A model generated the notes under the pieces. That model saw only the letters and a list, made by a program, of their open reading frames with translations, did no database searches and had not been told where the DNA came from. Of a DNA stretch of 64,000 nucleotides, positions 1 to 64,000 are shown piece after piece. A program made the position numbers and the translations under genes. Source of the DNA: Bryobacteraceae bacterium (GTDB lineage Bacteria; Acidobacteriota; Terriglobia; Bryobacterales; Bryobacteraceae); assembly GCA_019752335.1 (NCBI GenBank), contig JAIEMJ010000024.1, positions 62,001 to 126,000 of the forward strand, read 5' to 3'. Numbering within the stretch: position 1 is the first letter of the stretch; each line of letters opens with the position of its first letter.

Positions 1-2
1 GC

Positions 3-395
3 AAGCGCCGCCTCCGCCAGATCGACAGCCGCATTCGCTTTCTCGCCAAGCGTATCGAAGCCGCGGAAGTGGTGGACCCGGAAGCTCCCCGCCGGGGGGC
101 GGCGGCGGAACGGGTCTTCTTTGGCGCGACGGTCCTCTATGCCAACGCCGCGGGCGTCGAGCGCACGGTAAGCATCGTGGGCACCGACGAGGTGGATCTC
201 GACCGCAACCACTTCAGTTGGGTGTCGCCGCTGGGGCGCGCGCTCATGAAGTCGGCCGAGGGCGACTCCGTCGTGCTCCAGGCGCCGGGCGGCGCCGAAG
301 AGCTCACTGTGCTGGAAGTACGCTACGAACGCATTCCGGTGGAGCCGTTCCGTGAACCCCTCGGCGCCGAGTCCACGCGTAAGCTGAGGACATGA
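3..395 (+). CDS. greB: Transcription elongation factor GreB-like, C-terminal part (5' truncated by window edge)
   Basis: The reading frame is open from the first bases of the window, so the N-terminus lies outside it; 130 residues are visible. Gre factors bind the RNA polymerase secondary channel and stimulate cleavage of backtracked transcripts. What is seen is the end of the N-terminal coiled coil (KRRLRQIDSRIRFLAKRIE) followed by the FKBP-like C-terminal domain with the family signatures VFFGATV, IVGTDEVD and SWVSPLGRALM. The last is typical of GreA/GreB. I prefer GreB because of the arginine-rich coiled-coil region and the D-x-x-x-x-x-F/ISWVSP spacing, but GreA cannot be excluded without the missing tip of the coiled coil. 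Confidence 0.85.
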   Translation, partial: KRRLRQIDSRIRFLAKRIEAAEVVDPEAPRRGAAAERVFFGATVLYANAAGVERTVSIVGTDEVDLDRNHFSWVSPLGRALMKSAEGDSVVLQAPGGAEELTVLEVRYERIPVEPFREPLGAESTRKLRT

Positions 396-470
396 GGCTC
401 GCCCGTGGCCTCTTCTGGTCCGCGCCGCCGATTCCCTGCACGTTCCGGAGGTGATCGTCATCATTGGTAT

Positions 471-923
471 ATGCGAATCTTGCTGGCAATAGTAGCGGCG
501 TTTCTTTGTGGCTGCGCGAGTTGGAAGACTCACTACGAAGCCAGATCGCCTGACGGGAAGACCAAAGTTAGCTTGTTGAGAGAGAAACCGCTGCTCCCGG
601 CTCCGGACGTACGGGTGAAGGTCCTGGTGGAACGCGATGGCCGCACCGTTACGGTGGCGACGAGAGGTGACTGTTGGCCAGAATTCACGCATGTTGCCTG
701 GTCCGGGCAGGTCTTTTCTTTAGTGATGGATGGAGCCGTGTGCGGCGGATTGACTATCGCTTACGATGTCGAGGCCGGCCGGGCAGTCGACTTCGAACGA
801 ACGCGTCCGTGGTTGGCGGCGTCGCTCATGAAGAAGTTCGAGATCGGAGAACTGGCCTTGCGGCCGTACGGCGGAGACCCCATCCGTTGGGCGCTGCGGC
901 AGGAAGTGTCTCCTTCCCGTTGA
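471..923 (+). CDS. Small predicted lipoprotein, function unknown
   Basis: The product is 150 residues from the ATG at 471. The frame is open further upstream, but only from this ATG does it begin with a signal peptide: MRI, a hydrophobic run, then L-C-G-C as a likely lipobox with Cys15 as the lipidated residue. The rest is a soluble beta-rich sequence with no family I recognise; two further cysteines (in RGDCW and AVCGG) could form a disulfide outside the cytoplasm. A GGAGG lies about 20 bases upstream, rather far. It stands alone between greB and an SDR gene in the same direction. The envelope location is inferred from the lipobox only. Confidence 0.6.
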   Translation: MRILLAIVAAFLCGCASWKTHYEARSPDGKTKVSLLREKPLLPAPDVRVKVLVERDGRTVTVATRGDCWPEFTHVAWSGQVFSLVMDGAVCGGLTIAYDVEAGRAVDFERTRPWLAASLMKKFEIGELALRPYGGDPIRWALRQEVSPSR

Positions 924-1031
924 ATTGGCGGGATTGCCTCCCGTAGAAGTAGTCGCTTGAAGGGCCGCATCCCCACGCCCCCCGCGATCTGTACGAAAAT
1001 CGAGGATCCGGAGGATGGAAACAAACCCAGC

Positions 1032-1895
1032 ATGATTCGGGTTCTCGTCGCGGGCGCTACCGGCGCCCTGGGCCAACATGTCGTACGTGAACTGGATAGC
1101 CGCGGACTCACCGTTCGCGCCCTCTGCCGCGTCCGCGAACGCGCCGCCAGCTTACCCATTCGCACCGAAATCGCCCTCGGCGACGCCTTGCGCCCGCGCA
1201 CGCTGGGCGGCGTGCTCAGCGACGTCGATGTCGTCTTCTCCTGCCTCGGACAAAGCCTCAGCCCGAGGAGGCTCGGCTTCCGCGCGCCCGGCTACTTCGA
1301 CGTCGACGTCCCCGCGAATCTCACTCTGCTGCGGCGCGCCGTCCGGGCCGGTGTCCGCCGTTTCATCTATGTCTCCGCCTGCCAGGCCAGCCGCTTCCCG
1401 GACATCGACTACCTGGCGGCCCACGCCCAAGTCGCCCAGGCGGTGCGGGAATCCGGGCTCGAATACGGCATCCTTGAACCCGCGCCGTTCTTTTCGCAAT
1501 TCCATGCACTGGTGCATCAGGCCCGCGACCGGCGGCTGATGCAGTTTGGTCCCAGCACGGCGCGCACCAATCCGATCGCCGAAGAGGATCTCGCCTTCGT
1601 CTGCGCGGACCTGGTTGAAAGCGCGCGCTCCCATGTGGTCCCGGTCGGAGGGCCCGAGATCTTCACGCGCCGCGAGATTCTGGAGGAGGCCTGCGCGGCG
1701 GCCCGCGTTCCGGCGCGCGTACAGCGCATGCCCACCTGGGTGCTCGATACCGGCGGCTGGGCCTGCCGCGCTTTCGCGCCGCGCCTGGCCCAACTCGCCG
1801 AATATCACAGTCTGCAATGCCGTGAGGACTTCATCGCTCCCCCGCGCGGCGCCCGCCGCCTTTCCGAATACCTCCGCGACCTCCCAGCCATCTAA
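1032..1895 (+). CDS. Atypical short-chain dehydrogenase, NAD(P)-binding NmrA-like protein
   Basis: The product is 287 residues. The Rossmann nucleotide-binding motif GATGALG is at residues 8-14 of the ATG at 1032, which is why that start is preferred over an in-frame TTG at 957 that would put a non-conserved tail before the beta strand. Later features fit the NAD(P)-binding 10 or NmrA-like group: VDVVFSCLGQSL, VRRFIYVSAC and GLEYGILEPAPFF. The classical YxxxK pair of true SDR enzymes is not evident (YLAAHAQ stands in its place), so it may be a sensor or an atypical isomerase or reductase. It is followed 13 bases later by a thioredoxin-like gene on the same strand. Confidence 0.8.
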   Translation: MIRVLVAGATGALGQHVVRELDSRGLTVRALCRVRERAASLPIRTEIALGDALRPRTLGGVLSDVDVVFSCLGQSLSPRRLGFRAPGYFDVDVPANLTLLRRAVRAGVRRFIYVSACQASRFPDIDYLAAHAQVAQAVRESGLEYGILEPAPFFSQFHALVHQARDRRLMQFGPSTARTNPIAEEDLAFVCADLVESARSHVVPVGGPEIFTRREILEEACAAARVPARVQRMPTWVLDTGGWACRAFAPRLAQLAEYHSLQCREDFIAPPRGARRLSEYLRDLPAI

Positions 1896-1908
1896 ACGCC
1901 TGCGCATA

Positions 1909-2415
1909 ATGAGAGTGATGCGCTTTCTCGTATTTCTTCTTTCGCTCTCTGCCTTGTTGGCCCAGGCTCCGGCGCCGCGGCGCGCCCCGAGCTTTCAATT
2001 GCCCGACCAGAACGGCCAATTCCATGACCTGCTCGATTACCGGGGCCGCGTTGTCGTGCTCGAAATCATGAAGACCTCCTGCCCGCACTGCAAGGCCTTC
2101 ACCGCGGTCCTCGAACAGTTGAAGGCCAAGTACGCCGGCAAAGTGGCCGTACTGGCCATCGTCAATCAACCCGAAACCCAGCAAACCATGCAGACCTACG
2201 TCTCCGAAACCAAGACCACCTCGCCCCTGCTGTTCGACATGGGGCAAGTGGCTTACTCCTACGTGCGCTCCGGCCGCATTGACCTGCCGCGCGTCTATGT
2301 GATCGACGCCCAGGGCATGATCCGCGCCGACGTCAGCTACAGCGACGCCACCAAACCCTTCTTCGAGAAGGGTGGTGTGATCACCGAGGTTGAGAAACTC
2401 ATCAATAAGAAGTGA
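1909..2415 (+). CDS. TlpA/ResA-type thioredoxin-fold protein, exported
   Basis: The product is 168 residues. A signal peptide (residues 1-20, ending LLAQA) is followed by an AhpC/TSA-Redoxin fold: APSFQLPDQNGQFHDLLDYRG, then the active-site C58-P-H-C61 and the cis-proline loop DLPRVYVID. Such proteins act as disulfide reductants or oxidases outside the cytoplasm. CPHC is the oxidising-type dipeptide found in DsbA, although the fold signature is TlpA-like. ATG at 1909 and at 1918 are both possible. Its stop codon overlaps the GTG start of the next gene by four bases (GTGA), so the two are translationally coupled and probably act in the same compartment. Confidence 0.85.
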   Translation: MRVMRFLVFLLSLSALLAQAPAPRRAPSFQLPDQNGQFHDLLDYRGRVVVLEIMKTSCPHCKAFTAVLEQLKAKYAGKVAVLAIVNQPETQQTMQTYVSETKTTSPLLFDMGQVAYSYVRSGRIDLPRVYVIDAQGMIRADVSYSDATKPFFEKGGVITEVEKLINKK

Positions 2416-3656
2416 AGGCCCTGGCCCCAAGTCGCTTGCTCGCCGGCCTGCTGTGGCTGTCCTCGCTGCTCGCCTTCGACGACCTCCACAGCGCCGTCCG
2501 CGCGGGTGACGTAGAGCGGGTCCGCGCGCTCCTGCTCAGTGGCGCTTCCGTGAACGCCCGCGACTCACTGGGTGGTACCGCCTTGCACGACGCCGCCTGG
2601 GCCGGCGACCTCGAAATGGCCGACCTCCTCCTGGACGCCCACGCCGACCCCAATGCCGCGCATAGCGAAGGCGGCTCTTCCCCGCTCCACTACGCCATCC
2701 TCACGAACCACTTCGCCGTCGCGCGCCGCTTGCTCGAGCGCGGGGCCAACCCCCGGCAGCGCTATCGCTCCGGCTCCACCGCTCTTCACCTCGCCGCCAG
2801 TCGCGGTCATACCGATCTGGCCGCGTTGCTGTTGGACCGTGGCGTCCCCGTGAACCTGACCGACAACGCTGGATCCACGCCGCTCGACGAAGCCGCCTGG
2901 CGCGGGCACGCCGACACCGTCCGGCTATTGCTGAAGCGTGGGGCGAACCCAAAGGTGAGCAGCGCGGCCACGGGCTCGACACCCTTGCACGAAGCCGCGG
3001 TGAAGGGCCACTACGACGTAGTCCTGTTGCTGCTCGAAGCCGGAGCTGATCTGCATGCCAAGGACCTCTCCGGGTCCACGCCGCTTGACGAAGCCATCCA
3101 CCATCAACATACGCGCGTGGTGGATCTGCTGATCCGCCGCGGGGCGAAGATCGCCGGCAGCACGGGCAGCGAAGGTCTCAAGCAAATGGAGCAGGCCGTC
3201 CTGCGCGGCCAACCCGAGATCGTCACCTTGCTGCTAGACCGCGGCGCGAACGCGAGCGCGCGCACCGCCAACGGCAGCACCTTGCTGCACGACGCCGCCC
3301 TGAAGGGCCACCGCGACATCGCCGTGCTCCTGCTGGATCACGGCGCCCACGCGAACTGCCTGAACAGCGCCGGCGCCACCCCCTTGCACGACGCCGCCCT
3401 GGCGGGCCAGGTGAGTACCGCCACTTTACTGCTCGATCGTCGCGCCACGGTGGATGCGCTCGACCATGACGGCGCCACGCCGCTGCACCTGGCAGCCAGT
3501 TGGGGGCGGCTCGGGGTAGTGGAACTCCTGCTCGCCCGCGGCGCCGACCCGAAACGCAAGAACCGGGCTGGCCATACGCCGCTCGACCTGGCCGTGACGG
3601 CGAACCAAGCCGAAGTGATCGCCCGTCTAACCGCTTCTCCCGGGGAAAAGCCTTAG
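2412..3656 (+). CDS. Secreted ankyrin-repeat protein (12 repeats)
   Basis: The product is 414 residues and begins at a GTG inside the stop of the thioredoxin gene. A short signal peptide (LLAGLLWLSSLLA) is followed almost to the end by about twelve 33-residue ankyrin repeats with the TPLHxAA...G(H/D)...V..LLL.RGA pattern; repeat 8 (LKQMEQAVLRGQ) and the last are the most degenerate. Ankyrin solenoids bind proteins; no catalytic domain is present. Coupling to a periplasmic thioredoxin suggests that this is a periplasmic scaffold or inhibitor, as reported for ankyrin proteins paired with redox enzymes in other bacteria; that role is an inference. Confidence 0.9.
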   Translation: MKALAPSRLLAGLLWLSSLLAFDDLHSAVRAGDVERVRALLLSGASVNARDSLGGTALHDAAWAGDLEMADLLLDAHADPNAAHSEGGSSPLHYAILTNHFAVARRLLERGANPRQRYRSGSTALHLAASRGHTDLAALLLDRGVPVNLTDNAGSTPLDEAAWRGHADTVRLLLKRGANPKVSSAATGSTPLHEAAVKGHYDVVLLLLEAGADLHAKDLSGSTPLDEAIHHQHTRVVDLLIRRGAKIAGSTGSEGLKQMEQAVLRGQPEIVTLLLDRGANASARTANGSTLLHDAALKGHRDIAVLLLDHGAHANCLNSAGATPLHDAALAGQVSTATLLLDRRATVDALDHDGATPLHLAASWGRLGVVELLLARGADPKRKNRAGHTPLDLAVTANQAEVIARLTASPGEKP

Positions 3657-3785
3657 GCGCGGGGACCCAAAGCCCCGTAATACCCCCACCGGATGTAGTT
3701 GGGGGTAGCGTACCTTAGTCTCATTCCCCCAGTTTGTGTGTCCCCAGCCTAAAGACTTGACCTTAGCAATCCGATATGGGAAATA
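3657..3785. promoter_or_regulatory. Intergenic region with an 8-bp inverted repeat upstream of the sensor kinase
   Basis: Between the ankyrin and kinase genes lies TACCCCCA (3681-3688), an 11-base spacer and TGGGGGTA (3700-3707), a perfect inverted repeat, followed by CGTACCTTAGTCTCA and another CCCCC run. A weak stem CGGGG/CCCCG precedes it and could be a terminator remnant for the ankyrin gene. The symmetry and the location just upstream of a two-component operon suggest an operator, perhaps autoregulatory for the NarL-type regulator encoded 1.9 kb downstream. No clear -35/-10 pair is visible. Confidence 0.35.
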
Positions 3786-5534
3786 GTGCGAGGTTCCAAC
3801 TTAGTCGCGATGCGTTCCACATCCCCGGTGCTGGCGGATGCGGCCCATGTCCTTACCGATCAGCTTCTGGCGCAGTTACAAAAGATGGCCAAGGCCCTGT
3901 CGGGGCAGATCGAAGGGCTGGAGTTACAGTATCTTGACCTGCTGGAGCGCGCCAACCACGACGCCAAGCAACGGCGGGCGCTGGCTTTCATTACTTTGGG
4001 CGCGGCGTTGCAATTTGTCCAGGCGAAGGGTGAGCGTCCCTTGTTTGCTTTTCTCGAACAAGTGGAATATAACGGACGCCGCTTAGCCAAACTCAATTTA
4101 CATCCCAGCCTGGTCATGAAGGCGCTGGCCGAGTATGATCACTTACTCGAGAAGGCTTTGGGGGCCAACGCCTCCGGCTATCGTTGGGCGCGCGAGCAGA
4201 TTCATTTCTGCGTCGTACTTACGTTGAATAACTCCTACTTCCATGTGCGGGAGGCGGAAACCACGGCGCACTCGGAGTTGTTTCACATTGAAATTGAATC
4301 GCGGAGTCTGAAGGACTTACTCGGCGGCTCCATGCGCGTCTTGGCCAATTACTGCCGCGCGGACATCGCCGAGGTTTATCTGTTCGACGAAGCGAACGAG
4401 CGTTGGATGCCGCAGATGAATCCGGCTGGCGTGCCGGTGAAGCCTGCTACCAAGCACCGCAAGTTGCTGGCCCAACCCTTCTGCGCCCTCACGACCTCGC
4501 CCGCCCAGTTACAAGCAGTGGTACTGGATTCCGCTTGGCAGGGCCGCTACGAGACCTGCTGGTCGATGCCGTTGGTAAACGGACGCCGCCTGGCCGGCGT
4601 GATGCAGTTTGGCTTCGAAAAATCCTATGAGTGGCTGCCGCGCGAACAGGACTTACTCGCCTTAGTGGCCGAACGCTGCCTGCTGGGCGCCGAAAAAGTA
4701 AAACTGATGCAGGACCTGGCGGAAAGCGAAGAACAGGTGCGCCAGCTTGCTTCGCGCATGTTGCAGGTGGAAGAAGTGGAACGCCGCCGCATCAGCCGCG
4801 AGTTACATGACGAAACCGGCCAATCGATGCTGTGTATCCGCTTACAACTGGAGATGGCCGAGAAAGCGCTCGAGAACGCCAGGACACCCGCGGAAATCAG
4901 CAACGCGATCTTGAAGATCAAGGATGTCCGCGAAATGACCGAGACGACGATTCTCGAAATCCGCCGTCTGATCGCCGCGCTGAGTCCGGCAGTGTTGGAG
5001 CAACTCGGGCTCGCCCCCGGTTTGCGCCAACTCGCGAGCCGCTTCCAGCGCGCGCATGGCGCCCAGATCTACTTACGCACCGGCCGGCTGGGCCCGGTGC
5101 CAAAGCAAACCGAGAGCATCGTCTACCGGCTGGTGCAGGAATGCATCAATAACATTGGCAAACATTCTCATGCGGAAAACGTAAATATTTCCGTACAATC
5201 CGCCGATCAACTCTTACAACTGAGTGTGGAAGATGACGGCGTTGGTTTTTGCGTAGAGGATGCGTTCAACAAACGCGAATCCTATGGATTGGCAGGTCTC
5301 CGCGAACGCGTGGCCCTGCTTGGTGGGGTGTGTATCGTGGAGAGCCGCCCGCGCGTGCCGGCCAAGGCAAGTCCGGGAACCAAAACTCCGAAGCGGCGAG
5401 CGCTGGATCCGCATGACTTGTGGAACTCAAGCGTCAGCGGTACCCGGATCCGGATCGAAATTCCGATTCCGCAAGACCGGCCTGAACCGGCGCCCGCGCG
5501 CCGCGCCGCCGAGTTAGCTTGGCAAGCCAGTTAG
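3786..5534 (+). CDS. NarL-type sensor histidine kinase with GAF-like domain
   Basis: The product is 582 residues with no membrane segment, so it is a cytoplasmic kinase. Residues about 15-125 are an alpha-helical domain I do not recognise, about 160-310 resembles a GAF domain, and a HisKA_3 dimerisation domain follows with the phospho-accepting His341 in RRRISRELHDETGQ. The HATPase_c domain has the N box (ECINNIGKHSHAENV, near 455) and G1 box (EDDGVGF, near 482), with LAGLRERVALLGG at the end. GTG at 3786 or ATG at 3810 may be the start. Leucine TTA codons are common here (six in about the first 125 codons) but absent from the regulator gene downstream. Its partner is the response regulator 36 bases downstream. 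Confidence 0.92.
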   Translation: MRGSNLVAMRSTSPVLADAAHVLTDQLLAQLQKMAKALSGQIEGLELQYLDLLERANHDAKQRRALAFITLGAALQFVQAKGERPLFAFLEQVEYNGRRLAKLNLHPSLVMKALAEYDHLLEKALGANASGYRWAREQIHFCVVLTLNNSYFHVREAETTAHSELFHIEIESRSLKDLLGGSMRVLANYCRADIAEVYLFDEANERWMPQMNPAGVPVKPATKHRKLLAQPFCALTTSPAQLQAVVLDSAWQGRYETCWSMPLVNGRRLAGVMQFGFEKSYEWLPREQDLLALVAERCLLGAEKVKLMQDLAESEEQVRQLASRMLQVEEVERRRISRELHDETGQSMLCIRLQLEMAEKALENARTPAEISNAILKIKDVREMTETTILEIRRLIAALSPAVLEQLGLAPGLRQLASRFQRAHGAQIYLRTGRLGPVPKQTESIVYRLVQECINNIGKHSHAENVNISVQSADQLLQLSVEDDGVGFCVEDAFNKRESYGLAGLRERVALLGGVCIVESRPRVPAKASPGTKTPKRRALDPHDLWNSSVSGTRIRIEIPIPQDRPEPAPARRAAELAWQAS

Positions 5535-5570
5535 TCTAGGCCCGAATTCAGAAAGAGAGATTAGAAACAG

Positions 5571-6236
5571 ATGGCCAAAATTCGAATCCTACTCGCGGAC
5601 GATCATACTCTGTTCCGCCAAGGTATCAAGACACTCATCAACGCCGAAGCGGACATGGAGATTGTCGGCGAGGCCGCCAATGGCGGCGACGCCGTCGATA
5701 AGGCCGCCGAGGCTCGCCCGGACCTCGTTCTGATGGACATCGGCATGCCCGGCCTGTCCAGCTTCGAGGCCACTCGCCAAATCAAGAAGAACCGCCCCGA
5801 AACCAAGGTGCTCCTGCTCACCATGTACGACGACGAAGACTACCTCGTCGAAGGCATGGAGGTCGGCGCCAGCGGCTACGTGCTCAAGGATAGCCCTTCC
5901 CAGCAACTCGTCGCCGCCATCCGCGACATCTGCCGCGGCGGCAGCTACCTCAGCCCCCGCATGCTCTCGCAACTCGTCGATGACTTCCGCACCCGCATCA
6001 AGAGCGCCAACCGCCTCCCCCGCTTCGCCACGCTCACCACGCGCGAACGCGAAGTGCTGAAGCTCCTCGCCGAAGGCAATTCCGTGAAGGAGATCGCCTG
6101 CGACTTGAACCTCAGCGTCAAAACCGTCGAGGCCCACAAGTTCAACCTGATGCGCAAACTGGACATTCACAACAAAGCCCAACTCGTCCAGTACGCCATT
6201 CAGAAGAAGATCATCAAGATCCCGAACCTCGTTTAG
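5571..6236 (+). CDS. NarL/FixJ-family response regulator
   Basis: The product is 221 residues. The receiver domain (1-120) has the acidic pair D10-D11, the phosphoacceptor D56 in LVLMDIGMP and the conserved lysine in YVLKDS. A linker follows, then a LuxR-type helix-turn-helix (about 155-215) beginning LTTREREVLKLLAEG and continuing VKTVEAHKFNLMRKL. It is the cognate regulator of the kinase just upstream; phosphorylation should control DNA binding. AGAGAG precedes the ATG as a weak ribosome-binding site. Leucines are encoded mainly by CTC, with CTG, CTA and TTG also used and no TTA, in contrast to the kinase. A strong stem-loop follows the stop codon. Confidence 0.95.
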   Translation: MAKIRILLADDHTLFRQGIKTLINAEADMEIVGEAANGGDAVDKAAEARPDLVLMDIGMPGLSSFEATRQIKKNRPETKVLLLTMYDDEDYLVEGMEVGASGYVLKDSPSQQLVAAIRDICRGGSYLSPRMLSQLVDDFRTRIKSANRLPRFATLTTREREVLKLLAEGNSVKEIACDLNLSVKTVEAHKFNLMRKLDIHNKAQLVQYAIQKKIIKIPNLV

Positions 6237-6246
6237 AGACTTCGGC

Positions 6247-6289
6247 AACGCCGGAAAGGGGGCTCTCGGAGGGCCTCCTTTTCGGCGTT
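6247..6289 (+). terminator. Stem-loop after the response-regulator gene
   Basis: AACGCCGGAAAGGGGG pairs with CCTCCTTTTCGGCGTT across a short loop (CTCTCGGAGGG), giving a near-perfect stem of about 15 base pairs starting 10 bases after the stop. There is no T run after it, so it is a plausible transcription terminator or mRNA 3'-end stabiliser rather than a textbook intrinsic terminator. Confidence 0.6.
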
Positions 6290-6304
6290 ACAATCAAGAT
6301 CGAA

Positions 6305-7198
6305 ATGACCCGTCGCCACCTACTCGCCGCTTCCCTCGCCGCCCCCGCCCTCTCTCCGGCCCTCTTTGGCGCGCCCCGCCTCCCCATCAAGAAAGCCGTC
6401 CTGCTTTCCATGCTCCCCCCCGACCTCAGCTTTCAGGACCGCTTTCAGCTCGCCGCTGACTGCGGCTTCGCCCAAGTGGAAGCCTACACCGTCTCTGACC
6501 CTCAAGTGGCCGAAGAAATCAAAAAGGCGTCGGACCTCGCCAAGGTCCCCATCCACTCCGTCATGAATTCGGATCACTGGAAGTTCCCTCTCTCCTCGCC
6601 CGACCCCGAAGTGGTGGCCAAGTGCCGCGCCGGCATGGAAACCAGCATCCGCAACGCTAAGCTCTGGGGCGCCGAGACCGTGCTGCTGGTGCCCGCCGTG
6701 GTGGACGCCAAAACCAGCTACGCCGACGCCTGGAAGCGCTCACAGGCCGAGATCCGCAAAATGATTCCGCTGGCCCAGGAGAGCAAGGTCATCATCGCCG
6801 TGGAGGAGGTCTGGAATAAGTTCCTCACCAGCCCGCTCGAGTTCGCGCGCTACGTGGACGAGTTTAAGAGCCCCTGGGTCCGCGCCTACTTCGACGTCGG
6901 CAATGTGGTCCTCTTCGGCTTCCCGCAGGACTGGATTCGCACGCTCGGCCCCCGCATCGTGAAGGTCCACATCAAGGACTTCCGCTTCAAGCCGACCCCC
7001 ACCTCCGGCGGCAAAAGCGTCGCCGACTTCTGCGCGCTGCGCGAAGGCCAAATCGATTGGCCGGAAGTCTACAAAGCCTTCGCCGAAATCGGCTACCGCG
7101 GCACGGCTACGGTCGAATTGGGCCGTGGCGACAAAGCTTACCTCACCGAAGTCAGCCGCCGCTTCGACGAAATCCTGACGAGTGCTCCGCTTGCTTAA
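6305..7198 (+). CDS. Sugar phosphate isomerase/epimerase-like TIM-barrel protein
   Basis: The product is 297 residues. It starts MTRRHLLAASLAAPALSPALFGAP, a twin-arginine-like or general signal sequence, so it is probably exported. The body is a xylose-isomerase-like TIM barrel (AP endonuclease 2 family): VEEVWN, AYFDVGN, VKVHIKDF and a late TVELGRG carry the acidic and histidine residues that bind the divalent metal in this family. Such proteins act as hydroxypyruvate isomerases or sugar 3-epimerases; the substrate cannot be read here. Secreted versions are abundant in Solibacter-like genomes. Its last 17 bases overlap the start of the aminotransferase gene. Confidence 0.82.
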   Translation: MTRRHLLAASLAAPALSPALFGAPRLPIKKAVLLSMLPPDLSFQDRFQLAADCGFAQVEAYTVSDPQVAEEIKKASDLAKVPIHSVMNSDHWKFPLSSPDPEVVAKCRAGMETSIRNAKLWGAETVLLVPAVVDAKTSYADAWKRSQAEIRKMIPLAQESKVIIAVEEVWNKFLTSPLEFARYVDEFKSPWVRAYFDVGNVVLFGFPQDWIRTLGPRIVKVHIKDFRFKPTPTSGGKSVADFCALREGQIDWPEVYKAFAEIGYRGTATVELGRGDKAYLTEVSRRFDEILTSAPLA

Positions 7199-8387
7199 CC
7201 CGGTCCAGGAAGAGCTGCTCGCGCTCGAAGAGGAGTTCGGCGCCAACAATTACCACCCGCTGCCCATCGTCGTCGCGCAAGCTCAGGGCGTCTGGGTCAC
7301 CGACGTCGCCGGGAAGCGCTACCTCGATTGCCTCAGCGCCTACTCAGCCCTCAACCAAGGCCACGCGCATCCCGTGCTGCTGAAGGCCTTCATGGAACAA
7401 GCCCGCAAAGTCACCCTCACGTCGCGCGCCTTCCATAACGAGCAACTGCCGCACTTCTGCGAGGAACTGGCGGACCTCACCGGCCTGGACGTCGTGCTGC
7501 CGATGAACTCCGGCGCCGAGGCGGTAGAGACGGCCATTAAGGCCGCGCGCCGTTGGGGCTACCAGCGCAAGGGCATTGAGTCCGGGCAAGCCGAAGTGAT
7601 CGTCTGCGAGGGCAACTTCCACGGCCGCACCACCACCATCGTCGGCTTCTCTTCCGAAGCCGGCTACCAGAAGGACTTTGGGCCCTTCACGCCTGGCTTC
7701 GTGCAAGTCCCCTACGGCAATCTCGACGCCCTGCGCGCCGCCATCACGCCGCGCACCTGCGCCTTCCTCGTCGAGCCCATCCAATGCGAAGCGGGGATCA
7801 TCCTGCCGCCGCCCGGTTACCTCGAGGACGCCGCGGCCCTGTGCCGCGAACACAACGTCCTCTTCCTGGCCGACGAAATCCAAACCGGACTCGGCCGCAC
7901 CGGCTCCTGGTTCGCCTGCGAGTACGCCGGCGTCGAGCCGGACATTTACATTCTCGGCAAGGCGCTCTCCGGCGGCTTCTATCCGGTATCCGCCGTCGTG
8001 GGCCGCCGCGAAGTGATGGAGCTCTTCACGCCCGGCAGCCACGGCAGCACCTACGGCGGCAACCCGCTCGGCTGCGCGGTGGCCCGCGCCGCCTTGGACG
8101 TCCTCCGCGAAGAGCGGCTGGTTGAGCGCACCGCCGGACTCGGGGTCACCCTGCTCGAAGCACTCAAGCCGCTCGAAGGCGGGCTCGTCCGCGAAGTCCG
8201 CGGCCGCGGACTGCTCATCGGCATCGAACTCACCGCCCCCGCCCGGCCCTACTGCGAGCGCCTCATGGAGCACGGCGTCCTCTGCAAAGAAACCCACGAC
8301 TTCGTCATCCGCCTCGCTCCACCGCTGGTCATCACCGAGGAAGAGATGCTCTGGATGGTCGCCCAAGTCCGCGCCGTGCTGGGATAG
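7182..8387 (+). CDS. rocD: Ornithine aminotransferase (class III PLP enzyme)
   Basis: The product is 401 residues, the normal length for ornithine delta-aminotransferase, which converts ornithine and 2-oxoglutarate to glutamate semialdehyde and glutamate. Signatures are NYHPLP near the N-terminus, NSGAEAVETAIKAAR, GNFHGRTTT, FLVEPIQCEAGI, LADEIQTGLGRTG and the pyridoxal-phosphate lysine K260 in ILGKALSGG. The GTG start lies inside the end of the preceding gene, the only start that retains the LNPVQEELLALEEEFGANNY N-terminus. In the cell it links arginine catabolism to proline or glutamate; argJ, an arginine-synthesis gene, lies 7 kb away. Confidence 0.93.
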   Translation: MLRLLNPVQEELLALEEEFGANNYHPLPIVVAQAQGVWVTDVAGKRYLDCLSAYSALNQGHAHPVLLKAFMEQARKVTLTSRAFHNEQLPHFCEELADLTGLDVVLPMNSGAEAVETAIKAARRWGYQRKGIESGQAEVIVCEGNFHGRTTTIVGFSSEAGYQKDFGPFTPGFVQVPYGNLDALRAAITPRTCAFLVEPIQCEAGIILPPPGYLEDAAALCREHNVLFLADEIQTGLGRTGSWFACEYAGVEPDIYILGKALSGGFYPVSAVVGRREVMELFTPGSHGSTYGGNPLGCAVARAALDVLREERLVERTAGLGVTLLEALKPLEGGLVREVRGRGLLIGIELTAPARPYCERLMEHGVLCKETHDFVIRLAPPLVITEEEMLWMVAQVRAVLG

Positions 8388-8421
8388 TCCTTTCCGCGCA
8401 CCACGGGCCCGCCCCGTCCTC

Positions 8422-10011
8422 CTAGAAGCGGCTAACGATGCCGTAGGCGGCGGGACCGGCCGTGCTGATCGCGTCGAGCGTCCGGAAGCCTTCGCGGAAG
8501 TAGAACTGGTACTGGGCGGGGCGGGAGCTGAGGTTGAAGGTGAGCGTGCCGCCGGTGCAGTCGGCTTCTACCTGGTAGCTGCCGCGGTCGCTTTCCACGC
8601 GGGCGACGCTGCCGTCCTCGCCCAGATTCGAAGTGGCGAGGATGCCGAGGCGGCCGGCGTTGGCGGTGAGGAGTCCGACGAGGCCGTAGGCTTCGCGGGT
8701 GAAGTTGGGTACGCGTTGCAGCTTGGCGCTGTAGAGACCGGAGACCAGGGTCAGCGGGTCAACGCCCACGGGGCAAGCGGTGACGCCGGCATGCGCGCTG
8801 CCGGAGGCGCCGCGGCCTTCGCGAGTGCTGACCAGATACAGGGAGCGGCCGTTGTTGTAGAACCAGAAGTCGTACTGCATGGGGAACGACGAGAGGTTCA
8901 TGGTGAGGGTGCCGCCGGTGCAGTCCGGGAAGATCTGGAAGCTACCGGCGTCGCCTTCGAGGCGGATGGCGCCGGGGGATTGTACCTGGTTCCCATTCAG
9001 CAGCAGGGAGGTGGCGTTGATGGCGAGGGCGCCGGAATTGGCCGCCACGAAACGCCCCGCGATACTGAATTGAGCGTCGAAAGCCGCAGTTTTTTGGTGC
9101 GTTTGGGCGTTGAAGGTCCAGGCATTGATGCCGCTCAAGAGCGAGAGAGGATTCGCCGGGCAGCCGACGGCCGAGGCGCGGCTCACCACTCCCAGAATGG
9201 TGCGATCGCTAGTGCTGATCACGTCCAATTCCTGGAAGCCGGCCCGGAAGTAGAACTGGTACTGCTGCGGCAAGGAGCCGAGGTTGAAGGTGAGCGTGCC
9301 TCCCGTACAATCGGCATTCACTTGAAAGCGGCCCGGACCACTCTCCAGACGCGTTACTCCATGCACTCCACCTTGGCTCGAAGTCTGTGTGATCGCGAGA
9401 AGGCCGAGCGGGTTTCCGGCCAGACCCTGACCGAGGCTGGCCTCGAAACGTCCGGCTGCCGCGTAGGAACTAAAAGCCGAATTGAGTTCTCCGCGTAGGT
9501 TGAAGGCGTAGGGGCCGGAAAGCAGGGTGAGCGGGTTGACTCCCGCACAGCCGGCGACGCCAAGGGTCGCGCTGCCAGTGGCCGTCCTGCCCGGTGAAGT
9601 GCTGATGAGATAAAGGGAGCGGCCGCCGTCGACGAAGACGAAGTCGTACTGCATGGGGAACGACGAGAGGTTCATGGTGAGCGTACCGCCAGAGCAATTG
9701 TCGTTGATTTGGTAGCGTCCGGCGTCCTGCTCTTCACGCGTGGTGCTCCGACCAATAAAACCAAGTGTGCCCAAAGCCGAGGTGGCCGTGATGGTGAGGA
9801 CGCCGTTCGGGCTATTGGCTGCTCCGGGTGTGGCGGTGAATTGGCCCGCGACGACAAAAGCAGGTTGCCCAGCGGCGGCATTGTTCGTCTGGACGTTGAA
9901 GGTCCAGGTGCCGCTGAGGGCGGTGAGGGGGTTGGCGGGGCATTGGCCGTAAAGCGGGGTCCCGGCGGCGAGGGTGGTGAGCAGGAGCGTCTGCCAGAGT
10001 TGTTTTCGCAT
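8422..10011 (-). CDS. Secreted protein of four beta-rich modules in ABAB order
   Basis: The product is 529 residues from ATG 10011, preceded by GGAAG about 10 bases upstream. The frame is open further upstream but without a signal sequence. A signal peptide (to LYGQ) is followed by four modules of about 125-130 residues, each starting NPLT/SLLSG and ending with a C(T/S)GGTLT(M/F)NL motif and a YxFxF stretch. Modules 1 and 3 share SFPMQYDF...GRSLYL(I/V)ST; modules 2 and 4 share QYQFYFR(A/E)GF and end in GVVSR or GIVSRF. Each module has paired cysteines. I do not recognise a named domain; comparable repeats occur in acidobacterial secreted proteins. It is probably exported or surface-located and structural or adhesive; function unknown. 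Confidence 0.8.
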   Translation of the reverse strand: MRKQLWQTLLLTTLAAGTPLYGQCPANPLTALSGTWTFNVQTNNAAAGQPAFVVAGQFTATPGAANSPNGVLTITATSALGTLGFIGRSTTREEQDAGRYQINDNCSGGTLTMNLSSFPMQYDFVFVDGGRSLYLISTSPGRTATGSATLGVAGCAGVNPLTLLSGPYAFNLRGELNSAFSSYAAAGRFEASLGQGLAGNPLGLLAITQTSSQGGVHGVTRLESGPGRFQVNADCTGGTLTFNLGSLPQQYQFYFRAGFQELDVISTSDRTILGVVSRASAVGCPANPLSLLSGINAWTFNAQTHQKTAAFDAQFSIAGRFVAANSGALAINATSLLLNGNQVQSPGAIRLEGDAGSFQIFPDCTGGTLTMNLSSFPMQYDFWFYNNGRSLYLVSTREGRGASGSAHAGVTACPVGVDPLTLVSGLYSAKLQRVPNFTREAYGLVGLLTANAGRLGILATSNLGEDGSVARVESDRGSYQVEADCTGGTLTFNLSSRPAQYQFYFREGFRTLDAISTAGPAAYGIVSRF

Positions 10012-10424
10012 GAATTGGACTTCCTTTCGGGTTTGGGGACTCAGCGGCGATGGTACCTTTGGTCTAGCCCCGCGGCAAGTACCGAAATGAATTTGACTGA
10101 TAAATGAGTCGTATAGGACTATTAGGGGTACTAAGTGAGCCACGGGTCCCCGCCTAGCACCAACCTTGCAGCCGCGAACGATAGTGAGCGGGTCACGCCC
10201 AGCGGGTGGTAACACGTATTCAGGCCTGCGATCCACAGTAGACGCTCATCGGAGCGCCTTGTCCTTCGACAACCTACCGGATGGCGGCGATGACGGCTTC
10301 CGGGGTCCGCAGTGGCCGCACACTGCCGCCGCGAGACCGGATGAGTTGTCCATCGGCGCGATTCAGGCTCCGGGTCGCCGCCGCTTTCAGCGCCAGTTTT
10401 TTAGGTTTTCAGGGTGGCGCCGCA
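10012..10424. other. Non-coding region between the ABAB secreted protein and the CarD terminator
   Basis: About 410 bases without a convincing gene. It must hold the promoter of the minus-strand secreted-protein gene, but I see no clear -35/-10 pair; an AT-rich stretch around 10085-10125 is the best candidate. A copy of a dispersed sequence, GCAGCCGCGAACGATAGTG then AGCGGGTC, lies at 10168-10194 and recurs near 61454. An open 43-codon minus-strand frame without a start codon ends near 10276. Confidence 0.5.
10168..10194. repeat. Dispersed repeat, copy 1 (related to 61441-61479)
   Basis: GCAGCCGCGAAC-G-ATAGTGAGCGGGTC here matches GCAGCCGCGAAC-ATAGTGAGCGGGTC at 61454-61479 except for one inserted base. 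The second copy is flanked by an inverted GACCCGCTCAC arm; here the left arm is degenerate (GAGCCACGGGTCC). The 51-kb separation and intergenic location of both copies suggest a dispersed intergenic repeat family. Confidence 0.6.
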
Positions 10425-10456
10425 GAAAAAAACGGAGCTACATCGCTGTAGCTCCG
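10425..10456 (-). terminator. Intrinsic terminator of the CarD-family gene
   Basis: On the minus strand CGGAGCTACA, a four-base loop and TGTAGCTCCG form a perfect 10-bp stem (10433-10456) followed by a run of eight T (10425-10432). It lies 44 bases after the stop codon of the CarD-family gene. This is the clearest rho-independent terminator in the window. Confidence 0.92.
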
Positions 10457-10500
10457 TGTCTCGTCTGTCTTTACCTGAATGCTCAGGCTCTCAAGAAAAT

Positions 10501-11010
10501 CTACATGGGTTCCGGGAACGTGAGGTTGGCTTTCGCCAGGGCGCGCTGCATCAAAGCGACGGCTTCCGGGTCGCGCAAGGTGCGGGAGATCGACACTTCG
10601 GCCAAAAGCATCTGGCGCGAACGCTCCAGCATCTTCTTCTCGCGGAAGGAGAGCGGCTTGTCGGCTTGCAGGATCAGGAGGCTCTTGAAGACTTCGGCGA
10701 TCTCCAGCAAGGATCCGTGGGCCATCCGGTCACTATTCTCTTTGAAGCGGTGCTTCCAGTCATGGGAGCAATTCGGCTTGCCGGTGGCCAGGAATTCCAG
10801 CATCCGGGTGACCTCGACGTTTTTGGTCACCTTCCGCAGGCCCACTTGGTGGACGTGGGAGAAGGGAACCATGACAGTCATACTGCTGTAGGCGAGGCGC
10901 AGAAGGTAGAACCGTTCTGACTGCCCGCCAAAGTTCCGTTGGCTAATGCTTTCAATGGTGGCTACCCCTTGGTTCGGGTAGACAACTTTCTCACCGATCT
11001 GAAAGGTCAT
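10501..11010 (-). CDS. CarD/CdnL-family RNA polymerase-binding regulator
   Basis: The product is 169 residues. The N-terminal RNAP-interacting Tudor-like domain is visible as MTFQIGEKVVYPNQGVATIE, typical of CarD/CdnL, and is followed by a helical C-terminal domain with LEIAEVFKSLLILQADKPLSFREKKMLE, the DNA-contacting part that stabilises open promoter complexes. The start is firm: AGGAGGT lies a few bases upstream. The gene stands alone with its own promoter and terminator, which fits a global regulator, possibly of rRNA or stress promoters. The C-terminal domain is the usual length and no residue seems to be missing. Confidence 0.92.
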   Translation of the reverse strand: MTFQIGEKVVYPNQGVATIESISQRNFGGQSERFYLLRLAYSSMTVMVPFSHVHQVGLRKVTKNVEVTRMLEFLATGKPNCSHDWKHRFKENSDRMAHGSLLEIAEVFKSLLILQADKPLSFREKKMLERSRQMLLAEVSISRTLRDPEAVALMQRALAKANLTFPEPM

Positions 11011-11071
11011 TCAAGGACCTCCTGTACACTACGGCATGGTTGTACGACTAAGAGTCGGACGCGAAAGATCA

Positions 11072-11100
11072 ATGTAACCCTTCCGAAGCAATGAAGTCAA
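11072..11100 (-). promoter_or_regulatory. Putative promoter of the CarD-family gene
   Basis: On the minus strand TTGACT (11095-11100), a 17-base spacer and TTACAT (11072-11077) form a recognisable though weak sigma-70-type promoter. It gives a leader of roughly 50-60 bases before the strong AGGAGGT site. The surrounding 11090-11160 stretch is unusually AT-rich for this genome. Confidence 0.4.
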
Positions 11101-11264
11101 TAACAAATTTTATTGAATCCTTTTCGGAAAACAACTGATTCCGCCAATTTTTGAAGATTCTAAAGAGCCTGGGACTTGCGTGCCCTTCTGGACTGCGCGA
11201 AAATACCGCATTTCCATAGGGTCAGGGGTGATTGAAAATACACCTCACGGCGGTGCTATCCCGG

Positions 11265-11957
11265 CTATTCCCAGCCGGGGGACCGGCGAGGACCGGCGTG
11301 CGGATCCTGCCGCGCTTGATTGAGCCAATCGAGCAGCGGCAGCATGGCCTTCAGGCTGGCCTTGAGCTGCCCAGCGAAGGTCTTGGCGATCACTTGTTCG
11401 TCGGTGAAGGCGCGCGTGGCGACGAAGCTCTTGAAGATCAGCAGGTCATAGGCGGGATGGTCCGGCGTGAACCCCCGCAAGCGCACCGACTTCTCTCCCG
11501 TAAAGCCGTCCGGGAAGTGGCGCTTCATGCCTTTGAGGATGGCGCGCAGCGCGGTGGGGTCCTCGGCGATACGCTGGCGCACCTGGTGTAGCTCCGCCGT
11601 GGAGGGCTCGTATAACCCACAGGCAACGAAGGACTTGCCGCCAGGCTCGAGTTGGAAATAACCGCACGGCGCCTCGGTATTCTTGCCGCCCTCGCTGATG
11701 ACGGCGCTGATGTTGGTTTTGTAGGGCGTCTTGTTTTTCGAAAACCGGACGTCGCGGTGGATGCGGAAGATGCACTTGGCGGGGTCCACTTCGCCGAAGG
11801 CGGGGCGGGTGTCGGCGAGTTCTAGTAGTACCTGGGTGACGAATTCCTGAAATTGTTGGCGCACGTTCTGGTACCGTTCGGTTTGGGTGGCAAACCACTC
11901 GCGATCGTTGTGGCGGGAAAGGTCAGAGAGAAACTTGAGTACGAAAACGGCATCCAT
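11265..11957 (-). CDS. DUF2461 family protein
   Basis: The product is 230 residues and matches the DUF2461/TIGR02453 family across its length: FLSDLSRHNDREWFATQTERY at the N-terminus, then FRIHRDVRFSKNKTPYKTN, the diagnostic motif, and GYFQLEPGGKSFVACGLY. The biochemical function of this family is unknown; it is a cytoplasmic alpha/beta protein with no signal sequence. Its start codon is only 12 bases from that of a divergent pseudouridine synthase gene, so its promoter must lie inside that gene. A conserved role in nucleic-acid processing is sometimes suggested from such contexts but is not demonstrated. Confidence 0.88.
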   Translation of the reverse strand: MDAVFVLKFLSDLSRHNDREWFATQTERYQNVRQQFQEFVTQVLLELADTRPAFGEVDPAKCIFRIHRDVRFSKNKTPYKTNISAVISEGGKNTEAPCGYFQLEPGGKSFVACGLYEPSTAELHQVRQRIAEDPTALRAILKGMKRHFPDGFTGEKSVRLRGFTPDHPAYDLLIFKSFVATRAFTDEQVIAKTFAGQLKASLKAMLPLLDWLNQARQDPHAGPRRSPGWE

Positions 11958-11969
11958 CTTTCACAGTTT

Positions 11970-12737
11970 ATGCGCTTGCTAACGCCCGGGGAGGTCCGCG
12001 CGGCGATTCTCTTTGAGGACGCGCACCTGCTGGCGGTGAACAAGCCGGGCGACATTCCGTGCCACCCGTCGAAGCAGGGGCCGTGGTCCAGCCTGGTGGG
12101 CGCCTGCCGGGAGTACCTGGGGCTGGAACGGCTGCATATGCCCTCGCGGCTGGACCGCGAAACCAGCGGCATCGTCGTCTTCGCGAAGGACCATGCGACG
12201 GCCTCCCTTCTCCAGAAGGCGATTCAGGCGCGTCAGGTGGAGAAGGAATATCTGGCGATCCTGACGGGCGAACTCGCCGCACCGGTGCTGGTGAACCAGC
12301 CGCTGGGCCCGGATCCCGACTCAGTGGTTCACGTGAAGCAACACGTGCGGGCGGACGGCGCGGCGGCGGTGACCGAATTTGTGCCGCTCGGCGCGGCGCA
12401 CGGCTATACATTGGCCACGGTGCGTCCGCGGACGGGCCGCATGCACCAGATCCGCGCCCACGCGCAGTGGCTGGGGCATCCGCTGGTGGGCGACAAAGTC
12501 TACGGTCCGGACGCGCAGCTTTACCTCGACTTCATCCGCGACGGCGTCACGCCGGCGATGCTGGAACGGCTGATTCTGCCCCGCCAGGCGCTGCACGCCT
12601 GCCGCATCCGGTTTCTGCTGGAGGACGCGCCGCTGGAGTTTACGGCGCCGTTCGCCGATGACCTGGCGGCCTTCGCCCAAGCACAGGCACTCAAGCTCGG
12701 GCACTCGCCGGGATGTTACCTTGAAGAGACCGTCTAA
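11970..12737 (+). CDS. RluA-family RNA pseudouridine synthase
   Basis: The product is 255 residues. The catalytic motif SRLDRETSGIVVFAKD includes the nucleophile Asp62; LLAVNKPGDIPCHPS is the preceding family motif and RTGRMHQIRAHAQWLGHPLVGD the RNA-binding one. There is no S4 domain, so it resembles RluA/TruC-type enzymes that act on rRNA or tRNA uridines; the target is not readable. The frame is open upstream into the divergent DUF2461 gene, but the ATG at 11970 gives the normal N-terminus. It is followed three bases later by aroC, so it leads an operon aroC-def and perhaps beyond. Confidence 0.9.
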   Translation: MRLLTPGEVRAAILFEDAHLLAVNKPGDIPCHPSKQGPWSSLVGACREYLGLERLHMPSRLDRETSGIVVFAKDHATASLLQKAIQARQVEKEYLAILTGELAAPVLVNQPLGPDPDSVVHVKQHVRADGAAAVTEFVPLGAAHGYTLATVRPRTGRMHQIRAHAQWLGHPLVGDKVYGPDAQLYLDFIRDGVTPAMLERLILPRQALHACRIRFLLEDAPLEFTAPFADDLAAFAQAQALKLGHSPGCYLEETV

Positions 12738-12740
12738 TCC

Positions 12741-13919
12741 ATGTTCCGTTACGAAACCGCAGGTGAATCCCACGGCGAGTGTCTGGTCGCTACGCTGACC
12801 GGGCTACCCGCCGGTATCCCGATCAATTTCGATCGCGTCAATCGCGAGCTTTGGCGCCGTCAGCAGGGCTTCGGCCGCGGCGGCCGCATGAAGATCGAGA
12901 CCGACAAGGTACACGTGGTGGCCGGCATCCGGCACTCGCATACCATCGGCGCGCCGATCGCCATCCTGATCGAGAACAAGGACTGGAAGAATTGGACCGA
13001 AGTGCTCCCCGTGGAGGACTTCGCCGGGTCAGAAGAAAAGCGCAAAGCCAAGGAAGTGAAGCGGCCGCGTCCGGGCCACGTCGACCTGCCGGGCGCGATC
13101 AAGTACAACTTCACCGAAGTGCGCTATTTGCTCGAACGCGCCAGTGCGCGCGAAACGACGTCGCGCGTCGCCGTGGGCGCCATCTCGAAGGAATTCCTCT
13201 ACTGCTTCGGGATTGAGGTGTGGAGCCACGTGGTGGGCGTAGGGCAGGAAAAGCTGCACCGGCAGGCGACTTTTGAGGAAGTGAAGGCGATCAATCAACG
13301 CGACGAAGTGCTGCTCAACTGCGTGGATCCCGAGGCGGAGGCGCGCATGAAGGCCGTGGTGGACGAGGCGTATCGCACCGGCGACACCGTGGGCGGCGTC
13401 TTCGAAGTGATCGCGCACGGCTGCCCACCCGGCTTGGGCTCGCACATTACGTTTGACTCGCGGCTGGATGGCAAACTGGCGCAGGCGATTGTGTCGATGC
13501 AAGCCGTGAAGGGCGTCGAAATCGGCGCGGCGGCCGATGGCGCGGCGGCGTTTGGCTCCAAGGTGCAGGACACGATTCATTACGATAAGACGTCGCGCGA
13601 CTTTCACCGCGGCGCGAACCGCGCGGGGGGCATCGAAGGCGGCATCACCAACGGACAGGACATCATCGTACGCGGACTGCTGAAGCCGATCTCGACGCTG
13701 CGCCGGCCGCTGGAATCCGTCGACCTCGACACGCGCGACCCGGCCCTGGCCGCCTACGAGCGGAGCGATATCGCCGTGGTGCCCGCCGCGGGCGTCATCG
13801 GCGAAAGCATGGTGGCGATCGTCCTGGCGCAGGCCTTCCTCGAAAAATTCGGCGGCGATTCGTTGCTGGAAACGGAGCGCAATTACCGCGGCTATCTCGA
13901 GCAGGTAAAGAACTACTAA
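12741..13919 (+). CDS. aroC: Chorismate synthase
   Basis: The product is 392 residues. It catalyses the last shikimate step, 5-enolpyruvylshikimate-3-phosphate to chorismate, using reduced FMN. All hallmarks are there: GESHGECLVATLTGLPAGIP at the start, RRQQGFGRGGRMKIE, the ARETTSRVAVGAI segment, and HRGANRAGGIEGGITNG late in the chain. It starts three bases after the pseudouridine synthase and ends five bases before def, so the three are one transcription unit. Length and motifs are normal. Confidence 0.97.
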   Translation: MFRYETAGESHGECLVATLTGLPAGIPINFDRVNRELWRRQQGFGRGGRMKIETDKVHVVAGIRHSHTIGAPIAILIENKDWKNWTEVLPVEDFAGSEEKRKAKEVKRPRPGHVDLPGAIKYNFTEVRYLLERASARETTSRVAVGAISKEFLYCFGIEVWSHVVGVGQEKLHRQATFEEVKAINQRDEVLLNCVDPEAEARMKAVVDEAYRTGDTVGGVFEVIAHGCPPGLGSHITFDSRLDGKLAQAIVSMQAVKGVEIGAAADGAAAFGSKVQDTIHYDKTSRDFHRGANRAGGIEGGITNGQDIIVRGLLKPISTLRRPLESVDLDTRDPALAAYERSDIAVVPAAGVIGESMVAIVLAQAFLEKFGGDSLLETERNYRGYLEQVKNY

Positions 13920-13924
13920 ATCCC

Positions 13925-14437
13925 ATGGTGTACCGCATAGTGAAATACCCGGATCCGGTGTTGGAAGTACCCGCCGCACCGATTGTCGACTTTGGTCCTG
14001 AGTTGAGCAAGCTGATCCACGACATGTTCGACACGATGTGGGCGTCGAAGGGTGTGGGCCTGGCGGCCCCGCAAATCGGCATCTCGCAGCGCCTGGCGGT
14101 GATCGATACCAGCGCGGGCGAGAATCCGTCGGAGCGGCTGGTGCTGATCAATCCGGAGGTGATCTTCCGGTCGGGGTCGCAGACGGGGGAAGAGGGCTGC
14201 CTCAGCATTCCCGGCTTTCGCGAGAATGTCACCCGGCCGATGGTGGCGACGGTGCGGGCGCAGAATCCGAAGGGCGAAACGGTGGAAGTGACGGGTGAGG
14301 AGCTACTGGCGCGGGCGATTCTGCACGAGACGGATCACTTGAACGGGGTGCTGTTTATCAATTATCTGAGTCCGCTGAAGCGAGACTTGATCAAGCGCAA
14401 GATCCGCAAGCTGCAGAAGGCCGGCGAGTGGGATTGA
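13925..14437 (+). CDS. def: Peptide deformylase
   Basis: The product is 170 residues. It removes the formyl group from the initiator methionine of new proteins. The three family motifs are intact: GVGLAAPQIG, EEGCLSIPGF (metal-binding cysteine) and ILHETDHLNGVLF (HExxH with two histidine ligands). It lies five bases after aroC. The functional partner fmt is next on the same strand, as often seen, but here a 320-base repeat-rich insertion separates them. Confidence 0.97.
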   Translation: MVYRIVKYPDPVLEVPAAPIVDFGPELSKLIHDMFDTMWASKGVGLAAPQIGISQRLAVIDTSAGENPSERLVLINPEVIFRSGSQTGEEGCLSIPGFRENVTRPMVATVRAQNPKGETVEVTGEELLARAILHETDHLNGVLFINYLSPLKRDLIKRKIRKLQKAGEWD

Positions 14438-14445
14438 TTCCGGTA

Positions 14446-14467
14446 GGGCGGGCCCCCTGGCCCGCCC
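14446..14467. repeat. GTAGG-type hairpin repeat, copy 1
   Basis: GGGCGGGCC and GGCCCGCCC form a perfect 9-bp stem around CCCT, preceded by GTA, nine bases after the def stop. The same framework with a different but still paired stem occurs at 34693-34713 and 52423-52444, so it is a repeat rather than a gene-specific terminator, although it may also stop transcription. Confidence 0.6.
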
Positions 14468-14536
14468 CCACTGCCGTGAGGGTGTTCGCATGAAAATGGC
14501 CATGCAGCCGACGATTTTCGCGAGTGGAAATCCTCT

Positions 14537-14560
14537 ACCCCGCCGCGTGAGCGGCGGGGT
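14537..14560 (-). repeat. CCC-NNCGC hairpin repeat, copy 1 (reverse)
   Basis: ACCCCGCCGC, loop GTGA, GCGGCGGGGT: a perfect stem. Read on the minus strand it has the family form CCCCGCCGC-TCAC-GCGGCGGGG. It faces a second copy 60 bases downstream. Confidence 0.65.
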
Positions 14561-14580
14561 TCACTTCAGCCGTTCATGCC

Positions 14581-14648
14581 TTTGTTGCCGGGTTTTGCGC
14601 ATGAAAATGGCGAAACAAACCCACCGCTCACGCGGTGGGCTGTTTGGC
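14581..14648 (+). repeat. CCC-NNCGC hairpin repeat, copy 2
   Basis: The hairpin CCCACCGC-TCAC-GCGGTGGG (14620-14639) is preceded by TTGCCGGGTTTTGCGC and GAAAATGGCGAAAC and followed by CTGTTTGGCG. The same conserved left flank and hairpin, with compensated stem changes, recur at 54305-54380 and (reverse) 56868-56930, showing that the unit is about 60-65 bases long. Confidence 0.7.
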
Positions 14649-14673
14649 GATGCCGGTGCGCTTGAGGCTGGTG

Positions 14674-14754
14674 CGAACCCCGACCGTGAGGGAGGGGATT
14701 TCGGCAGGATGAGGGTGAACGCCGCGCCATCCCCTCCCTTACGGTCGGGGTTCG
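14674..14754. repeat. Long inverted-repeat element upstream of fmt
   Basis: A 25-base arm beginning CGAACCCCGACCGTGAGG is matched by its inverse at 14730-14754, with one difference that becomes a G-U pair in RNA, around a 31-base centre. An element with the same arms but a different centre sits at 63720-63796, upstream of rsmG. It ends 10 bases before the fmt ATG, leaving no room for a normal Shine-Dalgarno site outside it. It behaves like a small non-coding repeat or MITE-like unit. Confidence 0.8.
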
Positions 14755-14764
14755 TTAGCGAGTG

Positions 14765-15679
14765 ATGCGCATCATCTACCTTGGCACGCCGCAATTCGCA
14801 GTTGATTCTCTCGAAGCCCTCGTCCGCGCGGGCCACGATGTCCTAGCCGTCTACACGCAGCCGGACCGCCCCAAGGGCCGCGGACAGGCGCTCGCCGCTT
14901 CGCCCGTCAAGGAGGCCGCGCTACGACTGGGCTTGCCCGTCCGCCAGCCGGAACGGCTGAAGGCCGACTACGCTACGCTCGCCGCCGACCAGGCCGACGT
15001 CATGGCCGTCGTGGGCTATGGCCAGTTGATCCCGCAGTCCATCATCGACCTGCCGCGGCACGGCATCATCAACGTCCACGGCTCGCTGCTGCCGCACTAC
15101 CGCGGCGCGGCGCCGATTCAGTGGGCCATCGCGAACGGCGAGCGGGTGACCGGGGTCACCACCATGAAGATCGACGCCGGGCTCGATACGGGCGACATGC
15201 TGCTGAAGGCCTCCACCGAGATCGGCCCGGAAGAGACCGCGCCCGAACTCAGCCAACGCCTCGCCGTCCTTGGCGCGGACCTGCTGCTGCGCACGCTCGC
15301 CGAGATCGACACGCTAGTGCCCGAAAAGCAGGACCCCGCGCAAGCCACGCTCGCCCGTATCCTCACCAAGGAAGATGGCCGCGTCAGCTTCGCGCGCACG
15401 GCGCACCAGATTCACTGCCGCGCCCGCGGCTTCACTCCGTGGCCCGGCGCGACCACGGTATGGCGCGGCCAGCCGCTCGGCCTGGGCCGCATGCAAGTGA
15501 GCAACCGTGATGGGCTCGCGCCCGGCGAGTTACTCGTCGAAGCGCAACGGCTCTACGTCGGTTGCGGCGATGGTACCGTATTGGAGTTACTCGAAGTGCA
15601 GCCGCCTGGGAAGAAACGGATGCCCGTCACCGGGTTCCTGCAGGGCGCGCGCTTACAACAGGGAGAGAGATTGGGATGA
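14765..15679 (+). CDS. fmt: Methionyl-tRNA formyltransferase
   Basis: The product is 304 residues from ATG 14765 (a GTG at 14762 is in frame and possible). It formylates Met-tRNA(fMet) with 10-formyltetrahydrofolate. Family signatures are MRIIYLGTPQFAV at the N-terminus, VVGYGQLIPQ, the catalytic NVHGSLLPHYRGAAP segment with N and H, and MKIDAGLDTGDML. The C-terminal RNA-binding domain (AHQIHCRARGFTPWPGA) is complete. The start immediately follows an inverted repeat, so translation may depend on that structure or on coupling. Its stop overlaps the argJ start by four bases (ATGA). Confidence 0.96.
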   Translation: MRIIYLGTPQFAVDSLEALVRAGHDVLAVYTQPDRPKGRGQALAASPVKEAALRLGLPVRQPERLKADYATLAADQADVMAVVGYGQLIPQSIIDLPRHGIINVHGSLLPHYRGAAPIQWAIANGERVTGVTTMKIDAGLDTGDMLLKASTEIGPEETAPELSQRLAVLGADLLLRTLAEIDTLVPEKQDPAQATLARILTKEDGRVSFARTAHQIHCRARGFTPWPGATTVWRGQPLGLGRMQVSNRDGLAPGELLVEAQRLYVGCGDGTVLELLEVQPPGKKRMPVTGFLQGARLQQGERLG

Positions 15680-16854
15680 GTTTGCCATTGGGCTTCCGGT
15701 ATTCGTCCGCCTACGCGGGCTTGCGCAAAACCAAGCGCAATGATTTGGGCTTGATCTGGAGTGACCGTCCCGCTTCCGCCGCGGCCGTGTTTACCACCAA
15801 CGTCGTGAAGGCCGCGCCGGTGCTGGCCGCGCAAGCGAATTTGCTCGCCGCCGGCGGACGCGTGCAAGCCGTCCTGGTGAACGCGGGCAACGCTAACTGC
15901 GCCACGCGCACCGGCGATCGCGTCGTCAAAGAGACGCTCTCGGCGCTGTCGAAGGCCCTGAAAGTTCCCGCCAAACTGCTCTTTCCAGCTTCCACGGGCG
16001 TGATCGGCGTCGAAATGAAGGGCGACCTGGTGGTGAAGGCGATTCCCGGCCTGGTGGCGGCGGCGAGCGAAGCCCGCTTCGACGAAGTCGCGCTCGCCAT
16101 CATGACGACGGATATCGTCCCCAAGTCCATCGCGGCGGGCCTCGAGCTCAAGGGCGGCGTGGTCCACATCGCGGGCATGACCAAGGGCTCCGGCATGATT
16201 CATCCCAACATGGCGACGACGCTGGCGTTCGTGATGACCGACGCGGTGATTGCGCCCGGGCAGCTACAGCCGATCCTGAAGCGCGCCGTGGACGCGAGCT
16301 TCCACCGCATCTCGGTAGACGGCGATACCTCCACCAACGATTGCGTGCTGGTAATGGCCAATGGCGCCAGCGGCGTTACGGTAACTAGCAAGGAACTGCG
16401 GGCCTTCGAAGAGTCCTTGACGGTGGTGCTGCAAAGCCTGGCGAAGCAGATTGCCCGCGATGGCGAAGGCGCGCGCAAGTTAGTGACAATTGACATCTAC
16501 GGCGCCAAGAATAACGCCGAGGCCGCGCGGATCGCGCGCTCCATCGCGAATTCGCCGCTCGTCAAGACCGCGGTCGCCGGCGCTGACCCCAACTGGGGCC
16601 GCATCATCTGCGCCGCCGGTTACAGCGGCGTCGACTTCGATCCGCGCGGCGTCGATATCGCCTTTCAGGGGACGCCGGTCTGCAAAAAGGGCCTCGCCGT
16701 CGAATTCGACGAGGAGGCGCTGATCGAGAAGCTGCGCGAGAACGAAATCTCCATCGCCTTCCAACTGCGCGGCGACGGGAAGGGCCAAGCCACCTTCTGG
16801 ACTTGCGATCTGACTGAGGGTTACATCGAAATCAATGGTAGCTATCGCACTTAG
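15676..16854 (+). CDS. argJ: Glutamate/ornithine N-acetyltransferase (bifunctional ArgJ)
   Basis: The product is 392 residues. ArgJ transfers acetyl between N-acetylornithine and glutamate in the cyclic arginine pathway. The self-cleavage site is visible in KGSGMIHPNMATTLAF, where cleavage before the first threonine of the ATT gives the alpha and beta chains and exposes the nucleophile. Other motifs are NAGNANCATRTGD, SVDGDTSTNDCVLVMANG and GADPNWGRIICAAGYSG. It starts inside the fmt stop codon (ATGA), which fixes the ATG at 15676. Its end overlaps the next small gene by 20 bases. Confidence 0.96.
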   Translation: MSLPLGFRYSSAYAGLRKTKRNDLGLIWSDRPASAAAVFTTNVVKAAPVLAAQANLLAAGGRVQAVLVNAGNANCATRTGDRVVKETLSALSKALKVPAKLLFPASTGVIGVEMKGDLVVKAIPGLVAAASEARFDEVALAIMTTDIVPKSIAAGLELKGGVVHIAGMTKGSGMIHPNMATTLAFVMTDAVIAPGQLQPILKRAVDASFHRISVDGDTSTNDCVLVMANGASGVTVTSKELRAFEESLTVVLQSLAKQIARDGEGARKLVTIDIYGAKNNAEAARIARSIANSPLVKTAVAGADPNWGRIICAAGYSGVDFDPRGVDIAFQGTPVCKKGLAVEFDEEALIEKLRENEISIAFQLRGDGKGQATFWTCDLTEGYIEINGSYRT

Positions 16855-17239
16855 CCTACTGCTCGCCTTCGCCGATGACCGCACTTCCGTCGCTGACTAC
16901 CTCGGCGACGCCGCGGCTCAACTGGCGGCCAACAACCCGCGCGGCTTCCTCAAGCGCTTTAACCCGGAGATGCCCGGCTACGCGCAACTCGAAACCGAGG
17001 TGACGGCGTTGCTGAAGGTCGCCGAAGTATCAAGCGCCGCGCAGGTGCTGGAGATGACGGCCACCGATGAGGGGGTCGCGTTGCAGGTGGATTGGTTTAT
17101 TCAGTTGCGGCTGCACGGGGAAGATCTGGCGGGAGAGCGCCGCCGGGAGTTAGTGCAAGTGCGCTTGAAGCGGGTGGGCAAGGGCTGGCGGATTCAGTCG
17201 TTGACGCCGTTGTCGTTGTTTGTGGCGCCGCATTTGTGA
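16835..17239 (+). CDS. Small exported protein, function unknown (NTF2-like fold possible)
   Basis: The product is 134 residues. A short signal peptide (MVAIALSLLLAFA) is followed by a soluble domain with SVADYLGDAAAQLAANNPRGF at its start and VQVRLKRVGKGWRIQSL near its end. This pattern of an N-terminal helix and C-terminal strand with WRI is common in NTF2-like proteins, but the assignment is weak. It overlaps the argJ end by 20 bases, so it is translated from the same message. It is convergent with the ORF6N gene, with seven bases between the stops. Confidence 0.6.
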   Translation: MVAIALSLLLAFADDRTSVADYLGDAAAQLAANNPRGFLKRFNPEMPGYAQLETEVTALLKVAEVSSAAQVLEMTATDEGVALQVDWFIQLRLHGEDLAGERRRELVQVRLKRVGKGWRIQSLTPLSLFVAPHL

Positions 17240-17246
17240 GGTGGGG

Positions 17247-17804
17247 TCAGCCTTCGGCGCGAAAGCCGATGCGGTTTTTCGGGAGTTCGGGAGGCAAGAG
17301 TTTCAGATTGTCGATTTCTTCGGCCAGGATGTTGATCACCGAGGCGTGCTGATCTTGGTTCGCTTCTAGCTTCTCAATCCTCGCGGCAAGATCCTTGTGG
17401 CCGGAGATGAGTTCGCGGAGCTTGACGAAGGCGCGCATAATGAGAATGCTCATCTGTACCGCCTTCTCACTCTTCAGCACGGCGGAGAGCATGGCGACGC
17501 CGAATTCAGTAAAGGCAAAGGGCCGGTAGCGGCGTCCACCATACCCAGAAGTCGATCCTGAACTTGAGGTCGCAAATTGCGACCTCAAGTCGTCGAATTC
17601 CTCCTGGGTGAGCTGGAACATGAAGTCCGGAGGGAAGCGCGAACGGTTGCGAGTGGCCGCTTCGTTCAATCGCTTCGTGGGTACCTGATAGAGCTCAGCC
17701 AGATCCATATCCAGCATGACCTTCTGGCCCTGGATGAGGAAAATCCGGTTCTCAATTCGCTCAATCGGGACGATTAATTCGGTCGCGCCAAGTTTCTTGA
17801 TCAT
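17247..17804 (-). CDS. ORF6N domain protein
   Basis: The product is 185 residues. The ORF6N domain (about 10-95) is clear: IENRIFLIQGQKVMLDMDLAELYQVPTKRLNEA, then RNRSRFPPDFMFQLTQEEF and GGRRYRPFAFTEFGVAMLSAVL. ORF6N/KilA-N domains are DNA-binding modules from large DNA viruses and phages; stand-alone chromosomal copies like this one are widespread and of unknown role. The C-terminus (REL...DLAARIEKLEANQDQH) is a predicted coiled coil. The codons for LRSQFATSS contain a 29-bp perfect palindrome, annotated separately. It is probably a horizontally mobile gene. Confidence 0.9.
   Translation of the reverse strand: MIKKLGATELIVPIERIENRIFLIQGQKVMLDMDLAELYQVPTKRLNEAATRNRSRFPPDFMFQLTQEEFDDLRSQFATSSSGSTSGYGGRRYRPFAFTEFGVAMLSAVLKSEKAVQMSILIMRAFVKLRELISGHKDLAARIEKLEANQDQHASVINILAEEIDNLKLLPPELPKNRIGFRAEG
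17562..17590. repeat. 29-bp perfect palindrome inside the ORF6N coding sequence
   Basis: ACTTGAGGTCGCAA and TTGCGACCTCAAGT are exact inverse complements separated by one base. The palindrome covers the codons for the conserved LRSQFATSS stretch of the ORF6N domain. Part of the symmetry may follow from the protein sequence, but perfect symmetry over 29 bases needs codon choice as well, so it may be a binding site or an mRNA hairpin used for self-regulation. Confidence 0.75.
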
Positions 17805-17871
17805 TGAAAATAAATGGAATTCTCAATAATCGTATCACCCAAATGACCGCGGCGTTTTGGCGGATAAAAAG

Positions 17872-18891
17872 CTACAGTAGCCGGAAGTTGACTTCGACGT
17901 AGGCGGACACCGGCACCGCGCGGCCATCTTTCAGGCCCGGGCGGAAGCGCCACTTCATCACCGCTTCAATCGCCTTTTCATCGAGGCCCAAGCCGAGAGG
18001 ACGCACCACCCGCAGGTCGCGCGGGTTGCCCTTTTCGTCGACGATCACCGATAGCAGCACCGTGCCTTGGAACTTCGCTTTGCGCGCTTCTTCGGAGTAT
18101 TCGGGCTCCACTTTCAGAATCACGGCCGGTGCAGAGACGCCGCCGCCGATCTTATAGGCGCCACCGCCGGTGTTGCCGCCGTTGCCCGCGCCAAATCCGG
18201 CGCCGCCACCCGAGCCGACACCGCCGCCCGGGCCGGAACCGATGCCGCCTCCGGAGCCGGGTCCGTTGGAGGGCAGCCGTACGCCGGCGAGCGGATTGCC
18301 GAGATCCGGCATGTTCACTTGCGGCAGTTGCGCGTCGGGTTGGATGACGAGCGTCGGCTCCATCACCAGCTTCGGCTTCGGATTGTTCACCACCGCCATC
18401 GGGGGCGTGAATTGCTTCGGCGCGATCTTGGGGAGCTTGCCCTTGCTTTCGGGCATGGGAGAACGGTCACCACCGCCGCCACCACCGCCCATCGTGTTTT
18501 TCTTCTGGGGCGCGGGCTTGTATGGTGTCAGGTCTGGAGCGATCAGCGCCACCGAGTCCTTGGCGAGCTTCTGCATCGCCGGACTGGTTCCCAGGATCAC
18601 GAGCGTCGTAATCACCAGTACATGCAGGCCAACAGAGACGAAGCGCGAGCGTCCGACGTTTTCGGAGCCACTCCAAATGTCCTTCACGGCGACGGGCTTG
18701 GAGGTGATTTCGAGCGGAGGCAATTCCGGAGGCCGGACGGTCTCTTTGATATTGCGGATAAAGGCGGTGAGCCAGGGTTCCTGCTGCCGTCCACCCAGGA
18801 CCGCGGCGAGTTGATCCTCCAGGGCGCCGGGGCGCGCCCCGGCATTGACCACCGGATCAGTTTCGTTTTGCGAATTCGCAATACCGGGCAT
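17872..18891 (-). CDS. TonB-family energy transducer
   Basis: The product is 339 residues. A cytoplasmic N-terminal segment of about 80 residues precedes one membrane anchor (FVSVGLHVLVITTLVILGT), then a proline/glycine-rich periplasmic linker with GGGGGGGD and long Gly-Ser-Pro runs, and a C-terminal TonB domain (about 265-339) with EYSEEARKAKFQGTVLLSV, VVRPLGLGLDEKAIEAVMKW and RFRPGLKDG. It couples the proton-motive force to outer-membrane receptors; a TonB-dependent receptor is encoded 2 kb away. The cytoplasmic extension before the anchor is longer than in classical TonB. Confidence 0.9.
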   Translation of the reverse strand: MPGIANSQNETDPVVNAGARPGALEDQLAAVLGGRQQEPWLTAFIRNIKETVRPPELPPLEITSKPVAVKDIWSGSENVGRSRFVSVGLHVLVITTLVILGTSPAMQKLAKDSVALIAPDLTPYKPAPQKKNTMGGGGGGGDRSPMPESKGKLPKIAPKQFTPPMAVVNNPKPKLVMEPTLVIQPDAQLPQVNMPDLGNPLAGVRLPSNGPGSGGGIGSGPGGGVGSGGGAGFGAGNGGNTGGGAYKIGGGVSAPAVILKVEPEYSEEARKAKFQGTVLLSVIVDEKGNPRDLRVVRPLGLGLDEKAIEAVMKWRFRPGLKDGRAVPVSAYVEVNFRLL

Positions 18892-19193
18892 TCGTGTACC
18901 GTCCTACCTCAACTGACGCCTCAATCGGGGTTCGGGTTGCAAAACCATCGTCATGTCAAGCATTTTGCCACAACCACGGCCGTACACCGATGGCTTCGTC
19001 CAAAGAATATTATCACATGGATCCCGCTTTTCATTCCCGCTGGTGGAATCCCCCCCATCTCTGAGCCGTACTGGAACCGGTTTTTTCCCATTCGGACCTG
19101 CAAACGTGTTTAACATGTATACTCGTTTAGACTAAGGACTCAGCCTTGAGGTAAAAGTTGGCTTGGTTCGCGAGCGAAGGAGATTCCTCAATA
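18892..19193. promoter_or_regulatory. Divergent intergenic region between tonB-like and radical SAM genes
   Basis: About 300 bases serving two divergent genes. On the plus strand TGTATACT (19116-19123) resembles a -10 box about 70 bases before the radical SAM start, but its -35 is poor. On the minus strand TTGACA (18953-18958) resembles a -35 box without a good -10. AAGGAG at 19177-19182 is the ribosome-binding site for the radical SAM gene. No repeat or RNA was recognised. Confidence 0.35.
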
Positions 19194-20729
19194 ATGCGTG
19201 TCCACCTGATTAATCCGAGCGACGTGTCGTTCGGGATCGGCGTCATCACCCCCCGCTGGCTTTTCGTCCTGGCTGCGGCGACGCCCCGGGTATACGGCGA
19301 TCCCGTCATCGTCGACGAGACGCTGGAAACCCTGGTGCCCGAGACCATCCAGCCCGGCGACATCGTCGGCATTGGCGTCCACACCGGCAATGCCCTGCGC
19401 GGCTTCGAGGTCGGCAAGATCGCCCGCGCCCGCGGCGCCTGGGTGATCTACGGTGGCATTCACGCTACGCTCTATCCCGAAGAAGCGCGCGACCTGGGTA
19501 TGGCCCACTCCGTTGTCAGTGGCGATGGCGACGTCATCTGGCGCAAAGTGATCGAGGACTGCGTCGCCGGCAAACTGCAGGAGCGCTACGACGGCGGCCG
19601 CGTCAGTGGCGAAGGCTTCGTCCCCGCCCGCTGGGACCTGCTGCCCCAAGGCAGCTATATGTGGGCCTCCGTACAGACCGTCCGCGGCTGCCCCAAGCAT
19701 TGCTCCTTCTGCTCCGTCTGGCGCACCGACGGCCAGAAGCCCCGCCAGCGCGCGGTGGACAAAGTGATCGGCGAGATCATCGAACTGCGCCGCGCCGGCT
19801 ATCGTTTCATCGCCCTGGCCGACGACAACTTCTATCCCGTCACGCTCACCGACATTCAGCTCGCGGAAAAGCAAGGCAACACGGCCCGCGTCGCCGAGTT
19901 GAAAGGCCTGCGCACCGAGCGATTCGAACTGATGACCGCTTTGGCCCAGTTGCCCGCCGACATGGTCTTCTTCACGCAGATCACCATGGAGGCCGCCGAG
20001 GACACGCAATTCCTCGACGCTATGCGCGAAGCCCGCATCAAGGGCGCCCTGGTCGGCGTCGAAAGCGTCACCGCCGAAGGTCTGAAGGCCGTCTTCAAAG
20101 ACTTCAACGAGAGCGGCGACAGCCTCGCCGTACAACTGCAGACCTTCAAGAAGCATGGCGTCCACGTCCTGGGCTCCTTTATCTTCGGCCTCCCGACGGA
20201 CCGTCCCGACAGCTTCGCCGCCACCGCCGCCATGGCCAAGGAAGCCGACATTACCTTTGCCCAGTTCGTCATGATGACGCCCTTCCCCGGCACCGTCGAT
20301 TTCGAGCGCTGGGAAAAGCGCCTCGGCGACGACGTCGAAAAGGTCGACGGCATCCCGATCACCCGCTACTGGCTGATCCCCGCCGAAAAGCGGCCTAAGA
20401 TGTTCACGCCGCACCCAACGATGAGCTCCGACGAAATCCGCGAACGCACGCAAGGCGTTTGGGATTCGTTCTACAGCCTGCCCGAAATCTGGAAGCGCGC
20501 GCATTGTGTGAAGTCGCTGAAGTCGCGCATCGCCTTCATGCTGATTTCGAAGCTCTACCGGCAGATGTACGCCAACACCGGCATCTCCACCGACAGCGCC
20601 CGCCGCAAGACGGCCAACCGCTGGGCTCGCCTAATGGTGAAGCCGGCCCGCATGCTCTTCGTCGCCAAGCCGATGCCGGAATTGGCGATGCCCAAGCGCG
20701 AGAGTTCGCCCCTGACCGTATTGCAGTAG
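19194..20729 (+). CDS. B12-binding-domain radical SAM enzyme, substrate unknown
   Basis: The product is 511 residues from ATG 19194, which has AGGAG 11 bases upstream and starts directly on the Rossmann-like B12-binding domain (MRVHLINPSDVSFG; no DxHxxG, so cobalamin is probably base-on or absent). The radical SAM core carries the cluster motif RGCPKHCSFCSVW (CxxxCxxC), then ALADDNFYP and GSFIFGLPTDRPDSF. The C-terminal part (MMTPFPGTVDFERWEK onward) has several tryptophans and basic residues. Related B12 radical SAM proteins methylate or rearrange lipids, cofactors or antibiotics. No neighbour identifies the substrate; squalene-synthesis genes are 24 kb away. Confidence 0.85.
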   Translation: MRVHLINPSDVSFGIGVITPRWLFVLAAATPRVYGDPVIVDETLETLVPETIQPGDIVGIGVHTGNALRGFEVGKIARARGAWVIYGGIHATLYPEEARDLGMAHSVVSGDGDVIWRKVIEDCVAGKLQERYDGGRVSGEGFVPARWDLLPQGSYMWASVQTVRGCPKHCSFCSVWRTDGQKPRQRAVDKVIGEIIELRRAGYRFIALADDNFYPVTLTDIQLAEKQGNTARVAELKGLRTERFELMTALAQLPADMVFFTQITMEAAEDTQFLDAMREARIKGALVGVESVTAEGLKAVFKDFNESGDSLAVQLQTFKKHGVHVLGSFIFGLPTDRPDSFAATAAMAKEADITFAQFVMMTPFPGTVDFERWEKRLGDDVEKVDGIPITRYWLIPAEKRPKMFTPHPTMSSDEIRERTQGVWDSFYSLPEIWKRAHCVKSLKSRIAFMLISKLYRQMYANTGISTDSARRKTANRWARLMVKPARMLFVAKPMPELAMPKRESSPLTVLQ

Positions 20730-20740
20730 CGGCCGGCGCG

Positions 20741-20766
20741 GAGGAAGATAAGGGGATCTTCCTCCC
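20741..20766. terminator. Bidirectional stem-loop between convergent genes
   Basis: GGAGGAAGAT and ATCTTCCTCC form a perfect 10-bp stem around AAGGGG, between the stop of the radical SAM gene (+) and that of the TonB-dependent receptor (-). There is no clear T run on either side, so it may terminate both transcripts weakly or simply protect the 3' ends. Confidence 0.6.
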
Positions 20767-20824
20767 GCTCAGTTCATCGCCGTGGGGATCTTCCGACGAA
20801 GCATCGATTCCTCGGGACGAAGGG

Positions 20825-23800
20825 CTACCAGATCAATTTCAAACCAAACTGCAAGTTGCGGGGCGTCTGCGCGGCGGTGATCACCCCGAAGTTTGCCGTG
20901 GCCAGCACGTTGCCTGGCGCGGCGAAACGCGGTGTGTTTGAGAAGGTGAACGCCTCAAAGCGAAACTGCAGCCGCAATCGTTCCAGCAACTGGAAACTCT
21001 TGAGCGCCGAGAAGTCCCAGTTGAACGTCGGACGGCCGCGCAGGATGTTGCGGCCAGCGTTGCCGTAGGTGAAGTTCGCGGGCCGGGCAAAGGCGTCTAC
21101 GTTAAAGTCTCGCGCCAGGGTGCGCCCACCGGCGAGCGCGTCGCCCACGACGTTGGGCCGTTGCACGACGCTGGTGGTCCCGGAATTAGCGGGATTCCCT
21201 TGCGTGGTGGGACTGAACGGCGCCGCGGAGGCCATCGTGATGATGGAACCGGTGGACCAGCCGCCCAGAATCGCGTTCAAGGCCGGATGCGCCTTGTTCA
21301 ACCACGTGCGACCCTTCCCAAAGGGCAAATCGTACAGCGTGGAGGTAACAAAGCGGTGCGGAATATCCTGATTGTCGATGCCCCGCTCCGGCCGCAGATC
21401 AAAGATATTCTGGAAGCCGCAACCGGTGGCGTTGCCCTGCACGGCGCCGCCGCAGGTATCGCCGATATTCTTTGACCACGTGTAGGAAGCCAGCACCGTG
21501 AAGCCACGCGCAAAGCGGCGCTCAATCTTGCTCACCATGGCGTGGTAAATCGAGTTTCCGTCGTAACGGTGGCTGATCACCGGTCCCAGGGGTGAGGTCG
21601 TAATTCCCGTGCCAGGAATTTCGAGACTCCGGAAAACACGTTTCGAGTCAATCGCACCGGGACCCGCGGGCGAGAAATTGCCGTCGTACTGGCGCACTAA
21701 ATGTAGTCCGCGTGAACCGGAGTAACCTACTTCCAGTAACCAGTCCTGACCGAATTCGCGCTGAATGTTAAAATTCCACTGGTGCGCCGCCGACATCTTT
21801 GGATGCCGCTGGTAAGACGAAAACTGTAAGCCGGTAGCCCGCGCAAGCACTGTCGCTCCCGCTGGCGGGCCCTGCGAAAGCCGTAGCGCGGGCACCGTAT
21901 TCGAGCCCGTAAGTGTGACTCCAAACGCGAACGGCGCATTGCCAATCAGGAATTCGGCGTCACCCAGGTTCTCCATGTAAGCGTAGAAGAGTCCGTAGCC
22001 GGTGCGCACCACGGTCTTTTCGTTGAGCTTATAGGACAGGCCCACGCGGGGCATGAAGTTATTTGTATCAGTGGCCACCAGCGCGCGGTCGTAACGGGAG
22101 CCGCTACTGGTGGCGTACACCAGTTTCGCCTGGCCCGGCGTCGTGTCGACGTCGAAGTTCCCCATTTTGTTGCCCTTTTCATACCAGGGAGGCGACACTT
22201 CGTAACGCAGGCCCAGGTTCACCGTCAGCCGTTGATGGATCTTCCAATCGTCCTGCAGGAACACCGCCAGATTGGAAGCACGCATGGAGACCGTAATCGG
22301 CGATTGCCAGGCCCATTGGCTCGAGACTCCCAGTAAGAAGTCGGCCGCGCCATCGCCGGAGTAAGCGCCATTGAAGGTGTAAGTGCCGAGGGTATTGCGA
22401 ATATTGAAGATTGGATTCTGAGACCGGATAAAGGACGCGCCGGTCTTCACCGTATGGCGTCCATGAATCCAACTGAGGTCGCCGCTAATTTGCCGGTTCT
22501 GCGAATTGCGGTCCACCGGATTATTGGGGCCAATTCCCAGGGCGCGATACCCGGTGATCGACATCTGAGAAAAGCCTCCGTCAGGCACCGCCGTCGCGCC
22601 GGGAATGCCGAACTCCTGATTGAAATTGCGGCCCAACGCGGAGGCCGGATTGTTGCGCTGAAACCGGGTGTAATTCCAGCCCGCGCGTGTGGTCATGATC
22701 AGGTTCGTCGTGAAGATGTGGTTCCAGCCCGCCCCCGTGTTGACGCCTTCGGTAACATAGTCCAGGTTACCTCCGCCGTAGGCTGGCGCGGGTAGGTTAG
22801 GGGTATCCGGCAGCAACGTATCGTGACGGCTGAGCCGGAAGAACGCATTGTCGCGCGAGCTCACATTGTGGTCCACGCGGACGTCCCATTTGTCGACATC
22901 TTGATTGCGCGGCGATAGGTAAGTGAAGTTATTCGCCAGATTCGCGCTTTGTGGCGCCGGATAAAGTTGAGCTAACTTCTGCGCGACGGGATCGAGGCGG
23001 GAAGCGGGAATCACATTGCCCGGAAATTGTAAGCCCGTGGTCGGATCGAGAATTCGCCGCGCGGCCGGTAACTCGCCAAAATCCCCAGTGCGCATGCGCA
23101 AAGTCGGGAGAGTATTCGCAATCGTGCTCGTTTCGCGGATGCGGGTACTCTCGAAATCACCGAAGAAGAAAGTCCGGTTGCGGCCGTCATAGAGTTTTCC
23201 TAGTACGATGGGTCCGCCCAGCGACAGGCCATATTGATTGCGCTTGAAAGTAGGTTTCTTCACGCCGGCAGGAGTAAAGAAATTGCGGGCGTCGAATTTT
23301 TCGTTCCGTAAAAACTCAAACGCGGTGCCATGCAATTGGTTCGTGCCGCTCTTGATGGTCAGGTTCACCACGCCGCCCATGCCTCGGCCATACTCCGCTC
23401 CGTAAGCATTCGTTTGGACCTTGAATTCCTGAATGGCATCAATCGAAGGCTGCACCATCTCCGCGCGCCGGCCAGCGGCTGCTAGCTCTACCGAGTTATT
23501 GTCCAGGCCGTCCATCAGGTAGTTATTCTGGCTCACCCGCTGTCCCCCAGCGGAGAAGCCGCCAATGCGCGAACCGCCCAGAGCCTGCACCGCACCGCCG
23601 GACATCAGCGCAAGGTCAATATAGTTACGGCCATTCAGCGGCATTTCGACGATGCGCTGATTGTCGATCACCTGCCCCTGCGACGCCTCCACGGTATTCA
23701 GCCGGCTCACCGAAGCCTTTACCTCGATCTGTTCCTTCGTCCCCCCGACTTCGAGCGTGAAGTTCAACTCGGCCCGTTGATCGATCACCAGCGCGACGCC

Positions 23801-24070
23801 ATTTTGCAGCACCGGCCGGAAGCCTGGATGGCTGACCGTTACGTCATAGGTGCCCGGGGTTAGCAGCGGCAGCGTGTAAAGGCCGAGGTCGTTCGAGAGC
23901 ACCTGCCGTTCGAGCCCCGTCTGAGAATTCTTCACGCGAATGGCCGCGCCCGGCGCGGCGGCGCCGGTCGCGTCGACCACCCGTCCACTGATCTGCGCCG
24001 TCTGCGCGATCAAAGCATTCGCCATGAGGATGAGTCCGACAAAAATCCGCGTAAGCATGGCCGCCATCAT
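20825..24070 (-). CDS. TonB-dependent receptor, Oar-like, with carboxypeptidase-regulatory N-terminal domain
   Basis: The product is 1081 residues. A signal peptide (to about ALIAQ) is followed by a carboxypeptidase-regulatory-like domain (TAQISGRVVDATGAAAPGAAI...GFRP), a plug domain with EMPLNGRNYIDLALMSGG, NNYLMDGLDNNSVELA and GRGMGGVVNLTIKSGTN, then a long beta-barrel ending in an aromatic residue (LQFGLKLIW). Acidobacteria carry many such paralogues, thought to import oligosaccharides or other large substrates or to anchor surface proteins. ATGs at 24070, 24067 and 24058 are all possible. The energising TonB-like gene is nearby. The actual ligand is unknown. Confidence 0.93.
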   Translation of the reverse strand: MMAAMLTRIFVGLILMANALIAQTAQISGRVVDATGAAAPGAAIRVKNSQTGLERQVLSNDLGLYTLPLLTPGTYDVTVSHPGFRPVLQNGVALVIDQRAELNFTLEVGGTKEQIEVKASVSRLNTVEASQGQVIDNQRIVEMPLNGRNYIDLALMSGGAVQALGGSRIGGFSAGGQRVSQNNYLMDGLDNNSVELAAAGRRAEMVQPSIDAIQEFKVQTNAYGAEYGRGMGGVVNLTIKSGTNQLHGTAFEFLRNEKFDARNFFTPAGVKKPTFKRNQYGLSLGGPIVLGKLYDGRNRTFFFGDFESTRIRETSTIANTLPTLRMRTGDFGELPAARRILDPTTGLQFPGNVIPASRLDPVAQKLAQLYPAPQSANLANNFTYLSPRNQDVDKWDVRVDHNVSSRDNAFFRLSRHDTLLPDTPNLPAPAYGGGNLDYVTEGVNTGAGWNHIFTTNLIMTTRAGWNYTRFQRNNPASALGRNFNQEFGIPGATAVPDGGFSQMSITGYRALGIGPNNPVDRNSQNRQISGDLSWIHGRHTVKTGASFIRSQNPIFNIRNTLGTYTFNGAYSGDGAADFLLGVSSQWAWQSPITVSMRASNLAVFLQDDWKIHQRLTVNLGLRYEVSPPWYEKGNKMGNFDVDTTPGQAKLVYATSSGSRYDRALVATDTNNFMPRVGLSYKLNEKTVVRTGYGLFYAYMENLGDAEFLIGNAPFAFGVTLTGSNTVPALRLSQGPPAGATVLARATGLQFSSYQRHPKMSAAHQWNFNIQREFGQDWLLEVGYSGSRGLHLVRQYDGNFSPAGPGAIDSKRVFRSLEIPGTGITTSPLGPVISHRYDGNSIYHAMVSKIERRFARGFTVLASYTWSKNIGDTCGGAVQGNATGCGFQNIFDLRPERGIDNQDIPHRFVTSTLYDLPFGKGRTWLNKAHPALNAILGGWSTGSIITMASAAPFSPTTQGNPANSGTTSVVQRPNVVGDALAGGRTLARDFNVDAFARPANFTYGNAGRNILRGRPTFNWDFSALKSFQLLERLRLQFRFEAFTFSNTPRFAAPGNVLATANFGVITAAQTPRNLQFGLKLIW

Positions 24071-24200
24071 ATCTCAGCCAGCAGCGCACACGGCTCGATT
24101 GCGCTGCTGACGCGTCTGCGGCATCATAGTTGGGCAATCCGGCGCACGGTCGCTGGCAGTGCCGCCAGGCTAACCATAGGGCAGGAGGAAATTCCAGTAA

Positions 24201-25220
24201 GTGCAAACACGGCTCCAATTTCTGCTGACTCTCGGTGCGGGAGCCTCCGCGCAGACGGCTTCGGCGGACCGCGCATTGCAGGAGGCCATGCTGCGCGGCG
24301 AGTCTATCTCGACGGCGCTCACCTTGTCTGCGGGCTACCTGGTGATGAGCGAGGCCAAGTGTGTCCCCGGCCAGCGGCGCCTCGAACGTCAAGCCGCGCT
24401 CGACCCTGAAGCCAAGGCGCTGTTGTCCGCCCTTTCCGCCCAGAATCTGCGAGAGGACGCGCCGGAATACGCCGCCCTGCAATACGTACGGCTCGCTGCC
24501 GCCGCGGCGCAAGGCCCCGGCCGCGACGTCTTTGCCCGCGCCCGCCAACACTTCAACGACACGCAGATCATCGAGCTTTCGCTGCTCGCCGCTTACTACG
24601 CTTTCGCCGCGCGAATGAGCTTGGCCCAAGGCCTGACGGACTCCGGTGAAACCAGCCCCTTCGTCCGCGAACCCGCGCTCCCAAACGCCCGCATCGCGCT
24701 CAATCCGTTCAGCGAAGCACCCACCAATTTGCCCGCCTTTCTGCGCGTCTTGCACCGCCTGCCGGACCATGCCGCCCCCATCATGCGGCTCCGCGCCACG
24801 CTCACCGGCTTGCCCTCCTCAACGCGACGCCTGCGCGATGTCGCCTTCCACCAGGCAGCCCAAGTGAACTTCACGCGCTACACGCTGGCCGACTCCGTCC
24901 TGCTGCTGCGCCAGAGCGGCTTCACCGCCGCGCAAATCGTCGCGCTGGGCGAGGGTGACCAGCCCCTCAATCCGAAGGAGAAGGCTGCGGCCGTCTTCGC
25001 CCGTCAACTGACGGTGGACCCTGCCGCGTCGGCCGCCGGTTACCAAACGCTACGTTCCACACTCGGCGCGGAGGCCGCCTATCACGTCCTGCTGGCGGCC
25101 GCCTGGTCCAATTTCGTGCAGCGCATCGGCGACGGCCTGCGTCTCCCGATTGAGCCCGCCGCGCGCCAGGCCTATCGCGAAGTGTTTCGCCTGGAGCCGT
25201 CAAACATAAGCGAACGATAA
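24201..25220 (+). CDS. Exported protein with a degenerate AhpD/carboxymuconolactone-decarboxylase-like fold
   Basis: The product is 339 residues from a GTG with AGGAGG 12 bases upstream. A weak N-terminal hydrophobic stretch (LQFLLTLGAGASAQ) looks like a signal peptide. Two helical halves resemble the AhpD/CMD fold: RQHFNDTQIIELSLLAAYYA in the first and NPKEKAAAVFARQLTVDP with AAYHVLLAAAWSNF in the second. The CxxC redox pair expected in AhpD is not present; a single cysteine in AKCVPGQ is all that remains. So peroxidase-partner activity is doubtful. It ends nine bases before the secreted metallopeptidase gene, and the two are probably one operon. Confidence 0.65.
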   Translation: MQTRLQFLLTLGAGASAQTASADRALQEAMLRGESISTALTLSAGYLVMSEAKCVPGQRRLERQAALDPEAKALLSALSAQNLREDAPEYAALQYVRLAAAAAQGPGRDVFARARQHFNDTQIIELSLLAAYYAFAARMSLAQGLTDSGETSPFVREPALPNARIALNPFSEAPTNLPAFLRVLHRLPDHAAPIMRLRATLTGLPSSTRRLRDVAFHQAAQVNFTRYTLADSVLLLRQSGFTAAQIVALGEGDQPLNPKEKAAAVFARQLTVDPAASAAGYQTLRSTLGAEAAYHVLLAAAWSNFVQRIGDGLRLPIEPAARQAYREVFRLEPSNISER

Positions 25221-25229
25221 TCAGGAGAT

Positions 25230-28200
25230 ATGATGCCCCGATTTTTTGGTCTGCTACTGCTGTCGCTGACGGCTGCGAGTGCCCAACCGCTGCTGCCGGT
25301 CTTTACCGAATCCGAGGCCGTGCCCGTATCGAAGGCGGCCCGCGGCGGCGGCGTCCGCGCCAGCAGCGCCGCGCGCATTCGCCTGAATCGCGAACTCTTC
25401 GACGCCACGTCAGCGGAGCGCCTGCTCGCCGCCAAGCGCGACGGCAAGCGCGTCCGGCTCCTGCTGAACCCCGGCAGCGACGCCTGGCCCCTCGTACTCG
25501 ACGACGCGCGCGTCTGGGCCGCTGGCGAAACCGTCACCTGGACCGGACACCTGGATACGCCCCTGCCCGGCTCCTTCAGCCTGGCGCTCAGCGGCTCGCA
25601 ACTCAGCGGACACATCGCTACCGGCGACGGCCGCATCTTCGAACTGCGCGGGGACGCCGGCGAAACCATCGTCGAAGAGTTTGACCCCAAGTCCATGCGC
25701 TGGAGCTGCGACTCGCGCACTGGCCTCGAAGCCGCGGCGCCACCGTCGGCGAAAGCATTCACCGAGGCCCCCCGCCAGGTAGGCCCGGCCGTCACCGTAG
25801 ACGTGATGGTCGCCTATACAACGCAGGCCACGCAGGCCGCAGGCGGCGAAGCGGCCATGCTGAATCAGATTCGTGAGGCGGTGGCCTATACCAACCAGTC
25901 CTACGCAAACACCGGCCTCGACTTCCGCATTAACCTCGTCGACACCCTGCAGGTGACGATGGCCGAAGACGGCACCTGCAATACGCCTCTCAATCGCCTC
26001 ACCGGCAAGACGGACGGCGTCATCGACGAAATTCATGCCCGGCGCGATCAGGTGGGCGCCGATCTGGTGTCGCTCCTGATTTCGCGCGGCGATTGCGGCG
26101 GCCTGGCTTGGGTGATGAACCAGAATTCCACCAGCTTTGAGTCGCGCGGCTTCAGCGTGGTGCTCTCCACCAGCCCCACCTTCTGGCGCAACATCAGCTT
26201 CGCCCACGAGCTAGGCCACAACATGGGCTCGCTACATGACCGCCGCAACTCGGACGGGCAGGGGCTTTTCCCCTATTCCTACGGCTACCAGTCCTTTGAG
26301 GCGCAGCCCTTCTTTCGCGACATCATGGCCTACGAGTGTTCGGGCGGTGTCACTTGTCCGAATCAGGCCTACTTCGCGAGCCCCGACGTCACCATCTCCG
26401 GACGCCCCGGTGGCAAGCCGTCCAATGCCTTCGATTCGGCCGACGTGCGGCTCACGTTCATCAACTCCATCACCAACGTCTCGAACTTCCGCCCGTCGCG
26501 CAACGCGCCGCCGTCGGGAGGAGTCTCGCTGAGTCCGTCTACCATCCCGGTGCCCGCCGGAGGCGCGACCGGTGTCGCCGTCAACCTGACGGCCACCGGC
26601 GCCTGGCAAGCGAGCACCACCGCGTCTTGGATCACCGGACTCACGCCGACGTCGGGCACCGGCAGTGCGACGCTGCGCTTTAACGTCGCCGCGAATTCCC
26701 TCAGCGACACCCGGCGCGGTTCGATTCTGGCCGGCGGCGCGTCGGCGCTCGTCGAACAAAGCCCTGGCCTCGCCTGCCCTGTGACGGCGGCCACCATCGG
26801 CCCGGCCATCAACGGTACCCTCGGCGCGAGCAGTTGTACGAGTCCCATTCGGCAGAATACCCGAGCCGCACGTTATAGCTTCTTCGGGTCGCAGGGCCAG
26901 CAGGTCTCGATCGCGCTGAACTCGACATCCTTCGACACGTACCTCTACCTCCTCCAACCGAACGGCGCTTTGGCCGCGGAGAATGACGATCTCTCCAGCA
27001 CGAACACGAATAGCCGCATTCCCGCCAACGGCTTCTTCACCCTGCCCAGCACCGGTACCTACGTCATCGAAGTGACGACCTTCGCCGCTAACGCCACCGG
27101 CGCCTTCACGCTAACCATCACTTCACCCTCCTGCGGCTACACCTTAAACCCGGCCTCGCTCTCCGTCTCCGCCCTCCAAGCTGACTCGAACGTGGCCGTG
27201 CAAACCCAAACCGGCTGCACCTGGACCGCCTCGTCCTCCGTGCCCTGGGTCTCCATCACCACCAACTCCTCGAACGCCGGACCCGGCAACGTCGGCCTGC
27301 GCGTCTTTGCCAACAACACCAACGCCGCGCGCAGCGGCGTCGTCACCATCGGCGGACAGACTCTGAACGTCACCCAAGCTTCGCCCGCAGGTTGCGCCGT
27401 GGGCCCCATCGCCCCCGGCGCGGCCGTCAGCGGCCAACTCACCGCCAACCAGACGTGCCGCTCCGCCTACGCGGGCGCGGCGCGCTTCGCCGCCCGGTAT
27501 ACCTTCAATGGCACGGCGGGCCAGCAGGTGCGGCTGCTGTTGCAGTCGCCGACGCTCGATACGTATCTCTATCTGATTGGCCCCAACGGCAGCATCGCGG
27601 CTGAGGACGACGATAGCGCCGGCGACCTGAACTCCGTGATCCCCAGCCTGACGGGCTTCTTCACGCTGCCCACCACCGGCGCTTACATCGTGGAAGCGAC
27701 CACCTTTGAAGACAATGCCGCCGGCTCGTTTACGCTCCTTTTGTCCACCAGCGGCGGTGGCAATACCGGCAGCACCGGTCCGCTCACGCCGGGCATCCCA
27801 CGCACCGTGCAGTTGCCGGCGATTCAAAGCGCGATTCTTTTTAACGCGGAAGCCAACCTGCTGCGCGTTGACGTCCCCGCGAACGCGACGCGCCTCGAAG
27901 TGCGGTTGACGTCGCAGCCGGATACGGCCGACGTCGATCTCTTCGCCAACTTCGCGACGCCGCCCACTGTCGGCAGCGATGGCCGCGTCGTCTCGAACCA
28001 CGCGAGCACCGGCAATGCGGGCAGCGAAGTGATCGTCATCACGCCGGCCTCCACCCCTCCGCTGCGCGCCGGCACTTACGTCATCGCTCTCGCGCTCTTC
28101 ACGCCTGGCGTTGCCGTCACTTCCACCGTCACCGCCACCATCTCGACGGGCGCGGGGGGTCCGGCTCCCACCGTGGCGCAAGCCGTCCACGGCGCCAGCT

Positions 28201-28883
28201 TCCAGCCCGTGGTGGCCAGTGGAAGCTGGGTAACGGTCTTCGGCACCAACCTGGCGCCGGCTGGCGTTGCCCGGATCTGGCGCGACAACGAGATTGTGGG
28301 CGGCGTTCTGCCCACCGTCCTCGAAGGCACCAGCGTCACCATCGGCGGACGTCCCGCCTCGGTCTACTTTGTCTCGCCCACGCAGTTGAACGTCCAGGCC
28401 CCGGCCGGCTTGCCTCCGGGTAGCACGTTGGTGGAAGTCACGACCCCAGGCGGCACGGCGCGCGGCAGTGTCACCTACGCCAGCATCTCGCCGGCACTCT
28501 TCCCGGTGGCGCAATCGGCAAACATTGTCTACGCCGCCATTCAGGACTCCCGCTTCGCGCTCATCGCCCCGCCCGCGCTAGTCCCCGGGGCACGCGGCGC
28601 GCGCCGCGGCGAGAGTCTCCTGCTCTACGCAACCGGGCTCGGCAATACGAATCCGCCGCAGACCTCCGGTGTCGTGCCCAGCGTCGCCCCGCTCGCCAAT
28701 CCCGCGCGCGTCACCATCGGCGGCGTCGACGCCCGCGTGGACTTCGCCGGCCTTATCGGCGCCGGCCTCTACCAGATCAACATCGTGGTGCCCACCAACA
28801 TCGGCACCGGCGATCAGCCGCTGGTGCTCACCGTCGGCGGTGTGGCGAGCCCCGGCAGCGTCCGGCTGCCCGTGGCGAATTAG
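25230..28883 (+). CDS. Secreted multidomain zinc metallopeptidase with BACON, PPC and TIGR03437-like C-terminal domains
   Basis: The product is 1217 residues. Order seen: signal peptide (to ASAQ), a propeptide-like region (about 20-190), a reprolysin/M12-type metallopeptidase (about 195-430) with the zinc site H326-ELGHNMGSLHD, a BACON-like domain (about 430-515, VNLTATGAWQASTTASWITG), a PPC-like domain with DTYLYLLQPNG, a second BACON (LSVSALQADSN...WVSITTNSS), a second PPC (DTYLYLIGPNG), a further beta-sandwich, and a C-terminal TIGR03437-type domain (AVHGASFQPVVASGSWVTVF...VGGVASPGSVRLPVAN). AGGAG lies two bases before ATG 25230 and five before ATG 25233, favouring the latter. It is probably an extracellular protease with substrate-binding accessory modules. 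Confidence 0.92.
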   Translation: MMPRFFGLLLLSLTAASAQPLLPVFTESEAVPVSKAARGGGVRASSAARIRLNRELFDATSAERLLAAKRDGKRVRLLLNPGSDAWPLVLDDARVWAAGETVTWTGHLDTPLPGSFSLALSGSQLSGHIATGDGRIFELRGDAGETIVEEFDPKSMRWSCDSRTGLEAAAPPSAKAFTEAPRQVGPAVTVDVMVAYTTQATQAAGGEAAMLNQIREAVAYTNQSYANTGLDFRINLVDTLQVTMAEDGTCNTPLNRLTGKTDGVIDEIHARRDQVGADLVSLLISRGDCGGLAWVMNQNSTSFESRGFSVVLSTSPTFWRNISFAHELGHNMGSLHDRRNSDGQGLFPYSYGYQSFEAQPFFRDIMAYECSGGVTCPNQAYFASPDVTISGRPGGKPSNAFDSADVRLTFINSITNVSNFRPSRNAPPSGGVSLSPSTIPVPAGGATGVAVNLTATGAWQASTTASWITGLTPTSGTGSATLRFNVAANSLSDTRRGSILAGGASALVEQSPGLACPVTAATIGPAINGTLGASSCTSPIRQNTRAARYSFFGSQGQQVSIALNSTSFDTYLYLLQPNGALAAENDDLSSTNTNSRIPANGFFTLPSTGTYVIEVTTFAANATGAFTLTITSPSCGYTLNPASLSVSALQADSNVAVQTQTGCTWTASSSVPWVSITTNSSNAGPGNVGLRVFANNTNAARSGVVTIGGQTLNVTQASPAGCAVGPIAPGAAVSGQLTANQTCRSAYAGAARFAARYTFNGTAGQQVRLLLQSPTLDTYLYLIGPNGSIAAEDDDSAGDLNSVIPSLTGFFTLPTTGAYIVEATTFEDNAAGSFTLLLSTSGGGNTGSTGPLTPGIPRTVQLPAIQSAILFNAEANLLRVDVPANATRLEVRLTSQPDTADVDLFANFATPPTVGSDGRVVSNHASTGNAGSEVIVITPASTPPLRAGTYVIALALFTPGVAVTSTVTATISTGAGGPAPTVAQAVHGASFQPVVASGSWVTVFGTNLAPAGVARIWRDNEIVGGVLPTVLEGTSVTIGGRPASVYFVSPTQLNVQAPAGLPPGSTLVEVTTPGGTARGSVTYASISPALFPVAQSANIVYAAIQDSRFALIAPPALVPGARGARRGESLLLYATGLGNTNPPQTSGVVPSVAPLANPARVTIGGVDARVDFAGLIGAGLYQINIVVPTNIGTGDQPLVLTVGGVASPGSVRLPVAN

Positions 28884-28892
28884 CGGTTCAGG

Positions 28893-30197
28893 TTAGCCGT
28901 TCAGGGCGTCAATCAGACTGTGGATCATGCGGTTCAGCTCCGCGTCGCGCTGCCGCAGCGATTCGATCTTTTGCACCGAATGCAGCACCGTCGTATGGTG
29001 CTTCCCGCCAAACGCCCGGCCGATCTCCGGCAGCGACGCGTTCGTCAGCTCCTTCGTCAGGTACATGGCGATCTGCCGCGGATAGGCAATCTTCCGCTCG
29101 TTCGACTTCATCTTCAGTTGCGACACCTGCAAACCGTGCCGCTCCGCCACCATCCGGATGATGGACTCAATGGTGATGCGCTTCTCCGGGCTCGTCGCCA
29201 GGTGCTTCAGCGCGTGCTGGGCCATCTCCAGCGTGATGCTGGCCTGGGTCACCGAGGAGTAGGCGATCAGCTTGATCAGCGCGCCTTCCAGTTCCCGGAT
29301 GTTGCTCTTCGTCTTGGTCGCGATGAAGATGCGCACGTCTTCCGGCAGGTGAACGCCCACCGCCTCGGCCTTCTTGTCGAGGATGGCCATCTTGGTTTCG
29401 AGGTCCGGCGGTTGCACGTCCACCATCAGCCCCCATTCGAAGCGCGAGCGCAGCCGCTCGACGAGGCCAGGCGTGTTCTTGGGCGGCGAGTCCGAACTGA
29501 GGATGATCTGCTTCTGGTGGTCGAAAAGCTCGTTGAAGGTGTGGAAGAACTCTTCCTGCGTGCGCTCCTTGCCGGCCAGGATCTGGACGTCGTCCACCAT
29601 CAGCACGTCCGCGGTGCGGTAATGAGCGTGGAACTGCGCCATGCGGTCCAGCTTGATGCAGTTGATCATCTGGTTCATGAACCGCTCCGAGGTCGTGTAG
29701 ATCAGGCGCAGCGAGCCGTAGCTATCCAGCAACTGCCGGCCGATCGCATGCATCAGGTGCGTCTTGCCCATGCCGACCCCCCCGTAGATGAACAGCGGGT
29801 TATACGAATTCGAAGGCGTCGTCGCCACCGCTTTCGCCGCGGCATGGGCGAACTGGTTGCAACTGCCCACCACAAAGTTGTCGAACGTGAACTTCGTGTT
29901 CAGGTGAATGGTCGGCGCGGTGAAGAGCCCGTCCAGGTCGTTGGCGGGCGCGTTCGGGTTCACGGTGCCCGGCTGATAGAGAATCCGGCGAAAAGGCAGG
30001 CGGGCGTCCCGGACGACGGCCCAAATCGCGTCAGAGTACTCTTTCTCGATCCACTCCGCGGTTTCGGCGTTGGGAACACGAACCACCAGCACGTCGCCAT
30101 CCACCACTTCCTGGGTGGTCGGGGAGATCCAGTTCTGGTACCCCTCGGTACTCAACTGAAGCGACAGTGCCTGCTTGATCTGATCCCAAACGTTCAT
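28893..30197 (-). CDS. dnaA: Chromosomal replication initiator DnaA
   Basis: The product is 434 residues. Domain I (VWDQIKQALSLQLSTEGYQNWI) is followed by a short linker, the AAA+ ATPase (Walker A GGVGMGKTHLMHAIG, Walker B ADVLMVDDVQ, arginine-finger region GLVERLRSRFEWGL) and the domain IV DNA-binding signature IGRAFGGKHHTTVLHSVQKI. It melts oriC and recruits the helicase loader. It is convergent with the metallopeptidase gene (nine bases between the stops). dnaN is not the next gene but lies 29 kb further on. DnaA-box-like palindromes upstream suggest that it controls its own transcription. Confidence 0.97.
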   Translation of the reverse strand: MNVWDQIKQALSLQLSTEGYQNWISPTTQEVVDGDVLVVRVPNAETAEWIEKEYSDAIWAVVRDARLPFRRILYQPGTVNPNAPANDLDGLFTAPTIHLNTKFTFDNFVVGSCNQFAHAAAKAVATTPSNSYNPLFIYGGVGMGKTHLMHAIGRQLLDSYGSLRLIYTTSERFMNQMINCIKLDRMAQFHAHYRTADVLMVDDVQILAGKERTQEEFFHTFNELFDHQKQIILSSDSPPKNTPGLVERLRSRFEWGLMVDVQPPDLETKMAILDKKAEAVGVHLPEDVRIFIATKTKSNIRELEGALIKLIAYSSVTQASITLEMAQHALKHLATSPEKRITIESIIRMVAERHGLQVSQLKMKSNERKIAYPRQIAMYLTKELTNASLPEIGRAFGGKHHTTVLHSVQKIESLRQRDAELNRMIHSLIDALNG

Positions 30198-30617
30198 TGC
30201 AATGAAAAACTTCCCTCACCTGACAACGCAATTTTGCCCCCCGCTTTCGCGTGAACCTCACCCAGAAAGCAGATAGGCATAATATACCCACAAATTTTCC
30301 ACAAGTTGTGGAAAATGGGGCCTCTGCCACGCATTTTGTGGGATTTTCTACCTGCGAATTCGTTCGGGAGGGGGGGTCGAACCGACTCTCTAACTACCCT
30401 GCGATTGTTGAGTCTAGCATAAATCGAGCGTACACAAGCAGGAACCGCAGGAAATTTTAAGAGCTTTATAATCAATTACTTACGATATTCTATAGTTGTC
30501 GAATGTGAGCTTGGGAGACCATTTTTTGCGTCCTGGGACGAGCCTCAGGCGGGCTAATCCACAGGCATTCCAACTACTTCGCCGTTTCGCCCGGTAGAAT
30601 GGTGGAAGAGCACTGGA
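30198..30617. promoter_or_regulatory. dnaA upstream region with DnaA-box palindrome, candidate origin or autoregulatory site
   Basis: The 420 bases between dnaA (-) and the first glycosyltransferase gene (+) hold no gene. TTTTCCACAA-G-TTGTGGAAAA (30295-30315) is a perfect inverted pair of DnaA-type boxes (TTTTCCACA fits the TTWTNCACA consensus). A third near-match, TAATCCACA, is at 30555-30563. A markedly AT-rich stretch follows at about 30450-30500 (TTTTAAGAGCTTTATAATC, TACGATATTCTATAG). TATATTAT near 30280 on the minus strand may be the dnaA -10 region. This could be oriC or a dnaA autoregulatory region. Confidence 0.6.
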
Positions 30618-31598
30618 ATGCCCCCGCAGGAAATCCACACCACCGTCTCGATCGTCATTCCCACCTGGAATCGCCGCGACTTGGTCCTGCGCCTGCTAGA
30701 CCTCCTAGAGGGGCAGACACGACCCCCAAATGAGGTCATCGTCGTCGACAACGGGTCGAACGACGGTACGGCTGACGCCGTCGCCTCCCGCGCTACCGTA
30801 ATCCGGCTTACAGACAATTCCGGCTTCGCGCACGCCGTTAATCTAGGGATCCTGGCCGCCAAGGGGGAATGGGTAGGAATCCTCAACAATGATGTCGAGC
30901 CGCGCTTGGATTGGCTTGAATTACTATTATTGACAAAATCAGACTTCGCTACCGGCAAGCTATTAAATCTAAAACGGCCGGACGAAATCGACGGCACCTT
31001 CGACCTGCTGTCCCAAGTCGCCGTCCCCTGGCGGGCCGGCCACGGACGGCCGGACCAGCCTACATTTAACTATACTCGTAGTATTCAATTCGCTCCCTGG
31101 ACCGCCGTCCTCTACCGCCGCCGCGTCTTCGACCAGATCGGCCTCCTCGACGAGTCCTTCGGCTCTTACTACGAGGACGTCGACTTCGGCATTCGCTGCG
31201 CCCTGGCCGGAATCGAGGGCGAGTACCAACCGCAAGCCGTCGCCTTCCACCTGGGCAGTGGGACACTGGGGGCGTGGCGCCCAGCCACAGTCCAGTTATT
31301 AACCCGCAACCATCGGCTATTGATTCAAAAGCACTTCGGCCCGAAGCTGGAGTGGCCTCTAAAATGCAGATCTTGGTTAGCGCAGGTCCTATGGGCGATG
31401 TTGGCGGCGCGGCATGGCCAATGGCGAGCCTGGTGGCGAGGACGGCGAGAGCCTCTTCCCGCCACGCCAGCCAGCCTCCATCCGCTGCCGCTTCGACGGA
31501 TCCTGCGCGAGAGTGAACGGGAGCTGTACCGGCTCCAGAAGGAGACAGGCTTTGACTTGTACTGGCGCATGTACTTCAGCCTGTTCCCCCCCTCATGA
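30618..31598 (+). CDS. Family 2 glycosyltransferase
   Basis: The product is 326 residues. The GT-A fold is clear: VSIVIPTWNRRDLVLRLLD at the N-terminus, VIVVDNGSNDGT, the NNDVEP metal-binding acidic site (equivalent to DxD) and YYEDVDFGIRCALAG late in the catalytic domain. It transfers a sugar from an activated nucleotide donor; donor and acceptor are unknown. It is the first of three coupled glycosyltransferases, each overlapping the next by four bases, which points to one polysaccharide or O-antigen-like glycan. The C-terminal region is basic and could bind the membrane. Confidence 0.88.
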   Translation: MPPQEIHTTVSIVIPTWNRRDLVLRLLDLLEGQTRPPNEVIVVDNGSNDGTADAVASRATVIRLTDNSGFAHAVNLGILAAKGEWVGILNNDVEPRLDWLELLLLTKSDFATGKLLNLKRPDEIDGTFDLLSQVAVPWRAGHGRPDQPTFNYTRSIQFAPWTAVLYRRRVFDQIGLLDESFGSYYEDVDFGIRCALAGIEGEYQPQAVAFHLGSGTLGAWRPATVQLLTRNHRLLIQKHFGPKLEWPLKCRSWLAQVLWAMLAARHGQWRAWWRGRREPLPATPASLHPLPLRRILRESERELYRLQKETGFDLYWRMYFSLFPPS

Positions 31599-32503
31599 AG
31601 GCCGCCGCCGTCATCGTCACCTACAATTCCGGCGCCGAGATCGCCGCCTGCCTGGAAGCATGCCGCCCTCATGTGTCGACGGTCGTCGTGGTGGACAACG
31701 CCTCCACCGACGGCTCCGCGGAGTTCGCCACCATCAGGAACGCCAAAAATCTTGGCTTTGCGGCAGCCGTAAACCAGGGCTTCCAGGCGACTTCAGAATC
31801 AGTAGTACTGGTACTCAATCCCGACTGCCGCATACAGGGTGGGCTTGAGGCCATGACGGCGCTCTTCGACGATCCGAAGCTGGGCGCCGCGGGTGGCCTC
31901 CTGTTGACTCCCGGAGGGCAACCGCAGACCGGCTTCACAGTCCGGCGCTTTCCTACTTGGGCCAACCAGGCCGCCGAAATCGCCGGCCTCAACCGCTTTT
32001 GGCCCGCTAACCCCCTCAATCGAAAGTATCGCGCCCTCGACCTGGACCTCACCCACGAGCAGGATGTCGACCAGCCCGCCGGCGCTTTTCTGATGATTCG
32101 GCGTACCGCCTGGGAACAACTGGGGGGCTTCGACGAAGCCTTTTTTCCCGTCTGGTTTGAGGACGTCGACTTCTGCTACCGGCTGCGCCAAAACGGTTGG
32201 CGCATCCGTTACTCCCCCCTGGCCCGGGCCACCCACGCCGGCGGGCACTCCGTGAACAAATTGTCTTGGCGCTGCAAGCAGATGCATTGGTATGCTAGTC
32301 TGCTAAGGTACGCGGAAAAACACTGGGGCGGTCGTGGCAAACGCCGGGTTGCGTTGACTCTGCTTCTCATGTCCTTACCGCGAGGGGTGTACGGCTCGCT
32401 GCTCCGGTTCAGTCCGGAACCGCTTGTGGTGTATGGGAAAATAGCCGGTCAGGCTTGGGACGTTCTTCGGGGACGCCGCTTGGCTCTTCATAGGGATTCA
32501 TGA
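31595..32503 (+). CDS. Family 2 glycosyltransferase (rhamnosyltransferase-like)
   Basis: The product is 302 residues, started by an ATG inside the stop of the previous glycosyltransferase (ATGA). Motifs: AAAVIVTYNSGAEIAACL, VVVVDNASTDGSAEF, LNPDCRIQGG and FFPVWFEDVDFCYRLRQNG, with a central PAGAFLMIRR. The WFEDVD motif is frequent in rhamnosyltransferase-like GT2 enzymes of O-antigen pathways, though the sugar cannot be read from sequence. It probably acts in the cytoplasm on a lipid-linked glycan with its two neighbours. Confidence 0.88.
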   Translation: MKAAAVIVTYNSGAEIAACLEACRPHVSTVVVVDNASTDGSAEFATIRNAKNLGFAAAVNQGFQATSESVVLVLNPDCRIQGGLEAMTALFDDPKLGAAGGLLLTPGGQPQTGFTVRRFPTWANQAAEIAGLNRFWPANPLNRKYRALDLDLTHEQDVDQPAGAFLMIRRTAWEQLGGFDEAFFPVWFEDVDFCYRLRQNGWRIRYSPLARATHAGGHSVNKLSWRCKQMHWYASLLRYAEKHWGGRGKRRVALTLLLMSLPRGVYGSLLRFSPEPLVVYGKIAGQAWDVLRGRRLALHRDS

Positions 32504-33591
32504 TTCATAACGGCCTAGTCTCGGTCACCATCGTGACCTATAACAGTGGACGATTTATTAAGCGATGTCTTGAGTCAGTATTGGCGCAAAAGTTCCCGCT
32601 GAAAGAAATCGTCGTCGTTGACAACGCCTCCACTGACGGTACGGTGGACATCCTCGATCAGTTTGACGACCCGGAAAAATTCAAAGACGTCCGCATTTAC
32701 TACAACGACGCCAACATCGGTTTCGCCGCCGCCCAGAATCAGGCCATTCAATTATCCAGCGGCGAATGGATCCTCACCCTCAACCCCGACGTCCTCTTGC
32801 TCCCGAATTTCGTTCAGGCCCTGGTCGACGCTGGCAACCGCGACCCCAAGATCGGCACCGTCTGCGGCAAACTGCTCGCGATGAGCGCCACCTTCGACCT
32901 GCCCGAAACCCCGATTGTCGATTCCACCGGTATCTACTTCAACCCCATGCTCCGCCATTTGGATCGCGGCAGCCAGGAAGTCGACAACGGCGAATACATG
33001 AATTACGAGTACGTCTTCGGCGCCACCGCCGCCGCCGCGCTCTACCGCCGCGAGATGATCGACGACGTCTCAATCCCCACTGGCAGCAGCAACGGCCCAG
33101 GCGAATTCTTCGATCCGGACTTCTTCGTCTACCGGGAAGACGCCGACGTCGCCTGGCGTGCGCAGTTACTCGGTTGGAAGTGCCTTTATACTCCCTACGC
33201 GCGCGGCTATCACGTCCGCGCCGTATTGCCGATGAACCGTCACGCCCTGCCCGCCGTCATCAACATGCACTCGGTGAAGAATCGCTTCCTGATGCGCATC
33301 AAAAACATCAGCCCGGATCTCTACCGCCAACATTGGTTCGCCATCACCACGCGCGACTTCGTTGTGCTGGGTGCCTGCCTCATCCGCGAGCACTCGTCTC
33401 TGCGCGCTTTTTGGCTGGTGGCCAAGAGCTGGAACCGCCTGATGCAGAAGCGCCATTGGATCATGGAGCATAAACGCGTCACCGACGCTTACATGTCGGC
33501 CTGGTTTCACTTCCAGCCGCAGGCTTTGCCCGCCAGCAAGCAGACCGTCCGCGGCGCCAAGCAATTGGCCGCCCGCGCCGTCCGCGGCTAG
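32500..33591 (+). CDS. Family 2 glycosyltransferase
   Basis: The product is 363 residues, again coupled by ATGA overlap to the gene before. Motifs: VSVTIVTYNSGRFIKRCLES, IVVVDNASTDGTVDIL, LNPDVLLLPNF, and YREDADVAWRAQLLGWKC, the last a variant of the ExDxxWR motif. The C-terminal 100 residues (VKNRFLMRIKNIS to the end) are basic and helical, typical of membrane-associated GT2 enzymes. Its stop shares CTAG with the stop of the convergent permease gene (four-base overlap). It probably acts third in the same glycan pathway. Confidence 0.87.
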   Translation: MIHNGLVSVTIVTYNSGRFIKRCLESVLAQKFPLKEIVVVDNASTDGTVDILDQFDDPEKFKDVRIYYNDANIGFAAAQNQAIQLSSGEWILTLNPDVLLLPNFVQALVDAGNRDPKIGTVCGKLLAMSATFDLPETPIVDSTGIYFNPMLRHLDRGSQEVDNGEYMNYEYVFGATAAAALYRREMIDDVSIPTGSSNGPGEFFDPDFFVYREDADVAWRAQLLGWKCLYTPYARGYHVRAVLPMNRHALPAVINMHSVKNRFLMRIKNISPDLYRQHWFAITTRDFVVLGACLIREHSSLRAFWLVAKSWNRLMQKRHWIMEHKRVTDAYMSAWFHFQPQALPASKQTVRGAKQLAARAVRG

Positions 33592-34352
33592 CGCGAGAAG
33601 AACGAATAAGCCGCGAGTCCGAAGCCGATCGTCACGACAATCGCGCGCACCACGCTCGCTTTCAGCTTGCGCGCCCATCGCGCCCCCAGGTATCCCGCCG
33701 CCGTCGCGACCAGTGCCATCGCGATCGCGTACTTCCAGACAATCACCCCCGAGAGGATAAACACCACCACCGTCGTGGCGTTGATCATTCCCGCCAGCAA
33801 GGACTTCACCGCGTTCATCTGGTGGATATTCGGAATGCCCGCCAAAGCCAGCGAACTCAGCATCAGAATGCCAATCCCCGCGCCGAAGTAACCGCCATAG
33901 ATGCCCACCAGCAGTTGGAAAAAGACAATCGCCGCCACCGTACGCGGGGTGGGCTTTTCCCTGGTCAACGCGCCAATCCTGCGCGACACCCAGGGCTGAA
34001 TCAGCAGCAGCAGCGTCGCGCCCAGCAGCAGCCAGGGGACGAGGTTCGAGAAGATCCGCTCCGGCAGCCGCGCCACCAGCAACGAACCGATGATGCCGCC
34101 CAGCAGGCTCGGCGGGCCCAGCCGCCAAAGATGCGCGCGGCACTCAGCCAGTTCCCGCCGGTAGCCCCAACTGGCGGCCAGCGACGCGGGCAACAGCGTG
34201 AACGTGCTGGTCGCGTTGGCGGCAATCGGACCCTGGAAGACCAACAGAGTAGAAAAAGTAAACAGCGTCCCCCCGCCCGCGATGGAGTTCACCGCCCCCG
34301 CCACGGCGGCGGCCGCCGAAAGCAGGGTCCATTGGGCGAGGGGTTCGAGCAT
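33588..34352 (-). CDS. TauE/SafE family membrane permease
   Basis: The product is 254 residues from ATG 34352. The frame is open further upstream but the extension is not conserved-looking. Seven or eight hydrophobic segments are visible. The family signature AVAGAVNSIAGGGTLFTFSTLL is at the start, and a second half-repeat IYGGYFGAGIGILMLSSLAL follows, giving the inverted-duplication pattern of TauE/SafE exporters of sulfite or organosulfur anions. Substrate is not inferable. It lies convergent to the glycosyltransferase operon with overlapping stops. Confidence 0.88.
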   Translation of the reverse strand: MLEPLAQWTLLSAAAAVAGAVNSIAGGGTLFTFSTLLVFQGPIAANATSTFTLLPASLAASWGYRRELAECRAHLWRLGPPSLLGGIIGSLLVARLPERIFSNLVPWLLLGATLLLLIQPWVSRRIGALTREKPTPRTVAAIVFFQLLVGIYGGYFGAGIGILMLSSLALAGIPNIHQMNAVKSLLAGMINATTVVVFILSGVIVWKYAIAMALVATAAGYLGARWARKLKASVVRAIVVTIGFGLAAYSFFSR

Positions 34353-34497
34353 AGCTGGATCTATGAGCGTACCACCCGCCGCCCCTCCTTCGAAACTACT
34401 CCAAAGCCACGTCGTGATCCACCCAGCCACGGACGTAATCACGGAGGCCGGGGGGCGTCATGGATGCCAGAAACCACCCCGATTGCCGCGCCATCAA

Positions 34498-34610
34498 GCC
34501 CCGAGCGAAGCGAGTGGGTCCCAAAAAGAATCAATGGTTTACAAGCTCGTTTCTCCACGACACTCCAGCGCATGACGCGCCAACCAGCCCCGAGCGCAGC
34601 GAGGGGGTCC
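34498..34610 (+). repeat. Direct repeat pair, GCCCCGAGCG type
   Basis: GCCCCGAGCGAAGCGAGTGG plus GTCC (34498-34521) and GCCCCGAGCGCAGCGAGGGG plus GTCC (34587-34610) differ at two positions and are 89 bases apart. The unit contains a small inverted repeat (CGAGCG/CGCTCG-like) and both copies precede short C-rich tracts. This looks like two copies of one dispersed intergenic element. Confidence 0.55.
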
Positions 34611-34692
34611 TTCGGGAGCGCCGGCGCTTTCATTGGAGCCACCGACGCGCTGCGCGCGTCATGAGGACCGGAGACCGAGGTCGCCCACGGTA

Positions 34693-34713
34693 GGACAGGC
34701 CTCCGGCCTGTCC
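34693..34713. repeat. GTAGG-type hairpin repeat, copy 2
   Basis: GGACAGGCC, TCC, GGCCTGTCC: a perfect 9-bp stem preceded by GTA. The same framework occurs after def with a different compensated stem, and after the SDR gene near 52423. Confidence 0.6.
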
Positions 34714-34949
34714 TCATCCAGACTCTCCTGCCCTAAAATCGGCTCTAATAGAATCAATCACTTACGGGTGGTTTCTGGAGTAAGCGGCTCGTTCTCAGCG
34801 GTGGCCGCCCTCGCCTGGTTTCATCCCCCATCGCCGCCCGGGTCCCAACAATTTCAAAAAATCGTAACTCCCAACCAACCAAACACTTAACCCCAAATCG
34901 CCCGCCAAAACCGCCCCAATGATTTGCCCCCCCATGCCACCCTAAAATC

Positions 34950-35615
34950 ATGGCAAGACCGATAACCGAAGCCCAACGCGCTGCCTGCCAACGCAACGCC
35001 CAAATGTCGACCGGTCCTCGCACCGAAGCCGGCAAATCTCGCGCCCGACTCAACGCCGTCAAACACGGACTCACGGCTAAACTCCCCGTTCTCCCCTTCG
35101 AAAACGAACAAGACTTTATCGAACTCCGCGACGGCTTCCTCCAGGACTTTGCCCCCCGCAACACCTACGAAAAATTCTTAGTCACCCAACTCGCCACTCA
35201 AGCCTGGCGCCTGCTCCGCTGCCAGCAAATCGAAGTCGGCCTGCACACCCTCATGATGAAACAAACCCTCCACGACCTCCGCTCCCGCGGACTCAACCCC
35301 GACAAAGCCCTCGCCGAGACCCCCTTCACCGGTCTAGCCGGCACCCTCGAGGAAAAACAGATCCACCATACGTTCTTCCGCTACCAAAACGAGGTCAACC
35401 GCTCCTTCGAACGCGCCCGAAAGGCTGTAGAATCAACCACTCGCCGGTCCGTTTCGAACCAGCCCAATCCTCAGCCGCAAACCAAGCCACAGCCGGAGCC
35501 GGAGCCGCCAGCCCCGGAAAAGCCCGCCTACCAGCCCTTCACCACATCCACCTGCGGCAACGCCGCCTTCAACTTCTTAATCCCCTCATCCGTCACCTTG
35601 GTCTGCCAAACGTAG
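34950..35615 (+). CDS. TGPRT/KHGL-motif hypothetical protein of a multicopy-type family
   Basis: The product is 221 residues. The N-terminal motif NAQMSTGPRTEAGKSRARLN followed by AVKHGLTA is characteristic of a hypothetical family that occurs in many copies per genome in Acidobacteria and Planctomycetes; a central helical region and a Pro/Gln/Glu-rich tail (PQPQTKPQPEPEPPAPEKP) follow. Function is unknown; the copy number elsewhere suggests a mobile or selfish element or a DNA-associated role. The gene and its 100-base leader are strikingly C-rich and G-poor. Its last 88 bases overlap the convergent leucine-rich-repeat gene, so the natural C-terminus may have been lost and replaced by antisense of that gene. 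Confidence 0.7.
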   Translation: MARPITEAQRAACQRNAQMSTGPRTEAGKSRARLNAVKHGLTAKLPVLPFENEQDFIELRDGFLQDFAPRNTYEKFLVTQLATQAWRLLRCQQIEVGLHTLMMKQTLHDLRSRGLNPDKALAETPFTGLAGTLEEKQIHHTFFRYQNEVNRSFERARKAVESTTRRSVSNQPNPQPQTKPQPEPEPPAPEKPAYQPFTTSTCGNAAFNFLIPSSVTLVCQT

Positions 35616-36067
35616 AGGTTCTTCAGCGCCGTTAAGCCCTTCAAATGCTCCAGGCCCGCGTCGGTCACGGCGGTGTTGTAGATGTTCAAGTACGTCAGTT
35701 TCTTCAGGTCCTTCAGGTGTACCAGACCCTTATCGGTGATCTTGGTCCCCTCCAGATGCAACGACGTTAGATCCGTCAGGCCCTTCACATGCACCAGGCC
35801 GGCGTCCGTCACCGACGTCCGCCCCAGGTGTAACGAGACGACGTTCTTCAGTTGCGCCACCGGCGCGATCTGTTCGTCCTTGATGGCCGCGCCTTGCAGG
35901 TAAAAGCTGACGTCGACGCGAGGATCCTCCTGCGCGACGGGCCGTACGCTGCCCCCGGCCTTCTCAATCGCCGCGATGGCGCCAGATGGAGCACCGGCCT
36001 TGGCGGGTTCAGCGGGTTTAGCGGCCGGCGTCTTGGCCGGGGCGGTTTTCTTTGCTTGCCACATCAT
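35528..36067 (-). CDS. Leucine-rich-repeat protein coupled to trmFO
   Basis: The product is 179 residues. Its ATG (36067) overlaps the trmFO stop by four bases (ATGA), which decides the start. An Ala/Lys/Pro-rich N-terminal tail (KKTAPAKTPAAKPAEPAKAG) is followed by about five leucine-rich repeats of 24 residues with the pattern L(T/K)xLxLxxTxVTDxGLxHLKGL, similar to those of internalin-like and planctomycete/acidobacterial proteins. No signal peptide is seen. It would serve in protein-protein binding; the coupling to a tRNA-methylating enzyme is curious and may be only transcriptional. Confidence 0.8.
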   Translation of the reverse strand: MMWQAKKTAPAKTPAAKPAEPAKAGAPSGAIAAIEKAGGSVRPVAQEDPRVDVSFYLQGAAIKDEQIAPVAQLKNVVSLHLGRTSVTDAGLVHVKGLTDLTSLHLEGTKITDKGLVHLKDLKKLTYLNIYNTAVTDAGLEHLKGLTALKNLYVWQTKVTDEGIKKLKAALPQVDVVKGW

Positions 36068-37410
36068 GTTGTTGAATAGTCTATCAACGCGACCGGCAGG
36101 GAAGCCAGCGCCCGCCGGCACACCTCCGCATGCCGCGCCGGCTTATCATGCCGCCACCGCCGCCGCGTCTCCTCGTCCAACTGGGGCAAAAGGTCAAACG
36201 TGATATTCGCCGGCTGATAGTTGCGCGGATCCGCATGCGCCACATAGTGCGCCAAGCTCCCCAACGCGGTCTCCCGCGGCAAAGCCTCGGGTGTCTCCCC
36301 CTGCGCGACGGCGCCTGCGAATCGACCCGCCATCCATCCCGTGGCGATGCTCTCCACGTAGCCCTCTACGCCCGAAATCTGACCCGCGAAAAATAAACGC
36401 GCATTCGTCTTCAATTGCAGCGTGGACTTGAGTAACGTCGGACCGTTGATGTAAGTATTCCGGTGGATCTGTCCGTACCGCAGGAACTCCGCGTTTTCGA
36501 GGCCAGGTATCATCCGCAAAATCCGCTTCTGCTCGCCAAAACGCAAATGGTTCTGAAAGCCGACTAAGTTGTAGCTATCGGCGCGCGCATTTTCCTGCCG
36601 CAGTTGCACTGCGGCATAGGGCCACCGCCCCGTCCGCGGATCCGTCAGTCCCACCGGCTTCATCGGACCGTAACGCAAAGTATCGCGGCCGCGCCGCGCC
36701 AGCACCTCAATCGGCAGGCAAGCCTCGAAGAAAGGCGTCCCCGGCGCATCGGCCGGAATGTGCGCGGGCACCGCCGCGCCGTCTAACAGGGCGTCCAAAA
36801 AAGCCTCGTACTGCGTACGATCCAGCGGGCAGTTCAAGTAATCGGCCGTGCCGTCCATTGACTTGTCATAGCGCGACGCCGCAAAGGCAATCGAACGGTC
36901 CACCGTGTCGGCGTCCACGATTGGCGAGATCGAGTCGTAGAAGTACAACCGGTCCGAGCCCGTCAGCCGCGCGATCTCTTCCGCCAGGTCGCCCGAAGTC
37001 AGCGGTCCGCTGGCCACGATGGTGATGCCCTCCGCCGGAATGCGCGTCATTTCTTCCCGTCGCAGCGTGATCAGCGGCTCTTGCTCGATGCGGCGAGTTA
37101 CTTCGGCTGCAAAGGTCACGCGGTCCACCGTCAGCGCCTGCCCGCCTGGCACGCGCGCCACCTGCGCGCACTCCAGCAGCAGCGAACCCAAGCGCCGTAG
37201 CTCTTCTTTCAAAAGCCAGGGCGCCGTGTTTTCGCTCTCGCTCTTCAGCGAGTTCGAACAAACCAGCTCCGCCAGGCGATCCGTCTGGTGGGCGTCCGTC
37301 ATGCGGACCGGCCGCATCTCGTAAAGCGTACAAGCCAAGCCCTGGCGCGCCAATTGCCAGGCGGCTTCCGTGCCGGCCAAACCGGCGCCGATAATGTGGA
37401 TGGGTGTCAA
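36064..37410 (-). CDS. trmFO: Folate-dependent tRNA uracil-54 methyltransferase TrmFO
   Basis: The product is 448 residues. TrmFO uses 5,10-methylenetetrahydrofolate and FAD to make T54 in tRNA. The FAD site is IHIIGAGLAGTEAAWQLA at the N-terminus, followed by ELVCSNSLKSE (the catalytic cysteine region), YFYDSISPIVDADT, and FAGQISGVEGYVESIATG late in the chain, all characteristic. The related enzyme MnmG is encoded at the end of this window. The start is 22 bases from that of a divergent M61 peptidase gene. Its stop overlaps the start of the leucine-rich-repeat gene. Confidence 0.96.
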   Translation of the reverse strand: MTPIHIIGAGLAGTEAAWQLARQGLACTLYEMRPVRMTDAHQTDRLAELVCSNSLKSESENTAPWLLKEELRRLGSLLLECAQVARVPGGQALTVDRVTFAAEVTRRIEQEPLITLRREEMTRIPAEGITIVASGPLTSGDLAEEIARLTGSDRLYFYDSISPIVDADTVDRSIAFAASRYDKSMDGTADYLNCPLDRTQYEAFLDALLDGAAVPAHIPADAPGTPFFEACLPIEVLARRGRDTLRYGPMKPVGLTDPRTGRWPYAAVQLRQENARADSYNLVGFQNHLRFGEQKRILRMIPGLENAEFLRYGQIHRNTYINGPTLLKSTLQLKTNARLFFAGQISGVEGYVESIATGWMAGRFAGAVAQGETPEALPRETALGSLAHYVAHADPRNYQPANITFDLLPQLDEETRRRWRHDKPARHAEVCRRALASLPVALIDYSTT

Positions 37411-37432
37411 ACTACTATCATTCTAGGCCCTT

Positions 37433-39169
37433 ATGCAAGATTCTCTTCGCTACACTCTTCGCTTCCCCCACGCCGCGCAGCATTACGTCGAAGTCACGGC
37501 CGAAGTCCCCGGACCCAACCCCGAACTCGCCCTCGCCGTTTGGACCCCCGGCAGCTACCTCATCCGCGAGTACTCCCAACACCTCGAAGCCTTCTCCGCC
37601 CGCGACGCCGCTGGCCAAGCCCTATCTTGGGAGAAGACCCGCAAGAATCGCTGGCGAGTCAGCTCCCCGGGCAACGCCACCGTCACTTACCGCATCTACG
37701 CCCGCACCATGGGCGTGCAGAGTAACTGGGTGGAGTCCGGCTTTGCTCTATTGAACGGCGCGCCCACCTTCCTCACCCTCGCGGACCACTTGCCCCGCAC
37801 CCATGAAGTAACCCTCGAACTACCAGCCGATTGGGCCGCCCATTACTCGGGCCTGGAACTTACCGGCCCCCATGCTTACTCCGCCCGTGACTATGACACC
37901 TTAGTCGATTCGCCGATTTACGCCGGGTCGCCTTCCGTCTACCGCTTCGAAGCGGCAGGACGCCCGCATTACTTGGTCAACGAAGGAGAAGCCGGCGCGT
38001 GGAATGGTGCCGAGTCAGCCGTCGCCGTCGAGAAGATCGTGCGCGAGTATCACCGCATGATGGGCGTCATTCCCTATGACCAATATCTCTTCTTCAACTT
38101 ACTCCTCGAATCCGGTGGCGGACTTGAGCATCACAACTCCACGGTCTTAATCGCCTCACGCTGGGCCTGGAGCCGTACCGAAGATCCGCCCGTCGAGCTA
38201 CCCTCCGGACAGCCGCGCCAACCCAATCGCACCAACTGGCTCGACTTAGTCAGCCACGAGTACCTCCATCTCTGGAACGTCAAACGCCTGCGGCCCGTCG
38301 AGCTAGGTCCGTTCGACTACGAACAGGAGAACTACACGCGCACCCTCTGGGTGGCCGAAGGCATCACCACTTACTACGGCCCCCTTGCCGTAAAGCGCGC
38401 CGGACTCATCGACGAAGCCGCCTACCTAAAGACACTCTCCCGTGAGATCACCCAGCTACAGAACACGCCGGGCCGCCTCATCCAAACCGTCGAAACGTCA
38501 TCCTATGACGCCTGGATCAAGCTCTACCGCCAGAACGAAAACTCGCCCAACACGCTGATCAGTTACTACACCAAAGGAGCCGTGATCGCCTGGCTCATCG
38601 ACGCCTGCGTACGTCGCCTTACCGGCGGCGCCAAATCTCTGGACGACGTCATGCGGCTCGCCTATCAACGTTACTCGCGTGAGCGCGGCTATACGTCAAC
38701 CGATTTCCGCGACTTAGTCAACGAAGTAGCCGGCGCGGATTTAGGCTCCTGGTTTTACTCCCTGCTCGAAACTACTCAGGAACTCGACTACACCGAAGCG
38801 CTCACCTGGTTCGGCCTCCGCTTCGCCACCCCACCAGTTTCCGGGAAAGCCTATCTCGGCGCGGTGACCAAAAACGACGCCGGCCGCCTGGTAGTTACCG
38901 GAATTCCTCGCCATACTCCGGCCCACGCCGCCGGCCTGAATGTCGATGACGAGTTACTCGCCATCAACGGCCACCGCATCCGCGCCGACTCACTCGCCGC
39001 GCGCCTCGAACACTACCGGCCCGGCGACCACATCGAGTTACTCACCGCCCGGCGCGACCAACTTCGCACCCTCGCCGTGTTGCTTGCCCCCGATCCCCGG
39101 CGCGTCTGGTTGCTCGAACCCGACCCGGCCGCCGACCCCGAACCTCGTCGCGTCTGGCTACGCGACTAA
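37433..39169 (+). CDS. M61-family peptidase with C-terminal PDZ domain
   Basis: The product is 578 residues, usual for the M61 glycyl-aminopeptidase family. An N-terminal beta domain (LRYTLRFPHAAQHYVEV) is followed by the gluzincin-type catalytic domain with H275-EYLHLWNVKR (HExxH) and the third ligand in WVAEGITTYYG, and a PDZ domain (about 485-560; GAVTKNDAGRLVVTG, AAGLNVDDELLAINGHR). No signal peptide is apparent. Family members cleave N-terminal glycine or act on peptides with broad specificity. Leucine is often encoded by TTA, unlike in most neighbours. Its stop overlaps that of the convergent hydrolase gene by four bases. Confidence 0.92.
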   Translation: MQDSLRYTLRFPHAAQHYVEVTAEVPGPNPELALAVWTPGSYLIREYSQHLEAFSARDAAGQALSWEKTRKNRWRVSSPGNATVTYRIYARTMGVQSNWVESGFALLNGAPTFLTLADHLPRTHEVTLELPADWAAHYSGLELTGPHAYSARDYDTLVDSPIYAGSPSVYRFEAAGRPHYLVNEGEAGAWNGAESAVAVEKIVREYHRMMGVIPYDQYLFFNLLLESGGGLEHHNSTVLIASRWAWSRTEDPPVELPSGQPRQPNRTNWLDLVSHEYLHLWNVKRLRPVELGPFDYEQENYTRTLWVAEGITTYYGPLAVKRAGLIDEAAYLKTLSREITQLQNTPGRLIQTVETSSYDAWIKLYRQNENSPNTLISYYTKGAVIAWLIDACVRRLTGGAKSLDDVMRLAYQRYSRERGYTSTDFRDLVNEVAGADLGSWFYSLLETTQELDYTEALTWFGLRFATPPVSGKAYLGAVTKNDAGRLVVTGIPRHTPAHAAGLNVDDELLAINGHRIRADSLAARLEHYRPGDHIELLTARRDQLRTLAVLLAPDPRRVWLLEPDPAADPEPRRVWLRD

Positions 39170-39966
39170 CGCTGCCGTTTCAGAAATTCGAGCATCAGCC
39201 GGTTCACTTCCCCCGGCTTCTCCATCATCAGAAAATGGCCCGTACCCCGCACGCGATGATACTCGAGGGCCGGGAATAGTTGGCGCAGATAGCCCTCCGC
39301 CAAGGGCGACTCCGCTTGATAGATCCCCAGCGTCGGCGCCTTCAGCGGACTCTCATCGTTCCAGATCCGCGGCTCCAACATCCCGCGGATCGCGCCCACC
39401 GCCGTCGCCTCCGGCGCGGCCAGCATCACCTTCAGGATGCGCGCGTTCACCGTGCCCGCGCCCGCCGGGGTCAGGTACGAGCGAATCACGCGCTCCCTCG
39501 TCGCCAAGCCCGCCGCGCCGCGATAGCCCTCCCAGCGGCCCTGCGACGCCCGCGCGTTGGCCGGCGGATAGATGCTGCCGTCCATCAGGATCAGGCTCTC
39601 CGTGCGCTCCGGAAAGAGCCGCGCGAATTGCCGGATCACCGGCGTGCCCATGCTGTGCCCGGCCAGGCTCGCGCGCGAAACCTTCGCCTCGTCCATCACC
39701 GCGGCCACCGCCCGCGCGAAGTTGTCCATCGTCATCGACGCCTCGGGCGGCACGCCGCTCCGCCCATGGCCCGGCAGGTCAATCGCCAGCACCTGGTAGT
39801 GCTTGCTTAAGGCCTCCGCCTGCGCGTCCCAGAACGTGGAATCGCACGTCCAGCCATGCACTAAGACCACGGTGCGTGGGCCCGTGCCGGTTCGCTGGTA
39901 GAAGACCTCGCGCCCTTCAAACGTGGCCCCGCTCAGCAGCAGCGGCAGAAACAGGAGTAGCTTCAT
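39166..39966 (-). CDS. Exported alpha/beta-hydrolase
   Basis: The product is 266 residues. A signal peptide (MKLLLFLPLLLSGA) precedes a typical alpha/beta-hydrolase: VVLVHGWTCDSTFWDAQ with the oxyanion HG, the nucleophile elbow GHSMG, the acid in the TLGIYQAES region and a late histidine in GTGHFLMMEKP. The substrate is unknown; esterase or haloperoxidase-like. It is last of three minus-strand genes (lepB, S9 peptidase, this) with overlaps or tiny gaps, so they form an operon. Confidence 0.87.
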   Translation of the reverse strand: MKLLLFLPLLLSGATFEGREVFYQRTGTGPRTVVLVHGWTCDSTFWDAQAEALSKHYQVLAIDLPGHGRSGVPPEASMTMDNFARAVAAVMDEAKVSRASLAGHSMGTPVIRQFARLFPERTESLILMDGSIYPPANARASQGRWEGYRGAAGLATRERVIRSYLTPAGAGTVNARILKVMLAAPEATAVGAIRGMLEPRIWNDESPLKAPTLGIYQAESPLAEGYLRQLFPALEYHRVRGTGHFLMMEKPGEVNRLMLEFLKRQR

Positions 39967-40943
39967 GGCTTCAGATACTTGCGCAAGAACGCGTAGATCT
40001 CCGCCCGCGACTCGCGCGCCAACTTCGTATCGATCCGATTGAAGACGTGCCCGCCGGGTGCGTTTTCATAGACCTTATACTCGAACGTCTTGCCCTCGGC
40101 CTTCAGCGCCGTCGCCAGCCGCTGCACCTCCAGGTAGTTCACGTCCTCATCATTGGTATTCGTATGGATCAACAGCGGCGTCCGCAGCTTGGCCACGTGC
40201 GTCATCGGCGAGCGCTTCAAGTACTCGGGCACGTTGTCGCGCACCGCCTTGCCGATGTGATAGTCGGCAGCGAAGAGCGCTTCGTAAGCCGGGCCTTTGT
40301 AGCCCAAGCGCGCCACCAGGTCACTCACCGGCACGCCGGCGTAGCCCACCGCGTAGCTCTCGGGATGCTGGAAGAGATTCATCAGCGTGATCATGCCGCC
40401 GTGGCTCCAGCCGATCAGCCCGACGCGCTGCGGATCGAGGAAGCTATACGTCTCCACCATCCAGTTGCGCGCGGCGAAGACGTCGTCGTTCTCACGCCCG
40501 CCGTAGTCGATGGCGCGCCAGAACGCGGCGCCGTAGCCGGTGCTGCCGCGGTAGTCGGGCGAGATGATCGAGTAGCCCTCGTTCACCAACTCGCGGATGA
40601 TGTGCGCGCTGGCCGAGGTGAAATTCGCGTGGACGCCGCCGTGGACGAAGACCAACAGCGGCTGCTTCTTCGTGCGGTCCAGCTTCTTCGGGATGAACGT
40701 GTAGGCGTGAAAGAGCAGCGGATTGCCGGCGCCTTGGCCAGTGGGGTTCGTCTCTTTCGCCAGCGGCGGACCGGGAATCTCCACCTTGTCGACCTCGGCG
40801 ATGTCGGAGAGCTTTTGCCGCCAGGCGACATCGTCGATGGCCTTCATCAACTGGTCATGCCGGTGGTCAGTCGTGTCCGAGGGCCGGGCAGCGGGCGTTT
40901 GGGCGAGTAAGGTACTTCCGAGTAGGAACGCAAGAAATCGCAT
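39963..40943 (-). CDS. Secreted S9-family (prolyl oligopeptidase-like) peptidase or esterase
   Basis: The product is 326 residues from ATG 40943, which begins a signal peptide (MRFLAFLLGSTLLAQT); the frame is open 15 codons further. The catalytic domain has LLVFVHGGVHANF, SPDYRGSTGYG, the nucleophile motif GWSHGG and the final histidine in GGHVFN, as in the acylaminoacyl-peptidase branch of S9. The beta-propeller is absent; only the hydrolase domain remains. It overlaps the downstream hydrolase by four bases and follows lepB by four. Confidence 0.87.
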   Translation of the reverse strand: MRFLAFLLGSTLLAQTPAARPSDTTDHRHDQLMKAIDDVAWRQKLSDIAEVDKVEIPGPPLAKETNPTGQGAGNPLLFHAYTFIPKKLDRTKKQPLLVFVHGGVHANFTSASAHIIRELVNEGYSIISPDYRGSTGYGAAFWRAIDYGGRENDDVFAARNWMVETYSFLDPQRVGLIGWSHGGMITLMNLFQHPESYAVGYAGVPVSDLVARLGYKGPAYEALFAADYHIGKAVRDNVPEYLKRSPMTHVAKLRTPLLIHTNTNDEDVNYLEVQRLATALKAEGKTFEYKVYENAPGGHVFNRIDTKLARESRAEIYAFLRKYLKP

Positions 40944-40947
40944 TCCG

Positions 40948-41511
40948 CTAACGTAGCACGCCGAGCTTGTCGAGCGGCCAGTAGACAAAAACGGCCTTGC
41001 CGTAGATGTAACGGCGGGGCACGCTGCCCCAGGCGCGCGAGTCGTTCGAAGAGCTGCGGTGATCGCCCATCACGAAGTACTGCCCGGGCGCGATGCGCTG
41101 GGGCGGCGTCGAGTTGCGGTCGCGGTACTCGTCGGGCACGTACTCCTCGGGGAGCACTTTGCCGTTCACCAGGACGACGCCTTGCTGCACTTCAACGATG
41201 TCGCCGGGCAGGCCGATCACGCGCTTGATGTAGCTCTTCGTCGGGTCGCCGGGGTACCAGAAGACCACCATGTCGTAGCGCTGCACGTCCTTCAGGCCGA
41301 ACATGTAGACGAACTGGTTGATGAAGATGCGCTCCTGGTCGCGCAGCGCCGGCATCATGCTCGTGCCTTCCACTTTCACCGGGCGGTAGAGGAAGAGGAT
41401 CACCACGACGGCGATGATCACCGCCAGCAACAAGTCGCGCAGCCAGTAGAACAGGCGCGCCAGATTGGCCTTGGCGGTAGGCGGTTCGGGATGGAGTGCG
41501 GTCTCGTCCAT
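40948..41511 (-). CDS. lepB: Signal peptidase I
   Basis: The product is 187 residues. Type I signal peptidase removes signal peptides at the outer face of the inner membrane. One transmembrane helix (WLRDLLLAVIIAVVVILFLY) is followed by the catalytic serine in VEGTSMMPALR, the catalytic lysine in YIKRVIGLPGDIVEV and the GDHRSSSNDSRAWG box. The gene is compact and standard in length. It heads an operon with two exported hydrolases, which would be its substrates. Its start is 15 bases from that of a divergent glycosyltransferase. Confidence 0.95.
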   Translation of the reverse strand: MDETALHPEPPTAKANLARLFYWLRDLLLAVIIAVVVILFLYRPVKVEGTSMMPALRDQERIFINQFVYMFGLKDVQRYDMVVFWYPGDPTKSYIKRVIGLPGDIVEVQQGVVLVNGKVLPEEYVPDEYRDRNSTPPQRIAPGQYFVMGDHRSSSNDSRAWGSVPRRYIYGKAVFVYWPLDKLGVLR

Positions 41512-41526
41512 TACTATGAGGAGGGA

Positions 41527-42210
41527 GTGGCAACCCTCGCCTTAATCATACCTGCCTGCGACGAAGCAGAGGTAATCGCTGACACCTTAGACGGCTTGCC
41601 CGCCGGAATGTTTGCGCAGGTGATCGTGGCGGTGAACGGGTCGCGGGACGCCACGGCGGCCATCGCGCGAGCTCGGGGAGCGAGCGTCGTCGAGATCGCG
41701 GAGCGCGGCTACGGCGCGGCTTGCCTGGCGGCGATGGACCTGGTGGAGGCCGACATCGTCCTGTTTCTGCAGGCCGACGGCTCCGAAGACGCCTCTGAAG
41801 CGCCGCTGCTAGTGGAGCCTCTGCTGCGCGGCACGGCTGACCTGGTGCTGGGCTCGCGCACGTTGGGCGAGGCTTTGCCGGGCGCGCTGCTGCCGCATCA
41901 GCGCTTCGGCAACTTCGTCGCGACGGCGCTCATCCGCGGCCTCTACGGCCACACTTACTCTGACCTCGGGCCCTTCCGCGCGCTGCGCACCAGCACCCTG
42001 CGGAGCCTGGGCATGCGGGATCGCAACTTCGGTTGGACCGTCGAGATGCAAGTCCGCGCGCTACAGCAGGGCTTGCGTGTGCAGGAAGTGCCGGTGCGCT
42101 ATGGCTTGCGGCAAGCCGGCACCCCGAAGGTGGCCGGCCGCTGGGACGCCAGCTTGCGAGCGGGTTGGGTTATTTTGACGACGGTGGCGCGCCTGCGGCT
42201 GGGGCGTTGA
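41527..42210 (+). CDS. Family 2 glycosyltransferase, dolichol-phosphate-mannose-synthase-like
   Basis: The product is 227 residues from GTG 41527; GAGGAGGG lies only two bases upstream, and an ATG at 41491 that would overlap lepB is the alternative. The GT-A motifs are TLALIIPACDEAEVI, VIVAVNGSRDAT and LFLQADGSEDAS (D-x-D-like), then GSRTLGEALPG and SDLGPFRALRT, as in DPM-synthase/UgtB-type enzymes that transfer sugar to polyprenyl phosphate. No C-terminal membrane anchor is evident. It overlaps the convergent DUF885 gene by 41 bases. Confidence 0.78.
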   Translation: MATLALIIPACDEAEVIADTLDGLPAGMFAQVIVAVNGSRDATAAIARARGASVVEIAERGYGAACLAAMDLVEADIVLFLQADGSEDASEAPLLVEPLLRGTADLVLGSRTLGEALPGALLPHQRFGNFVATALIRGLYGHTYSDLGPFRALRTSTLRSLGMRDRNFGWTVEMQVRALQQGLRVQEVPVRYGLRQAGTPKVAGRWDASLRAGWVILTTVARLRLGR

Positions 42211-43888
42211 GCAGTCGCTCAATGGCGGGTACCGGCAAGGCGCCCATGCCGAGGACATCGTCGTGGAACTTGCGCAAGTTGAAGCCGGGTAACTTACTCT
42301 GCCGGTCGCGCATTTTGACGATGGCGCGCCAGCCGGCGAAGTAAGTCGGCAGTTGGACGCTGGAGAGCTTGGCCCGTTGTAACTTGCCCGTGGCCTCTTC
42401 CTGCTCCTGGTAAGTGTCCTCCAGCATCAGCTTCATCGCTTGCTCGTCGGTCATGTTCATTGTGTGCAGGCGGATGTCCAGAATCGTATTGGCGATCATG
42501 CGCAGTTGCTGCTTGAGGAACGTCATCTGCAATTCGGGTGAATGGTTGCGATAGCCTTGCTCGAGTAACATCTGCGTCGCGTAGACGGCCCAGCCTTCAA
42601 TCGCTGGACCGTTTCCGAAGATGTTGCGCAAGACGCGCCGTCCGCGCGGCTCCACCAGGTTCGCGACTTCTGACTGGACGTAGTGCCCGGGCATGGCCTC
42701 GTGAATAGTGAGCAGCGCCAGCCCCTGCGTGTTGTATTCGCGCAGCTTCGACTCCACGCGGTCCGCGGGCCAATTGGCCGGAATCGGCGTCAGCCAGTAA
42801 CTGGCGCGTAGCTCCGGATGCAGCACCGGAGCCGGGTTAAAGCCGCCGACGCTGTAAATGCCGCGCATGAATTCGGGCGTCTCGATCACCTTCAGGTTGC
42901 TGGTATCGCGCAAGGTGAGTGACTGGCGGTCGCGCACGAACTGCGTGGTTTCGGCCAGGTCCTTGGCGGCCGTCTCGAAGTAAGCCTCGCGGGACGGATG
43001 CGCCTGCGCGATGCGATTCAGCATCGGCTTCACGCCTTCCTTACCGGCGATCTTCGCCATCTCGGCGCGCACGCGGACGAGTTCCGCCTCAGCGTCGGCC
43101 AGCAGCCCCTGCGGCGTGTCGCCGTTGGCCAGGACCAAGGGAAACTTCTTGGCGTAGTGCTCCGCGCCTAGGCGCCAGTCGCTGGTGCGTTGGCTTAAGT
43201 CGGTCTCGAGCCAAGTATTGAAGCTCTTCAACTCGTCGATGGCGACTTTGGCGGCTTTGTCATAGGCGTCGCGGAGTTTTTTCGGGCAGGCCGTGCGGAT
43301 GGGTCCGTCGATGAGGGCGATGTTGCCGAGGTTCTCTTCCCGAGCCACGCGATTCCAGATTTCGGGAGAATCGACCAGATTCCGTTTGGCCACCACCATG
43401 AACTTGGGTACCGTCTCTAAGCGGCGGATGATGGAGTAAAAACGTAAGTCCTCGCGCGAGTAAGTGAGGGAATACGGCGTAAAGAAGGCATTGCCCAGGC
43501 TTTCGACGTAGATCGTGGGATTGTGCTTGTAGCTCTTGATGACTTCGAGCTCCAGCAGCGAAAGCTTGATCTGGTCCAGGATTAAGTCGTAGTCGGCTTG
43601 ATCTTGCGGGGAGATGCGTTCGCGGGGGATTTTGCGGAAGCCGTGGTCGAAGTCGTGGTAGAACTTACGCTGCTTATTCAGCGCGGACTCGCTGAAGTCA
43701 TCGAGCATCTCGTCCAAGAAGTCGCCCGCGAAGCGATGGAAGCCGGCGGCGTTGGCCATCACTGGGCTAAAGGAGAGCACGGTGTAGGCGAATTCGCTGG
43801 TGTGGGATTCGAGGTTGTAATAACCTCGTTTACAAGCGGGCAGAGTCAGCAACAGGGCGCAAACCAAGGCTCGACGCGGAAAGGTCAT
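42170..43888 (-). CDS. DUF885 family lipoprotein (HExxxGH peptidase-like)
   Basis: The product is 572 residues. The signal sequence ends LTLPAC, a lipobox, so it is probably an outer-membrane or periplasmic lipoprotein. The DUF885 core contains HEAMPGHYVQSEVA near residue 395, the HExxxGH-type zinc-binding motif, and GNGPAIEGWAVYATQML, where the third ligand glutamate lies. The family is related to M3/M32-type peptidases, but few members have been tested. It is the last gene of the nfo-leuS-hpnC-hpnD operon, 23 bases after hpnD; the link is probably transcriptional only. Confidence 0.87.
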   Translation of the reverse strand: MTFPRRALVCALLLTLPACKRGYYNLESHTSEFAYTVLSFSPVMANAAGFHRFAGDFLDEMLDDFSESALNKQRKFYHDFDHGFRKIPRERISPQDQADYDLILDQIKLSLLELEVIKSYKHNPTIYVESLGNAFFTPYSLTYSREDLRFYSIIRRLETVPKFMVVAKRNLVDSPEIWNRVAREENLGNIALIDGPIRTACPKKLRDAYDKAAKVAIDELKSFNTWLETDLSQRTSDWRLGAEHYAKKFPLVLANGDTPQGLLADAEAELVRVRAEMAKIAGKEGVKPMLNRIAQAHPSREAYFETAAKDLAETTQFVRDRQSLTLRDTSNLKVIETPEFMRGIYSVGGFNPAPVLHPELRASYWLTPIPANWPADRVESKLREYNTQGLALLTIHEAMPGHYVQSEVANLVEPRGRRVLRNIFGNGPAIEGWAVYATQMLLEQGYRNHSPELQMTFLKQQLRMIANTILDIRLHTMNMTDEQAMKLMLEDTYQEQEEATGKLQRAKLSSVQLPTYFAGWRAIVKMRDRQSKLPGFNLRKFHDDVLGMGALPVPAIERLLNAPAAGAPPSSK

Positions 43889-43911
43889 AGTCCTTACTCT
43901 CTCGCGGCCGG

Positions 43912-44790
43912 TTAGCCGCGCAACTTTTCTTTGATCAAAATCCAGATCTTTTCCCGAGTGGTTAGGGCAATGCGCTGGTTGAGGACGTCGTAGTCCGAAG
44001 CGACAATGCGGTCGAGTAACTGGGAGTAGATCTCCATCAGAGCGCGCAAGGAAGCGCGGCTGCCGCGGTCCACCATCTCGACTAAGGGGCGGGATTCATC
44101 GTAGTAGCGCCGGGCCCGCTCCGCCTCAAAGCGCATCAAGCTTCGGAAGGCCTCGTCCTGTGGACCTGCCGCCAATTGGGCCGGCATGACGCCGAAGCGG
44201 AGTAAGTCCTCGGCGGGAAGATACACGCGACCGTTTTCGGCGTCCTCGCGGACGTCGCGCAGAATATTGGTGAGCTGAAAGGCGACGCCGCACTTTTCCG
44301 CCAACGGCAAAGCCGCCTCGCCCCGGAAGCCGAAGATGTGAATCACCGTCAGGCCGACTACAGACGCGACCTGGTAGCAGTAGCGATAGAGTTGGTCAAA
44401 CGTTTCGGCGGGCCGGAATTCGAGGTCAGACGTAACACCGTCGATCATCTGGTGCAGATACTCGCGGGGGATCTTGAACTTGAGTACCGCGTCATACAGC
44501 GCCAGCCAGACGGGATGTTGCGGCATGGTCTTCAGGCCGCCGAGCGCCAGGTCTAAGTCGCGCCGCCAACCGGCGAGGGCGTTCTGGCGTTGCTCGACGC
44601 TCATACCGGGGTCGTCGGAGAGGTCGTCGCAGACCCGCATAAACGCATAGACGGCGCAGATGGCGTCGTGCTGCTTCTTCGAGAGCAGGCGGAAGGCGTA
44701 GTAGAAGTTTTTGGCCCGTTCCTTGGCCAATTCACGGCACCAATCGTAGGAAAGCGCGACGGGATCGCCTACGCCGCTCGGAAAGCCCAT
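43912..44790 (-). CDS. hpnD: Presqualene diphosphate synthase HpnD
   Basis: The product is 292 residues. Two aspartate-rich motifs bind Mg-diphosphate: MRVCDDLSDDPG (near 60) and LTNILRDVREDAENGRVYLP. This places it in the squalene/phytoene synthase family; adjacent to HpnC it is most simply HpnD, which condenses two farnesyl diphosphates to presqualene diphosphate. The third enzyme, HpnE, is not in this window. It overlaps hpnC by 22 bases and so is co-translated. A stand-alone phytoene synthase would be the alternative. Confidence 0.85.
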   Translation of the reverse strand: MGFPSGVGDPVALSYDWCRELAKERAKNFYYAFRLLSKKQHDAICAVYAFMRVCDDLSDDPGMSVEQRQNALAGWRRDLDLALGGLKTMPQHPVWLALYDAVLKFKIPREYLHQMIDGVTSDLEFRPAETFDQLYRYCYQVASVVGLTVIHIFGFRGEAALPLAEKCGVAFQLTNILRDVREDAENGRVYLPAEDLLRFGVMPAQLAAGPQDEAFRSLMRFEAERARRYYDESRPLVEMVDRGSRASLRALMEIYSQLLDRIVASDYDVLNQRIALTTREKIWILIKEKLRG

Positions 44791-45680
44791 CTGGCTAAAC
44801 TCCCCATGAGGATGCGCACGCGCGCGACTTTGGAAATGCGGGGGCGGGCCTTTAAGACGTCGAAGCCTTCGGCTTCGATGCGGTCCAAAATGGCGAGGCC
44901 GCCGCGGTTGAATAAGTCCAGGTCCAAGGCTAACTGCCGGTTCACGGTGCCGACTAAAGGCAGGCCCAGAGAAAAATACCTCCGCGCTTCGGCGACGGCT
45001 TCGCGCATGGCATTGGCGAAGGCGGGATTGAATTTGCGCTGGGCAATTTGGTCCACGCTGACGCCGTGGCGCGCGAGTAAGTCGAGCGGGAGGTACACGC
45101 GGTCCTTATCCCAATCGACCGTCACATCCTGCCAGAAATTCGCGAGTTGCAGGCCGGTGCAGGTCGCGTCCGAGAGGCGAAAGCGCTCTTCGTCGCGATA
45201 GCCGCAAAGCATTAGCACGAGCCGGCCTACCGGGTTGGCGGAATTGAGGCAATACCCTTCGAGCTCCGCCCAATTCGCGTAGCGGCTGACGGTCTGGTCC
45301 TGAATAAACGCCGTGATCAAGTCATCGAAGGGAGTTATCGGTAATTGGTGCTTGCGCGCGGTACCTTCCAAGGCCACAAACACCGGATGGCGGGTTTGGC
45401 CGGCGTACATGGCGTGCAATTCTTCGCGCCACCAGGCGAGTAACTTCAGGCTACGGGCCGGGTCACCAAATTCATCGCCTAGGTCGTCGGCCCAACGGCA
45501 GAAGGAGTAGACGTTGTAGAAATCCTGATGGAGCGCCTTGGGCAAAAGAAAACTGACGACGTGGAAATTTTCGTAGTGCGCGGTGGCCAGCCAGCGCGTG
45601 TAGCTCTCCGCCTCGGCGACGGTGTAGACGCGATTCGAAGCCTCCACACTATCGACGAATTGGCGCGGAAACAGATGCAT
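44769..45680 (-). CDS. hpnC: Squalene synthase HpnC (hydroxysqualene synthase)
   Basis: The product is 303 residues. Signatures are ENFHVVSFLLPKALHQDFY, FCRWADDLGDEFGDP (first Asp motif) and LANFWQDVTVDWDKDRVYLP (second), as in HpnC, which converts presqualene diphosphate to hydroxysqualene. With HpnD it makes the squalene precursor of hopanoids; squalene-hopene cyclase is not seen here. It lies three bases after leuS and overlaps hpnD. Confidence 0.87.
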   Translation of the reverse strand: MHLFPRQFVDSVEASNRVYTVAEAESYTRWLATAHYENFHVVSFLLPKALHQDFYNVYSFCRWADDLGDEFGDPARSLKLLAWWREELHAMYAGQTRHPVFVALEGTARKHQLPITPFDDLITAFIQDQTVSRYANWAELEGYCLNSANPVGRLVLMLCGYRDEERFRLSDATCTGLQLANFWQDVTVDWDKDRVYLPLDLLARHGVSVDQIAQRKFNPAFANAMREAVAEARRYFSLGLPLVGTVNRQLALDLDLFNRGGLAILDRIEAEGFDVLKARPRISKVARVRILMGSLARWAFRAA

Positions 45681-45683
45681 GGC

Positions 45684-48110
<2,427 letters not shown>

Positions 48111-48938
48111 AGTTCTTTCAGCGTGTTGAGATCGCGGCTCTGGTCGCCCTCGTCATCAACTGGCGTCTCTAAAATGAAGGCCTTGGTTTGCATTTGCGGA
48201 TGCCACAGCAAGCGCGCAAAAGCATCTTTCCCGATCAGGCCTTCGCCAATGTGTTCGTGGCGGTCAAGATGCGAGCCCAAACCACCCTTCGAATCGTTGG
48301 CGTGAATCACGGCCACGCGCTCCAGCCCCAAGATGGCTTCCGCCCCTTGAAGGAAAAGCTCGAGCCCTGTTTCGCTCGCCACGTCGTAACCAGCGGCGAA
48401 GCTATGGCAGGTGTCGAGACAATAACCGAGCTCAAAGTCGAGCCCGGCTTGCGCCTGATTTCGGATTTCCGCCAGTTCTTCCAGTGTACTCCCGAGCACT
48501 GAGCCTTGGCCGGCCGTGTTCTCGATGAGGAGCTTCAGAGAGCCAGAGAGTCCGCGGGCGGCTTCGCTGAGGCCGGCAGCGACGGCCGCAATCGCGGCTT
48601 CGCGGGAATGATCCTTGCCGCTGCCGGGATGAAAGACCAGATACTCGGCGCCGATGGCCAAAGCGCGTTCGATCTCGCCGCGAAAGGCGGCGATGGACTT
48701 GGGCCGGATCACCGGGTCCGGCGAGCCCAGGTTGATGAGGTAGCTATCGTGGATGACGAGAGGGTAGAGGTCATTGGCTTCGCGGAGGCGCCGCAGGGCG
48801 GCGGCCGACGCGGGAGAGACGGATCCGGCGCGCCACATGCGGGGCGAGGCGGAAAAAATTTGAAACGTGTTCGCCCCGAGCCTCATCGCCTCTAAGGCGG
48901 AGTTCTCAAGGGCGCCCGCCGAGGAGGTATGGATTCCG

Positions 48939-49514
48939 ATGCGCAACGCTTTAGTGTACTGTTTACTGGCTTCGTCGTTAGGGGCGGCCGACTTGCGGCA
49001 ACTCCGCGTCGCTCCGGCGGCGGGCAATCGCTTCGCGCTGGAGGTGGAGAAGACCGGCCTGCTGAGCGGAAAGAAGCACCTGTTTCTGTTTGAGCGCTAC
49101 AGCGGCACGTTGCAACTGGACCCCGCCGCGCCGGAGAAATCTTCCATTCAACTCGAGATCGAAGCGCGCAGCGCCATTCTGAAGGACGACTGGGTGAGCG
49201 CCAGTGACGCGAAGAAAATCGCCGACTACGCGCAGATGAAGATGATGGATTCGGCCAAGTATCCGCTGCTGAAGTTCGCTTCCACGGGCATCAGCGCGCG
49301 CGGCAACGGCGTTTACGAGGTGAGGGGCAACCTGACGATTCGTGACGTGACGAAGCCGGTACTGGTGATGGTGACGGAGAAGGGCGGAGTTTGCGAGGGC
49401 AAGGCAGCGGTGAAGCTGAGCGACTTCAAGCTGAAGCCCGCGGGCGCCTTGCTGGGGGCGATCGGCACGAAGGACGAGATGACGGTGAGCTTCTTACTCC
49501 GGCCCGGGGCCTAG
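48939..49514 (+). CDS. YceI-like lipid-binding family protein
   Basis: The product is 191 residues from ATG 48939. A short hydrophobic leader (MRNALVYCLLASSLGAADL) looks like a signal peptide. The lipocalin-like body has SGTLQLDPAAPEKSSIQLEI, DSAKYPLLKFASTGI and the strand pattern of YceI proteins, which bind isoprenoid-type lipids in the periplasm; polyisoprenoid binding is of interest beside squalene genes, though only as an inference. Divergent from nfo with overlapping starts and convergent with the DUF2721 gene (21-base overlap). Confidence 0.8.
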   Translation: MRNALVYCLLASSLGAADLRQLRVAPAAGNRFALEVEKTGLLSGKKHLFLFERYSGTLQLDPAAPEKSSIQLEIEARSAILKDDWVSASDAKKIADYAQMKMMDSAKYPLLKFASTGISARGNGVYEVRGNLTIRDVTKPVLVMVTEKGGVCEGKAAVKLSDFKLKPAGALLGAIGTKDEMTVSFLLRPGA

Positions 49515-50015
49515 CTCGCGTTTGGCCAGGCGGACCATATACTTGGCCTCTTCCTCCAGACCTGCGCGGGAGAGCCGCGCTTCGCCGATGAGCATCAGGC
49601 TGGCCACGAATTGAAAGAGGGCGCCGGTGATGCCGAGCACCAGCGGGAGCCAGCTCCAATGCGACATCGCGACGCTGGCCACGGCGATGGAGACGCTGGT
49701 GGCCATGAACATGCCGGAAGCGAAGTAGAGATAGACCAGGACGCGCGCGAGCACGCGGGAGCGTTTGGTCATCATGTCGATTTGCGAGAGCAGGAAGCTT
49801 TTGCGTTCCTCGGAGAGGTGGGCGCTGTCTTCTTCGAGGATGGCCATGATGCCGCGCATACGGTCTACGCAGCGGCCCAGCCGGTTGGAGGTGGAGAGGA
49901 TGAAGGTGCCGGTGGCGGAGATCAGGAGGGCGGGGGTGATCATCGCCGTGAGCACGGCCAGGGCCGCGGAGAGCGTGGTGAAGCGCGAAGTAGTGAGAAA
50001 CTCGGCGAAGTTCAA
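49494..50015 (-). CDS. DUF2721 family membrane protein
   Basis: The product is 173 residues with three hydrophobic stretches: LAVLTAMITPALLISATGTFIL, VLVYLYFASGMFMATSVSIAV and WSWLPLVLGITGALFQFVASL. Between the first two lies an amphipathic segment with TSNRLGRCVDRMR, the diagnostic DUF2721 motif. Function unknown. It lies divergent to the Hsp70-like gene (50 bases between starts), a gap that must hold both promoters. Confidence 0.83.
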   Translation of the reverse strand: MNFAEFLTTSRFTTLSAALAVLTAMITPALLISATGTFILSTSNRLGRCVDRMRGIMAILEEDSAHLSEERKSFLLSQIDMMTKRSRVLARVLVYLYFASGMFMATSVSIAVASVAMSHWSWLPLVLGITGALFQFVASLMLIGEARLSRAGLEEEAKYMVRLAKRELGPGPE

Positions 50016-50065
50016 ACTACCAGTTTAAGCCGGGGACCCGATTTAGTGCTCGAATAGAGAGAGCC

Positions 50066-51634
50066 ATGAAACTGGGGATCGATTTCGGAACCACGCGCAT
50101 TGTGGTGGCCGCCGCTGACCGCGGCAATTATCCGGTCGTCTCGTTTGACGCCGGTGACGAAACGCGCGACTGGTATCCGCCCACCATCGCCTTTGGCCCG
50201 AAGACAATTCACTACGGTTGGGACGCGCTGGGACATCAGGGCGACCCCGCCTGGACGCTGGTGCGGTCCTTGAAGCGCGAACTGCACGGCGCGGGTCCGC
50301 ATAGCGAAATCGACGCCGCGGGCCAGCCGGTGCGGCTACTGGACGTGCTGACGGGCCTGGCGAAGAGCCTAGCGGCGGCTTTGCGGGAGCGCTCGAACGC
50401 CGGTCTGAAGCCTGGTGAACCGCTGGAAGCGATGCTCGGTGTGCCCGCCAATGCGAACTCGAATCAGCGCTACCTGACGACCGAAGCTTTCCGGCGCGGG
50501 GGCTTTCATGTGTTGGGCATGTTGAATGAGCCATCGGCGGCGAGCGTCGAGTTTGCGCATCGCCACCGGCAGGGGAAGACGTCCGCGGCGGAAGAGACGC
50601 TGCTGGTTTATGACCTGGGCGGCGGTACGTTCGACGCGTCCATTCTGCGGACTGGTGAGAAGGAGAACGTCGTGGTGGCGACCGCTGGCTTGCCGCACTT
50701 CGGCGGCGACGACTTCGACGAGATGATCGCCGAATTTGCTTTGGACGAGGACCGCCGTCAGTTGCTCACCGCGGCGGAGAATTACCGCTTTCTGGAAGAG
50801 TGCCGGGAGCGCAAGGAGTCCATCAAGCCGACGACGAAGCGGGTGAGTGTGGATCTCGAAAGCGTGCGGCCGGGTTGGGGCGGCGTGAATGTGACGGTGG
50901 CGCAGTTTGAGAGCGTGGCGCGGCCGCGCATTGAGCGCTCCATCGAAGTGGTGGAGGGTCTGGTGAAGGCGCTGGGGCCGGCAGGCAGCATCGACGCGCT
51001 ATACGTGACGGGTGGGGGCAGCGAGTTGCCGCTGGTGTCGCGGATGTTGCGGGAGAGCTTTGGCCGGTCAGTAAAGCGGTCCACTTACACGCGCGCGGCG
51101 ACGGCGATTGGGCTCGCGATTCACGCGGATGAACAGCCGGGGGCGGTGGTCCGGGAGCGGTTCGGCCGCGCGTTCGGCGTGTGGCGTGAAGCGGACCATG
51201 GCCGTCGCGCGTGGCTGGATGTGATCTTCGAACGTGGGACGGTGCTGCCGCTGGCGAAGCAGCCGGCGCTGGTGCGGGAGCGGCGCTACTATCCCGTCCA
51301 CAACATTGGCCACTTCCGGTATCTGGAAGCGGCCGACGTGACGCGGGATGGTGAACCCGCCGGCGACCTCGCTTTTTGGGACGAGATCTATTTCCCTTTC
51401 GATCCGGCCTTGGCGAAAGTAAGTGACTTAGCGAATACTCCGGTCACTTACAGCGAAATCGCCCAGGGCCAGGAGATTCACGAACGATTTATTTGCGACG
51501 CCAGCGGCGCGGTACACGTGGAGTTATCCAATGCCACGGCTGGTTATGTCCGCGAATTTGCCCTAGCCCGTTGGGCAACGGGCCAAGTTACGATTAAGCC
51601 CGGCGTGAAACGACGCCGGAAGGAGAATGCATGA
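50066..51634 (+). CDS. Hsp70-family ATPase without a canonical substrate-binding domain
   Basis: The product is 522 residues. The Hsp70/actin ATPase domain occupies about the first 370: KLGIDFGTTRIVVAAADR (phosphate 1), YDLGGGTFDASIL (phosphate 2), and DALYVTGGGSELPLVSRML (adenosine). The following 150 residues have KQPALVRERRYYPVHNIGHF and DLAFWDEIYFPFDP, which do not match the DnaK beta-sandwich domain. It is thus a DnaK-like protein of the HscC or YegD type with an unusual C-terminus. Its stop overlaps the start of the SDR gene by four bases; that pairing is unusual. Confidence 0.85.
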   Translation: MKLGIDFGTTRIVVAAADRGNYPVVSFDAGDETRDWYPPTIAFGPKTIHYGWDALGHQGDPAWTLVRSLKRELHGAGPHSEIDAAGQPVRLLDVLTGLAKSLAAALRERSNAGLKPGEPLEAMLGVPANANSNQRYLTTEAFRRGGFHVLGMLNEPSAASVEFAHRHRQGKTSAAEETLLVYDLGGGTFDASILRTGEKENVVVATAGLPHFGGDDFDEMIAEFALDEDRRQLLTAAENYRFLEECRERKESIKPTTKRVSVDLESVRPGWGGVNVTVAQFESVARPRIERSIEVVEGLVKALGPAGSIDALYVTGGGSELPLVSRMLRESFGRSVKRSTYTRAATAIGLAIHADEQPGAVVRERFGRAFGVWREADHGRRAWLDVIFERGTVLPLAKQPALVRERRYYPVHNIGHFRYLEAADVTRDGEPAGDLAFWDEIYFPFDPALAKVSDLANTPVTYSEIAQGQEIHERFICDASGAVHVELSNATAGYVREFALARWATGQVTIKPGVKRRRKENA

Positions 51635-52383
51635 GTGAATTGGAATTCAAGAGCGCGCTGATTACGGGCGCCTCCCGTGGGATCGGCGCCGCGAGCGCGC
51701 TGGTATTGGCGCAGTCCGGTGTGCGCCGCTTTCTGCTGCAATATAATTCTTACCCGGAAGGCGCGGCGGCCGTGAAGGCGTCGCTGGAAGCTTTGGGCGC
51801 CCAGGTGACTTTGGCGCAAGCCAACTTAGCCACGGTGGCGGGGATCGACAGCTTTTGCGCCGGCTTGAAGCCGGACTGGGATATTCTCGTCAACAATGCG
51901 GGCTCCCTAGTGAAGCGCGCGAAGTTACTCGAATATACGCCGGAGTTATTCGACGAAGTGATGAACCTGAACGTGAAGAGCGTTTACTTCATTACGCAAA
52001 AGGTCGCGCCGGGGATGATTGAGCGCAAAACCGGAATTGTGATCAATGTAAGTTCCATCGCCGCGCGCAACGGCGGAGGTCCGGGCGCGACGGTGTATTC
52101 GGCGGCGAAGGCCGCGGTGGCCGCGATCACGAAGGGGTTGGCGAAGGAGTTGGCGCCGCAGGGTATTCGCGTGAATGCGGTGAGTCCGGGGACGGTGGAC
52201 AATCATTTCCACGAGGTCTTCTCGAACCGCCAGATTCTCGATTCGGTGATCGCGCAAACGCCGGCGGGACGGCTGAGCACGAATGAAGACGTTTCGGACG
52301 TGATCCACTTTCTCTGTTCGCCGGCCGCGCGCTACATTCAGGGCCAGACGATTGAGATCAACGGCGGGATGTATATGGTTTAG
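51631..52383 (+). CDS. Short-chain dehydrogenase/reductase, FabG-like
   Basis: The product is 250 residues. Classical SDR: nucleotide-binding TGASRGIGAASALVLA, NNAGSLV, the catalytic serine in NVSSIAARNG, and Y-x-x-x-K in VYSAAKAAVAA, followed by GIRVNAVSPGTVDNHF. NADP(H)-dependent reduction of a 3-oxoacyl substrate is typical but the substrate is unknown. It is translationally coupled to the Hsp70-like gene before it (ATGA). Confidence 0.9.
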   Translation: MSELEFKSALITGASRGIGAASALVLAQSGVRRFLLQYNSYPEGAAAVKASLEALGAQVTLAQANLATVAGIDSFCAGLKPDWDILVNNAGSLVKRAKLLEYTPELFDEVMNLNVKSVYFITQKVAPGMIERKTGIVINVSSIAARNGGGPGATVYSAAKAAVAAITKGLAKELAPQGIRVNAVSPGTVDNHFHEVFSNRQILDSVIAQTPAGRLSTNEDVSDVIHFLCSPAARYIQGQTIEINGGMYMV

Positions 52384-52422
52384 GCGTCGGAGTTCTAGCC
52401 AAGGAGGCTGCTGAAAAACGCT

Positions 52423-52444
52423 GGACCAGCCGGGAGGCCGGTCC
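52423..52444. repeat. GTAGG-type hairpin repeat, copy 3 (reverse)
   Basis: GGACCAGCC, GGGA, GGCCGGTCC: a 9-bp stem with one mismatch. Its reverse complement is preceded by GTA, matching copies 14446-14467 and 34693-34713. It stands 40 bases after the SDR stop. Confidence 0.5.
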
Positions 52445-52513
52445 TACGCGGATTAACTTCCGCCGCAGCCAAAGTCCTCACACGCATGGCTCGCGTCGAG
52501 CGGCGCCGGGGCT

Positions 52514-52711
52514 TCATCGCTCCCAGGGGGCCGTGGTTTTGAGCAGGCGGCGTAGCCGGTCCGTCGGCGGCAGGGGCCGTTCGAGCAGAGTTTGGAACTG
52601 GGCAAAGACGGTTTTGCTGACGGGGAAGTAGGCTTGATCGAGCAGAAAGTCTTCGGCGCGTTGGCGAGCCTTGGCGCGGATATTGCTGGAAACGGTTGGT
52701 GGGTGTTCCAT
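52514..52711 (-). CDS. Orphan small protein like the C-terminal part of a TacA/DUF1778 antitoxin
   Basis: The product is 65 residues. The C-terminal half RPLPPTDRLRRLLKTTAPWE fits the toxin-binding tail of DUF1778 antitoxins (consensus PPxPNxxLRxLLxxxAPWE). The N-terminal ribbon-helix-helix DNA-binding part is missing; upstream sequence is not recognisable as it. No acetyltransferase toxin is next to it. It may be a remnant kept as an orphan, or a degraded gene. A short inverted sequence (CGATACAGAGTTGTATAG, near 52722) lies just upstream. Confidence 0.5.
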   Translation of the reverse strand: MEHPPTVSSNIRAKARQRAEDFLLDQAYFPVSKTVFAQFQTLLERPLPPTDRLRRLLKTTAPWER

Positions 52712-52753
52712 ACACGGTCACGATACAGAGTTGTATAGAAAACTGCAACACAG

Positions 52754-53554
52754 CTAGCGTGTCGACGAACGCAAGAAACGCGCGACTTCCGGCACGAACT
52801 GGGGTTCGCCAGGTAGCCAGTGGCTGCCGCTCGGAATAGTGAGCAGGCGCTTCGGGTTGCCTTGCGAGGCGGCGTAGAGTTCCTGGGCGTGGGTATAGTC
52901 GATGGTGCGGTCGGCGGTTCCGTGCGCGATCAGGGTGGGGCATTTCACGTGGGCCAGTTTTTCGGCGGAGGCGAATTGGTTCGCCGCGAAGACGTGCAGG
53001 AACGTGGGAATCCAGGGGACGCGCGTTTCGGCGTAGCGGCGCGCGGAACTGAGGCCACTTTCCATAACCAGGGCGCGGCAGGGGCGGCGGGTGCAGAGGT
53101 CGGCGGAGACGGTGGAGCCGAGGCTTTGCCCCCAAACGTAGAGCGGTTCGCGCGCGGCGAAGTAGTCGTAGACGGCGGCGCCGCTGGCGAAGAGTTCGGC
53201 TTCATTCGCGGGTAAGGCGCCGCCGGTGCGGCCGTAGCCGGGATAGTCCCAGAGCACGATGTTGAAGCCCTGCGCGTTCACTTGCCGGGCCAAGGCGGCG
53301 AGTCCGGCGACGCTGCCACCATTGCCGTGGCTATAGAGAATGACTCCACTGGGCGTGGGAGCGGCGAAGTACCAGGCATGGAGGCGGCGGTCGCCGAAGG
53401 GGATCCACTTCTCTTGGGCGTCCGGGGGCGGCGGCGGCGGATCAGCCTGGGCGGGAGGCCGGTAAGTCATCATACGCTCCAGGGCGCGGACGCCAAGGGC
53501 GATACCCGCCAAACTAACGGCGAAGCCGAGTACAAGGTTGCGGCGCCAAGTCAT
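52754..53554 (-). CDS. Membrane-anchored alpha/beta-hydrolase
   Basis: The product is 266 residues from ATG 53554; the frame is open far upstream, over ybaK, but only this start gives the hydrophobic leader (LVLGFAVSLAGIALGV), a signal anchor. Motifs: VILYSHGNGGSVAGL, WDYPGYGRTGG, the nucleophile GQSLGS, TLIAHGTADRTIDY (acid) and SGSHWLPG (histidine). This matches the BAAT/ABHD-like serine hydrolases of the alpha/beta family. Substrate unknown. Divergent from ybaK with 60 bases between starts. Confidence 0.85.
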   Translation of the reverse strand: MTWRRNLVLGFAVSLAGIALGVRALERMMTYRPPAQADPPPPPPDAQEKWIPFGDRRLHAWYFAAPTPSGVILYSHGNGGSVAGLAALARQVNAQGFNIVLWDYPGYGRTGGALPANEAELFASGAAVYDYFAAREPLYVWGQSLGSTVSADLCTRRPCRALVMESGLSSARRYAETRVPWIPTFLHVFAANQFASAEKLAHVKCPTLIAHGTADRTIDYTHAQELYAASQGNPKRLLTIPSGSHWLPGEPQFVPEVARFLRSSTR

Positions 53555-53614
53555 ATCGAGGAGTTCGAAGGTCGGCCTGGATCCGCCGCAAGAAATTTGC
53601 ACTAAGCTGGCAGA

Positions 53615-54088
53615 ATGAAGACGAACGCCGTCCGTTTGCTCGAAACGATGGGCATTTCGCATGAGTTGCGTTCTTACGAGGTGGACGAAGAGCACCTGGA
53701 TGCGATCACCGTGGCGGGCAAGGTGGGCTTGCCGCCGGAGCAGGTCTTTAAGACGTTGCTGGTGCGGGGCGATCGCGAGGGTTTCTGCTTCGCCGTCATC
53801 CCCGGCAATATGGAGCTCGATCTGAAGGCGCTCGCCAAGCTCAGTGGCGACCGCAAGATGGAGTTGGCGCCGCTGAAAGAAGTGCACCCGCTGACGGGCT
53901 ACATCCGTGGCGGCGTCACGGCGCTGGGCGCGAAGAAGGACTACCCGGTGTATCTCGACGAGACGGCGCAACTGTGGGAGGTGATGTCGATATCGGCCGG
54001 GGTCCGCGGGACGCAGATTCTGCTGCACCCCGAGGCCTACGTGCGAGCGACGCAGGCGCGGATGGGGGAAATCGGACGCTTTGGGTAG
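53615..54088 (+). CDS. ybaK: Cys-tRNA(Pro) deacylase YbaK/EbsC
   Basis: The product is 157 residues. YbaK hydrolyses Cys-tRNA(Pro) and prevents mistranslation. Signatures: MKTNAVRLLETMGISHELRS, FKTLLVRGD, FCFAVIPGNMELDLKALAK, GYIRGGVTALGAKKDYPVYL and the late SAGVRGTQILLHPEAYV. Length and motifs are normal. Downstream is a 700-base stretch with no intact gene. Confidence 0.92.
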   Translation: MKTNAVRLLETMGISHELRSYEVDEEHLDAITVAGKVGLPPEQVFKTLLVRGDREGFCFAVIPGNMELDLKALAKLSGDRKMELAPLKEVHPLTGYIRGGVTALGAKKDYPVYLDETAQLWEVMSISAGVRGTQILLHPEAYVRATQARMGEIGRFG

Positions 54089-54089
54089 G

Positions 54090-54304
54090 CGCCCAATTCA
54101 CCGTGCTCGCTCCATACGGTGCGCAGAATTCCATTGATGCGCGTCGAGTAGCCCTTGCCGTATCGAAGAAGCCAATCGTAGACATCCCGATCGAGGCGTG
54201 CGGCGACCCAGCACCTTCGGCGTGCGTCGAAACTGGGAAAGCTGCTCTTTGGTCAAGGCCGGGAAAGCCCAGCGCGTCAAGCGGTCGGGCAACGGAATCA
54301 GAAT
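54090..54304 (-). pseudogene. Broken BrnA-like antitoxin gene
   Basis: Read on the minus strand, one frame gives FPALTKEQLSQFRRTP; after a one-base insertion in a GGG run at 54207-54209 the next frame gives VAARLDRDVYDWLLRYGKGY then STRINGILRTV. Joined, these match the end of BrnA antitoxins (K/R-V-x-x-RLDxDV-x-W...GKGYxTRIN-x-ILR). No start codon or clean stop remains, and the 5' end is cut by a hairpin repeat at 54305. No BrnT toxin gene is next to it. This is a frame-shifted, truncated relic. Confidence 0.7.
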
Positions 54305-54371
54305 ATGCTTGTTTTGCCGGGGTTTTCGCGGGAAAGTGGCGGAACGTGCCCCATCGCTCACGCGATGGGCT
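54305..54371 (+). repeat. CCC-NNCGC hairpin repeat, copy 3
   Basis: TGCTTGTTTTGCCGGGGTTT, GGGAAAGTGGCGGAACGTGC and then the hairpin CCCATCGC-TCAC-GCGATGGG (54350-54369). Left flank and hairpin match 14581-14639 with compensated stem changes (ATCGC/GCGAT here, ACCGC/GCGGT there). The apparent 5' end of a group II intron lies two bases after the stem. Confidence 0.75.
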
Positions 54372-54782
54372 GTGTGCGCAGCATGGGCAGAATTTCGTTG
54401 GATGACAGGAGACTATCGGGGCCGATGACGGCAACCGTAGCGAAGCGCAAGACGTAGCCGTGAGGTGAAGCTGAAAGAAGCGCGGAGCAAACTCACGACC
54501 GTAGGAACACGAACCGGCAGCGAGGCAGTAGTGCGGGAGGCGAACTGGCAGCCAACAGCGAAGCCCAAAAGTCATCCAGTCCGCGCAGGGTAGAGCCGGA
54601 CGGCACGTGGGGAAAGATTCTGCGCCTTACCCGGGGAGATCTCTCCGGGGAGAAGTCAGCCGAGGCCGTAGTAAGGAAGAAGGCTGGTAACGCCGCTGGC
54701 TCCAACCGCCGGATGCGGAAAACCGCACGTCCGGTGGTGTGGTCGGGTCACCGGGCCTTACCTCCCGGTCACCCGACCCGAT
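54372..54782 (+). mobile_element. ORF-less group II intron (group IIC-like)
   Basis: A 5' end GTGTG fits the GUGYG consensus. Interior segments GACGGCAACCGTAGCGAAGC, GACGTAGCCGTGAGGTGAAG and AACACGAACCGGCAGCGAGG and GGAGAAGTCAGCCGAGGCCG are typical of bacterial group II introns. Domain V is complete at 54706-54737: lower stem CCGCCGGA/TCCGGTGG, a two-base CG bulge, upper stem TGCGG/CCGCA with an AAAA loop, with CGC (not AGC) as the catalytic triad. Domain VI is a hairpin (54741-54778) with a C-C mismatch and no bulged adenosine. No reverse transcriptase is present. The 3' end at CCGAT (54782) is approximate. About 411 bases; splicing ability unknown. Confidence 0.78.
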
Positions 54783-54788
54783 CACGAG

Positions 54789-56810
54789 TTATAAGCCAGG
54801 GTTCTCGTTCATCCGGGCTAGCTCTTTCTTCAGGAAATCGAAGTCGGCGAAGGGGGCGCCGCCCAGGCGGGACCAGCGGACCTGGCCTTGCTTGTCGATC
54901 AGGATTGTGGCGTGAATCTCCATCTCCTCGAAGTCGTCGTAGGCGAGGAAGCGCTTGGCGTTGGCGCGGGTGGGGTCCGAGAGGAAGTGGATGCCCTGGT
55001 AGGCTTCGTCGCCGAGCAGGGCTTTGTTGGCGGCGGCGGCGTTGGGGCTGACGGCGAAGACGTCGGTGTCGAGTTCCTTCCATTCGCCCGCTTTGGCGCG
55101 CAGGTCGCGGAGTTGCTTCAGGCAATGCAGGCACTCGCGGCCGAGGTAGAAGACCAGGATCGTGTTGCGCCCCTTTTGCGCCGTGAGCGACCGCGCTTTG
55201 CCGTCCACATCCTGCGCGTCGAGCGCGGGGGCCAGGAAGGGCGTCCAGTGATCGGGGCCGAAGCTCGCGAGTGAAGCCGTGTCGTAGGGGCGTTGCGGAC
55301 GGGGGAAATGCGGCGCGGTGATTTGGCCGGCTTTTTCGAGGCCCGCCAGGGCGAAGCGATCATTGCGCGTCAAGGTAAGGGCCTTCTGGAAGGCGCGAAT
55401 GGCGAGGTCCTTACTGCCGTTTTCGAGATAGGCGCGCCCGAGCGCATTGAAGAGGACCTCGGGATAGGCGGGCGGATCGTTGTCGCCTTTTTGCGCCTCG
55501 TACTGCTTGTCGGCGGCCTCGCTGAGCAGGCCCAGGCCCAGGAGCGTCTCGCCTTTCGACAGCGCGAGGCGGGCCTTGAGGTCGAGCGTCATGATGCGGT
55601 AGAGGTCCTCGACGGCTTTCTCCTTGTCGAGCTTGGCGAGCTCCTTCATGGCCTTCTCGGCGTCGTCACGATTGCCGAGGGCGAAGTGCGCTCGGGCCTC
55701 GACATAAGCCTTTAAGAGCTTGTCGGCGGGAATCTCGCGCCAGGGAATCGTCTTGGCGTCGAGCAGATCGGTCCAGCGTTCGTACTTCACCAGCGACCGG
55801 GCGAGCGAGCGGATGCCTTGCGAATGCGGGCTAAACGGGGCGTCGCCGTTGGAGTTGGGGTCCTGCGGGGCGCGGATGAGTTCGCGGGCGCCGGCGATGG
55901 CGGCTTCGGGCTGGCCGAGTTGCTCCTGAATGTAGTTGAGGTAGTGCCGGTTGTGGCCCCAGTTCCAGTAGTTGAAGGGGAACACCTGCTGGGCGTGCAT
56001 GTTTTTGACTTCGACGCGGGTGGCGGAGTCCATGGCGATGGCCGCCTCCTGCCACATGCCGACTTGGGCATAGATGTGGCCGGGCATGTGGAGGGCGTGG
56101 CCGAGGCCGGGGGCGATGGAGCCGTAGCGGGCGCAACTGTCGAGCGCGGCTTCGGGCTCATGGTAATTCCAGTTGTGGATGCGGTAGTGATGCACGCCGG
56201 GATGGCTGGGTTGGCGGGCTTGTACTTCGCGCAGGACGAGTTCGGTGCCGTAGCGGGCGTCGCCCATGTTGGCCATGGCCAGCAGGAGCCGGGCTTCGTC
56301 GTCCTCGGGGTACTTGAGGCAGAGGGTTTCGAGGATCTTCTTGTACTCTTTGTTGCGCTCGGTGTAGTCGTCGCCGCGGTCGCGCAGACGGTCGGTGTGG
56401 TCGCGCGCGACGAGGGCGTCGATGTAGAGGCGTTCGCGTTCGCTGACGCTGGCTTTGCGCTTGGCGGCTTCGAGGATAAAGGCTTCGCTGCGCTCGTCGC
56501 CGGCGGCGCGGGCGAGCCCCCAGTAGCACATGGCGTTATCGGGCTCGAGCTTCAGGCACCAGCGGAAGGAGCGTTCGGCCTCAAAGTCGGAGAAGGAGTG
56601 CAGCAGGGTATTGCCCTGGTTGAACCACTTTTGCACTTCGGGGTTGCGATGGGTGATGGGGAAATGCGTGGCGCCGATGCCGGTGAGGACGGCGGGCTTG
56701 GTGCGGGGGCCCGAGTCAAAGGGTTCGCCTTTGTGCGAGTGGCCGGCGCGGATCTCGGCGGCGGGGGCGAGCAGGGGGAGGAGGAGAATGGCGAGGAAGC
56801 GGAGGGTCAC
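54789..56810 (-). CDS. Exported TPR protein with C-terminal thioredoxin-fold domain
   Basis: The product is 673 residues from GTG 56810; the frame is open 47 codons further but only this start begins the signal peptide (LRFLAILLLPLLAPAA). N-terminal two-thirds: TPR-like helical repeats (FNQGNTLLHSFSDFEAERSF, AMCYWGLARAAG, HMPGHIYAQVGMWQEA). C-terminal 170 residues: AhpC/TSA-type redoxin with a CxxC motif C-L-H-C in GRECLHCLKQL, then FAVSPNAAAANKALL and TILIDKQGQVRWSRLG. It would be a periplasmic thiol protein attached to a helical scaffold. The 3' end abuts the group II intron. Function otherwise unknown. Confidence 0.85.
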   Translation of the reverse strand: MTLRFLAILLLPLLAPAAEIRAGHSHKGEPFDSGPRTKPAVLTGIGATHFPITHRNPEVQKWFNQGNTLLHSFSDFEAERSFRWCLKLEPDNAMCYWGLARAAGDERSEAFILEAAKRKASVSERERLYIDALVARDHTDRLRDRGDDYTERNKEYKKILETLCLKYPEDDEARLLLAMANMGDARYGTELVLREVQARQPSHPGVHHYRIHNWNYHEPEAALDSCARYGSIAPGLGHALHMPGHIYAQVGMWQEAAIAMDSATRVEVKNMHAQQVFPFNYWNWGHNRHYLNYIQEQLGQPEAAIAGARELIRAPQDPNSNGDAPFSPHSQGIRSLARSLVKYERWTDLLDAKTIPWREIPADKLLKAYVEARAHFALGNRDDAEKAMKELAKLDKEKAVEDLYRIMTLDLKARLALSKGETLLGLGLLSEAADKQYEAQKGDNDPPAYPEVLFNALGRAYLENGSKDLAIRAFQKALTLTRNDRFALAGLEKAGQITAPHFPRPQRPYDTASLASFGPDHWTPFLAPALDAQDVDGKARSLTAQKGRNTILVFYLGRECLHCLKQLRDLRAKAGEWKELDTDVFAVSPNAAAANKALLGDEAYQGIHFLSDPTRANAKRFLAYDDFEEMEIHATILIDKQGQVRWSRLGGAPFADFDFLKKELARMNENPGL

Positions 56811-56867
56811 GATTCCAGTGTAGTCGGCGGGAGACCCAGCGCCTGAATGTGTGCAATGAACCACTAG

Positions 56868-56930
56868 CCCACCTCGTAAGAGGTGGGGCACCGTAGCCGA
56901 TTTCCTCCGAAAAACCCAGCAAAAATGGCA
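56868..56930 (-). repeat. CCC-NNCGC hairpin repeat, copy 4 (reverse)
   Basis: The stem CCCACCTC-GTAA-GAGGTGGG (56868-56887) is perfect; on the minus strand it is preceded by TTTTTGCTGGGTTTTTCGGA and GGAAATCGGCTACGGTGC, the family left flank. A further copy, hairpin only, follows in the opposite direction. Confidence 0.7.
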
Positions 56931-56939
56931 TAATTCGTA

Positions 56940-56968
56940 AACGTGCCCCATCGCTGACGCGATGGGCT
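56940..56968 (+). repeat. CCC-NNCGC hairpin repeat, copy 5
   Basis: AACGTGC then CCCATCGC-TGAC-GCGATGGG-CT (stem 56947-56966), a perfect 8-bp stem. The left flank is short because copy 4 lies next to it in the opposite orientation, making a back-to-back pair in the intergenic space between the TPR and M20 genes. Confidence 0.7.
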
Positions 56969-57006
56969 ACTCGGTGGATTTGGTTTCAGGTGGGAAGGCA
57001 GGTCCA

Positions 57007-58485
57007 CTACGGCATCGCCAATAGAGTAGTGAGCGTGACGATGCCTTGCCAGAGATTGGCCAGGCGCAGATTTTCGTTGGCGCTGTGTTGGTTGTTGTCG
57101 TGATTCACGATCGGCACGCCGATGAGCGGTGTGCGCAATTCTTTCTCAAAGACCCACAGGGGAACACTGCCGCCCAGGCCGGGCACCAGGACCAGGTCCG
57201 GGTACGTGCGCTTGAGCGTCTGAATTACTTCGCGGGCAATGGGTAAGTCCATGCTGGTGCGGACGGCGTTGTAACCTTCGCGCGAAGTTACTTTGGCGAT
57301 CTTCGAGTACTTACGGCGTTCTTCATCGGTGGGGTCCTGCGCGATGACGTAATAACCTTGCTGGCGAATGTGCGCTTTTACTTTTTCGGCTTGCCGGCGA
57401 TGGTCATTGCCCTTCACCAGCCGTAAGTCGAGCGAGGCGACAGCCTTGGCCGGTACGACGTTGCGGGCGTTGGCGCCGGTGCCCGCGCTTTCCAGGCCGC
57501 GAATGTTCAGGCTGGGCAGCATGAGGCGTTCGACCAGGCGGGCGTTGTTGCCATCGGTGTTCACCAGGCCGAGCTCTTCCTTCAGCGCTTCGTCAACGCC
57601 GGGGACGGCCAGCAGGGCCTTGCGCTCGGCGGCGGTCATCGGCGTGGTGTCGTCGTAGAAGCCGGCGACCAGAACCTTGCCTTCGCCATCGGTCATGGTG
57701 GCGAGTAAGCGGGAGAGCATCATGGCGGGATTTGGCGCCCAATTTCCGTAGTGGCCGCTGTGCAACTCGCGCTTGGGGCCATAGACGGTAACATCCAGCG
57801 TCGTCACGCCACGGACTCCGAAATAGAGCGACGGCGCGCGATTCTGATGCACAGGGCCGTCGCAGATCAGCCAGACGTCGCCGGCGAGTAAGTGCTTATA
57901 TTTTTGGACGAATTGTTCCAGGTGCAGTGATCCTGCTTCTTCTTCGCCTTCGAAAAAGAATTTGATATTGGCCTTATGCGCGATGCCGAGCGACTTCATG
58001 GCGTCGAGCGAGGCCATCAACGCCATGATGGGCGCTTTGTCGTCCGAGGCGGAGCGGGCGTAGACCCGCATTTCGGGGTCGAGTTGGGCGGTATCCGCAC
58101 TTACTTCCTGGCCTTGCGGATTGCGTAGGACGGCTTTCCAGGGTGGCGAAGTCCACTCCTTGGGGTCCACGGGTTGGCCGTCGTAGTGGGCGTAGAAGAT
58201 CAGCGTGCGCTTGGCGCCGGGCGTGGGAATTTCGCCGTAGACGACGGGCGGCACGCCGTCGATTTCGAGTAACTGGGAGGCGACGCCGCGGCGCGTCAGC
58301 ATGGCGAGAACGTAGCCGGCGTTGCGGCGAATATTGGCGAGGTCCGGAGCGCGGTTCGGAATTTCGAGCAGCGGAATATATTCGCGCAAAATTTCGCGCT
58401 CATGAGTCTGGCGCCAGGTATTGATTCCGGCTATGTCTACCTGGGCCTGAAGTAAGCCGGCGGTCAACCAAAGGATTCGCCGCAT
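57007..58485 (-). CDS. M20-family metallopeptidase, exported
   Basis: The product is 492 residues with a short signal peptide (ILWLTAGLLQAQ). Zinc ligands: YAHYDGQPV (His), SASDDKAPI (bridging Asp), FFEGEEEAGS (catalytic and metal Glu), then GLGGSVPL and VNHDNNQHSANENL (His) near the end; the lid-domain SGHYGNWAPNP is also present. This is the dipeptidase branch of M20 (DapE/carnosinase-like). It follows the DUF1080 gene by three bases, so dnaN, DUF1080 and this may be one operon. Confidence 0.9.
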   Translation of the reverse strand: MRRILWLTAGLLQAQVDIAGINTWRQTHEREILREYIPLLEIPNRAPDLANIRRNAGYVLAMLTRRGVASQLLEIDGVPPVVYGEIPTPGAKRTLIFYAHYDGQPVDPKEWTSPPWKAVLRNPQGQEVSADTAQLDPEMRVYARSASDDKAPIMALMASLDAMKSLGIAHKANIKFFFEGEEEAGSLHLEQFVQKYKHLLAGDVWLICDGPVHQNRAPSLYFGVRGVTTLDVTVYGPKRELHSGHYGNWAPNPAMMLSRLLATMTDGEGKVLVAGFYDDTTPMTAAERKALLAVPGVDEALKEELGLVNTDGNNARLVERLMLPSLNIRGLESAGTGANARNVVPAKAVASLDLRLVKGNDHRRQAEKVKAHIRQQGYYVIAQDPTDEERRKYSKIAKVTSREGYNAVRTSMDLPIAREVIQTLKRTYPDLVLVPGLGGSVPLWVFEKELRTPLIGVPIVNHDNNQHSANENLRLANLWQGIVTLTTLLAMP

Positions 58486-58488
58486 GGG

Positions 58489-59388
58489 TTACGGCTTCGG
58501 CACGGAGACCGTGATGTTGCGGAACTTCAGGCCACCGGTGTGGTCCCCCTGAATGTAGAAAGGGCCGGGCTCGGCTTCGTTGGCGTCGAGCGCGCCGCCG
58601 GTGATGCCTTCGATCTCCTGCCGGTCAATGGTCGTAACGCCGTTGCGGACCACGGTGAGGGTGCGGCCCACCAGCGTGACGTCGAAGACCTCCCAGGTGC
58701 CGGGGGTGCGAGGCAGGTCGCCCTTGGGGGCGATGCGTCCGTAGATAGAACCCAGGCGGCGCTCGGGCGGATTGCTCTTCAGCGGCTCGTACTCGAGTTG
58801 GACCTCGTAACGGCCGCGCAGGTAGAAGCCGCTATTGGCGTGGTCCGGGCCGTTCACTTCGAAGTGGAGCTTGAAGTCCTGAAAGCTATCCTTGGTGCGC
58901 AGGTTGGCGCCTTTTTCTTTATTGAGGAGGAAACCCTCTTCCACCGTCCAGTGGCTGGCGACTTTGCCCAATGGTTCCCAGCCGGAGAGATCACGGCCGT
59001 TGAAGAGCGCCACGGGAGTGGCCCAGGCCTTGGGCATCGGACGCTTTAACGCGGGAGCGCGGGTGCCGGTGAGATCTTGCGACGACGAGCCGCGCGTCTG
59101 CTTGCCGGTAATACGGTCACCCTGGACGTCGAGTTCCAGCACCGTGCGCGGCGCTTTGTCGGTGGGTTTGCCGAGGGTCAGCGTGAGGTGGGCGCCGTCG
59201 GCCTTGACGTCGTTCACCTGGTAGACGTTGCCACCGGTGGGCTGATACCAAACCTCCAGCGCGCCGGACTTTTCGGTGATCCCCAGCCAGGTAGCCCGGC
59301 CGTTGGGCATATTGAAATTCCAACGGCCAACCAACGGACTGGCGGCTGGGAGGCTGGTGGCCAGCAAGAGCAAGACTACGAGGCGCAT
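58489..59388 (-). CDS. DUF1080 domain protein (3-keto-disaccharide hydrolase-like fold)
   Basis: The product is 299 residues. A signal peptide (MRLVVLLLLATSLPAAS) and an N-terminal beta domain (LVGRWNFNMPNGRATW, about 20-120) precede the DUF1080 lectin-like domain (about 130-299) starting ALFNGRDLSGW and containing NSGFYLRGRYEVQLE and GPFYIQGDHTGGLKFRNI. DUF1080 proteins bind or cleave glycans; a few are 3-keto-glycoside hydrolases. It is coupled to the M20 peptidase downstream. dnaN is 51 bases upstream. Confidence 0.88.
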   Translation of the reverse strand: MRLVVLLLLATSLPAASPLVGRWNFNMPNGRATWLGITEKSGALEVWYQPTGGNVYQVNDVKADGAHLTLTLGKPTDKAPRTVLELDVQGDRITGKQTRGSSSQDLTGTRAPALKRPMPKAWATPVALFNGRDLSGWEPLGKVASHWTVEEGFLLNKEKGANLRTKDSFQDFKLHFEVNGPDHANSGFYLRGRYEVQLEYEPLKSNPPERRLGSIYGRIAPKGDLPRTPGTWEVFDVTLVGRTLTVVRNGVTTIDRQEIEGITGGALDANEAEPGPFYIQGDHTGGLKFRNITVSVPKP

Positions 59389-59439
59389 ATGCAGGTCATT
59401 ATGACACTGGGGTGGCGCGCGTGGCGTGTTCCTCCGAAC

Positions 59440-60555
59440 TCAGATCCGCATCGGCATGACGACATAGCGGTAGGTGAGTTTTTCGCTCTCCTCGCCTGGC
59501 TGCATTTCTCCCGCGCTCTGCCCGTCCTTGAAGAGGAACTTCGCCTCGGGGGTCGGCAGGGCGCGGAGGAATTCGATCATGTAGGAGGCGTTGAAGCCGA
59601 TCTCCACCAGCGGACCCGCATAATCTACCGGAATCGACTCCTCGCTCTCACCCGTCTCCGACAGCGACGAGTAGATCTTTACCTCGCCCGGCGACACCTG
59701 CAGGCGGATGGCGCGCGAACGGTCGTCTGAAAACTGAGCGACGCGCTCGATGGTCGCCTTCAGTTCGTCCTTGGCCATGTTCACGGCGAAGGCATGGTCC
59801 TTGGGCAACACGCGTTCGAAGTCCGGGAAGTTGCCGGAGAGCTTGCGCGAGATCAACAGGCGGCTGCCGAAGCGGAAGAACAGGTGGTTGTCATCGCCGG
59901 AGAAGGTGATCTTGCCTTCGGCTCCAGCGTCGCTGGCGAGCTTGAGGATCTCGGTCATCGCCTTCTTAGGCAGCAGCGCCTTGTAGACCCCTTCGATGCC
60001 CTCCAAAGAGGTCTTCTCTTCCACTAAGGCCAGGCGATGGCCGTCGGTCGCGACCATGGTGACGCTTTCGGGCTTCAGGATCAATTGGGCGCCGTTCAGG
60101 GTGAAGCGGCTCTCTTCGTTCGAAATCGCGAAAATCGTGCGCGTGATCATGGAGGCCAGCAGCGCGGCCGGTAGATCGACGATCGGCTCCGGCGTCGGAG
60201 GCAGTTGCGGATAGCTCTCGCGCGACATGCCCGCGATGCGCGTCTTGGAGCGCCCGCAGGTGAGGTTCGCCCACTGGTTCTCCATGAACTTGATCGTCAC
60301 GTCGGCGTCGGGCAACAGGCGCACATAGTCGAGCAAGCGCTTCGCCGGAATGGTGCCGGCTCCGGCGGTCTTCACGCGCGCGGGGCAGGTGGAACGGATG
60401 CCGAGTTCGAGGTCGGTGGCCGTTACCGTCAGTCCGTTTTCGTCCGCCACCAGCAGCACATTCGAGAGAATGGGAATGGTGGTCTTTTTCTCCACCACGC
60501 CTTGGCTTAATCCGAGCTCGCGTACGAGGTCGGCTTTGTTGACGGTAAACTCCAT
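59440..60555 (-). CDS. dnaN: DNA polymerase III beta subunit (sliding clamp)
   Basis: The product is 371 residues. Three clamp repeats are visible; MEFTVNKADLVRELGLSQGVVEKKTTIPIL is replaced by the shorter signatures FTVNKADLVRELGLSQGVV, SRESYPQLP, SGNFPDFERVLP and the C-terminal YRYVVMPMRI. The clamp encircles DNA and tethers the replicase. In most bacteria dnaN follows dnaA; here they are 29 kb apart, each next to a region with DnaA-box-like sites. The start ATG is preceded by AAGGAGC. Confidence 0.95.
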   Translation of the reverse strand: MEFTVNKADLVRELGLSQGVVEKKTTIPILSNVLLVADENGLTVTATDLELGIRSTCPARVKTAGAGTIPAKRLLDYVRLLPDADVTIKFMENQWANLTCGRSKTRIAGMSRESYPQLPPTPEPIVDLPAALLASMITRTIFAISNEESRFTLNGAQLILKPESVTMVATDGHRLALVEEKTSLEGIEGVYKALLPKKAMTEILKLASDAGAEGKITFSGDDNHLFFRFGSRLLISRKLSGNFPDFERVLPKDHAFAVNMAKDELKATIERVAQFSDDRSRAIRLQVSPGEVKIYSSLSETGESEESIPVDYAGPLVEIGFNASYMIEFLRALPTPEAKFLFKDGQSAGEMQPGEESEKLTYRYVVMPMRI

Positions 60556-60956
60556 CCGCTAGCTCCTTCGGTATTCCGGTTGTGAGCTATCAGTGTATCG
60601 CTCTCGCTACGAATCGCGCGACCTCTTCTTATGGTTCTTCTTTGTTTTATAAAGATAGATTCAATAGAAGAAGACAGAAGACATCGGTCCTGTGGATTTG
60701 TGGATAACGGGCGAAGAGACGTGGCTCGATGGAGTTAGGGAATTGTCACACTGTGGAAAGCCCCCATCGAAGCGGAAGCGAAAGGGCGCTGGTGGAGGCA
60801 AGAGTCACAGAAGGGCCCGGTTGCCTTCGGAGACGCCTGTGGACTCAGCCGCTCGATGATGTCTTCTGAGCGGTTTAGCTTGTGGATTGTGCTGTGAGAA
60901 ATGGGGCGATAAAGCCCATTTGCGGAATAATGCGGCAGCCGGGGCGTCAAATGTAA
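60556..60956. promoter_or_regulatory. Putative origin region beside dnaN with DnaA-box-like sites
   Basis: No gene is seen between dnaN (-) and the relic at 60977. A perfect DnaA box, TTATCCACA, is present on the minus strand at 60699-60707. Near-matches lie at 60752-60760 (CTTTCCACA on the minus strand), 60691-60699 and 60881-60889. An AT-rich block, TTTGTTTTATAAAGATAGAT and neighbours (60625-60670), adjoins them. mnmG and rsmG, frequent neighbours of bacterial origins, follow. Candidate oriC, or dnaN promoter under DnaA control. Confidence 0.55.
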
Positions 60957-60976
60957 CCCACCGCTGACGCGGCGGG
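60957..60976 (+). repeat. CCC-NNCGC hairpin repeat, copy 6
   Basis: CCCACCGC-TGAC-GCGGCGGG: an 8-bp stem with one A-C mismatch, followed by CTGTTTG as in copy 2. The flank is not well kept. It cuts into the 3' end of a gene relic on the minus strand. Confidence 0.55.
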
Positions 60977-61440
60977 CTGTTTGTTTGTCGCCGCCGCCGA
61001 GCCGGTGCAACTGTTGTTGAGGGGTACCGTCGCCAGCAGCTTCACCACCAGCGACGTCGGGACCGCGGGCGTCAGCGTGTTGCTCACCAGATCGCGTTGG
61101 GCGGAGAGCGAGACGAGGCCGTTGGGGGTGATGGGGCAGGAGCAGTAGGAGAGCATTTGCTCGTCGGGGAGAATGCGTAGACGTTTGGGCAGATAGCGCC
61201 GGGTCCGGTGTTGGTGAGGTTGATCAGCGAGTGGGCCAGGTTGAGGTTCGACACATAGCGGACTTGGAAGGCATCCATGGGGACGAAGAGGGCGGCGAGG
61301 GTGAGGTGTGCGGTGACGGTTAGGGCTTGCGGGTTGGGTGTGGCGGTGACGATCTGCATGCTCCCGCAGTCGAATAAGCCAGTGGCGAGGGAGACCATGC
61401 CGCCGGGGTGGGGTTGACGGTCAACGAAACGAGCCACTTT
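60977..61440 (-). pseudogene. Frame-shifted relic of a secreted or surface protein
   Basis: One minus-strand frame gives NPQALTVTAHLTLAALFV...LINLTNTGPGAICPNVYAFSP; another, from about 61168, continues DEQMLSYCSCPITPNGLVSL to SLVVKLLATVPLNNSCTG. Restoring one C to a run of four at 61166-61169 joins them into a sequence resembling acidobacterial secreted proteins with paired CSCP-type cysteines. The 5' side is bounded by a dispersed repeat (61441-61479) and the 3' side by a hairpin repeat, so both ends are lost. A sequencing error at the homopolymer could mimic the frame shift, but not the truncations. Confidence 0.6.
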
Positions 61441-61479
61441 GACCCGCTCACTTGCAGCCGCGAACATAGTGAGCGGGTC
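61441..61479. repeat. Inverted-repeat element, copy 2 of the GCAGCCGCGAAC type
   Basis: GACCCGCTCAC and GTGAGCGGGTC flank GCAGCCGCGAACATA, giving an 11-bp stem. The inner part and right arm match 10168-10194. It forms the apparent 5' boundary of the frame-shifted relic. Confidence 0.65.
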
Positions 61480-61570
61480 GTTTGCGCCGAACAGAGAATG
61501 TATCACTGACAGGGTGGGCCGCCAGCGGGCGGTGCAATCGAGGGGCGAATTCTCCGGTTATCCCGGCCCG

Positions 61571-61678
61571 CTAGTGGTTCGGTATGCGGCTGCGGTGGCC
61601 GCCGGAGCCGCTGTCGTCCAGGAGCTTCCAGGCGATGAAGATGTATAGCAATACGAAGATCAGGTCGCCGAGGTCCAT
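61571..61678 (-). CDS. Candidate 35-residue single-pass membrane protein
   Basis: From ATG 61678 the frame reads MDLGDLIFVLLYIFIAWKLL, then DDSGSGGHRSRIPNH and stop. An acidic start, one hydrophobic helix and a basic Gly/Ser tail look like a small membrane protein. There is no good ribosome-binding site and no homologue I can name, so it may be chance; it stands divergent to mnmG in otherwise empty sequence. Confidence 0.35.
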   Translation of the reverse strand: MDLGDLIFVLLYIFIAWKLLDDSGSGGHRSRIPNH

Positions 61679-61798
61679 GTAGAGTTATTCTATATCCCTG
61701 GTTCTGAACCATCAAGGCCGGACGGGTTCAATTCAAGAGACTTTGGTTCTGGTACGAAGCCGCTAATTACAACAACCGATTGGACTTGCCCGCCGCTA

Positions 61799-61838
61799 TT
61801 GAGTTCTGGTTGACAAGTATTGTATTATCAATTAGATA
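61799..61838 (+). promoter_or_regulatory. Promoter region of mnmG
   Basis: A perfect -35 TTGACA (61810-61815) has only a weak -10 17 bases on (TAGATA), which would leave almost no leader. Alternatively TTGAGT (61799-61804) with 18 bases to TATTAT (61823-61828), a 5/6 match to TATAAT, would start transcription about 15-18 bases before the ATG. GAGGA at 61840-61844 is the ribosome-binding site. Confidence 0.45.
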
Positions 61839-61850
61839 CGAGGAATTTAC

Positions 61851-63674
<1,824 letters not shown>

Positions 63675-63719
63675 TGGCGGGAATTGGCGATCCCCGAATA
63701 TGGGCAGACGTGCCCGTAA

Positions 63720-63796
63720 CGAACCCCGACCGTGAGGGAGGGGACGCGCCTGAGGGGAGTCTAGGAGGCTATCCCCTCCCTTACGGTCGGGGTTCG
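63720..63796. repeat. Long inverted-repeat element upstream of rsmG
   Basis: Arms start CGAACCCCGACCGTGAGG and end with the inverse at 63772-63796 around 27 bases of unrelated centre; TAA before and TTA after extend the symmetry. Same arms as 14674-14754. It lies between mnmG and rsmG, in the spacer that normally has no such element. Confidence 0.8.
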
Positions 63797-63818
63797 TTAG
63801 CGGGCCGGCGAGGGCTAC

Positions 63819-64000
63819 ATGCGGATTGAAGACTTCCGGGCGCTCGTCGCGACTCGTCTGTTGGGGATCTGGGAAGTAGAGGACAAGGCGCTGGCGAAAC
63901 TCGCGCGGCACCATGACCTCTTCGACCGGTGGAATCAGCGCATGGACCAGACGGCGGTGCGGGATACCGGTGAGGCTGTTGAGCGGCATTACTGCGAGGG
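63819..64000 (+). CDS. rsmG: 16S rRNA methyltransferase RsmG (GidB), N-terminal part, truncated by window edge
   Basis: The first 60 residues from ATG 63819 are in the window: MRIEDFRALVATRLLGIWEV at the start and LFDRWNQRMDQTAVRDTGEA then VERHYCEG, matching the family motif LxxWNxxxNLT...RHxxDSL. RsmG methylates G527 of 16S rRNA. The SAM-binding domain is outside the window. GAGG lies just upstream of the ATG. It follows mnmG with only the inverted repeat between, so they may be co-transcribed. Confidence 0.85.
   Translation, partial: MRIEDFRALVATRLLGIWEVEDKALAKLARHHDLFDRWNQRMDQTAVRDTGEAVERHYCE

Follow-up and report, generated by a model that had tools for sequence, protein, structure and literature searches.

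The sequence at 54372-54782 of the window is a group II intron, and it is very likely an RT-deleted copy of a group IIC intron that was retro-inserted 3' of a REP-like hairpin by means of the stem-loop and EBS1 pairing. The window is the whole 64,000-nt stretch that was analysed and corresponds to C15:62001-126000, that is, part of one of the 55 contigs of a 7.2 Mb Bryobacteraceae genome (Table 1). In the mechanism that we propose, retrotransposition would have placed the intron immediately 3' of the dispersed hairpin, this DNA hairpin replacing the terminator stem-loop that is normally recognised by IIC introns, and EBS1 AGCC would have paired with GGCT, the last four bases of the repeat unit. 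An RT-bearing ancestor would have lost its RT gene through a deletion between TAACGC repeats, and splicing would be hydrolytic, perhaps aided by an RT in trans. On a wider scale, an acidobacterial IIC lineage would land safely between genes at dispersed palindromes that are specific to the host, and would shift its target by a change of EBS1.

Table 1. Positions of the intron, its parts and the hairpin repeats in the window
Feature	Position	Strand	Remarks
Group II intron assigned to group IIC, RT-deleted copy, 411 nt (GUGUG...CCCGAU)	54372..54782	+	
Ribozyme core, Rfam group-II-D1D4-3	54454..54625	+	RF02001, 93.7 bits (cut-off 32)
EBS1 = AGCC, pairs with IBS1 GGCT	54550..54553	+	covariation across 80 introns
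TAACGC, RT-ORF deletion scar between direct repeats, domain IV	54688..54693	+	comparison with L150, L154 and the C24 end
Domain V, CGC triad 54707-54709, two-nt bulge 54728-54729	54705..54738	+	
Domain VI	54740..54782	+	branch A at 54776 paired (unpaired probability 0.0)
IBS1 = GGCT, final 4 nt of the 5' exon	54368..54371	+	GG within the 3' arm of the hairpin
REP-like hairpin CCCATCGC-TCAC-GCGATGGG, target stem in the 5' exon, dispersed repeat	54350..54369	+	-14.2 kcal/mol, z -5.6
REP-like hairpin copy, left arm of inverted pair with 14620	14539..14558	-	
REP-like hairpin copy, without intron	14620..14639	+	
Related hairpin, left arm of inverted pair with 56947	56868..56887	-	
REP-like hairpin copy, without intron	56947..56966	+	
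REP-like hairpin copy, without intron	60957..60976	+	

Structure and ends of the intron

The intron begins with GTGTG at 54372 and closes with CCCGAT at 54782, and these ends, which are common to its copies, agree with the GUGYG 5' end and the AY 3' end of group II introns. Domain V forms a hairpin of 34 nt that contains a two-base bulge, and it has CGC where most introns have AGC; the CGC triad is characteristic of group IIC (PMC7923331). The first-pass annotation, which was made from the letters alone, had described a GUGYG-type 5' end and a CGC-triad domain V with a two-base bulge, and all of these are present where it placed them. It had also made the call depend on a group II covariance match in the core, and this was obtained far above the Rfam cut-off (Table 1), while the D5-D6 model RF00029 gave 36 bits at 54704-54782, slightly below its cut-off of 40. 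The upstream neighbour is a YbaK-type tRNA-editing gene (53615-54088, +) and the downstream neighbour is a TPR/AhpC-TSA gene on the opposite strand (54789-56951, -), and since the intron is in the short gap between the two, no gene is interrupted. By sequence comparison the lineage is group IIC, because the RTs encoded by its relatives are closest to the GsI-IIC RT: the RT of the related intron L154 and that of a more distant intron on C5 of this genome scored 434 and 495 bits, respectively, against the GsI-IIC RT compared to 114 and 145 bits against LtrA, and both of them pass the group II RT/maturase model.

When the junctions were examined across the genome, it was found that the 5' ends of four introns directly adjoin the hairpin (GGGCT^GTGTG), namely those in the window, at the ends of C4 and C45 and at the start of C24, and the last three, all at contig ends, join the repeat at the identical point GGGCT^GTGTGC. 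Nine 3' ends read CCCGAT (the window, C24, C42, C28, C41, C51, C30 and two on C37). Thus, the boundaries first proposed for the window copy, 54372 and 54782, fall at the points where the other copies also begin and end. The 3' flank is GTCCGG after four intron copies, ten uninterrupted repeats read GGGCT^GTCCGG, and the 3' flank of the window copy is CACGAG. These shared ends, together with the empty repeats, fix both splice sites as well as the point of insertion, and they refute a chance adjacency of intron and hairpin. Most of the other copies in the genome are at contig ends and their bodies are unseen. On C37, two intron copies stand one after the other, a single base separating the 3' end of the first from the second.

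Loss of the RT gene

No RT frame was found in the window copy (54372-54782). The description of it as an ORF-less intron therefore stands for this copy but not for its family: when 257 genomes of the same order were searched, the relatives L150 and L154 were found to bear an RT gene in domain IV, and the domain IV comparison shows that the window copy has lost the RT gene between two TAACGC repeats. From this comparison we conclude that it descends from an RT-bearing family through deletion of the RT gene and is not a distinct ORF-less kind. L229 and L265 are further RT-deleted copies, whose structures differ. As in class C, the RTs of the RT-bearing relatives are without an endonuclease domain, the C5 RT having only RVT_1 plus GIIM. 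In this genome, the final RT codons (PSDLAAA-stop) are preserved at the C24 end, a small number of matching bases at the C42 end and an RT remnant in a copy on C37. Because the C24 and C42 ends keep sequence from the 3' end of the RT gene, it is probable that the remaining copies in the genome have an RT and that the assembly broke them, with contigs ending inside them, and the same 3'-end fragments indicate that a helper RT of the family probably exists in the genome and is unassembled.

It is unlikely that we are dealing instead with an autonomous ORF-less family that was spread by the helper RT of an unrelated intron, for example the 461-aa C5 RT, which is intact and of the IIC type. Bacterial ORF-less introns do usually co-occur with related RTs (PMC4424553), and the assembly has no full RT of the window-like clade (H, see below): a search of the genome for it gave only the C5 RT (48% identity), remote RTs and the C37 fragment. 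However, the RT C-terminal codons on C24 and the matching bases on C42 point to RT-bearing copies that were collapsed in the assembly, C37 has its RT remnant, and the window copy is diverged, being about 92-93% identical to the other copies in the genome, and carries a unique mutation in domain VI. A loss of the RT gene from a member of an RT-bearing family is the reading that we retain.

Domain VI and splicing

It had been noted earlier that domain VI is without a bulged adenosine. This is correct for the window copy (Table 1), which is the only one to have GGTCGGG instead of GGGAGGG, a change that pairs the branch adenosine, but it does not extend to the family, as the corresponding adenosine, near -7, has an unpaired probability of 1.0 in each of the five relatives that were folded and in the distant C5 copy. 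Judged from these folds, the pairing of the branch adenosine results from a mutation that only the window copy carries. IIC ribozymes without their protein splice by hydrolysis and the protein is needed for branching (PMC7161350). With an intact ribozyme core, EBS1 and domain V, hydrolytic splicing of the window copy is plausible; it may still splice, and the mobility lariat is probably beyond it. Since lariat formation would be impaired, further mobility of this copy probably is as well.

The hairpin at the 5' junction

The hairpin that ends two bases 5' of the intron has a perfect 8-bp stem and a 4-nt loop. At up to 3 mismatches it has nine matches in the window compared to 0.13 expected, and genome-wide there are 120+112 matches compared to 11+8 with a reversed-pattern control, the pattern being nearly palindromic so that some places are counted on both strands. 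The earlier suggestion that this hairpin is a dispersed repeat is thus confirmed. Many of its copies are inverted doublets about 50-80 nt apart that are REPIN-like and have the outer ends GGGCT(CT), and CT directly follows the stem in 57 of 58 tabulated copies. Numerous dispersed short palindromes, often in inverted doublets, are typical of REP/REPIN elements, and in this respect the hairpin is REP-like. There are 20 Y1_Tnp genes in the genome, and at 18 of them no hairpin copies are nearby; the only trace among the hairpins is a remnant of Y1_Tnp (C4:37025) that has no full-length frame, and no intact RAYT was found beside them.

The inverted pair at 56868-56966 overlaps the start of the ORF at 54789-56951 (-), the true start of which is probably further in. 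A second palindromic dispersed repeat, TAACGAACCCCGACCGTGAGGGAGGGGA ... TCCCCTCCCTTACGGTCGGGGTTCGTTA, is found in the window at 14674-14760 and 63717-63802 (97-100% identical), and 8461-9726 of the window holds three direct repeats of 129 nt with 65-100% identity and spacings of 363 and 774 nt.

EBS1-IBS1 pairing

To the 80 introns from the 257 genomes that have a readable EBS1 loop, aligned gap-free in the loop, we compared the last four exon bases. Watson-Crick pairing with EBS1 was 72.8%, whereas it was 30.1% with the exons shuffled and 15-33% in other loop registers, and none of 5000 shuffles, which ignore relatedness, reached the observed pairing. The matched pairs in the clade of the window intron include AGCC/GGCT (the window), TGGG/CCCA (nine introns) and TGGC/GCCA and also CCTG/CAGG, AGGG/CCCT and TAGC/GCTA, and the existence of several different matched pairs does not depend on a correction for relatedness. 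There are exceptions, in that EBS1 TAGC of a C37 copy mismatches its exon GATG and L167 mismatches too. A DNA stem-loop directly upstream combined with an EBS1-IBS1 pairing of 3-4 bp, as is seen here, is typical of group IIC. What counts against this arrangement is that in this genome only 2 nt separate the hairpin from the intron, compared to 3-4 nt in most relatives, so that two base pairs would need to open for IBS1.

Probable targeting of dispersed hairpins across the clade

Two clades of introns can be distinguished, one that resembles the window intron (H) and one that resembles the C5 intron (T). In 16 of 25 H introns a perfect stem of at least 6 bp ends no more than 6 nt away, compared to 13% of random positions, and these stems mostly end 3-4 nt before the intron. 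The 24 H rows in the tree form an Acidobacteriota clade (SH-aLRT 100) in which all 24 are at non-terminator sites; the tree was a quick one, rooted for drawing only and with some long outgroup branches. In Clostridia, Burkholderia and Variovorax, introns that share the 5' motif are mostly behind terminators, and because sister and outgroup introns are mostly placed in this way, the switch to repeats is likely derived. The introns of G147, G056 and G057 sit behind another hairpin, GCAGCCANGATTGGCTGCCCCA, which at up to 3 mismatches has 160, 59 and 153 copies in these genomes, respectively, and 0 in the reversed control. In the acidobacterial MAG JACQZR (NC_groundwater_1572) at least 22 intron 5' ends are in distinct flanks, 15 of them after GCAGCCANGATTGGCTGCCCCA, and the 5' exons of all 22 sites end in CCCA or CCTA; this MAG appears to be the same as G057, because the L164 insertion site is common to both. 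The pattern GCAGCCANGATTGGCTGCCCCA has no match in the genome studied here, which argues that the repeats are host-specific. The first-pass annotation had raised the possibility that the hairpin repeats of this genome serve as intron targets, and the four 5' ends, the empty sites, the EBS1-IBS1 match and the same habit across the order all bear this out.

These data can be set against the reading that this is an ordinary terminator-targeting IIC intron, the hairpin merely acting as a terminator and the repeat being incidental. IIC introns are known to lie after terminators (PMC4424553, PMC8919778), and 31 of 57 T introns of the same order do follow a T-rich run, but a T-run precedes none of the 25 H introns, the window copy included, whose target is a dispersed repeat hairpin in place of an intrinsic terminator. 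Moreover, the target hairpins are shared repeats with tens to hundreds of copies, and EBS1 matches the ends of the repeat units (GGCT, CCCA) and not a T-tract, which makes this reading quite improbable. That intron and hairpin are a single composite mobile element moving together, as the identical junction in four copies might suggest, is scarcely credible, since 54 of 58 tabulated hairpin copies are followed by something other than an intron, empty and filled repeats have a common 3' flank, unrelated hairpins are used in the relatives, and upstream of the repeat the 5' flanks are not alike. Insertion next to a repeat that exists independently of the intron is the reading that we prefer.

Within the T clade, a subclade of introns in five genomes (L137, L140, L142, L146 and L147) shares the target GTCCGCCGCGCCAGCGGCTTCGTT, which was examined as a further dispersed repeat and has 8 copies in G031, 0-2 in the other genomes and none in the control. 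The C5 locus itself (L041, C5:52000-64000) is an accumulation of group II introns and RT fragments, in which a C5-type intron immediately follows the 3' end of a different intron (CCCTACCGCGA^GTGTG); this junction recurs in L135 (G242). L051-L054, L061 and L062 are D5-D6 pieces, located at several contig ends, of a second intron family with an AGC triad, and two such pieces are about 0.2 kb apart on C52. The contig end of C42 (L086) carries an apparent Illumina adapter, AGATCGGAAGAGCA, which is an assembly artefact.

Comparison with known systems

The terminator-type IIC introns GsI-IIC, O.i.I1 and Ta.it.I1 share with the window intron the CGC triad and the use of a stem-loop with an EBS1-IBS1 pairing of about 4 bp, and they share with its relatives an IIC-type RT without endonuclease and a D6 branch A at -7. 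They differ from it in that the window target, a palindromic repeat with dispersed copies, has no U-tract and in that the window copy has no RT and a paired branch A. The IIC-attC introns of integrons are likewise a IIC sub-lineage specialised on a DNA hairpin that is not a terminator, but here the target is a REP-like repeat, IBS1 is GGCT or CCCA and not TTGT, and no integron appears to be involved. In Pseudomonas putida KT2440, 2 of 9 group II intron copies are at REPs (Tobes and Pareja 2006, PMC1525189), and this resembles the window in that a group II intron is beside a repetitive extragenic palindrome; there, however, it is a minority association, whereas here it involves a whole clade with matched EBS1 in multiple genomes and a MAG with at least 22 sites. 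According to a 2015 review, bacterial introns have three kinds of target, namely homing sites, terminators and attC (PMC4424553), and a 2022 survey locates class C introns just after terminators (PMC8919778). We found no literature joining Solibacter to group II introns in a search that covered subscription papers thinly, and a prior description is possible.

That a IIC lineage uses host-specific dispersed palindromes, which would be a new variation on the target sites of known IIC introns, comparable to IIC-attC, is well supported by the sequence comparisons. It is also probable that this lineage has left terminators for host palindromes as a fourth target specificity, changes in the four EBS1 bases repeatedly re-aiming it at whatever repeat abounds and RT-deleted copies going along as passengers. 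If this is true, a retroelement makes its living on mobile repeats of a different class and, where usable terminators are few, finds harmless landing places by reading the ends of intergenic repeats. The natural series of matched EBS1/IBS1 pairs can be used to test how DNA hairpins are selected by IIC introns, and the matched pairs could yield targeting rules for hairpin-directed retro-insertion. It is also a warning that short assemblies conceal such introns because contigs break inside them.

Similarity of the hairpin to Acido-Lenti-1

The window hairpin resembles the first hairpin of Acido-Lenti-1. Like the window repeat, REP/REPIN elements and Acido-Lenti-1 are short GC-rich hairpins in tens to hundreds of copies that form inverted doublets and have GGGCT conserved after the stem. 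Acido-Lenti-1 has a second hairpin, whereas the window hairpins are without one, and they score 26.6-28.6 bits against RF01687, the target hairpin at 54350-54369 giving 26.6, compared to a cut-off of 37. A formal assignment of the hairpin to Acido-Lenti-1 was therefore rejected, as it is below the threshold and the second hairpin is missing. Acido-Lenti-1 has been linked in general to group II introns, and this link is unsupported here because none of the 19 best Acido-Lenti-1 loci in the relatives has a group II intron within about 1.5 kb. Acido-Lenti-1 is filed as an sRNA; its loci, L179-L197 among others, reach at least 20 copies in several genomes and are often inverted pairs about 140-175 nt apart, so that it looks like a mobile REPIN-type element and not an sRNA gene.
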